Origin: Gemmatimonadaceae bacterium
GTDB lineage: Bacteria > Gemmatimonadota > Gemmatimonadetes > Gemmatimonadales > Gemmatimonadaceae
DNA: 36,423 nucleotides
Assembly: GCA_036273715.1 (NCBI GenBank)
Contig: DASUHB010000054.1
Span: forward strand, 1 to 36,423
Reading direction: 5' to 3'
Shown here: piece by piece, positions 1 through 36,423 of the stretch
Layout of the letters: each line of letters begins with the position of its first letter
How positions within the stretch are numbered: position 1 is the first letter of the stretch
Made by a program: the position numbers and the translations under genes
Notes under the pieces: model-generated
The model's database searches: none
Told to the model about the DNA's origin: nothing
The model's input: the letters and a program-made list of their open reading frames with translations, nothing else

Positions 1-2
1 CC

Positions 3-506
<504 letters not shown>

Positions 507-531
507 ATTTTCGATCGACGAACGCAGGTGG

Positions 532-568
532 TGGCCCGCGCTACAGGTTCCGGCGCGGGCCATTTTTT
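532..568 (+). terminator. Rho-independent terminator after the ABC permease
   Basis: A perfect 10-bp GC-rich stem (532-541 with 553-562) encloses an 11-base loop and is followed directly by six T (563-568). It lies 25 bases past the permease stop and separates that transcript from the molybdoenzyme genes. The 100 bases from here to the next gene show no other clear element. Confidence 0.92.
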
Positions 569-670
569 GTGTCCGTCGCCGCGAAATTTGTTGAAGCTCG
601 AACTGGTTCGCGCGCCGTCACTTGCGTGAGGCGGCGTGAAACGCGCATCCTGAGAGTATCGGCCGCCACG

Positions 671-1225
671 ATGCACGAGGCGGCCGCTTCGCTACCAGGC
701 CATCGCTCCGTGTCGAATCCGATTTCCATCGAGCCACCCGCGCGCAGCACCGTACACGCGAGCTTCGTCGTGAATGACGAAACCCGCGAGGCCGCGATCG
801 CGCCGCACAAGACGCTGCTCGAGGTCCTGCGCGAGGATCTGTTGCTCACCGGCACGAAGCACGGGTGCGAGTTGGGCGAGTGCGGCATGTGCACGGTGCT
901 GATCGACGGACAGCCCGTGCTCTCCTGTCTCGTGCTCGCGATCGCCGCCACGGATCGCGCGATCACGACAGTGGAAGGTCTGGCGAGCGGTCCCTCGCTC
1001 AGTCCGCTGCAGCGCGCGTTCGCGGAGCTCGGCGCCGCGCAGTGCGGCTACTGCACGCCGGCAATGCTGCTCACGGCGCAGGCGCTGCTCGACCGCACGC
1101 CGCACCCGACGCGCGAGGACATACGCGACGCGTTGAGCGGCACGCTGTGCCGGTGCACCGGGTATCTCAAGATCTTCGAAGCGGTCGAGCTGGCGGCGGA
1201 CCGCGCCGGGAGCGCCGATGCCTAA
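671..1225 (+). CDS. Molybdoenzyme [2Fe-2S] small subunit (xanthine oxidase family)
   Basis: This 184-residue protein is the iron-sulfur subunit of a three-subunit molybdenum hydroxylase (CO dehydrogenase, xanthine dehydrogenase and 4-hydroxybenzoyl-CoA reductase group). It passes electrons between the molybdenum and FAD subunits. The plant-ferredoxin-like cluster ligands are Cys66, Cys71, Cys74 and Cys86 (HGCELGECGMC...LSC). The second, helical cluster is ligated by Cys125, Cys128, Cys160 and Cys162 (CGYCTP, LCRCTGY). The ATG at 671 and a GTG at 710 are both possible starts; neither has a good ribosome site. The GTG start would give about 171 residues, nearer the usual 150-170. The stop overlaps the start of the large-subunit gene by 8 bases, so the two are translationally coupled. 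Confidence 0.93.
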   Translation: MHEAAASLPGHRSVSNPISIEPPARSTVHASFVVNDETREAAIAPHKTLLEVLREDLLLTGTKHGCELGECGMCTVLIDGQPVLSCLVLAIAATDRAITTVEGLASGPSLSPLQRAFAELGAAQCGYCTPAMLLTAQALLDRTPHPTREDIRDALSGTLCRCTGYLKIFEAVELAADRAGSADA

Positions 1226-3695
1226 CGATCTGACGGCCGCTCAGGCGGAGCAGCAGAAGCGCGCCTATCGCGTGATCGGCACGCCGCGTCAGAAGGTGGA
1301 TGCGGCGGCGAAGGTGACCGGTGCGCTGCGCTTCGCCGACGATCTGGTGCTGCCCCGGATGCTGCACTGCACGCTGCTGCGCGCGTCGCTGCCGCACGCG
1401 CGCATCGTGCGCATCGACACGACGCGCGCCGCCGCACTGGCGGGCGTCGTCGCGGTGCTCACCGGCGAAGCGCTTCCGATCCCGTTCGGCATCTTGCCGA
1501 TCACACAGGATGAACACGCCCTGTGCATCGACCGTGTGCGCTTCGTCGGCGATCCGGTGGCGGCCGTGGCCGCCGTGGACGAGGACACGGCGCGCGCGGC
1601 GTGCGACCTGATCGACGTCGAGTACGAGGCGCTGCCGTCCATCGGCTCGATCGACCAAGCGCTGACGACGCCCGAGCCGCAGATCCACGACTATGCCGAC
1701 GAGGGCAACGTGCACAAGCACGTGGCGCTCGATTTCGGCGGCGTCGACGAGGCGATGCGCACGGCCGACCTGGTGCGCGAGGACGTGTTCTTCTACGAGG
1801 GGAACACGCACCTGGCGATGGAGCAGCACGCGGCGATGGCGGAGTGGTCGACGGACGGGCGGCTGACGCTGTGGACGAGCACGCAGACCCCGCACTACGT
1901 GCACCGGGCGGTGAGCAAGGTGCTGCAGATGCCGCCGGCGCACGTCCGGGTGATCGCGACGCCTAACGGAGGCGGGTTCGGCGGCAAATCCGATCCGTTC
2001 AATCACGAGATCGTCGTTGCGGAGCTCGCGCGGCGGACGGGACGTCCGGTGAAGATCTGCTTGACGCGCGAGGAAGTGTTCTACTGCCATCGCGGCCGGC
2101 ATCCGACGCTCATGCGGATCAAGACGGGCGTGACGCGCGACGGGCGCATCGTGGCGATGGATTTTTCGTCGGTGCTCGACGGCGGCGCATACGGGTCGTA
2201 CGGCGTGGCGAGCATGTACTACACCGGCGCGCTGCAGACGGTCACGTACCAGGTGCCCACCTATCGCTTCCGCGGCGCGCGTGTGTTCACCAACAAGCCG
2301 CCGTGCGGACCGAAGCGCGGCCACGGCACGCCGCAGCCGCGGTTCGCGCTCGAGTGCCACCTCGACAAGATCGCCGAACAGTTAGGCGAAGATCCGGCGG
2401 CCTGGCGGATGCGGATGCTGCAGCCGCCCCAGAGCATCACCGCGAACTGGCTGCGCATCGGGTCTATGGGGCTGGGGCCGTGCATCGAAACCGTGGTGCG
2501 CGCGAGCGGCTGGGACGCGAAGTTCAGGCAGCTCCCGTTCGGGCGCGGCGTCGGCATCGCGTGCTCATCCTACATCTCCGGCGCGGGGCTGCCGATTTAC
2601 TGGAACAGCATGCCCCACTCGTCGGTGCAGCTCAAGCTCGACCGGTCGGGCGGCGTGGCCGCCTTCTGCGGCAGCACCGACATCGGGCAGGGCTCCGATT
2701 CGGTGCTCGCGTACTGCGTGGCCGAAGTGTTAGGCATCGAGCCGGTAGACATCCGGGTGGTGACCGGGGACACGGACCTGACGCCGGTGGACCTCGGCTC
2801 CTACTCGTCCCGCGTCACCATGATGATGGGCCACGCCGCCATCCAGGCCGCCGAGCGCGCCCGCGCGTTGCTGGCCAGGGCCGCCGGCGAACGGTTAGGC
2901 ATCCCGGCCGATCGCCTGGTGTTCGCCGATCGCCGCGTGTTCGACGCCGAGGATGCCGGCCGCGGCGTCTCGTTCGCCGAGGCGGTGCAGCTCGCCGAGA
3001 CGCGCGACGGCGCGATCGGCGCGGTGGGCTCGTACACGCCGCCGCGGTCGCCGGGCCGCTACAAGGGCGCCGGCGTCGGGCCATCCCCGGCGTACTCGTA
3101 CTCCTGCGCCGTCGCCGAAGTCGAGGTAGAACCGGAGACCGGCATTGTGCGGGTGCCGAAAGTCTGGATCGCGCACGACATCGGCCAGGCGATCAATCCG
3201 CTCCTCGCCATCGGACAGGTGGAAGGCTCGGTGTACATGGGGTTAGGCGAAGCGCTGATGGAGGAGATGACCTACCGCGACGCCGAGCGGCGCCTGGTGC
3301 ACCACCACCCGAGTATGCTCGAGTACAAGTCGCCGACGACGTTCGAGATGTGCGACGTGGAGTCGTATCTGATCGAGGCGGCCGAGCCCGGCGGACCATT
3401 CGGCGCGAAAGAAGTCGGACAGGGACCCCTGCTCCCGATTCCGCCGGCGGTGGCCAATGCGGTCTACGACGCGGTCGGCGTGCGCATCGACGAAGTGCCG
3501 TGCGCGCCGCACGCGGTGTTGCGCGCACTGCGCGACAAGACGCGCGGCAAAGAGCCGCGCTACGGACCATCGTCGTTCCCGGACTATGCGTTCCCCGAAC
3601 CGACGCTCATCCGGACGCCCGCCCAGGGCGGCGACGGACGCGAGGCGGACCATCGGCCGCACAGCGAGGTCGGCGGACCGGGCCGGGCAGGCTGA
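1218..3695 (+). CDS. Molybdoenzyme large (Moco-binding) subunit, HcrA/XdhA-like
   Basis: This 825-residue catalytic subunit of the xanthine oxidase family carries the molybdopterin-binding glycine motif GGGFGGK at 251-257. GSTDIGQGS (485-493) and a C-terminal PFGAKEVGQG (727-736) are also present; Glu732 there is the likely catalytic base. The stretch TNKPPCGPKRGHGTPQPRF (358-376) resembles, from memory, 4-hydroxybenzoyl-CoA reductase alpha subunits more than xanthine dehydrogenases or CO dehydrogenases. A CO dehydrogenase would show a different active-site loop (AYRCSFR). About 50 residues after position 775 form a Gly/Pro/charged tail beyond the usual end. The ATG at 1218 overlaps the small-subunit gene, and the stop overlaps the FAD-subunit start (TGATG at 3693-3697). 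The true substrate is unknown; no CoA ligase or benzoyl-CoA reductase gene is nearby. Confidence 0.92.
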   Translation: MPNDLTAAQAEQQKRAYRVIGTPRQKVDAAAKVTGALRFADDLVLPRMLHCTLLRASLPHARIVRIDTTRAAALAGVVAVLTGEALPIPFGILPITQDEHALCIDRVRFVGDPVAAVAAVDEDTARAACDLIDVEYEALPSIGSIDQALTTPEPQIHDYADEGNVHKHVALDFGGVDEAMRTADLVREDVFFYEGNTHLAMEQHAAMAEWSTDGRLTLWTSTQTPHYVHRAVSKVLQMPPAHVRVIATPNGGGFGGKSDPFNHEIVVAELARRTGRPVKICLTREEVFYCHRGRHPTLMRIKTGVTRDGRIVAMDFSSVLDGGAYGSYGVASMYYTGALQTVTYQVPTYRFRGARVFTNKPPCGPKRGHGTPQPRFALECHLDKIAEQLGEDPAAWRMRMLQPPQSITANWLRIGSMGLGPCIETVVRASGWDAKFRQLPFGRGVGIACSSYISGAGLPIYWNSMPHSSVQLKLDRSGGVAAFCGSTDIGQGSDSVLAYCVAEVLGIEPVDIRVVTGDTDLTPVDLGSYSSRVTMMMGHAAIQAAERARALLARAAGERLGIPADRLVFADRRVFDAEDAGRGVSFAEAVQLAETRDGAIGAVGSYTPPRSPGRYKGAGVGPSPAYSYSCAVAEVEVEPETGIVRVPKVWIAHDIGQAINPLLAIGQVEGSVYMGLGEALMEEMTYRDAERRLVHHHPSMLEYKSPTTFEMCDVESYLIEAAEPGGPFGAKEVGQGPLLPIPPAVANAVYDAVGVRIDEVPCAPHAVLRALRDKTRGKEPRYGPSSFPDYAFPEPTLIRTPAQGGDGREADHRPHSEVGGPGRAG

Positions 3696-4684
3696 TGCTG
3701 CGCCTTCCGCGATTCCAGTACGTCTCGCCGCCAACGGTGATCGACGCGCTCGGTGCGCGATTCCAGTTAGGCAGCGACGCGATGTACGTGGCCGGCGGCA
3801 CCGACCTGTACCCGAACATGAAGCGGCGCCAGCAGACGCCGCGGCACGTCATCTCGCTCGCGGGCATCGAGTCGCTGCGGGAAATCCACAGCGGTCCCGA
3901 GCTGGGCCTGCGCATCGGCGCCTGCGTCACGCTGGCGCAGCTGGCGGCGGATCCGATCGTCCGGCGGCACTATCCGGCGGTCGCCGCCGCGGCCGGGCTC
4001 GTGTCCACGCCGCCGCTGCGCAACATGGGCACCATCGGCGGCAACCTGCTGCTCGACACGCGCTGCAACTATTACGACCAGACGTACGAGTGGCGCAAAG
4101 CGATCGACTTCTGCATGAAGAAGGATGGGCGGATCTGCTGGGTCGCACCGTCGAGCCCGCGCTGCTGGGCGGTGCAATCGTCCGATGGAGCGCCCGTCGC
4201 CGTTGCGTTAGGCGCCTCGGTGATGCTGGCCAGTGGCGGCGGCGTGCGCCGGGTGGCGGCAGAAGACCTCTACCACAACGATGGCATCCAGTATCTCACC
4301 AAGCGGCCGGAGGAGCTGCTCGTCTGGTACGTGCTGCCGCCGGTCGGCGCGTGGCGCGCCTCGTACGTGAAGCTCAGGCGCCGCGGCTCGTTCGACTTTC
4401 CGGTGTTAGGCGTCGCCGCGCGCGTCGACTTCTTTCCCGACGGCACCGTCCGCGACGCGCGCATCGTGCTCGGCGCCGTCGCGTCGTATCCGATGCGCAT
4501 CGCGGCAGCGCGGGAAGCGCTCGTTGGGCGGCCGCTCGATGCCGCATCGATCGCCGACGCCGCCGACGCGTCGTTCAAGCCGGCAAAACCGATGGACAAC
4601 ACCGACTTCACGCTCTCGTGGCGCAAAGAGATGGTCCGGGTGTACGTGACGAAGGCGCTGGAGGAAATAGCGTCGCAGTCGTAG
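3695..4684 (+). CDS. Molybdoenzyme FAD subunit with 4-cysteine insert (HcrB-like)
   Basis: This 329-residue protein has the FAD-binding fold of the CoxM/HcrB family: VAGGTDLYPNMK at 32-43 and LRNMGTIGGNLLLDTRC near 108-124 are the usual pyrophosphate-binding loops. Between them and the C-terminal domain lies an insert with Cys124, Cys140, Cys148 and Cys157 (spacing 16, 8, 9). As I recall, the beta subunit of Thauera 4-hydroxybenzoyl-CoA reductase holds an extra [4Fe-4S] cluster on four cysteines with this spacing, and ordinary xanthine dehydrogenases and CO dehydrogenases lack it. The insert therefore points to a reductase-like enzyme handling an aromatic or CoA-linked substrate. The gene starts inside the stop of the large-subunit gene and is the last of the three; the next gene is convergent, 44 bases away. 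Confidence 0.92.
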   Translation: MLRLPRFQYVSPPTVIDALGARFQLGSDAMYVAGGTDLYPNMKRRQQTPRHVISLAGIESLREIHSGPELGLRIGACVTLAQLAADPIVRRHYPAVAAAAGLVSTPPLRNMGTIGGNLLLDTRCNYYDQTYEWRKAIDFCMKKDGRICWVAPSSPRCWAVQSSDGAPVAVALGASVMLASGGGVRRVAAEDLYHNDGIQYLTKRPEELLVWYVLPPVGAWRASYVKLRRRGSFDFPVLGVAARVDFFPDGTVRDARIVLGAVASYPMRIAAAREALVGRPLDAASIADAADASFKPAKPMDNTDFTLSWRKEMVRVYVTKALEEIASQS

Positions 4685-4728
4685 TCGACCATTTCATTGC
4701 ACGGCGCATTCGCGTCGAACGTGCCGAC

Positions 4729-5844
4729 CTAAATGTGAAATAGCCGCTGTGCGTTGCCACGCCCAATTTTTTCACGGTCCGAATCGCTGATCGCGGCGTG
4801 ATCAAACCAGTCTGCCGCGATGGCCGTGTCTTCGAATGGGAAATCCACCGAGTAGAGGACGCGGTCGGCGCCGACTTCGGCCACGACTTCGATCAGCGTC
4901 GGCGTCCTAAAATTGCCGCTCGTCGTGATGTAAAAGTTCTCTCGCAAATAGTGACCAATGGGACGCTTGGCGCTCGGCTTGGCTCCCAATGTTCGCGATA
5001 CGCGGTTATCGATACGCCAGATGTTGCAGGGGAGCCCTTCTCCCAGGTGACCGAGAATAATCTTGAGCCTCGGATAGTCGTCGAACAATCCGCTGCCCAT
5101 GAGGCGGAGGGCATGGACCGAAGTCTCCGCCGCGAATCCCCATACTGAGCTGATTAACCAACGATGGCCTTCGTAAGCCGGTTCGCCGGCGGATGCCGAT
5201 CGCGGGTGCAGATAAAATGGAACATCAAGCTCCTGCACCGTGGCCCAGAAATCACGGTACTGCGGCAGGTCGTAGAACACGGTGGATTCCGCCGTGTCGA
5301 TCTGCGAGTATCCGTTGACGAGCGCCCCACAGAATCCCAGTTCTTTGATGCAGCGCGTTAGCTCCTGAGCCGCAACCTGCGGATCCTGCAGCGGTAGCGC
5401 AGCAAATCCCTTGAAACGTTTCGGATTCTTGGCGATCTGCTCGGCGAGATGGTCGTTCGCGCGCCGCGCCACGCGAATCGCCTCGGGAATGCTCGGAATT
5501 GCCTGGATGCCGTCCCCGACTAGCGAAAGAATGCAAACGTCCAAACCGCCTCGGTCCATCTCGGCGATTCGCGCACTTCCAATATCGGCCAACCGCCTTT
5601 GAAATTCGGCGCTACCCAGCGCCCCATAGCTCGCGGCTAGAGTCTCCGGGACGACAAAATGCTCTTCCAACGCAATCTTGCCGGACGAGACCGAGTCGGA
5701 CGTTGCGTCATTTGCACTCGTTAGGCGGGCCTCGGTTCTCTCGGCACTGACAAATGACAATACGCCGCACGATGCCCAGATTCCGGCGGCGCGCTGGAGC
5801 AGCCGACGTCGTGTAATCACGCTGTTGCCGTCGAGGGACCTCAT
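4729..5844 (-). CDS. Amidohydrolase, gamma-resorcylate decarboxylase-like, with Tat-like signal
   Basis: The 371-residue product belongs to the metal-dependent amidohydrolase_2 family. It closely resembles gamma-resorcylate (2,6-dihydroxybenzoate) decarboxylases, which remove CO2 from hydroxybenzoates. The expected metal and active-site residues are visible: Glu60 and His62 (GKIALEEHF), His213 (YLHPR), His266 and Glu269 (ILGHLGEG) and Asp334 (YSVDFPFE). The domain begins near residue 55. It is preceded by an N-terminus with TRRRLLQRAAG and a hydrophobic stretch, which looks like a Tat export signal and is unusual for this normally cytoplasmic enzyme. I chose the ATG at 5844 because it gives a compact signal; ATGs at 5946 and 6006 would add 34 or 54 residues. 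The gene looks less GC-rich than its neighbours. It is divergent from padR and convergent with the molybdoenzyme genes. Confidence 0.87.
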   Translation of the reverse strand: MRSLDGNSVITRRRLLQRAAGIWASCGVLSFVSAERTEARLTSANDATSDSVSSGKIALEEHFVVPETLAASYGALGSAEFQRRLADIGSARIAEMDRGGLDVCILSLVGDGIQAIPSIPEAIRVARRANDHLAEQIAKNPKRFKGFAALPLQDPQVAAQELTRCIKELGFCGALVNGYSQIDTAESTVFYDLPQYRDFWATVQELDVPFYLHPRSASAGEPAYEGHRWLISSVWGFAAETSVHALRLMGSGLFDDYPRLKIILGHLGEGLPCNIWRIDNRVSRTLGAKPSAKRPIGHYLRENFYITTSGNFRTPTLIEVVAEVGADRVLYSVDFPFEDTAIAADWFDHAAISDSDREKIGRGNAQRLFHI

Positions 5845-5941
5845 TCGCGCCCTCCCGTTCGCTGGATCGAAAAAGGCTCTCAACTCTACGACAAACGGTC
5901 GCGCAACGGGATGTGTGAACGGGATGATCCCCAACAGCGAC

Positions 5942-5958
5942 CTCATCTTATAGATGAG
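5942..5958. promoter_or_regulatory. Perfect inverted repeat upstream of the decarboxylase-like gene
   Basis: CTCATCT and AGATGAG form a perfect 7-bp inverted repeat around a 3-base centre. It lies in the AT-richer divergent region between the decarboxylase-like gene and padR, about 100 bases before the chosen decarboxylase start. It could be an operator for the leftward gene; no T-run follows it. Confidence 0.35.
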
Positions 5959-5982
5959 CTCGGCGAAACCTTCGCGAGGGTA

Positions 5983-6011
5983 TTGCGAAGATATATCGGG
6001 CGACATATCTT
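5983..6011 (+). promoter_or_regulatory. Candidate sigma-70-type promoter of padR
   Basis: TTGCGA (5983-5988) and TATCTT (6006-6011) are separated by 17 bases, a good fit to -35 and -10 boxes, 46 bases before the padR start. The -10 box lies inside the first operator palindrome, so a bound repressor would block the polymerase. Confidence 0.5.
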
Positions 6012-6040
6012 AGTCCGTCGATATATCTACGACATATCTT
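5988..6040. promoter_or_regulatory. Duplicated palindromic operator, probably bound by PadR
   Basis: Two direct copies of a unit lie side by side: GATATATC, then 3 or 4 bases, then GACATATCTT. The copies are at about 5990-6011 and 6020-6040. The first is also a perfect inverted repeat, AAGATAT...ATATCTT (5988-5994 with 6005-6011). Both are AT-rich islands in GC-rich DNA, immediately before padR. PadR-family repressors are known to bind such dyads, often next to their own gene, so autoregulation is the simplest reading. Control of the divergent decarboxylase-like gene is also possible. Confidence 0.65.
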
Positions 6041-6057
6041 TGGGATGGAGGCTACCT

Positions 6058-6687
6058 ATGTGTCACGACCACTGGGGCGCTAAAGGATGGGCTGGTGCGG
6101 GACGGGGCTTTGACCCCGGCGTCATGGGCTGGTTTTGGGGCGGTGGCGGGCCGCGTGGCCGCCGCGGTTTCAGGGGCGGGCGCATGTTCGAGCAGGGCGA
6201 TCTCAAGTACGTGATCCTCAAGCTGCTCGAGGAGAAGCCCCGCCACGGTTACGAGATCATCAAGGAGCTCGAGGAGCGGTTTCGCGGCGCGTACGCGCCC
6301 AGCCCCGGCACCGTGTATCCGACGCTGACCATGCTCGAGGACATGGGCTACGCCCGCGCAACACAGGAGGAGGGAGGCAAGCGGATCTACGAAATCACGC
6401 CCGAAGGACGCACCTACCTCGCCGAGAACAAATCGACAGTCGAGGACATCTTCGAGCGGATTTCGGAGTTCGGCACGAGCTTCTTTGGACCACCGATGAC
6501 CGAGGTCAACCGGGCGTTCAAAGAGCTGGCTCGCGCCACCTACAGCATGGCGTGGCACAACACGTCCGACGCCGACAAGATCCGCAGGATCCGCGACGCG
6601 CTCGACCGCGCGCGCAAGGAAATCGACGAGATCGCCCGTTCCGGGGGTGCCGCTGGGTCGTCTGGGGCATCGGGAACCGCAGGCTAG
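6058..6687 (+). CDS. PadR-family transcriptional regulator
   Basis: The 209-residue protein has a PadR winged-helix domain at about residues 42-120: FEQGDLKYVILKLLEE, then PRHGYEIIKELEE, PSPGTVYPTLTMLEDMGY and KRIYEITPEG. A C-terminal helical part (about 125-200) would form the dimer. The first 40 residues are rich in Gly, Trp and Arg and begin MCHDHW. PadR proteins usually repress genes for phenolic-acid decarboxylation or drug export. Here the gene is divergent from a hydroxybenzoate-decarboxylase-like gene, which suggests a link. A GGAGG ribosome site lies 6-7 bases before the ATG. The duplicated palindrome upstream suggests self-control, and a strong terminator follows. Confidence 0.93.
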   Translation: MCHDHWGAKGWAGAGRGFDPGVMGWFWGGGGPRGRRGFRGGRMFEQGDLKYVILKLLEEKPRHGYEIIKELEERFRGAYAPSPGTVYPTLTMLEDMGYARATQEEGGKRIYEITPEGRTYLAENKSTVEDIFERISEFGTSFFGPPMTEVNRAFKELARATYSMAWHNTSDADKIRRIRDALDRARKEIDEIARSGGAAGSSGASGTAG

Positions 6688-6742
6688 TAACCTGCAACGC
6701 TGGACTGCGCGGTCGTTTGCGCTAAGTTCCAAGGCGGGCTCT

Positions 6743-6775
6743 GGGTCGCGGATTTAGTCCGCGACCCGATTTTTT
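6743..6775 (+). terminator. Rho-independent terminator after padR
   Basis: A perfect 10-bp stem (GGGTCGCGGA at 6743-6752 with TCCGCGACCC at 6758-6767) has a 5-base loop and is followed by GA and a run of T (6770-6775). It closes the padR transcript 55 bases past the stop. Between it and kup (6776-6848) I see no riboswitch fold. Confidence 0.93.
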
Positions 6776-6848
6776 GGTCCGATCCACACGAGTGGTCGCC
6801 TTACGTTCTTCGCGACCGCAGGGTGTATGTCAAGGCTCAGATTTCTAC

Positions 6849-8855
6849 ATGGCCGCTGAACCAGCCCGCTCCGGTGCACACGCGCCGGCTGATGCGGGCG
6901 CGGGAAGCGCTTCTCCAACGACAACCGGATCGTTCAGCGGGACGTTCTTGGCCCGTCCTGATCGCGAACGGATCGAAGAGCGCCCGCGAGGGCGGAAGCT
7001 TGCGATCCTGTCGCTGACAGCGCTCGGCGTCGTCTTCGGCGACATCGGGACCAGTCCGCTGTACGCGATCAAGGAGTGTTTCAGTCCGTCGAGCGGGATA
7101 GCGCCGACGGCGCCCAACGTGTACGGCGCACTGTCACTCGTCGTGTGGGCGCTCACGCTCGTAGTGAGCGTGAAGTATTTGTCGTTCATCATGCGGGCGG
7201 ATAACCGAGGCGAGGGCGGCATCCTCGCGCTGCTCGCGCTCATCCAGCGCGGGCTGCGCGGACGCGTGGGCATCGTGCCGGTCGCGGTCCTCATCACGCT
7301 CGGGTTGTTCGGCGCAGCGCTGTTGTACGGCGACGGCGTCATCACGCCGGCGATCACGGTGCTCGGCGCGATCGAAGGGTTGCGGGTGGCCACGCCCGTG
7401 TTCGGCAAGATGGTCGTACCGCTCAGCGTGCTGGTGCTGTTCGTGTTGTTCCTGTTCCAGCGCCATGGGACCGACCGCATCGGCAAGGTGTTCGGCCCGG
7501 TGATGCTGTTGTGGTTCGCCAGCATCGCCGCGTTAGGCGTGGCCGAGATCATGAAAGAGCCGGCGATTCTGCTGGCGGTCGACCCGATGTACGCGATCCG
7601 GTTCTTCGCCGAGAACGGGTGGCAGGGGTTCTTCCTGTTGGGCGCGGTGGTCCTCGTGCTCACGGGCGCCGAGGCGCTGTACGCCGACATGGGGCATTTC
7701 GGTCGGCGTCCCATTCGCGCCGCGTGGTTCGTGCTCGTGTTCCCGGCCCTTCTGCTCAACTACTTTGGCCAGGGCGCATTGCTGTTGCGCGATGCGAGCG
7801 CGGCGACCAACCCGTTCTTCCGGCTCGTTCCCCAGCCGCTGCTCTACCCCATGGTCCTGCTCGCGACGGCGGCGGCAGTGATCGCGTCGCAGGCGCTCAT
7901 TTCGGGCGCCTTCTCGCTCACGCAGCAAGCCATGCAGCTGGGGTATTCGCCGCGCGTGACGATCACGCACACATCGAAGCACGAGGCCGGCCAGATCTAC
8001 ATCTCCGAAGTGAACAAGGCCCTGATGGTCGGCTGTATCGGCCTGGTGCTCGGCTTCCGGTCATCGAGCGCGCTGGCGGCGGCGTACGGCATCGCGGTCA
8101 CCGGCACAATGGCGATCACCACGCTGCTCTTCTTCTTCATCTCACATGATGAGTGGAAGTGGTCGTTGCCGCGGGCGGGCGCCTTTCTGGCTGTGTTTCT
8201 CGTCATCGACGTCGCCTTCCTCGTCGCGAACGCGGTGAAGGTGGAGCACGGCGGCTGGTTCCCGTTAGTCGTCGCGGTGGTGTTGTACATCATGATGTCC
8301 ACGTGGAAGCGTGGACGCACGCTGCTCCAGGACTTGCTGCGCAGCGCGAGTCTGCCGATCGACCTCTTCCTGGAGGACGTGCGCCGCCGCAAACCGCCGC
8401 GCGTTCCGGGCACCGCGGTATTCATGACCTCGGATACGAGCGGCGCACCGGTGGTGCTGCTGCACCATCTCAAGCACAACAAGGTGCTGCACGAGCAGGT
8501 GGTTCTGCTGTCGGTGCTGACGGCGGACGTCCCCGAAGTGCCGGCGGCCGAGCGCTTGCGGCTCGATCCGTTAGGCGAAGGATTCTACCGGGCGATCGCG
8601 CACTTCGGTTTCATGCAGACGCCCAGCGTGCGCGAGATTCTCTCGCGGTGCGAAGCGTTGGGGCTGCGTGCGCGGCAGGCGGAGACGTCCTTCTATCTCG
8701 GCCGCGAAGAGCTGATCCCGACCGGCAACACGCCGATGGCGCGGTGGCGCAAGAAGCTCTTCGTGTTCATGGGGCGCAACGCGCGCGCCGCCACGCAATT
8801 CTTCGGGCTTCCGCCTAACAGAGTCGTCGAGCTGGGCGCCCAGATCGAGTTCTGA
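6849..8855 (+). CDS. kup: Kup-family potassium uptake protein
   Basis: This 668-residue inner-membrane protein is a proton-coupled potassium transporter of the KUP/HAK/KT family. The family signature GVVFGDIGTSPLYAIKE starts the first helix near residue 60. It is followed by about 12 hydrophobic helices with the family motifs NRGEGGILAL, LYGDGVITPAITVL and GAEALYADMGHFG. The cytoplasmic C-terminal domain ends in the typical TSFYLGREELIP...FFGLPPNRVVELG. Length matches the family (about 620-690). The first 45 residues are poorly conserved Ala/Pro/Ser-rich sequence. The ATG at 6849 (MAAEPARS) is the most likely start; no strong ribosome site is visible and an upstream in-frame GTG is possible. 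The stop overlaps the next gene's ATG (TGATG). No c-di-AMP (ydaO) riboswitch was recognised upstream. Confidence 0.96.
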   Translation: MAAEPARSGAHAPADAGAGSASPTTTGSFSGTFLARPDRERIEERPRGRKLAILSLTALGVVFGDIGTSPLYAIKECFSPSSGIAPTAPNVYGALSLVVWALTLVVSVKYLSFIMRADNRGEGGILALLALIQRGLRGRVGIVPVAVLITLGLFGAALLYGDGVITPAITVLGAIEGLRVATPVFGKMVVPLSVLVLFVLFLFQRHGTDRIGKVFGPVMLLWFASIAALGVAEIMKEPAILLAVDPMYAIRFFAENGWQGFFLLGAVVLVLTGAEALYADMGHFGRRPIRAAWFVLVFPALLLNYFGQGALLLRDASAATNPFFRLVPQPLLYPMVLLATAAAVIASQALISGAFSLTQQAMQLGYSPRVTITHTSKHEAGQIYISEVNKALMVGCIGLVLGFRSSSALAAAYGIAVTGTMAITTLLFFFISHDEWKWSLPRAGAFLAVFLVIDVAFLVANAVKVEHGGWFPLVVAVVLYIMMSTWKRGRTLLQDLLRSASLPIDLFLEDVRRRKPPRVPGTAVFMTSDTSGAPVVLLHHLKHNKVLHEQVVLLSVLTADVPEVPAAERLRLDPLGEGFYRAIAHFGFMQTPSVREILSRCEALGLRARQAETSFYLGREELIPTGNTPMARWRKKLFVFMGRNARAATQFFGLPPNRVVELGAQIEF

Positions 8856-9640
8856 TGCGCCGCGCGCACCTCGTGGCGGCAGCCGTCGCGCTCGTCGCGG
8901 CGCGCTCGCCGGCGCAGGAGGCCGCCGATCCGCACGACGCCCAACCCGAGCGACCCACGGTCGCGACGCACGCGTACACCGTCTGGCCGGGCTGGATCGA
9001 GCTCGAGGCGGGCGTCGAGCTGGACCGCTTCGATGCCGGCGTGCACGCGTTGAGCACTCCGGTGTCGCTCAAGATCGGCGTCGCACCGCGTCTGCAGCTC
9101 GAGCTCAGCGACGCCTGGGTGCGCAACACGAGCATCGGCCCGGCGCGGGAGGCGGGCGGCGATGTGACCGTGTCGCTCAAATGGCGCATCGCCGACAGCC
9201 TCCCGGTGCTCGGCTCGTTTGCGGTGCTCCCCGCGCTCGAGTTACCAACGGGCAGCGTGCGCGACGGCACCGGCACCGGTTCCAGCGACGCGAAAATCAC
9301 GCTGATCTCGAGCCACCAATTGGGACCGGTGGAGCTCGACATCAATGCGGGGTATACGCGGCGCGCGAGCACCGCGCACGCATCGCGGGACGCCACGCTG
9401 TGGACGGTGTCGGCGGGCACGCCGGTTCGCGGCGTGCTCGGCTGGACGGCGGAAGTGTACGGATTGCCCGGCACCGGCGGACCGCATGGCTCGGCGCCGA
9501 TCGTGGCCCTGCTCACGGGTCCGGTCTTTACCGTTAGGCGTTGGGCCGAAGTCGATACCGGCGTGATCCTGCCGCTGGACGGGCCGCAGCCGCACGCGCT
9601 CTACGCCGGCGGCACGTGGAACATCGGGCGCCTCTGGTGA
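8855..9640 (+). CDS. Probable outer-membrane beta-barrel protein (Phenol_MetA_deg/transporter-like)
   Basis: The 261-residue protein has a short signal peptide (cleavage near ARSPAQ, residue 20) and then many alternating beta-strand segments. These include ELEAGVELDRFD, VSLKIGVAPRLQLELSD, VTVSLKWRIAD, ALELPTGSVRDGTGTGSSDAKITL and AEVDTGVILPL. This pattern fits the barrel family often called putative MetA-pathway of phenol degradation, but that name says little about function. Its start overlaps the kup stop by one base (TGATG), so it is coupled to the potassium transporter; a joint role is possible but unproven. A hairpin overlaps its stop codon, and the next gene is convergent. Confidence 0.75.
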   Translation: MRRAHLVAAAVALVAARSPAQEAADPHDAQPERPTVATHAYTVWPGWIELEAGVELDRFDAGVHALSTPVSLKIGVAPRLQLELSDAWVRNTSIGPAREAGGDVTVSLKWRIADSLPVLGSFAVLPALELPTGSVRDGTGTGSSDAKITLISSHQLGPVELDINAGYTRRASTAHASRDATLWTVSAGTPVRGVLGWTAEVYGLPGTGGPHGSAPIVALLTGPVFTVRRWAEVDTGVILPLDGPQPHALYAGGTWNIGRLW

Positions 9641-9647
9641 GGCGCCC
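9626..9647. terminator. Hairpin across the stop codon, between convergent genes
   Basis: A perfect 9-bp GC-rich stem (9626-9634 with 9639-9647) closes a 4-base loop and includes the TGA stop of the barrel gene. It lies 10 bases from the stop of the convergent PDZ gene. There is no T-run, so intrinsic termination would be weak, but it may serve both directions. Confidence 0.5.
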
Positions 9648-9656
9648 GGGCGCTCG

Positions 9657-11024
9657 TCAGTGCGCCTTCACGTGCAGCGTCAGCCGCGACCCTTTGCGCA
9701 ACACGATGAACGTGTTGTCCTCATCGCTGTCGATCGAGATGGATGCATGGTCGCCGTCGCGCACCGACTTGCCGTTGTGCGACACGATCACGTCGCCGGC
9801 CTGCAGCGGGTGCCAATCTTCGGTCGCATCGAGGACCAGGAGCCCGTCTTCGCTGCCTTTGCCGAAATAGCTGCTCAGCTCGGGGCTCACCACGGACATG
9901 CGCAGCCCGCCAATCATGACCGAGCTGCCCGGACCGCCGCTCAGCCAGCCGTTGCTCCCCATGGCGCCGGCATCGTCCCACGCGCTGGCTGCGAGGCGAG
10001 CCCGTACGGCCGCGAGGCGCGACTGCACGTTCGCCAGGTCTTCCTGGCGCAGCGCGAGGGCGCGAGCGTCCACGGCTGCGCGCTTGGCGTCCTCGATCTC
10101 GATCTGCATGGGGCGCATCGATTCTTCCAGGCCGCGCAACTGCACCATGGGCGCCGCGGGCGCGATCCAGGTGGCGCCATCGAAGGAACCGATCCGCAGG
10201 CGGCGTCCATCCCTGTCCTTGTACACGTCGGCGGCGCGGGCCGTGGTCACCTTCACCGTTTTCGTGGCGCCGTTCGCGTACACCTGCATCGTGACCTCGT
10301 CGCCGGCCTTCTTTGACTGCAGCTCGCGTGAGAAGCGGCGCTGCTTCGCGCCTAACAACTCGCCGCCCACCGCTTCATCGGCGGGCACGCGCAGGTCGAC
10401 GCCGTCGATCGACGCGATGCGGTTCCCTTCCTCGATGCCCGCCTTGTCGGCCGGCCCGTCGTTCTCGACCTGCGTCACCAGAAGGCCTAACGTGTCGCGC
10501 GTGCTGCCGCCGCCATCGAGGCTCATGCCAACCACGGCGCGGTCGTCGTAGTCTTCGGACGACATGCGCACGGGACGCACGGTGACGTCCTCGAGTGCGG
10601 CCGTCTTCACCTTCACGGTCTTGTAGGCGCCATCGGCGTACACCTGCAGCGTGACGTCGTCGCCCGCCTTCACCTTCCCCAGTTCGCGCGCGAGGCGGCG
10701 CGTCATGATGCCGTCCATGTCGGGCTCGCCGGCATCGCCGGGAGCGAGCTTCAGGTTCTCGCCGTTGATCGACGCGATGCGATAGCCCTCGAGCAAGCCC
10801 GCCTTGTCGGCGGGACTGTCAGGCGTGACGTTCTCGATCAACAACCCGAGCGTGTCCCGCTTGCCCGAGGCGCCGGTGGTAATGCCTAACGCGGCGCGGT
10901 CATCGTTGTCGTTGCTCGACAGCCGGACCACCGTCATCGCCTTCGAGGGCTGGTCCTGAGCCGCAATCGGGACAGCGCTGCCCAGCACCACGACGGCGCC
11001 GAGTACGAGATGTGTTGGTCGCAT
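9657..11024 (-). CDS. Secreted protein with tandem PDZ domains
   Basis: The 455-residue protein has a signal peptide (MRPTHLVLGAVVVLGSAVPIAAQ). Two related PDZ repeats follow, about 40-145 and 150-265. Both contain DDRA, RDTLGLL, PADKAG, RIASI(N/D)G, KAGD(D/E)VT and KTVKV. A helical, Arg/Ala-rich segment follows at about 300-350 (EESMRPMQIEIEDAKRA...ALRQEDLANVQSRLAAVRARL). A third PDZ-like domain ends the chain at about 365-455 (GGLRMSVVSPELSSYFG, LQAGDVIVSHNGKSV). No protease domain is present, so this is a periplasmic binding or scaffold protein of unknown partner. The start at 11024 is supported by a GGAG about 10 bases upstream. It is divergent from the ferritin-like gene. Confidence 0.85.
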   Translation of the reverse strand: MRPTHLVLGAVVVLGSAVPIAAQDQPSKAMTVVRLSSNDNDDRAALGITTGASGKRDTLGLLIENVTPDSPADKAGLLEGYRIASINGENLKLAPGDAGEPDMDGIMTRRLARELGKVKAGDDVTLQVYADGAYKTVKVKTAALEDVTVRPVRMSSEDYDDRAVVGMSLDGGGSTRDTLGLLVTQVENDGPADKAGIEEGNRIASIDGVDLRVPADEAVGGELLGAKQRRFSRELQSKKAGDEVTMQVYANGATKTVKVTTARAADVYKDRDGRRLRIGSFDGATWIAPAAPMVQLRGLEESMRPMQIEIEDAKRAAVDARALALRQEDLANVQSRLAAVRARLAASAWDDAGAMGSNGWLSGGPGSSVMIGGLRMSVVSPELSSYFGKGSEDGLLVLDATEDWHPLQAGDVIVSHNGKSVRDGDHASISIDSDEDNTFIVLRKGSRLTLHVKAH

Positions 11025-11143
11025 ACTGAAAACGCTCCTGGGCCGGGTAGAAGTAGGACCTGCACCGGATGAGTCACCGGGGCCCCGAGGACGGTTGCCC
11101 TCCTGCATTCCCTTGGACACCGGCCACTGCGATATTTCGCCCC

Positions 11144-12310
11144 ATGTCTACCGCAGTTGGCCGGACGCCGCCGCCCGCACCGTCGACCGCGCCGCAAGGC
11201 AAGGATCTGGACGCCTTCGAGCATCACTGGCAGGATGAAGCGGACGCGGCGTTTCTGTACCGCGCCCTGGCCGATGCCGAGCGCGACGCGCCGAAACAGG
11301 ACCTCTATCGGCGGTTGGCCGAGGTCGAGGACCGGCACGTCACCATCTGGGCCGATCTGTTGCGACGCGCTGGCCGCGCGCCAAAGCCGTTCGTCCCGTC
11401 CGCCCGCGCGCGACTGCTCGCGATCCTTGGACGCACATTCGGTCCGCGCTTTCTGCTGCCGATGCTGCTCGCGGAAGAAGGTCGCGAAGTTCGCGGCTAC
11501 CTGTCCATGCACCGCTCGCTTCCATCGGGCGGCGCCGGCAAGGGCGAAGCGCTCCTATTAGCCCGCGAATCGGCCGAGCACGCGAGCACCTTGGGCGAGA
11601 TGGCGGGTCGGGCCGGTGAGCCGTGGCACCGTGCCGAATCGGGCGGCTTTCTCAGAAACGTGGTCTACGGCTTCAACGACGGGCTCACCGCGAACTTCGG
11701 GCTCGTCGCGGGAATGATCGGCGCGACCGCAAGACAGGCGCACGAGACTGTAGTGCTCGCCGGTATCGCCGGACTCATTGCCGATGCGCTGTCGATGGGC
11801 GCGAGCGGCTATCTCGCGGCGAAGAGCGAACAGGAAGTGTACGAGCACGAGATCGCCATGGAGCGCACCGAAGTCGAGCTGATGCCCGAAATCGAGCGCG
11901 ATGAGCTGGCGCTCATGTACGAAGCCAAGGGCATGGAGCGGACGGCGGCGCAGGAGCTCGCGACATCCGTGATGAGCGATCCGAAGCGGATGCTCGAGGA
12001 GCAGGTTCAGGAAGAGCTCAAGATCGGAGAGCAAGCTGCGTCACCATTGCGCGAAGGCTGGGTGACCGGGCTCGCGACGGCGGTCGGGGCGTTCATTCCG
12101 GTGTTCCCGTTTCTCGTCATGCGGGGACTCGATGCGATGATCGCGTCGTTCGTCATCGCGATGCTGTCGCATTTTCTGGTTGGCGCGGCGCGGTCGGTGT
12201 TCACGGGGCGCAGTGTGTTGCGATCCGGCCTGGACATGTTCGTGGTCGGACTGGGTGTTGCGGTGACCGGATTCTATGTGGGCGAATGGGTGGCACGCAC
12301 GATGCACTGA
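11144..12310 (+). CDS. MbfA-type membrane ferritin: ferritin-like domain fused to VIT1/CCC1 transporter
   Basis: The 388-residue protein joins two parts. Residues about 20-155 form a ferritin-like four-helix domain with likely di-iron ligands Glu32, Glu62 and His65 (EVEDRH), Glu111/112 and the ESAEH segment at 142-146. Residues about 165-388 form a VIT1/CCC1 domain: GFLRNVVYGFNDGLTANFGLVAGMIGA, then DALSMGASGYLAAKSE, and three further helices at the end. Proteins of this design (MbfA in rhizobia and Agrobacterium) export iron from the cell and protect against iron and peroxide stress. I chose the ATG at 11144; an in-frame ATG at 11069 would add a 25-residue Pro-rich leader overlapping the promoter region of the divergent gene. 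No Irr or Fur box was recognised. Confidence 0.9.
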   Translation: MSTAVGRTPPPAPSTAPQGKDLDAFEHHWQDEADAAFLYRALADAERDAPKQDLYRRLAEVEDRHVTIWADLLRRAGRAPKPFVPSARARLLAILGRTFGPRFLLPMLLAEEGREVRGYLSMHRSLPSGGAGKGEALLLARESAEHASTLGEMAGRAGEPWHRAESGGFLRNVVYGFNDGLTANFGLVAGMIGATARQAHETVVLAGIAGLIADALSMGASGYLAAKSEQEVYEHEIAMERTEVELMPEIERDELALMYEAKGMERTAAQELATSVMSDPKRMLEEQVQEELKIGEQAASPLREGWVTGLATAVGAFIPVFPFLVMRGLDAMIASFVIAMLSHFLVGAARSVFTGRSVLRSGLDMFVVGLGVAVTGFYVGEWVARTMH

Positions 12311-12362
12311 GCTCGAGCCCGCAACCAGCCGCGCATCCGCAGCATCACGAGTCATTCTGGTC

Positions 12363-12391
12363 TTTCAGTCGATGGACGTGCGCTTCATATT
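12363..12391 (+). promoter_or_regulatory. Candidate promoter of the Ser/Thr kinase gene
   Basis: TTTCAG and CATATT are separated by 17 bases and end 30 bases before the GTG start. The boxes are only partial matches, but this is the most AT-rich part of the 111-base gap. Confidence 0.25.
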
Positions 12392-12421
12392 GGCGCGTCC
12401 TCCACATGTTCCATCGCGTCC

Positions 12422-15310
12422 GTGGATTCATCACAGGCCCAACTGCAACAGGCCCTCGGTGACGCGTTCGTCATAGAGCGAGAGCTCGGTGGCGGAGGCA
12501 TGAGCCGGGTCTTTCTCGCCACGGAGCAGCGGTTGAAGCGCCGCGTGGTGGTGAAGCTGCTGCCGCCCGAGCAGGCGAGCGCGGTGAGCGCGGCGCGATT
12601 CAAGCAAGAAATCGAGATGGCAGCGCATCTCCGGCACCCGCACATATTGCCGGTGCTGACGGCGGGCGCGCGCGACGATCTGCTGTATTACGTGATGCCG
12701 TACGCGGAGAGCGAGTCGCTGCGCCACCGATTGACGCACGAGCGGCCGCTGCCGGTGGCGGAGGCGGTGCGGATTCTCCACGAGATCGCGGACGCGCTCG
12801 AGTACGCCAACAATCGCGGCGTCGTGCATCGCGATGTGAAGCCGGAGAACATTCTGCTCGAGGGCGACCACGCGGCGCTCACGGATTTCGGGGTGGCGCG
12901 GGCGATCGTGACGGCGCAGGGCGCAGCGCGCCTAACCGGGACCGGCCTCGGCGTGGGGACGCCGGGTTACATGGCGCCCGAACAGGCGTCGGGTGAGACG
13001 CACATCGACGCACGGGCCGACATTTATGCGCTGGCGGTGGTCGGCTACGAGATGCTGGCGGGCGTGCCGCCGTTCAGCGGTCCCAACGCGCAGTCCGTCC
13101 TGGCGGCGCATCTTCGCGACGCGCCGCCGGACCTGCACCAGGTGCGTCCCGAGGTGCCGGTCGGACTCGCGCGCGCGATCACGAAGGCGATGGCCAAGGA
13201 TCCGGCGGACCGGTTCGCGACGGCCGGCGAGTTCCGGGACGCAGTGGTGGCCGGGGCCGGTCCGCTGCCCCGCCGGCCGCGCGCGCTCACGCCGGTGGTG
13301 CTGGGCATCGCGGCGGGCGTGATCGTTGCGTTAGGCAGCGCGATCACGTGGTACTGGCGCACGCATCACCTGGCGCGCGTCGATCCCGACGTGATCGCGG
13401 TGGCGCCGTTCGACGTCCTGGACGACGGGCTGTCGCTCTGGCACGAGGGCTTGGTCGACGTGCTGTCGCGCAACCTCGATGGGGCGGGCCCGCTGAGCAG
13501 CGTCGCGCCGACGACCGTGATCCGGCACTGGTCCGGGCGGGCGGATCGCCGTTCCGCGGTAGCGTTAGGCCGAAAGACCGGCGCCGGACTGGCGGTCTAC
13601 GGATCGATTTCACGATCGGGCACGGATTCGGTGCACGTGAGCGCCACGCTCGTCAACGTGTCGACGGGCCGGTCGATCGGCGACGTGGACGCCGAAGACG
13701 CCCAGTCCCACATCGACCGCCTGTGCGACTCGCTCAGCGTACGGCTGCTGCGAAACCTGAGCCGCGTGCGGCGGATCGCGGTATCGTTAGGCGGATCGAT
13801 GGGCTCGTCGTCGCTCACCGCGATCAAGGCCTACCTGCAAGGCGAGCAGTGGTACCGCGCGTCCAACTGGGATTCGGCCGCCGCGGCGTACGACCGGGCC
13901 ATCGCGGCCGACTCCAACTTCGCGCTCGCCTGGCTGCGAGCCAGTTTCGTGCATGGATGGAAGGACGGCGCCAATGACGAACAATCCGTAGCCGACCGGG
14001 CGCGCGCCGGGCGACTCAATCACGGATTGTCGCCCCGCGACAGCCTCATCGTCGCGTTCGTGGGCGTGACCGGAGACGGCGGAACCGGCGCAACGCTGGC
14101 GGCGTTGGACAACGCGCTGATCCGGCGCTACCCGAACGATCCCGAGGTCTGGTACCTCACCGGCGAGCTGCGTGAGCACCTGGGACACGTGCCCGGGCAC
14201 TACTTCACGAGCCAGGAAATCATCGACGCCTTCGATCGCGCGATCGCCGGCGACTCGCAGCTCGCGCCCGCGTACATCCATCCCATCGAGGAGTCGTTAG
14301 CACTCGACGACTCCGGCCGCGCCTTACGCTACGCGCAGGCGTATCTGGCAGTGGATTCGATCGGAACCGAGGCCAACGTCGTTCGCATGGTTCGGGCGCT
14401 CGTCGCGCCGGGCGTGGCGGCGGCAGCGCGCGACAGTGCACTGCGGGCTGCATCGCCCGCTGAGCTGCTCCAAGCGCACTTTCTCCTCGACAAGTGGCCC
14501 GACCTCGCCGAGCGGGACATTCAAGCGCTCACACGCCTGAGCGCGCCGGGACGCGATCCCCCTGGTTTGTCGTACGACTCTGCCACGGTGGAGCGCGTGC
14601 TCGCGTTGCGGCTGGCGATGCGCGGACACGTGCGTCGCGCGCTGGCGGAAGGCGATGAGGGACGGCGGCCGGTATTCGCCTTCAGCGCGGCGCTCGCGGG
14701 GCTCATTCCGAGCGACACGGCCGCTGCCGAAGCGACGGCGCTGTTGTCGCACCCGTCGCCCCAGCTCGTGTACGCGATTCCGTGGTGGGGCGCCACCCAC
14801 GACTCGGGCAGTCTGCGCCGGGCCGCGGCGGCGCTCGAGACGATCGCGCGCGTCCGCGTCCCGCCGTCCGACGCCGCCCTGCTCTCGTTAGGCGAACGCG
14901 AAGTGCCCGCCTATCTGGCCCTGGCGCGGCGCGATTCGGCCGCGGCGCTCGCACTCCTGGCCGCGATCCCGGATTCGCTGTGTGATGCCGTCGAGTGCGC
15001 GCCGGCGCGCGTCGCCCAGGCCCAACTCCTCGCGGACAGCGGACGCCGCGCCGAGGCGCTCCGCCTGCTGCCCACGCGCACCATCACGTTCGGCTCGCCG
15101 CTCAGCGTGCCGACGGAATTGCTCCGGGCGCACCTGCTGGAGCGGTTAGGCAAACGCGCCGAGGCGCTCGACGCCTATACGTGGGTCACCAAGGTGTGGC
15201 GATCGCCGGACTCGGTGCTCGTCCCCGTGGTCACCGAGGCGCGCGATGGCATCCGGCGCCTCACCACCGAGATCGGCACGGGCCGCTCGCTGCTCGACAC
15301 CACCAAGTAA
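12422..15310 (+). CDS. Membrane Ser/Thr protein kinase with TolB-like and repeat domains
   Basis: This 962-residue receptor-like kinase of the Hanks (PknB) type is read from a GTG. The cytoplasmic kinase domain (about 15-275) has the glycine loop ELGGGGMSRVFLA (21-33), Lys45 in VVVK, the catalytic loop HRDVKPEN (136-143), DFG (155-157) and GTPGYMAPEQ (179-188), so it should be active. One membrane helix lies at about 289-312. The outer part begins with a TolB-like N-terminal fold (VIAVAPFDVLDDG...AVYGSIS), followed by helical TPR-like repeats up to the end. Such kinase-TolB-TPR proteins are abundant in Gemmatimonadota and Acidobacteriota; their signals are largely unknown. The ribosome site is weak. 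The gene carries six copies of the GTTAGGC heptamer. Confidence 0.93.
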   Translation: MDSSQAQLQQALGDAFVIERELGGGGMSRVFLATEQRLKRRVVVKLLPPEQASAVSAARFKQEIEMAAHLRHPHILPVLTAGARDDLLYYVMPYAESESLRHRLTHERPLPVAEAVRILHEIADALEYANNRGVVHRDVKPENILLEGDHAALTDFGVARAIVTAQGAARLTGTGLGVGTPGYMAPEQASGETHIDARADIYALAVVGYEMLAGVPPFSGPNAQSVLAAHLRDAPPDLHQVRPEVPVGLARAITKAMAKDPADRFATAGEFRDAVVAGAGPLPRRPRALTPVVLGIAAGVIVALGSAITWYWRTHHLARVDPDVIAVAPFDVLDDGLSLWHEGLVDVLSRNLDGAGPLSSVAPTTVIRHWSGRADRRSAVALGRKTGAGLAVYGSISRSGTDSVHVSATLVNVSTGRSIGDVDAEDAQSHIDRLCDSLSVRLLRNLSRVRRIAVSLGGSMGSSSLTAIKAYLQGEQWYRASNWDSAAAAYDRAIAADSNFALAWLRASFVHGWKDGANDEQSVADRARAGRLNHGLSPRDSLIVAFVGVTGDGGTGATLAALDNALIRRYPNDPEVWYLTGELREHLGHVPGHYFTSQEIIDAFDRAIAGDSQLAPAYIHPIEESLALDDSGRALRYAQAYLAVDSIGTEANVVRMVRALVAPGVAAAARDSALRAASPAELLQAHFLLDKWPDLAERDIQALTRLSAPGRDPPGLSYDSATVERVLALRLAMRGHVRRALAEGDEGRRPVFAFSAALAGLIPSDTAAAEATALLSHPSPQLVYAIPWWGATHDSGSLRRAAAALETIARVRVPPSDAALLSLGEREVPAYLALARRDSAAALALLAAIPDSLCDAVECAPARVAQAQLLADSGRRAEALRLLPTRTITFGSPLSVPTELLRAHLLERLGKRAEALDAYTWVTKVWRSPDSVLVPVVTEARDGIRRLTTEIGTGRSLLDTTK

Positions 15311-15317
15311 GCCCGCG

Positions 15318-15345
15318 GCCGGCGTTCCGTTAGGCGCTGGCCGGC
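15318..15345. terminator. Weak hairpin between convergent kinase and leuS genes
   Basis: GCCGGC at 15318-15323 can pair with GCCGGC at 15340-15345 around a 16-base loop that contains one GTTAGGC heptamer. The stem is short and has no T-run; termination in either direction is only a guess. Confidence 0.2.
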
Positions 15346-15346
15346 G

Positions 15347-17797
15347 TCACACGACGAGGTTGAGCAGCCGGCCGGGCACGAAGATCACCTTGCGCGGCGT
15401 CCCGGTGACGAACTTCGCAATGGAAGGAACCGCCAGCGCCGCGGCGAGCGCATCATCCTGCGCGATGTCCCGCGCCACCCGCACCGTCCCGCGCAGCTTG
15501 CCGTTCACTTGCACGGCGAGCTCGATCTCGTCTTCCGCCGCCAGCGCCGGATCGAACGCCGGCCACCGCGACGAGAACACCGTTCCCGTGTGGCCTAACC
15601 GCTCCCACAGCTCCTCGGCGATGTGCGGGGCGTACGGCGCCACGAGCTGGACCAGCGGCTCGACCTCGGCGCGGTGCGGCACGCGCTCCCCGCCGCGCAG
15701 CGTGTTCATGTATTCCATCATCGCCGCGATTGCCGTGTTGTAGCCCAGCCGGCTCGTGTCTTCCGTCACCTTGCGGATCGCGCGGTGCAGCTTGCGTATC
15801 ACCGCATCGTCCGGCACGCCGTCGCTGCGCATCTCGTGCGCCGACGCCCAGAGCCGGTCCAGAAACCGGCGCATGCCCGAAATGCCGCTGTCCCGGAAGT
15901 CGCCGCCTTCCTCGAGCGGTCCCATGTACATGAGGTACAGGCGAATCGTGTCGGCGCCCCACCGCTCGATGTATTCATCGGGGTTCACGACGTTGCCCTT
16001 GGTCTTGGACATCTTCGCGCCGTTCCGGATGAGCAGCCCGTGGGCACGGAATCGCGTGAACGGTTCCTCGAAATCCAGGTACCCTGCGTCGTGCAGCACC
16101 ATCGTGATGAACCGCGAATACAGCAGGTGGAGCACGGCGTGCTCGTTGCCGCCGATGTAGATGTTCACCGGCAGCCACCGCTTCGTGCGGCCGGCGTCGA
16201 AGGGCACGTCCGTGAACTCGGTGCTCGGATAGCGCAGGAAGTACCACGCGCTGTCGAGGAACGTGTCCGACACGTCGGTCTCGCGCCGCGCCATCTTGCC
16301 GCATTCGGGACACGGCACGCGGTACCACTCTTCGTGCCGTGCTAACGGAGACACGCCGCTGTCGTCCGGACGGAAGTCCGTAATCGGCGGCAGCAGCACC
16401 GGCAGGTCCTTCTCCGGCACCGCCTGCATGCCGCACGCGTCGCAGTAGATGATCGGGATCGGCGGACCCCAATAGCGCTGCCGGGAGATCGTCCAGTCGT
16501 GCAGCCGATACGTGACCGTCGGTTTCGCGCGGCCGCGTTCGCCTAACCAGGCCACGATGCGCGCCTTGCCCTCGGTCGTGGTGAGCCCATCGAACGGCGG
16601 CGAATTCACCAGACGGCCGCCTTCGTTGTCGGTGTACGCCTCGGCGAGCGGCGCCGCCGCATCGTCGCCCGGCGCGGCGACGACGCGCACGATCGGCAGA
16701 TCGAACGCGCGCGCAAACGCAAAATCGCGCTCGTCGTGACCCGGCACGGCCATGATGGCGCCGGTGCCGTATTCCATGAGCACGTAGTCTGCCACCCACA
16801 CCGGGATGCGCGCACCCGTGGCCGGATTCACCGCGTAGCCGCCCGTGAACACGCCGGTCTTTTCACGATCGCCGACCTTCCGGGCCACCAGATCGCGCTT
16901 GCCCGCGCGCTCGACATACGCGCGCACCTGATCCCGCTGCGCCGGCGACGTGACGGCGTCGACTAACGGATGCTCGGGAGCGAGCACGACGTAGGTCGCG
17001 CCGAAAATGGTGTCGGGCCGCGTCGTGAAGACGCGAATCGATGCGTCGGCGTCCGCCACCGCGAAGTCGATCTCCGCTCCTTCGGACTTGCCGATCCAGT
17101 TCCGTTGGGCGGTCTTCGTGGTGTCCGACCAATCGATCCAGTCCAGATTCGCGAGCAGCCGCGGCGCGTACTCGGTGATCTTGAAGAACCACTGTTCGAG
17201 ATAGCGCTGCTCGACCGGCGTGCCGCACCGCTCGCACGCGCCGTTCACGACCTGTTCGTTCGCCAGCACCGTCTTGCACGACGGGCACCAGTTCACCGCC
17301 GCCTTACCGCGGTAGGCGAGCCCGCGCTCGAGCAGCTGGAGGAAGATCCACTGCGTCCACTTGTAGTACGCCGGATCCGTGGTGGACAGCTCGTGCGACC
17401 AATCGACCATCAGCCCAACGCGGCGCAGCTGGCGCCGGAAATTCGCGATGTTGCGCGGGATCAGCTCCATCGGATGGATGCCGACCTTCAGCGCGTAATT
17501 CTCGGAATGGATGCCAAAGGCGTCGAACCCGATCGGCTCGAACACCGTGTGTCCCTGGAGGCGCTGGAATCGTCCATGAATATCGTTGCCCGTGAACGCG
17601 AACACGTTGCCGATGTGCAAGCCTTCGGCAGACGGGTACGGGAACATCATGAGTTGGTAGTACGGACGCTCCGCGCCGGTGAGATCGGGCGAGTTGGTTC
17701 GCTCGGCACGCCACCGCTCCCGCCACTTCTGCTCGATGGCGCCCGGATCGTAACTCGCGTGGCCCGCGGCCGTGGAGTTGGGTGTGGACGAAGTCAT
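15347..17797 (-). CDS. leuS: Leucyl-tRNA synthetase
   Basis: The 816-residue class I synthetase attaches leucine to tRNA-Leu. It shows the HIGH-type motif ([12 protein letters not shown]), the KMSKS motif ([12 protein letters not shown]) and a zinc-binding CPSC...CERCG early on. The editing domain is also present ([11 protein letters not shown], then [15 protein letters not shown]), as are a second cysteine pair (CDACG...CPECG), the catalytic-domain segment [11 protein letters not shown] and a typical C-terminal domain ending in [14 protein letters not shown]. Length fits bacterial LeuRS. I chose the ATG at 17797 (MTSSTPNS); an in-frame ATG at 17836 would add 13 residues. It is transcribed alone, divergent from the methyl-accepting gene. 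No T-box leader fits in the 95-base gap. Confidence 0.97.
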
Positions 17798-17892
17798 GTT
17801 GCGTCTCGCCGCGGACGAGGGACGGGCATGGTCCAACGGCTCGGAGTGAAAGCAACGCCCGTGATATGTACGGCCTTCGGAAATCTAGCCCC

Positions 17893-19341
17893 ATGAGCAT
17901 CGCACACAAGCGCGCGACACTCGACGCCGACACCATTGCACTCGGGCGCAGCGTGCGCTCGGTGCAGCGGCGCATTGTCGCCGGCGGCGGCACGCTCGCG
18001 CTGTGCGTCGTGTCGGTGTTCGCGCTGGTGGCGGATCACTGGATCCGGAATACGCTCGCCGGCCAGCCGCTCGACCATCTGCACGGCGCGGAGACATCGA
18101 TTCTGCTCGGAGCGGCAATCATGCTCGGCATCGTCGAGCTCGCGCTCATTTACCTGAGCCGCTACGTGTCGCGTCGCGTGACGGAACCGGCGGCCCTGCT
18201 CGCCGAAGCGGCGGAGCGCGTCGCCGCAGGCGATCTTGCCGTGGACATCGCGCCCATTGGCGAGGACGACGAGCTCGGTCGGTTGGGCAGAGCCACCGGC
18301 GGCATGATCGCGGAGCTCCGCCGTCTGGTGCGCATCCTCAGAGAGTCTGCCCAACAGACGGCCGCGCAGTCGGCGGAGATCACGGCGGGCACGGAGCAGA
18401 TGTCGACGGCGGCGGGCGAGATGGCGCACACGTCGAGCGAGCTGAGCGCTCAGGCGGCCGAGATGGCGCAGGCGATCGCGCGCACGGCAGCCGATGCATC
18501 GACCCTTTCCGGCATCGCGGACCAACTGTCCGCCGGCGCGCACGAAGGGGTGGAGCGCAACGACGCGCTCCATGCCCTGGCGCGCGCCAACCGGGCGGGA
18601 CTCGACGCCAGCGAAGCTGCGTTAGGCAGCCTCGCCGCCGAAGCCGAGTCGTCCGCGGCGGCCGCCGCCGACCTGGTGAATGCGTTCGAGCAGATCCGCT
18701 CGTTCGTCACGCTCGTCCGCCGCATGGCGCGCCAATCCAAGCTGCTGGCGCTCAACGCCTCGATGGAAGCCGCGCGCGCCGGCGAGCAAGGCGAAGGCTT
18801 CGCGGTCGTCGCCAGCGAGATTCGCAAGCTTTCGGCAAATTCCAACAGCGCGGCCGAGCGCACCGAAGAGATGGTCATGTCGCTGTTGAGCAAGGTCGAA
18901 GCGTCCCGTGAGTCGAGTCGCCGCACGGCCGCCACCGTCGCCAGCGTCCGCGAGGCCACCGAACGGGCGCTGTCGTCGTTCACTGAGGTCGAACGCGCGG
19001 TTGCGCAGACCGAAGGTTGGACGCATGCGATCGAGCAGGCGGCGAACCAGTCGCGCGAGCTCATTGCCGAATCGACCATACGCCTCGAGCACCTTGCGCG
19101 TGGCACCGAGTCGTTCGCCGCGGCCATGGAACAGGTCGCCGCATCCACCGAACAGCAGAGCGCTGGCGCGGAGGAGATCGCTGCCGCCTCGGCCGCTCTG
19201 GCCGATGCATCGCGGAAATTGTTGGCCCAGATCTCGGCGTTCCGGCTCGACGAAATCGCCCTGCCACCGGAGCCCGTGCGCCGGCGCAGCCGAGGCGTCG
19301 CCGTACAACCGGCCGTCGACGTCGCGCCCTCTCCCGCGTAA
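17893..19341 (+). CDS. Methyl-accepting chemotaxis-like protein without sensor domain
   Basis: The 482-residue protein has two membrane helices (about 30-47 and 70-89) separated by only about 22 residues, so there is no periplasmic ligand-binding domain. A HAMP linker follows (about 90-145). A long coiled coil then carries the conserved signalling tip [23 protein letters not shown] from residue 284, the part that contacts CheA and CheW in chemoreceptors. Candidate methylation-type Glu/Gln stretches are present on both sides. The protein could sense membrane state or cytoplasmic signals, or couple to a non-chemotaxis pathway; no che genes are in the window. The ATG at 17893 (MSIAHKRA) removes an unlikely leader. 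Confidence 0.9.
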
Positions 19342-19372
19342 GTCGCGCCCGCGGCTGTTGGCCGCGCGCGAC
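19342..19372 (+). terminator. GC-rich hairpin just after the methyl-accepting gene
   Basis: GTCGCG...CGCGGC (19342-19355) pairs with GCCGCGCGCGAC (19361-19372) with a two-base bulge and a 5-base loop, starting at the base after the stop codon. There is no T-run, so termination would need Rho or other help. Confidence 0.4.
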
Positions 19373-19413
19373 GCCGCGTAACTTCCTCGCGGTTCTCCCA
19401 CCCGCGAGTCCAC

Positions 19414-20484
19414 ATGCGCGTCTCAACGGCCCTGTCCGTTCTAGTCGGGCTTTGTCCGGCTGTCGTTCTTTCTGCGTCGACCGCAGCCGCGCAGTCCCGG
19501 CCGCACTTTCACCATCTGGCAGCGACGCCGACCACCGTCGCCTGGGGCTATTACAGCGCCGCGGCGAAACCGGTGCTCCGCGTCGCGTCCGGCGACACCG
19601 TGGAAGTGGAAACGCTGATCACGAACTCGCCCCAGGGTCTGGAGCGGGCGGGCCTTCCGCCTAACGAAGTACAGCAGTCGCTGCGCGACATCACGACGAA
19701 GGTGACCGACAAGGGTCCCGGTGGACACATCCTCACCGGCCCGATCTACATCGACGGCGCGGAACCCGGCGACGTGCTCGAGGTGCGCATCCTCGGCATC
19801 TCGTTCCCGGTCGCGTACGCATACAATGGATGCAGCGGGTTCCTGCCCCAGAACTGCGGGCCACCGCACCACTCGCAGATCATTCCGTTAGACACCGTCC
19901 ATATGATCGCGACGATCGACTCGACGATTCGGGTCCCGATGCGTCCCTTTTTCGGGAGCATCGGCGACGCGCCGCCGCCGGATTCGGGCCGGCTCTCGAG
20001 CAATCCGCCGGGCACGCACGCGGGCAACATGGACAACCGCTCGCTCACCGTCGGCACCACGCTGTACATCCCGGTGCACGCGCCGGGTGCGCTGCTCGAG
20101 ATCGGCGACGGCCACGCGGCTCAGGGCGACGGCGAGGTGGATCAGACGGCGATCGAGACGTCGCTCACCGGCCGGTTCCAGGTGATCGTGCGCAAGGATC
20201 TCCACTTCGAGTGGCCCCGGGGCGAGACGCCTACCGAGCTCATGACGATGGGCATGGACAAGGATCTGACGCAAGCGACGCGCGTCGCCGTGCAGCAGAT
20301 GGTCGATTTGTTGGGCGAGCAGTTAGGCCTGCCGCACGACAAGGCCTACGCGCTGGCGAGCGTCGCCGCGGATCTCAAGATCGCCGAGCTGGTGGACGGC
20401 AACATGTGCGTGTACATGACCATCCCGAAGACGATTGCCGGACCGACGTTCAAGCCTGCGGCAGCGACGGGCGCCGGCCCCTGA
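19414..20484 (+). CDS. Secreted acetamidase/formamidase-family protein
   Basis: The 356-residue protein has a signal peptide (MRVSTALSVLVGL...STAAAQ, about 27 residues) followed by an FmdA_AmdA-type domain. Family features visible include GHILTGPIYIDGAEPGDVLEVRIL, the NCGPPHHSQIIPL region, then PPGTHAGNMDNRSLTVGTTLYIPV and ALLEIGDGHAAQGDGEV. The residues GDGHAAQGDGE are the hallmark of the family, which hydrolyses short amides to ammonia and an acid, probably with a bound metal. Classical enzymes are cytoplasmic; this one is apparently exported. No clear ribosome site precedes the ATG. The next gene is convergent, 19 bases away. The substrate is uncertain. Confidence 0.9.
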   Translation: MRVSTALSVLVGLCPAVVLSASTAAAQSRPHFHHLAATPTTVAWGYYSAAAKPVLRVASGDTVEVETLITNSPQGLERAGLPPNEVQQSLRDITTKVTDKGPGGHILTGPIYIDGAEPGDVLEVRILGISFPVAYAYNGCSGFLPQNCGPPHHSQIIPLDTVHMIATIDSTIRVPMRPFFGSIGDAPPPDSGRLSSNPPGTHAGNMDNRSLTVGTTLYIPVHAPGALLEIGDGHAAQGDGEVDQTAIETSLTGRFQVIVRKDLHFEWPRGETPTELMTMGMDKDLTQATRVAVQQMVDLLGEQLGLPHDKAYALASVAADLKIAELVDGNMCVYMTIPKTIAGPTFKPAAATGAGP

Positions 20485-20503
20485 TGCGGCGCCGCGTCGA
20501 CGC

Positions 20504-22135
20504 TCAGGGACCGACCGTGCCGGTCAACCATCCGTGCCGCACGCGGAGCTGATCGGCGGTTGCGTTCGGATCCTCCACCACCGTGTACTCGACGCCGTGC
20601 GGCCCGGACTGTGACTGCAAGCGCAAGCCCGCCTGGGCGAGCGACGCCGCGAACGGCGGATCTTCGACACCGCCCACGTATCGGTCGAACCACGGCGTGA
20701 GATCCGCGCCGGCCGCCGCGCTCGCGGCGCGCACAACGTCGTCTTCGGTGTAGCCGCGTCCCTGCAGGTAGTAGCTTGCGTTAGGCGCGTCCCAGGTCAT
20801 GCGCTTGAGCGCGCGCAGCGCATCGTCCAGCGACTTCGCGTTGTGCGTCCGCGCCCGGATGTCGAGGTCGAGCAGCAGCGCGAGCCCTTCGCCTTTGGTG
20901 TAGTACGAGAAGAAGCTTCCGCGGTCGACGCGCATCGGCGTCGCCGCGCCATCCCAGAACGGCGCCAGAAACGACGCCATACGCGCCGAGACGACTTTGC
21001 GACCCGGGGACTCGAGGTTCGCGTCGATGACGTGGGCGAGCGTCTGGTAGTAGTCGTCTTTGCTGACGATCCCGGCGCGGAGCAGTCCGATTTCGCCGTA
21101 GTACTGCGTCCAACCCTCCGCCACCCACAGGCTCGGCTCATAGCGCTCGGAGGAATAGTCGAAGGGCCCGAGCAGCATCGGCCGGATGCGCTTCACGTTC
21201 CACGTGTGGAAGTACTCGTGCGCCGCGTCGGAGATCGTCGCCATCACGGCCGATGAATCGGTCCATGGCGCGCGCGTCTGGATTTGCGTCGAGTACAGAT
21301 GCTCCATCCCGTCGCTGCCGTCGTAGCCCACGTTGAACAGGAAGGTGTACATGGTGAGCGGCGGCGGCGCGATGACGGTGTTCTCGTAGCGCACGATTTT
21401 CTCGACGGCACTGACGAAGCCCTGGTGGTAGCCGTTCTGCGACCCGTTGTGGTGCACGACGACGCGATAGAGCCGGTTGTCCACGGTGAAGCTGTCGACG
21501 TCGAAGTGCTTGGCCGCTTCGGTGGGTGTATCGATCATCTCGTCGTAGTTCGCGAAGCGGAATTGGCGCTGGTCGGGCGACGTGCTGGCGCCGTTGATGA
21601 TGTGCCATCCGTTGGGCGGCGTCACGGCGAGCGAGACCGAGTCCGGCTTGTGCCCCACCACGTACATGAAGAGCGAGGCGCCGTTCCAGTTGGCGTGCGC
21701 GGTGTCGAGGACGCTGAACGTGCCCGACAGGTTGTCGGCGAACACGCGGTAGCGCACGGTGACGTGCGTCGCGCCGGCGGGATAGATGCGCCAGAGCGAG
21801 CCGTTTTCGCGATCGAAGCGTACGGCGCGGCCGTTCCCGTCCTGCACCGACTCGTCGCGCACGTTGCGCGCGAAGTCCATGCGCGCATAGCGGCCCGGCG
21901 ACCAGACCGGCATCTGGAGCCGGAGCGTATCGCCTAACGCGCCGCCGATGTCGATCTGGATCTCGTACAGGTGCCCGATGGTGTCGGGCATGGCGATAGC
22001 GTACCCGATCCGGAAGCGCGGGCCGGACGCGCGCTCCGCGTTGGGCGCGGGGTGCGCGGTGGCGCAGGCCGCGAGGACCGCGGCGGCCGCCGCGACGGTC
22101 AGGCGCCGGACGCCCCGGCGTGTTGGGTTAGGCAT
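20504..22135 (-). CDS. M61-family aminopeptidase lipoprotein lacking the PDZ domain
   Basis: The 543-residue protein starts with a lipoprotein signal (lipobox LAAC, Cys24). A family M61 (glycyl aminopeptidase) domain follows. The zinc motif is HEYFH (306-310), followed by TWNVKRIRP, with the third ligand Glu340 in VAEGWTQYYGE. The N-terminal beta-rich part (about 40-230) includes MPVWSPGRYARMDFARNV. Most M61 relatives carry a PDZ domain at the C-terminus. Here, after LAQAGLRLQSQSG, the chain passes almost directly to the usual last segment (VEDPNATADQLRVRHGWLTG), so the PDZ core seems lost. It is six bases downstream of the asparaginase gene and likely forms an operon with it. The start ATG is part of a GCCTAAC heptamer. 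Confidence 0.92.
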   Translation of the reverse strand: MPNPTRRGVRRLTVAAAAAVLAACATAHPAPNAERASGPRFRIGYAIAMPDTIGHLYEIQIDIGGALGDTLRLQMPVWSPGRYARMDFARNVRDESVQDGNGRAVRFDRENGSLWRIYPAGATHVTVRYRVFADNLSGTFSVLDTAHANWNGASLFMYVVGHKPDSVSLAVTPPNGWHIINGASTSPDQRQFRFANYDEMIDTPTEAAKHFDVDSFTVDNRLYRVVVHHNGSQNGYHQGFVSAVEKIVRYENTVIAPPPLTMYTFLFNVGYDGSDGMEHLYSTQIQTRAPWTDSSAVMATISDAAHEYFHTWNVKRIRPMLLGPFDYSSERYEPSLWVAEGWTQYYGEIGLLRAGIVSKDDYYQTLAHVIDANLESPGRKVVSARMASFLAPFWDGAATPMRVDRGSFFSYYTKGEGLALLLDLDIRARTHNAKSLDDALRALKRMTWDAPNASYYLQGRGYTEDDVVRAASAAAGADLTPWFDRYVGGVEDPPFAASLAQAGLRLQSQSGPHGVEYTVVEDPNATADQLRVRHGWLTGTVGP

Positions 22136-22141
22136 TGATCG

Positions 22142-23236
22142 TCAGCGCGACAGCGCGTGCATCGGCACCGGGCCGCGCGGGCGCTCGCTCTCCTTGAAGA
22201 GGTAGGCGCACGGTTCCAGCCGCGCGCCGCGCGCGTCCGCCACCGCGAACTCCAGTCCCGAATAGATGTTCGCGCTTCCGTAGCGGCCGTCCTTCGCGAT
22301 CGCGTAATACGTCAGGTCGTAGCGCGGCCGCTTGCGCTCATCGAGCAGGCGCGCCTCGGTCATCTGGATGGCGCGCTGCAGCGCCCGCAGGCATGCCTCT
22401 TCCGGCGAGGCGCCGTTCCGCATCTGCTCGACGACGAAGAATGCACCCGCGATCTTGATGTTGGCTTCGCCGCGCCCCGTGCTGCCGGACGCCCCGACAT
22501 CGTTGTCGCAGTACTGGCCGGCGCCGACGATGGCGCTGTCGCCGACGCGGCCAGGGATCTTGTAGGACATCCCGCTCGTCGTGGTCACACTGCCGATGTC
22601 GCCGGCCGCGGTGACGGCGTTCATGTTGATGGTGCCGTGCGTGAATTGCACCTTCACGTCGTCGTCGTGGTCGAGCCACGCATCGTTCGGATCGTGGTTG
22701 GCTTTCCACTTGAGCCAGATCTGACGCGCTTCGTCGGTGAGCAGGTTCTGCTCCTTGAATCCCATCTCGAGAGCGAATTTCTTGGCGCCGGGGCCGACGA
22801 GAAAGATGTGGTCGGTGTAGTCCATCACCGCCTTGGCGACCAGCGACGGCGTCGCGATGTCCTCGATCGCGCCGACGGCGCCCGCGCGCCGCGTCGGGCC
22901 GTGCATGCACGAGGCGTCGAGCTGGACGACCCCGTCTTCGTTAGGCAGCCCGCCCAGCCCGACCGAGTGGTCGGTCGGGTCGAGCTCGGTGATGTTGACG
23001 CCCGCGATCGCCGCGTCTAACGGATCGGCGTTCTGGAGCATCATCTCGCGCGCCCTGGCGACGCCGCGTATGCCGTTGGCGCTCGACACGACGGCAGGTC
23101 GGTTGTCGGCGGCCGCGCCGCGCCGGCGCCCGATCCGCGAATCCGGCAACCCGGACGCGCTCGCCGTCCGGGCCATCGCGAGACCGGCCGCGGCGGCGGC
23201 GCCGGCGCCAATGAAGTCACGGCGGGTGAGAGACAA
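22142..23236 (-). CDS. Tat-exported N4-glycosylasparaginase (Ntn-hydrolase)
   Basis: The 364-residue protein begins with a twin-arginine signal (LTRRDFIGAGAAAAAGLA). It matches N4-(beta-N-acetylglucosaminyl)-L-asparaginases, which split the sugar-asparagine bond of glycoproteins. The self-cleavage site and nucleophile is Thr202 in HGTINM (200-205). It is followed by VGDSAIVGAGQYCDND (231-246) and GASGSTGRGE (248-257), all typical. I chose a TTG start at 23236 because a perfect AGGAGG lies six bases upstream and the Tat signal begins at once; the reading frame stays open far upstream, but those codons look non-coding. The M61 lipoprotein gene follows after 6 bases, suggesting an envelope glycopeptide or peptide-scavenging pair. 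Confidence 0.92.
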   Translation of the reverse strand: MSLTRRDFIGAGAAAAAGLAMARTASASGLPDSRIGRRRGAAADNRPAVVSSANGIRGVARAREMMLQNADPLDAAIAGVNITELDPTDHSVGLGGLPNEDGVVQLDASCMHGPTRRAGAVGAIEDIATPSLVAKAVMDYTDHIFLVGPGAKKFALEMGFKEQNLLTDEARQIWLKWKANHDPNDAWLDHDDDVKVQFTHGTINMNAVTAAGDIGSVTTTSGMSYKIPGRVGDSAIVGAGQYCDNDVGASGSTGRGEANIKIAGAFFVVEQMRNGASPEEACLRALQRAIQMTEARLLDERKRPRYDLTYYAIAKDGRYGSANIYSGLEFAVADARGARLEPCAYLFKESERPRGPVPMHALSR

Positions 23237-23357
23237 GCGGTTCCTCCTCGAGCCAAGAAAACGGCGAACGCCGCGAATTTGATCCGCGGCCCCGCGCGAA
23301 GCAACCGCAACAGCGCCATCACCACGCTTCGATGGGGCACGACGCGCCGGCTCGCTC

Positions 23358-23385
23358 TTTCCGTTGCCCGATGCGAACGTAATCT
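23358..23385 (+). promoter_or_regulatory. Candidate promoter of the NlpC/P60-like gene
   Basis: TTTCCG and TAATCT are separated by 16 bases, 58 bases before the ATG, in the 207-base divergent gap. Apart from the two ribosome sites, nothing else stands out in this gap. Confidence 0.2.
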
Positions 23386-23443
23386 TCCGACGTTGCGAAA
23401 GCGCTCGAGTCTCATCGCCCCACGCCTGACCGAAGGAGTGTCC

Positions 23444-24358
23444 ATGGCGAACACCAACCAGCCCGACCAAGTGGCGCAGTGGTGTGACGAGCGGCGCACT
23501 GCAATCATGGCGCTGTGCCAGAAGTTGGCGACCGACGGCGCGCACTACCTTTGGGGCGCCGAAGGCCTGCGGCCCTCCAGTAAGGCGCCGCAATACTTCG
23601 CTCCCCAGGCGGTCAGTCTCGCCACATCGGCGCGCGGATCGACGACGTTCGCCGCCGCACAGCACTTCGATCAGGACGCGCAACGATTCGTCTGCGCAGG
23701 GCGCTGCTTCGTGGTGTCGTCGCCGGCGAACGCGATCATCGCCAACCCAGCGTCCGACAACAAACTGGAAGCATTCATCAAGAACTGCATCGACAAACAT
23801 CTCGAGCCGTGGAGCTGCCACGAGAAACTCACGCCGCGGTTGATCCTGGGCACCGGGGATGGCGAACCGCGGGACTACAACGAAAGCACGGAATACACCA
23901 AGCGAAAGCAGGGTCACTTGGACAAGACGCTCGTCTGGGGCGAGTCGTGCAATGACAAGCTGCACTTCGACTGCGGCGGATTCGTCCGGTGGGTCGTCTC
24001 GCAGGTCTGTGGGATGTCGATTGCCGGCATCAGCAAGAATCCCGCGCAGAAGAACGCGCTCGGCCAGCCCATGGCGAGGTTGCTGACGAAAGATGATACC
24101 GTGATGACAGCCGACATCCTTGTCTACGCCGGCCACATTGCGTTCGCAACGGGCACGCCGGCGCTGAAATACGATCCACAAACGCGCTACAACGTTGCGC
24201 AGGCCGACTGCGCGACGAACGGCGTCAACTACAACGTCGTCCATCCACAAGACAACACGTCGTGTATTCGTCTGTCCGACTCGACGTTGGTCGGCAGCGT
24301 ACTCGCCAGCGCCGCTCGCGCCGGCATGGATGTCCTTTCCTTCGGCCTGCGCGCCTGA
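23444..24358 (+). CDS. Cysteine-rich NlpC/P60-like protein with large insert
   Basis: The 304-residue protein is not a standard family member. Three NlpC/P60 peptidase marks can be seen: YLWGAEG (35-41, compare YxWGG), FDCGGFVRW (175-183, with likely nucleophile Cys177) and a GH pair in YAGHIAFATG (228-237, likely His231). About 135 residues separate the first two marks, where ordinary enzymes have about 10-20. The chain holds 11 cysteines and has no visible signal peptide or membrane helix, so disulfides, metal binding or an unusual export route should be considered. A GAAGGAG ribosome site is 7 bases before the ATG. The gene stands alone, divergent from the asparaginase gene. It holds no GTTAGGC heptamer. 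Function is unknown; a cell-wall or peptide amidase is a guess. Confidence 0.75.
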   Translation: MANTNQPDQVAQWCDERRTAIMALCQKLATDGAHYLWGAEGLRPSSKAPQYFAPQAVSLATSARGSTTFAAAQHFDQDAQRFVCAGRCFVVSSPANAIIANPASDNKLEAFIKNCIDKHLEPWSCHEKLTPRLILGTGDGEPRDYNESTEYTKRKQGHLDKTLVWGESCNDKLHFDCGGFVRWVVSQVCGMSIAGISKNPAQKNALGQPMARLLTKDDTVMTADILVYAGHIAFATGTPALKYDPQTRYNVAQADCATNGVNYNVVHPQDNTSCIRLSDSTLVGSVLASAARAGMDVLSFGLRA

Positions 24359-24392
24359 GATTCGTCCTTTCTTCTGCACGGCCTAACGACCT

Positions 24393-26246
24393 GTGGACCT
24401 CCGCCGCTTCGCGTTTTTTCACGGCTTTTCCGCCGATGAGCTCGAACCGCTCGGCGCCGCCGTCACGTCCGCCTCCTTCGACGCCGACCGCTACGTGTTC
24501 CGCGAAGGCGACCCGCGCCGCATCTTCGCGCTCATCGAGAGCGGCAGCGTCGCCATCGAGAAAGGCGGCGACGGACGCGCCGTCCGCCTGGCAACGTTAG
24601 GCACCGGCGAAGCCCTCGGCGAGGGCATGCTGCTCGAGGAAGACGCGCCCCACGGGACGAGCGCGCGCACGCTCGAACCGACGACGATCGCGTTCTGGAA
24701 CGCGCTCGACGTCCGCGCGATCGTGCAGGAGCGGCCGGCGCTCTATGCACGCCTCGTCGCCCGCGCCGCCCGCGCCATCTCCCAGCGGCTCCGCTCGGCC
24801 GACGCGACCCTCGCCGGCCACGGCCGTATGTTGGGCTTCGCCGACGGACGCCGCCGGCGCGAGCACGATCTGTTAGGCGAGCGCGACGTCCCCGACGATG
24901 CCATGTACGGCATCCAGACGCTGCGCGCCCTCGAGAACTTCCCGATCACCGGCCTGCCGGTGCGCGAGTTTCCCGTCCTCATCGCCGCGCTCGGCGCCGT
25001 GAAAGAAGCGGCCGCGCTCGCCAACGCCGACCTGGGCCTCCTGGCGCCTCCAATCCGCGATGCCATCGTCGCCGCCGCGCGAGAAATCCGCGCCGGCCGC
25101 CACCACGAACATTTCCTCGTCGACATGATCCAGGGCGGCGCCGGCACCTCGACCAACATGAATGCCAACGAGGTCATCGCCAATCGCGCACTCGAGCTCC
25201 TCGGCCACAAGCGCGGCGAGTACGAGACGGTCCATCCCAACAATCACGTCAACCTCTCGCAGTCGACGAACGACGTTTATCCAACCGCGATCAAGCTTGC
25301 ACTGCACGCGAGCATCGAAGAATTGCGCGATGCGATGCGCGCACTCGCCAACGCGTTCCTGGACAAAGGCGCCGAGTTCGCCGGGCTCCTCAAGATGGGC
25401 CGCACCCAGTTGCAGGACGCCGTCCCGATGACGCTCGGCCAGGAGTTCGCCGCGTTCGGACATACGATTCTCGAGGACGTCGACCGGCTCGCGGAAACGC
25501 AGGGCCTGCTCCGCGAGATCAACATGGGCGCGACCGCCATCGGCACCGGGATCACCGCGCCGGCCGGATACGCCGAACGCGTGCGGGCGCACCTCGCGGC
25601 GATCACCGGCCTTCCGTTGGTCACCGCACCCGACCTCGTCGAAGCGACCGCCGACACCGGCGTGTTCGTGCAGCTCTCGGGCGTGCTCAAGCGCTGCGCG
25701 GTCAAGCTCTCGAAGATCTGCAACGACCTCAGACTGCTGAGCTCGGGCCCGCGCGCCGGGTTGGGCGAAATCAATTTGCCTCCCATGCAACCCGGCTCAT
25801 CGATCATGCCGGGCAAAGTGAACCCGGTCATCCCCGAAGTCGTGAACCAGGTCTGCTTCGACGTGATCGGCGGCGACGTCACCGTCACCGTCGCCGCCGA
25901 GGGCGGCCAGTTGCAGTTGAACGTCTTCGAGCCGGTGATCGCGTTCCGTCTGCTCAGCGCGCTGGCCGAGATGCGCAACGCCTGCCTGGTGCTCCGCGAG
26001 CGCTGCGTGACCGGGATCACGCCTAACGAACAGCGCCTCCGTTGGTTCGTCGATCATTCGATCGGCGTCGTCACCGCGCTGCTGCCGGCCATCGGCTACG
26101 AGGCGGCCACCCAGGTGGCGCGCACCGCGCTCGAGACGGGACGCAGCGTGAAAGACGTAGTCCTCGAATCGAAGCTGCTCACGCGGGATCAACTCGCCGA
26201 CATTCTCGATCCGGTCCGCATGGCCGGCGCCGAGCGCGCCCGATAA
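24393..26246 (+). CDS. Cyclic-nucleotide-binding domain fused to aspartate ammonia-lyase
   Basis: The 617-residue protein has two parts. Residues 1 to about 140 form a cNMP-binding (CRP-like) domain: FFHGFSADELEPLGAAVTSASFDA, YVFREGDPRRIFALIESGSVAIEK, then GEALGEGMLLEEDAPHGTSARTL. Residues about 155-617 form an aspartase, which converts L-aspartate to fumarate and ammonia. Its marks are STNMNANEVIANRA, HPNNHVNLSQSTNDVYPTA, the signature GSSIMPGKVNP (about 468-478) and VIPEVVNQVCFDVIGGD, which favours AspA over fumarase. Ordinary AspA has about 470 residues and no regulatory domain. The phosphate-binding cassette lacks the canonical RSAT arginine position, so another ligand or none may bind. 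The start is a GTG. The nicotinate phosphoribosyltransferase gene follows after 17 bases. Confidence 0.93.
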   Translation: MDLRRFAFFHGFSADELEPLGAAVTSASFDADRYVFREGDPRRIFALIESGSVAIEKGGDGRAVRLATLGTGEALGEGMLLEEDAPHGTSARTLEPTTIAFWNALDVRAIVQERPALYARLVARAARAISQRLRSADATLAGHGRMLGFADGRRRREHDLLGERDVPDDAMYGIQTLRALENFPITGLPVREFPVLIAALGAVKEAAALANADLGLLAPPIRDAIVAAAREIRAGRHHEHFLVDMIQGGAGTSTNMNANEVIANRALELLGHKRGEYETVHPNNHVNLSQSTNDVYPTAIKLALHASIEELRDAMRALANAFLDKGAEFAGLLKMGRTQLQDAVPMTLGQEFAAFGHTILEDVDRLAETQGLLREINMGATAIGTGITAPAGYAERVRAHLAAITGLPLVTAPDLVEATADTGVFVQLSGVLKRCAVKLSKICNDLRLLSSGPRAGLGEINLPPMQPGSSIMPGKVNPVIPEVVNQVCFDVIGGDVTVTVAAEGGQLQLNVFEPVIAFRLLSALAEMRNACLVLRERCVTGITPNEQRLRWFVDHSIGVVTALLPAIGYEAATQVARTALETGRSVKDVVLESKLLTRDQLADILDPVRMAGAERAR

Positions 26247-26263
26247 TCCTCGCGAGCGATCGC

Positions 26264-27319
26264 GTGCCGCGTCCCCGACTCGACCCCGCCGTGTTCCACC
26301 TGCCCGTGGAGCGCATGCGAGAGGGCTACTACTCCGACAAGTATTTCGTCCGCGCGCGCGATATTCTCAACGAGGATCACCACTCCCCGCGCGTCACCAT
26401 GCAGGTCTTCGGTAAGGCACACGCGTACCTGGGCGGCATGGACGAAGCGATCGCGATTCTCAAGTTGTGCGCCGACGACTGGCCCGCACTGGAAGTGCGT
26501 GCGCTCTATGACGGCGACGCGATCGCGCCGTGGGAAACCGTGATGACCATCGAAGGGCCGTACGCTGGATTCGCGCATCTCGAGACGCTGTATCTCGGCG
26601 TCCTCGCGCGGCGCACGCGCGTCGGCACCAACACCCGGCGCGTCGTCGACGCGGCGAAGCCGAAATCGGTGCTGTTCTTTCCCGCGCGACACGATCACTG
26701 GCTGGTGCAGACGGGGGATGGCTACGCGGCGCACGTCGCGGGCGCCATCGGCGTGTCCACCGATGCGCAGGCGAGTTGGTGGGGATCGAGCGGCATCGGC
26801 ACAGTTCCGCACGCGCTCATCGCCGCGTACGACGGCGACACCGTGCTCGCGACGCTGAAATTTGCGAGCTACATGGATCCCGACGTGCAGATCATCACGC
26901 TCGTCGATTACGACAACGATTGCGTCGGGACGTCGCTGGCCGCGGCCCGCGCGCTCGGGCGCCGCCTGTGGGGTGTTCGCCTCGACACGTCGGAAAATAT
27001 GGTTGACCAATCGATTTTGCCGCAGATGGGGAGCTTCACGCCCACGGGGGTGAATCCGCAGCTCGTGTACAACGTCCGTCGTGCGCTCGACGGCGAAGGA
27101 TTCAACGATGTTCGCATCGTCGTCTCGGGCGGATTCACCGTCGAAAAGATTCGCGCCTTCGAGGAGGCCGGCGTGCCAGTGGACTCGTACGGCGTGGGAT
27201 CGTCGCTCTTTAGCGGCCAATTCGACTTCACTGCCGACGTCGTGCGTGTGAATGGGCATTCGCAGCACAAGGCGGGTCGTGAAGAGCGACCGAACCCACG
27301 GCTCGCGCCCGTGTCGTGA
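26264..27319 (+). CDS. Nicotinate phosphoribosyltransferase family protein
   Basis: The 351-residue protein resembles the shorter, archaeal-like NAPRTases that make nicotinate mononucleotide for NAD salvage. Visible features are MREGYYSDKYFVRARDIL near the start and FAHLETLYLGVLARRTRVGTNTRRVV. The barrel segments LFFPARHDHW, STDAQASWWGSSGIGTVPHALIAAY, LVDYDNDCVGTSL, GVRLDTSENMVDQ and IVVSGGFTVEKI follow. The loop after GVGSSLFSG closes the phosphate site. I chose the GTG at 26264; the first ATG, at MREGYY, would remove conserved residues. The gene follows the aspartase fusion closely and is probably co-transcribed; both concern aspartate, fumarate and NAD balance, though the link is inferred. 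It contains no GTTAGGC heptamer. Confidence 0.88.
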   Translation: MPRPRLDPAVFHLPVERMREGYYSDKYFVRARDILNEDHHSPRVTMQVFGKAHAYLGGMDEAIAILKLCADDWPALEVRALYDGDAIAPWETVMTIEGPYAGFAHLETLYLGVLARRTRVGTNTRRVVDAAKPKSVLFFPARHDHWLVQTGDGYAAHVAGAIGVSTDAQASWWGSSGIGTVPHALIAAYDGDTVLATLKFASYMDPDVQIITLVDYDNDCVGTSLAAARALGRRLWGVRLDTSENMVDQSILPQMGSFTPTGVNPQLVYNVRRALDGEGFNDVRIVVSGGFTVEKIRAFEEAGVPVDSYGVGSSLFSGQFDFTADVVRVNGHSQHKAGREERPNPRLAPVS

Positions 27320-27436
27320 CGTGCGTGGTTTCGTCTTGATTTACCTCGCGTGAGCCGATACCTTCCGCGCCAAATGCACAGCCTCGGACGCGCCCCTTCC
27401 ACGCGTCTGCTCATCGAACGTCTATCAGGATTCGGG

Positions 27437-28666
27437 ATGACTGGTTTTCACCGCGCGCGCCGCACCGTCTACGCCGCGCTGACTCCGGTGTTCGTCCTCG
27501 GCCTAGCCGCGTGCGCCGGATTCCCCAACACCATCTTCGGCGCCCACTCCGAGATCGGACGCACCGAAGACCGGCTTACGTATCTCCTGCTCATTCTGGG
27601 CGGCCTCGTCTTCGTGCTCGTCGAGGGCACCCTCATCTGGGCACTGTTCAGGTTCCGAGCACGACCCAACGCAACGACGCCGCAACAAACGCACGGCAAT
27701 ACGACACTCGAAATCACATGGACACTCATACCGGCGGTGATCCTCGCGATCATTGCAGTGCCGAGCGTCCGCGCGATTTTCGAGACGCAAGCTGCGGCGG
27801 CGGCCGGGTCAGTGCAGGTCGAAGTCATCGGACATCAATGGTGGTGGGAGTTCCGATATCCGCAGTACAAGATTGTCACGGCGAACGAGCTCTATCTCCC
27901 AGTCGGACGCACCGCCAGCTTCACGTTGCGCACCGACGATGTGATCCATTCGTTCTGGATACCGCAGTTGGCGGGCAAACGCGACGTTGTCCACAAGGAG
28001 AAACCAAACTACCTGTGGTTCACGCCCGACTCCGCCGGCGCATGGAACGGCTTCTGCGCCGAGTATTGCGGCACGTCGCACTCGAACATGCGGTTCCGCG
28101 TCTTCACGGTGAGCCCCGAGCAGTTTGCGGCGTGGGTCAAGCATCAGCAGAGTGGTCCCGCGTTCCCCGCGACAGCGGCGGCGCCCGCACAGCCAGACAC
28201 GAGCAAGAAGGCTGCGGCTGCGCCGGCGGCGCCCGCCGCGGCATCGCTCGCCAGCGCCGACACGAACTCCGCGACGTACCCGCGCGATCAGTTGCCTACG
28301 TGGACGGTTCCCGAGACGCCGCTTCCCACCGACGAGCATTTCGACAAGAGCACGATCGCCAAAGCAGATGCCGACCGCGGCGCGCAGCTCTTCAAGACCG
28401 CCGCGTGCATCGGATGCCATACGATCCAGGGCGTATCGCCCGGCATCATCGGGCCTAACTTGACGCACGTCGGCAGCCGGACGACGATCGGCGCCGGTCT
28501 GTACCCGAACGACATGAAGCACCTGACCATGTGGATCAAGGACGCGCGGCTCATGAAGCCCGGCGTGATCATGCCGCCCATGGGAAAAGGCCTGCCCGAA
28601 TCGATGGGCGCCTTCGACGATCAGCAGATCGCCGATCTGGCCGCGTATCTCTCGTCCCTGAAGTAA
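27437..28666 (+). CDS. ctaC: Cytochrome c oxidase subunit II fused to cytochrome c (caa3 type)
   Basis: The 409-residue lipoprotein (lipobox LAAC, Cys26) has two membrane helices (about 48-71 and 92-115) and a periplasmic CuA domain. The copper ligands are His171, Cys207, Cys211, His215 and Met218 (NGFCAEYCGTSHSNM). GHQWWWEFRYP (132-142) is the conserved electron-entry loop. After an Ala/Pro-rich linker (240-275) comes a cytochrome c domain with CIGCH at 324-328 and a likely Met ligand in VIMPPMG. This fusion defines caa3 oxidases. I chose the ATG at 27437 because it begins the lipoprotein signal; an upstream GTG at 27350 would add 29 residues. It is the first gene of the oxidase operon. Confidence 0.96.
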   Translation: MTGFHRARRTVYAALTPVFVLGLAACAGFPNTIFGAHSEIGRTEDRLTYLLLILGGLVFVLVEGTLIWALFRFRARPNATTPQQTHGNTTLEITWTLIPAVILAIIAVPSVRAIFETQAAAAAGSVQVEVIGHQWWWEFRYPQYKIVTANELYLPVGRTASFTLRTDDVIHSFWIPQLAGKRDVVHKEKPNYLWFTPDSAGAWNGFCAEYCGTSHSNMRFRVFTVSPEQFAAWVKHQQSGPAFPATAAAPAQPDTSKKAAAAPAAPAAASLASADTNSATYPRDQLPTWTVPETPLPTDEHFDKSTIAKADADRGAQLFKTAACIGCHTIQGVSPGIIGPNLTHVGSRTTIGAGLYPNDMKHLTMWIKDARLMKPGVIMPPMGKGLPESMGAFDDQQIADLAAYLSSLK

Positions 28667-28678
28667 CGGAGACCCGGA

Positions 28679-30550
28679 ATGGCAACCACAGTCGCGGCGC
28701 CGTCAGTCACGGGCAAAGCGCACAAATACGAAAGCGGGATCTGGAGCTGGCTCGCCACAACGGACCATAAGAAGATCGGCCAGTTGTACCTGTACACGGC
28801 CATCGGGTGGTTCGTCATCGGCGGCATCGAAGCCCTCTTCATCCGGTCGCAGCTCTACGGGCCTAACGGACGCCTGGTCTCCGCCGACACGTACAACCAG
28901 CTGTTCACGATGCACGGCACGACCATGATTTTCATGGCGATCATGCCGATGTCGGCCGCGTTCTTCAATCTTCTGATTCCGCTGCAGATCGGCGCGCGCG
29001 ACGTCGCATTCCCGCGCTTGAACGCCTTCAGTTACTGGGTGTTCCTCGCCGGCAGCTTGTTCATGAACGTATCGTGGCTCATCCACGCCGCGCCCGACGG
29101 TGGCTGGTTTGCGTACGCTCCGCTCAACACGCGCCAGTTCAACCCCGGCATCAACATGGACTTCTGGGTGATCGGCTTGCAGATCCTCGGACTGTCCTCG
29201 CTCGCGGCCGGATTCAATTTCATCACCACGATCATCAACATGCGCGCGCCGGGCATGCACTTCATGCGCATGCCCGTGTTTACGTGGGCCGCATTCGTTA
29301 CCCAATTCCTGATCATCCTCGCGTTTCCGATCATCACCGTCGCAGTCACGTTCCTGCTCTTCGACCGCTTCTTCGGCACCAAGTTCTACGAGATCACAGC
29401 AGGAGCCGATCCGCTGCTCTGGCAACACCTCTTCTGGTTGTTCGGGCACCCTGAGGTCTACATCCTGATCTTGCCGGCATTCGGCCTCGTATCGGAGGTG
29501 CTGCCGACCTTCGCCCGCAAGCCGCTGTTCGGCTACCCGGTGATGGTGTACTCGCTCATCCTGATCGCCTTCCTCGGCTTCGGTGTGTGGGCGCACCATA
29601 TGTTCGCGGTCGGCATGGGACCGGTGGCCGATTCGATCTTCAGCATCACGACGATGCTCATCGCCATTCCCACGGGCGTGAAGATCTTCAACTGGTTAGG
29701 CACGATGTGGGGCGGGAACCTCACGTTCCGCACGTCGACGCTGTTCGCGATCGGCTTGGTTGGCCTGTTCACGATCGGCGGCATCTCCGGCGTCATGCAC
29801 TCGTCGCCGCCGTCTGACCTCATGCAGACCGACAGCTATTTCATCGTCGCCCACTTCCATTACGTGCTGTTCGGCGGCTCGATCATGGGCTTGTTCGCCG
29901 GCATCTACTATTACTTCCCGAAGATGACCGGGCGCATGATGAACGAAACGCTCGGCAAATGGCACTTCTGGCTGACGTTCATCGGAATGAACCTCGCGTT
30001 CTTTCCCATGCACTTCGCCGGATTGAACGGCATGCCGCGCCGCATCTGGTCGTACGACGCCAATCAGGGCTGGGACTTCGACAACCATCTGTCGTCGTAT
30101 GGCGCGTTCATCATCGCCTTCGCCACGCTGCTCTTCCTCATCAACTTTATTCGCAGCCGCGGTCACGGCGCGCTCGCCGGCAACAATCCGTGGGACGCGC
30201 CGACGATCGAGTGGTCGATTCCCTCGCCGCCACCCGACTACAATTACGCGACGATTCCAACGGTGACGTCGCGGTATCCGATGTGGCCGCAGCAGGGACC
30301 GTCGCCGCTGTCGCCGCCCGTTCCGACGGCCGGCGCCGACCAGCCGCTGCCCACGTACCCGTCGGCCGAGCAGTTAGGCATTCCGATGCCGACGCCGACG
30401 ATCAAGCCGCTCCTGGCGACACTGGGATTGACGCTCGCGTTCGTCGGACTCATCTGGCACCGCCAGATCCCGATCATTCTGTTAGGCGGCGCCATCTTCA
30501 TCGTCATGCTGTACGCATGGGTCCTCACGCCGCTCGAACCCGAACACTGA
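28679..30550 (+). CDS. ctaD: Cytochrome c oxidase subunit I (A1 type)
   Basis: The 623-residue catalytic subunit reduces oxygen to water and pumps protons. Heme a is bound by His79 and the HFH segment (392-394), which also supplies the heme a3 ligand. CuB is bound by His257, His306 and His307, with the cross-linked Tyr261 in GHPEVY. Asp108, Glu259 and Lys334 mark the D- and K-channels, so this is an A1-type pump. After the usual 12 helices, a Pro-rich stretch (about 515-565) leads to two more helices at the C-terminus, as in Bacillus CtaD, where the first two helices of subunit III are attached to subunit I. GGAG lies 8-9 bases before the ATG, 12 bases after the subunit II stop. Confidence 0.97.
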   Translation: MATTVAAPSVTGKAHKYESGIWSWLATTDHKKIGQLYLYTAIGWFVIGGIEALFIRSQLYGPNGRLVSADTYNQLFTMHGTTMIFMAIMPMSAAFFNLLIPLQIGARDVAFPRLNAFSYWVFLAGSLFMNVSWLIHAAPDGGWFAYAPLNTRQFNPGINMDFWVIGLQILGLSSLAAGFNFITTIINMRAPGMHFMRMPVFTWAAFVTQFLIILAFPIITVAVTFLLFDRFFGTKFYEITAGADPLLWQHLFWLFGHPEVYILILPAFGLVSEVLPTFARKPLFGYPVMVYSLILIAFLGFGVWAHHMFAVGMGPVADSIFSITTMLIAIPTGVKIFNWLGTMWGGNLTFRTSTLFAIGLVGLFTIGGISGVMHSSPPSDLMQTDSYFIVAHFHYVLFGGSIMGLFAGIYYYFPKMTGRMMNETLGKWHFWLTFIGMNLAFFPMHFAGLNGMPRRIWSYDANQGWDFDNHLSSYGAFIIAFATLLFLINFIRSRGHGALAGNNPWDAPTIEWSIPSPPPDYNYATIPTVTSRYPMWPQQGPSPLSPPVPTAGADQPLPTYPSAEQLGIPMPTPTIKPLLATLGLTLAFVGLIWHRQIPIILLGGAIFIVMLYAWVLTPLEPEH

Positions 30551-30594
30551 TGCGCGTCGCACGCGCCTGACCGCTATCGTACCGGAGAAACACC

Positions 30595-31233
30595 TTGGCT
30601 ACCGCCGTCGCCGAACATCACGCCGAGCACCATTACACCAGCACCGGTCTTCCGCACACGAAGATCGCGATCTGGGCGTTCATTGGCTCGGAGTGCTTCT
30701 TCTTCGCGTCACTCATCTCGACGTACCTGATCTACAAGGGGCGGTCCGTCACGGGACCGTTCCCGCATACGGATTGGACCGATCCGGCCACGCACATCCT
30801 GCATCACGGGGTCCTCAACATTCCGGTGACCTCGTCGTCGACCTTCGTGCTCCTCATGTCGTCGCTGTGCATGGTGCTGGCGCACGCGGCCGTCGAGCGA
30901 AACGATCACAAGTGGTCGCAGATCTGGTTGCTCGCCACGGCGCTGTTAGGCGCGACCTTCCTCGGCTTTCAGGCGTTCGAGTTCACGTCGTTCGTCCACG
31001 AGGGACTCAAGATCACCACGAACCTGTTCGGCTCGACCTTCTTCATTACGACCGGATTCCACGGCGCGCACGTGACCGTCGGCGTACTCTGGCTGATCAC
31101 GATGTGGTTCATCGACAAGAAACGCGGGCTCGGACCCCGAGACGCGGTCAACGTCGATGTGATGGCGCTCTATTGGCACTTCGTCGACGTCGTGTGGGTC
31201 GCGATCTTTACGTTCCTGTACCTGCTCCAGTAG
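30595..31233 (+). CDS. ctaE: Cytochrome c oxidase subunit III (short, five helices)
   Basis: The 212-residue membrane protein carries subunit III marks: KIAIWAFIGSECFFFASLIS, then EFTSFVHEGLKITTNLFGSTFFITTGFHGAHVTVG, and a C-terminal DVMALYWHFVDVVWVAIFTFLYL. About five helices are visible rather than seven; the two missing ones appear at the end of subunit I. The start is a TTG with GGAG eight bases upstream, a rare start codon. The N-terminus is His-rich (EHHAEHH). It lies 44 bases after subunit I; a six-codon ATG reading frame in that gap is probably meaningless. Confidence 0.95.
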   Translation: MATAVAEHHAEHHYTSTGLPHTKIAIWAFIGSECFFFASLISTYLIYKGRSVTGPFPHTDWTDPATHILHHGVLNIPVTSSSTFVLLMSSLCMVLAHAAVERNDHKWSQIWLLATALLGATFLGFQAFEFTSFVHEGLKITTNLFGSTFFITTGFHGAHVTVGVLWLITMWFIDKKRGLGPRDAVNVDVMALYWHFVDVVWVAIFTFLYLLQ

Positions 31234-31243
31234 CGAGGCCTCG

Positions 31244-31606
31244 ATGACCGCCGATCATTCGCACGCGACTGCAGCGTCGGACGCTCACGAGCCGATCGCT
31301 CCGCCGCATAAGGAAGTCCACTTCCCCACCTGGAGCACGTACAAATGGGTCGCCCTGATTCTGGGCGTGCTCACCGTGGCCGAGGTCTGGATCTATTACA
31401 CGCCGATCAAGCAGACGCGGCTCTTCGCGCCCGCGCTCATCATCCTCTCGATCTGCAAATTCACGATCGTCGTGATGTTCTACATGCACCTCAAGTACGA
31501 CGCCAAGATCTTCCGCGGGCTGTTCCTGGGACCGTTGACGATCGCGATCATCGTCATCATCTCCCTCCTCTTCCTCTTCGGACACCTGTCGCTGCACGCG
31601 ACCTGA
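31244..31606 (+). CDS. ctaF: Cytochrome c oxidase subunit IV (prokaryotic, COX4_pro type)
   Basis: The 120-residue protein has a soluble His/Pro-rich N-terminus (about 1-30) and three membrane helices: WVALILGVLTVAEVWIYY, FAPALIILSICKFTIVVMFYMHLK and LTIAIIVIISLLFLFGHL. Small subunits of this type stabilise caa3 and bo3 oxidases. It follows subunit III by 10 bases, the usual position in such operons. Confidence 0.9.
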   Translation: MTADHSHATAASDAHEPIAPPHKEVHFPTWSTYKWVALILGVLTVAEVWIYYTPIKQTRLFAPALIILSICKFTIVVMFYMHLKYDAKIFRGLFLGPLTIAIIVIISLLFLFGHLSLHAT

Positions 31607-31627
31607 TGTGCCCGTAGGACAGTGGCG

Positions 31628-32488
31628 ATGACGATGACCCTCTGGTTGCACCCGGCTGGCACCTTCAGCTGGTCGTCGTTCAGCGTGCACCCGAGCACCG
31701 TCATCGGCATCGCTGCGTTAGGCGCGCTGTACGCCTGGCGCGCCCGCGCCGGCGAAGTGGATCCCGTTCCGCAGCCGGGCGCCGCGCCGCCCAGTGCGCC
31801 CGACCCAAGACGCCGGCCAACGCATGGCCAGGTGCTGGCGTTCGTCCTCGGCCTGGCGACGTTGTTCTTATCGCTCAACGGCCCGCTGCACGATCTGAGC
31901 GACGACTATCTGTTCAGCGCCCACATGGTGCAGCATCTCGTGCTCACCATGATCGTCACGCCGCTGTTGATCGCGGGAACACCGGGATGGATGCTGCGGC
32001 CGGCGCTGCGCAGCCGAAGCGTCGCGGCAGTCGCGCGACGCATCACGACGGGACCGGCAGCGTTCGGGATCTTCAACGTCACGATCGTCGTGTGGCATCT
32101 GCCGCCGCTCTACAACTATGCTCTCGTGCACCATCCGGTGCACATCGTGATGCACCTCTGTTTCCTCGTCGCATCCACCATCATGTGGTGGCCGGTGATG
32201 AGCACGATGCCCGAGCTGCCGGCGCTCTCGTATCCGAAGCAGATGCTGTACTTGTTCCTGATGTCGCTGCCGATGACCGCCGTGGCGATGATCATCACGT
32301 ACGCGAGCACGACGCTCTTCCCATCCTACGCCGCCGCACCTCGCGTGTGGGCGCTGTCCCCGCTCGAGGATCAGCGCCTGGGCGGCCTGATCATGTGGAT
32401 CCCCGGCGGCTTCGTCTTCATTGGCGTCCTGTCCGTCGCATTTTTCAGATGGGTCCGCGAGTTCGAGCGCCAGGAAGCTACAGTCTGA
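31628..32488 (+). CDS. ctaG: CtaG-type caa3 oxidase assembly protein
   Basis: The 286-residue protein has about seven membrane helices and belongs to the Caa3_CtaG family, needed for making active caa3 oxidase in Bacillus, probably through copper delivery. Marks are FSAHMVQHLVLTMIVTPLLIAGTPGW, FNVTIVVWHLPPLYNYALVHHPVHIVMHLCFL and DQRLGGLIMWIPGG, with His and Met residues in the helices suited to copper binding. Start choice among GTG 31622, ATG 31628 and ATG 31634 is open; AGGA about nine bases before 31628 favours that one. It ends the oxidase operon, and a very long hairpin begins 6 bases after its stop. Confidence 0.92.
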   Translation: MTMTLWLHPAGTFSWSSFSVHPSTVIGIAALGALYAWRARAGEVDPVPQPGAAPPSAPDPRRRPTHGQVLAFVLGLATLFLSLNGPLHDLSDDYLFSAHMVQHLVLTMIVTPLLIAGTPGWMLRPALRSRSVAAVARRITTGPAAFGIFNVTIVVWHLPPLYNYALVHHPVHIVMHLCFLVASTIMWWPVMSTMPELPALSYPKQMLYLFLMSLPMTAVAMIITYASTTLFPSYAAAPRVWALSPLEDQRLGGLIMWIPGGFVFIGVLSVAFFRWVREFERQEATV

Positions 32489-32494
32489 CAAACC

Positions 32495-32612
32495 GCGGAC
32501 CAAGCGACAGGCGGACAGCGCGGACACACCGGACAAACTGCGGACCGCTACAGGCGTAGCGGTCCGCGGTTTGTCCGTGTGTCCGCGATTGTCCGCCTGT
32601 CGCCTTGTCCGC
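32495..32612. repeat. Very long hairpin built of CGGAC repeats, between convergent genes
   Basis: A near-perfect inverted repeat pairs 32504-32551 with 32556-32603 around a four-base loop (AGGC), with only a few mismatches and single-base gaps. Weaker pairing extends it to about 32495 and 32612. Each arm is built from several copies of (G)CGGAC about 9-16 bases apart (32495, 32511, 32520, 32531, 32540), so the element looks repetitive as well as palindromic. It fills the gap between ctaG and a convergent membrane-protein gene. It could act as a two-way terminator, an RNA stabiliser, or be a small mobile (MITE-like) or REP-like element. Confidence 0.85.
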
Positions 32613-32643
32613 CTTTAGTCTCGCCTTTAGTCCGCCTTTAGTC
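32610..32643. repeat. Three tandem 11-bp repeats beside the long hairpin
   Basis: CGCCTTTAGTC occurs three times (32610-32620, 32622-32632, 32633-32643), one extra base separating the first two. The array directly joins the 3' arm of the hairpin and ends seven bases before the stop of the leftward gene. The CTTTAG core supplies the only short T-runs near the hairpin. Confidence 0.85.
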
Positions 32644-32649
32644 CGCCGG

Positions 32650-33141
32650 TCATTCACCTTCCATGGCGTGCGCGAATTCCTGACGCAACGCCGGATGCGT
32701 GCGGTACAGGTACGTTCCCATGAGGAGCGCCGCCAACACGTTCCCGGCCGCGATCTGATACCACGCGAGCGCGTGCATTCGCGTCTCGGCCATCGTCGCC
32801 GCCACACCATAGAAGCCCAGCTCGAAGATGATGAAGAGCAACGTGAACGTGACCAGGACCGACGGCTCGACTTCGGCGCGATGCACCACCCGCGATGCGA
32901 TAAGGCCAGAGAAGACAAACGCCGCGTAATGGAAGACCGTGTATATCGCGACGTGCAGTACCGCGCTGTCAGTCCCGGTGTTACCGAAGACGCTGAACAG
33001 CGCGGCGCCTAACAGCTCCGGCGTGTAGAACACGCCGTGCCCGCTCACGACGTCCACGACCAGAAACCAGACCGCCACACCCGTCGCCGCAATCACCCCC
33101 GCCACCACTCCTTCGCGAACCGTATTGTGCGCTGCCGGCAT
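32650..33141 (-). CDS. Four-helix membrane protein of unknown function
   Basis: The 163-residue protein, read from the ATG at 33141 with GGAGG about five bases upstream, has four hydrophobic helices. These are VVAGVIAATGVAVWFLVVDVV, AVLHVAIYTVFHYAAFVFSGLI, VLVTFTLLFIIFELGFYG and WYQIAAGNVLAALLMGTYLY. Histidines occur inside or beside helices (HVAIYTVFHY, HAL). I do not recognise the family. It is convergent with the oxidase operon and divergent from the lipoprotein gene; an oxidase-related role is only suggested by position. The reading frame stays open upstream to 33435, but that part overlaps the next gene's start and looks non-coding. Confidence 0.75.
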   Translation of the reverse strand: MPAAHNTVREGVVAGVIAATGVAVWFLVVDVVSGHGVFYTPELLGAALFSVFGNTGTDSAVLHVAIYTVFHYAAFVFSGLIASRVVHRAEVEPSVLVTFTLLFIIFELGFYGVAATMAETRMHALAWYQIAAGNVLAALLMGTYLYRTHPALRQEFAHAMEGE

Positions 33142-33295
33142 GCCAACCTCCGCGTGTGCTCGTGACGGACTCAGCTTCGCCAGGCCTGCCCGATCGTCCT
33201 GAATGTGCGACGCTATGCACAGAATGCCTAGACCATCCCCTAACGGAAGCCAGCGACGGCCTCGACAAATGCCTGCGCTCGTGCAACTATAAGGC

Positions 33296-33823
33296 ATGAC
33301 ACGACATGCCTCTCTCCACCGGGCGGTGCTTGTCATACCTGCCGCCGCCCTCCTCATCGCGCTCGGCGCCTGCGGCTCAGGCAACTCGTCCGAATCCGCC
33401 GCCAACTGCCCCGCGATGGACGCGCCCGAATACACGAGCGCCGTCGACCAATACCTCCACGGTCTCGATCCCGAGCCACTCCGATTCCTCTTCTATTCAT
33501 CGGGTGACTCGGCGCTTCCCGACGCTGTCCGCAGCGAGCTCGAGACGAAAGGACCAACGTACCTCTTCCCGAGCGATCCGGCGGGTCAGAAGAAGCAGCT
33601 CGAGAATCTCAAGGCGAAAAACGATGTCGTGACGCTGCTGTTGCTCTATGCGGGCATGGACACGACGAAAACCGGCTCCAGCATCGGATTCGCTGGCCGC
33701 TATCTCGACAAGGAGGACAGCGGCAAGGTGTCGCCGCCGAAGCGTATCCGGTTCGAGTGCCGCAATCACCAATGGCAGGTCGCGCCTGAAGGCGCGGCGC
33801 CGCCTGCGTCCAAGAGCGCGTGA
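33296..33823 (+). CDS. Small lipoprotein of unknown function
   Basis: The 175-residue protein has a lipoprotein signal with the lipobox LGAC at about residues 23-26, then a Ser/Asn-rich linker and a compact domain. The visible segments are PEYTSAVDQYLHGLDPEPLRFL, FPSDPAGQKKQLENLKAKNDVVTLLLLYAG and KRIRFECRNHQWQVAPEG. I do not recognise a family. TATAA lies only three to eight bases before the ATG, too close for a normal transcript start at this codon, so the start or promoter is uncertain. Its stop overlaps the GTG start of the acyltransferase gene by four bases (GTGA), so the two are coupled. Confidence 0.75.
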   Translation: MTRHASLHRAVLVIPAAALLIALGACGSGNSSESAANCPAMDAPEYTSAVDQYLHGLDPEPLRFLFYSSGDSALPDAVRSELETKGPTYLFPSDPAGQKKQLENLKAKNDVVTLLLLYAGMDTTKTGSSIGFAGRYLDKEDSGKVSPPKRIRFECRNHQWQVAPEGAAPPASKSA

Positions 33824-35082
33824 CCGCGACGATCCCCCGGGAGACCGTCGCTCCGTTAGGCGACGCGACGACTCGTTCGCCGGTGGCGCGCCCCCAAGCG
33901 GCGCGGGAGCGGCTCGTCTCGCTCGACGTCTTCCGCGGGCTCACGATCGCCGGGATGCTGCTCGTCAACAATCCAGGCACGTGGAGCGCGATCTATCCGC
34001 CGCTCGAACACGCCGAGTGGAACGGCTGGACGCCAACGGATCTCATCTTCCCGTTCTTCCTCTTCATCGTCGGCATCACCACGCACCTGTCCCTCACCGG
34101 ACGCCGGCGCCGCGGCGCCACCGACCGGCAGATCGTCACCCAGATCGTCAAGCGCGGCGCGATGATCGTGCTCGTCGGCCTGCTCCTCACCGGCCTGCCG
34201 TACCACGAGTTCGTGATTCATCTGCCGTTCGGCGCGCAGTTCGACTCGGTCACGCCGCACCTGGGGTTAGGCCACTGGCGGCTGACGGGCGTCCTCCAGC
34301 GCATCGGCGTCGCTTATCTGTGCGGCGCGCTCATCACGCTGCGCACGTCCGTCAAACAGCAGGTGATGATCGTCGCCGCGCTGTTGTTAGGCTATTGGAT
34401 GGCCATGACGCTCGTCCCGGTGCCCGGGCAGAACGCGATCGGCGCCCTCGTGCTCAATACCAAGGACGGGACGCTCAGTGCATGGCTCGACCGCACCGTC
34501 TTCGGCGTCAACCACTTGTGGGTCGGCTCGCACACGTGGGATCCGGAGGGAATTCTGTCCACGATCCCGGCGATCGGCACCTGCATCCTCGGCGTCATCG
34601 CCGGAAAATGGATCGCGAGCGATCGGCCGCTCCTGGAGCGCATCGTCGCGCTGTTCAGCGTCGGGGCGATGCTCATGGTCGCCGGTCTCGTCTGGAATTG
34701 GGTCTTCCCGATCAACAAGAACCTGTGGACCAGCTCCTTCGTGCTGTTCACCGCCGGCATGGGCGCCGTCACGCTCGCCACGTGCATGTGGTTGATCGAT
34801 GTCCGGCACGTCCGCTGGTGGACGTGGCCCTTCATCATCTTCGGGCTCAATCCTCTGGCAGCCTACGTCGCCGAAGGATTTTTCTCGCGGATCATCTACA
34901 CGCTCGTGCGAGTGCCGTCGGGCGGGACGATGATCCCGCTCGAGACGGCGATGTACGACCACTGGTTCGCGTCCTGGCTTCCGCCCCGCAATGCGTCGTT
35001 GCTCTTCGCCATCTGCTACGTCTTGCTGTTCTTGGGACTCATGTGGGAGTTGTACCGGCGACGCATCGTGATCAAGTTGTAG
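33820..35082 (+). CDS. NagX/HGSNAT-like membrane acyltransferase
   Basis: The 420-residue protein has about ten membrane helices. It opens with [26 protein letters not shown] (about 30-55), then [23 protein letters not shown]. These are marks of the family of heparan-alpha-glucosaminide N-acetyltransferase (HGSNAT) and bacterial NagX, which move acetyl groups across the membrane onto amino sugars. Further family segments are [34 protein letters not shown] and [13 protein letters not shown]. The start is a GTG overlapping the lipoprotein stop. Such genes often sit with N-acetylglucosamine use or cell-wall recycling; a cell-wall peptidase gene lies just downstream, but 162 bases away. Confidence 0.9.
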
Positions 35083-35244
35083 CCGTTGGATTGTTGGGCA
35101 CGTGACGAAGGATCAGAACCGCTCGTGAAGGAGTAGGTCCAACCGGCAGGCCACCTGCCCCGCTCGTTCCGTAGAAACACCGAAAATACGACCGACCAGC
35201 CGCCGCGGCCCAACGCACCTGCGACGCGGCGTCATCATTGCCAT

Positions 35245-36423
35245 ATGCCCAACGCATCATCGTCGATGAACCGAATCGCTCGCAGCCGGTCTGCGCTCGC
35301 CGCCGCCATCGCGATTCTCGTGCTCGGCGTAGGCCGGGCGCGCGCACAGAGCGGTGCGAGTCCTGTGCTGGCGTCGACATCGGTGGCCGGCGCCGAAGCC
35401 GCGAGCGCGAGCCACTCCGCACGTGTGCGGCACCACCGCGTCCGCTCGACGCGAGCGGCGACGCTCCGCTACGAGAGCCCGGTCGGCGTTCCTGCGTTAG
35501 GCAATGACCTGGGCGCCATGCTCAATGCGCGCGTGCGCAGCGGACAGTGGGGAGCGCTCGTCATGTCGCTCACCCGTGGCGACACCCTCTATTCGTATCA
35601 GCCCGATGTCGAGCTGCAGCCCGCGTCCAACCTGAAGCTCTTCACCACCGCGTTGGCGCTCCAGGAGTACGGCGCCGACCACGAGTTCAGCACCGACGTC
35701 CTCCGCGCGGGAACCGTGAGCGCCGATGGCACGCTGCAGGGCGACCTGGTGCTGCGCGGCGACGGTGATCCGGGTATTTCCAAGCGCTACATTCAGGGCG
35801 GCGCGGCCGCGGCCATGGATGATCTCGCGAAAGCCGTTGTGGCAGCCGGAATCAAGCGCGTGTCGGGCAGCCTCATCGCGGACGCGAGCGCCTTCGACCC
35901 GCAGCGCATCCCCGAAGGATGGAAGACCCGCTACCTGCAGTCGGGCTACGCCGCGCGCGTGTCGGCGCTGTCGTGCAACGAGAATCTCGCCACGGTCACC
36001 GTGGTACCCGGAACCGGCAAGCAGCCGGCGCATGTCTCGGTCGATCCCGCGACCGACCTTCCCCTCTCCGCGGACGTGCGCACGGTGGCCGGCCGCCGTG
36101 CACGGATCATGGCGCGCTCGCTGCCCAACGGAGGCATGGAAGTGCGCGGTTCAATCGGCGCGCACGCCGGCGTTCACAGCTATCAGGTGGTGGTGGAAGA
36201 TCCGACGGCGTTCACGGCCGGCGCGTTCCGGCGAGCACTCGAAAATCGCGGCGTGCAGATTACGGGAGCAACGAAGTTCGCAACGACGCCTAACGACGCG
36301 ATCAAGGTCGCCGGCATCGCGTCGCCCCCGCTCTCGCACCTCATCTCGGCCATGAACCGCGAGAGCATCAACCACTTCGCGGAGCTGCTGTTCCGCGATG
36401 CGGGCCGCAAGGCGGCGAGCGAT
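35245..36423 (+). CDS. dacB: D-alanyl-D-alanine carboxypeptidase/endopeptidase, PBP4 type (5' part)
   Basis: The first 393 codons run off the right edge. A signal peptide (RSALAAAIAILVLGVGRARAQ) is followed by a Ser/Ala-rich stretch (36-75) and a family S13 (PBP4/DacB) domain. This enzyme trims or cuts peptidoglycan peptides outside the membrane. The active-site SxxK is Ser128-Lys131 (PASNLK), and the SxN motif is Ser374-Asn376 (NRESINHFAELL). The KTG motif would lie beyond the window. GDLVLRGDGDP and LIADASAFD are further family marks. Starts at 35245 (MPNASSS) and 35266 (MNRIARS) are both possible; neither has a clear ribosome site. The 162-base gap upstream holds only a short 6-bp hairpin (35145-35159) without a T-run. 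Confidence 0.92.
   Translation, partial: MPNASSSMNRIARSRSALAAAIAILVLGVGRARAQSGASPVLASTSVAGAEAASASHSARVRHHRVRSTRAATLRYESPVGVPALGNDLGAMLNARVRSGQWGALVMSLTRGDTLYSYQPDVELQPASNLKLFTTALALQEYGADHEFSTDVLRAGTVSADGTLQGDLVLRGDGDPGISKRYIQGGAAAAMDDLAKAVVAAGIKRVSGSLIADASAFDPQRIPEGWKTRYLQSGYAARVSALSCNENLATVTVVPGTGKQPAHVSVDPATDLPLSADVRTVAGRRARIMARSLPNGGMEVRGSIGAHAGVHSYQVVVEDPTAFTAGAFRRALENRGVQITGATKFATTPNDAIKVAGIASPPLSHLISAMNRESINHFAELLFRDAGRKAASD

Follow-up and report, generated by a model that had tools for sequence, protein, structure and literature searches.

A dispersed, stop-codon-anchored CGGACA repeat family behind ctaG and other genes of a Gemmatimonadaceae bacterium

The long hairpin behind ctaG in a Gemmatimonadaceae genome is one copy of a dispersed, non-coding (G)CGGACA repeat family. 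Dispersal, anchoring at stop codons, fixed polarity, a distribution nearly limited to two species, and rapid turnover are established for this family. With moderate confidence, we regard it as a lineage-specific REP/BIME-like repeat that has grown by slippage and template switching, and that provides a structured mRNA 3' end at both of the convergent genes between which it lies at ctaG. The window analysed here is contig C54 of this genome in its full length of 36,423 nucleotides; close relatives are Gemmatimonadaceae bacterium CRAIB_MAG39 and CRAIB_MAG34. A sister species (G004) has DNA about 93% identical over the aligned parts. Both species are represented by draft assemblies, that of the host genome (G000) being 98.7% complete in 81 contigs.

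Results

Table 1. Features of the ctaG junction (positions in the window).
Feature	Position	Strand	Properties
ctaG (Caa3_CtaG), last gene of the caa3-type oxidase operon	31622-32488	+	PF09678, E 1.2e-57
Full spacer separating the convergent stops	32489-32649	.	161 bp, nearly all repeat
Long hairpin	32495-32612	.	Fold z = -13.2; stem of complementary arms
Hairpin left arm	32495-32551		GCGGAC-type units
Hairpin loop	32552-32555		AGGC
Hairpin right arm	32556-32612		GTCCGC-type units
11-bp tandem array	32607-32647	-	Period 11, 3.6 copies, 93% match
Convergent gene, no Pfam match	32650-33141	-	Start uncertain, longer ORF to 33435

In the first-pass annotation, a hairpin of (G)CGGAC repeats had been placed behind the oxidase operon, with 48-nt arms around a four-base loop and an 11-bp array following it (for coordinates, see Table 1). 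The hairpin was found at this place, with both arms composed of (G)CGGAC / GTCCG(C) units and a loop of four bases, while the arms measure ~57 nt each, with a few mismatches and single-base bulges, and the array, present as described, overlaps the hairpin at its 3' foot instead of standing after it. Weaker pairing continues beyond the arms, outward to 32483/32624. The inner 22-nt arms are 95% complementary, and over 67 aligned columns, with the outer part included, the arms are ~87% alike. Folding of positions 32480-32660 yielded an MFE of -117.6 kcal/mol versus a shuffle mean of -60.9 (sd 4.3), with 0 of 200 shuffles as stable. As tight palindromes proved scarce in the host genome in a simple palindrome search, the tight stem at ctaG is an extreme case.

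The left arm begins ~7 nt after the ctaG stop codon, and the ctaG mRNA would run into it. The 11-bp array has the unit GTCCGCCTTTA, with one interval of 12 bp. Read on the minus strand as GGCGGAC TAAAGGCGGAC TAAAGGCG(AGAC) TAAAGGCGGAC, it stands directly behind the TGA of the minus-strand gene, the junction being TGA-CC-GGCGGAC-TAAAGGCGGAC-TAAAGGCG... (listed as TGACCGGCGGACTAAAGGCGGACTAAAGG); the array is stop-anchored on this strand and belongs to the convergent gene.

A terminator scan of both strands returned nothing at 32495-32612. Bidirectional intrinsic terminators between convergent genes share the position and the strong stem, whereas the ctaG hairpin is followed by no U-tract on either strand, is far longer and is a member of a dispersed family. 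A known Rfam RNA family was ruled out, with no match above the gathering score; the search with the element gave sub-threshold matches only, mostly to generic miRNA-type hairpin models.

A genome search for further copies, which had been suggested in the first pass, uncovered the dispersed family, with 18 BLAST matches to the element on many contigs. In 1.18 Mb from 14 contigs, 37 clusters (at least five CGGAC/GTCCG boxes each) were counted versus 0-4 in order-4 Markov controls; this sample makes up 27% of the genome and is enriched for contigs with matches, so that its densities do not extend genome-wide. Using gene calls from a small home-made caller, little coding overlap was seen in 27 of the 37 clusters, while non-coding DNA accounts for 12.6%. 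On reading the copies, units were found to be of the (TAA)AGGCGGACA type and array ends to differ from locus to locus. Most loci with CGGAC-then-GTCCG (RF) order fold strongly. Some arrays stand without a partner array, others overlap predicted genes, and a few are found between divergent genes. Integron attC sites, considered for the GTTAGGC/GCCTAAC heptamers near some arrays, were ruled out, as this heptamer is evenly spread through genes genome-wide.

The spacing of same-orientation boxes in intergenic DNA peaks at 9, 10 and 11 bp (38, 56 and 40), and is flat in coding DNA. Such spacing, about one helical turn, would suit a protein-binding array as proposed in the first pass, with sites bound at the DNA level by a nucleoid, topoisomerase or regulatory protein and the palindrome being secondary. 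We consider this improbable, given that the spacing varies by 2 bp and that neither the stop-related strand polarity nor the long mirrored arms would be needed for it.

GGCGGAC starts 0-3 nt after the stop codon at 19 of 528 gene ends (odds ratio 8.8, p 3e-11), with a density of 9.0/kb in this interval versus 1.1/kb at 4-20 nt after the stop; in coding DNA, it amounts to 0.31/kb in sense and 0.47/kb in antisense. TAA is the stop codon in 11 of the 19 anchored ends versus 87 of the 528 overall (p 3e-5), and TAAAGGCGGAC is common among internal units, with 39 copies in the host genome, 27 in the sister species, 4 in one further member of the genus and 0 in the other three. Given this over-use of TAA and the frequency of TAAAGGCGGAC, the repeat unit seems to include the stop codon (TAA/TGA + GGCGGACA).

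Arrays start 0-12 nt behind many stop codons, and ribosome stalling has been reported for REPs of E. coli situated no more than 15 nt from a stop (PMC12306157). By analogy, the stem could stall terminating ribosomes and lower the expression of the upstream gene. At several loci, however, the partner arm lies 100-300 nt away, where a stem may form slowly, and we hold translation-coupled control of this kind to be unlikely, albeit a serious alternative.

Wherever opposite arrays of at least three boxes each stood within about 400 bp of each other, the CGGAC array preceded the GTCCG array (21 of 21 pairs in the two species; 21 RF, 0 FR); one of these pairs, at C64 5608-5803, is a copy of a second palindrome family described below. 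A looser two-box criterion gave 22 RF versus 2 FR in the spacers of the host genome. An arm resembles the reverse complement of its own-locus partner more closely than those of partners elsewhere (mean rank 6.0 of 21, p 4e-5).

In relatives, a homologous convergent gene stands beside ctaG in 34 of 80 loci. The spacer measures 33-400 bp in 13 of these and folds with z <= -3 in 8 of the 13, all from unrelated sequences: the OF_bin.40 junction has arms of GGGGTCA heptamers (z -14.2), the RYN_356 junction has GGCGTGCTCYGAC units (z -7.9), and the remaining folded junctions include single-copy stems. In CRAIB_MAG39, the ctaG protein of which is 88% identical, a spacer of 38 bp is occupied by a short GC hairpin of unrelated sequence. 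In about 13 relatives, the two stops overlap or adjoin each other, so a junction hairpin is dispensable. Judged by these sequences, a hairpin at the ctaG junction is common, not necessary, and lineage-dependent in sequence. The first pass had also proposed this comparison, naming a single copy conserved with ctaG and acting only as a terminator as the outcome that would speak against its reading; the element proved to be dispersed, and this outcome did not arise.

Different short tandem units were further noted in other Gemmatimonadota at or near the ctaG 3' junction (L111, L115, L126, L135 and L136; GGTGGTT, GGCGTGCTCYGAC, GGGATCGGC, GGGGTCA and TAGCACC), in some of them with mirrored arms; spacer repeats that differ by lineage may thus be a general feature of the phylum. 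In RYN_358, a distant relative, the post-ctaG spacer (L124 3813-4110) contains repeats with a similar box, CCGCGGACGA / TCGTCCGCGG. Spacers in the sample loci L259-L266 of G010 abound in heptamer repeats, CATCAGG and CAGCCCC.

Among 20 relatives, BLAST matches to the element were obtained in G004 only. A two-box pattern, searched over 395 Gemmatimonadota, matched 20 times in the host genome and 26 times in G004; the others gave none or one to three matches, except for one genome with an 8-bp microsatellite. This microsatellite (AGGCGGAC, G228:C47:18633-18705, at least seven overlapping matches) is in a genome from another family of the order. A phage source was considered and not favoured; by raw count, the pattern occurred in 88 viral contigs, scattered and mostly as single matches.

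At sites with matched flanks, an array was present in both sisters in 6 of the 6 compared, mostly altered in copy number and arm sequence, with L363 nearly unchanged. Mirrored additions were observed in both arms: at C48/C513, one G004 arm has gained GGGCCGGACCAAGCCG and the other arm CGGCTTGGTCCGGCCC to match, and there are further cases elsewhere. Stems compared base by base between G000 and G004 showed no excess of compensated changes, with 8 changed pairs kept and 12 broken; pairs were thus not clearly better kept than by chance, and this comparison of the sister species does not establish selection for pairing. The mirrored additions, together with the lack of preferential keeping of pairs, favour arm-onto-arm copying over slow compensation.

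Fast turnover between the sister species and the lack of per-pair covariation would also fit neutral or selfish DNA, as would abundance in only two of the species searched and the presence of arrays in divergent spacers. The arrays would then be by-products of slippage and template switching or derive from an undetected mobiliser, tolerated behind stop codons for the little harm done there, and the hairpin would have no function. We see some chance of this, albeit a minor one: the precise 0-3-nt anchoring, the TAA preference and the fixed polarity are not expected from tolerance alone, and hairpins of unrelated sequence recur at the ctaG junction in relatives.

Over-represented 10-mers led to a second family, a discrete imperfect palindrome consisting of ...CTACGCTCATGAAGACGCGGACAAAGCAGGACACAACGGACAAAGCA... 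and an inverted partner around an A/T-rich middle, with conserved arms (TCATGAAGACGCGGACAAAGCA...), the palindrome sequence TCATGAAGACGCGGACA, and inner ends 112-116 bp apart in most copies. Half-sites of its end sequence were counted 55 times in the host genome and 13 times in G004; four further genomes from the genus have none. As CGGACA boxes are common to both, the array family and the second family are probably related. Copies of the latter were noted at L377, L389, L402 and on contig C64 at 2073, 59282 and 141998, with a core of about 115 bp and, in several copies, arms extending outward into GATCGTGAGGCAGG...; within the genus, they are limited to G000 and G004.

Intergenic palindromic repeats of bacteria are often explained by transposases. 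The half-site distribution of the second family is as expected of recent spread, for which a classical mobile element might be responsible, a MITE or REP whose CGGACA boxes are recognised by a mobilising transposase, be it a RAYT or another. This we regard as unlikely: the ctaG-type arrays have no fixed ends, and no target-site duplications were recognised by eye, in a reading made without a clean empty site for comparison. The single Y1 transposase (Y1_Tnp) match in the genome is interrupted by a TGA stop codon and is not flanked by a CGGAC array in the stretch read around it, and a RAYT-driven REP was rejected on this basis.

As a separate observation, CGTTAGGC/GCCTAACG are vastly over-represented in G000 (1869+1885 copies, the reversed pattern having 153+128). 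They occur on both strands, for the most part within genes, with examples in the window at 5720, 15329 and 24381. Their counts are also high in G001, G002, G004, G005, G010 and G024, but neither in G003 nor in the greater part of the family. The pair looks like a DNA-uptake-sequence or HIP1-type motif.

Discussion

With REP/BIME elements, the repeat family has in common that it is short, intergenic, palindromic, dispersed, mosaic and species-specific, and the arrays do occur in the many dispersed intergenic palindromic copies by which such elements are defined. A further likeness to the stop-anchored arrays is that some of the REPs in E. coli are found no farther than 15 nt from a stop (PMC12306157). 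REP/BIME elements differ in sequence, and each is built on one short palindrome bearing a GT(A/G)G head, versus 9-11 bp units in open-ended arrays. RAYT association and the GT(A/G)G head are characteristic of REPs (PMC2817692); on reading the copies, no such head was found beside a short palindrome in the arrays, and no intact RAYT gene flanked by the repeat was found in the host genome at its completeness of 98.7% in 81 contigs. We infer a non-autonomous REP/BIME-like repeat of new sequence.

The fixed terminal inverted repeats of MITEs are lacking in the arrays, the ends of which vary by locus, and are present in part in the second family. The latter, discrete, imperfectly palindromic and scattered through intergenic DNA, resembles ERIC/MITE-like long palindromes, whereas the ctaG-junction element is an array-hairpin mosaic without fixed ends. 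Of the first-pass proposal of a MITE or REP-like sequence, the dispersed family is borne out, while the MITE is not, and an intact REP-type transposase is missing. The role proposed there in the stability of the oxidase mRNA is possible, but would not be oxidase-specific, with the same arrays standing behind many genes.

TAACTGA heptamer repeats in Beggiatoaceae and others are likewise short, intergenic, stop-containing direct repeats of patchy distribution (PMC4679880). They differ from the CGGAC units in unit length and sequence, and in the Beggiatoa genome they are found mostly just upstream of start codons, with inverted copies being rare (one reported) (PMC4679880). Template switching is a documented source of RNA hairpins (PMC8794818), and template-switch hairpins resemble the family in their mirrored two-arm additions and locus-specific arm sequence (PMC8794818); the difference is that here the process would act repeatedly on a repeat family behind stop codons.

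For the preferred reading, a REP/BIME-like repeat forming structured mRNA 3' ends, we propose that a unit sitting directly behind a stop codon would be lengthened into an array by replication slippage, and that fold-back template switching would make a reverse-complement partner array downstream of the CGGAC array. Such formation of the partner would lead to the constant CGGAC-then-GTCCG order and to near-perfect long stems, and the fixed polarity would be explained by the damage to the gene that an inverted copy on its other side would cause. The stem is probably a structured 3'-end RNA hairpin of the neighbouring genes. At the ctaG junction, it would form the 3' end structure of both convergent mRNAs, blocking 3'-5' decay and/or read-through between these two genes, where relatives keep unrelated hairpins instead. 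The lack of a U-tract makes intrinsic termination less likely than protection or factor-dependent ending. Counting against the RNA role are this missing U-tract, the base pairs not clearly better kept than by chance, the arrays that have no partner, overlap predicted genes or stand between divergent genes, and the dispensability of a hairpin at the junction.

A further-reaching idea, on which we place only tentative weight and which we think unlikely to hold, is that the repeat carries its own stop (TAA-AGGCGGACA), spreads to gene 3' ends, replaces the native stop codon and builds fold-back tails there. If true, one bacterial lineage would have re-equipped many of its genes with a home-made, fast-evolving 3' UTR structure.

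In the open-access papers searched, we found no relevant work on intergenic repeats of Gemmatimonadetes or on mRNA 3' ends set by such stems in this phylum. The family described here is young, abundant in only two sister species, stop-anchored and of fixed polarity, and its two arms have changed jointly over a few per cent of DNA divergence. It would thereby offer a natural system for watching how long RNA stems arise through slippage and template switching, and allows asking whether such stems set the 3' ends of mRNAs in Gemmatimonadota.
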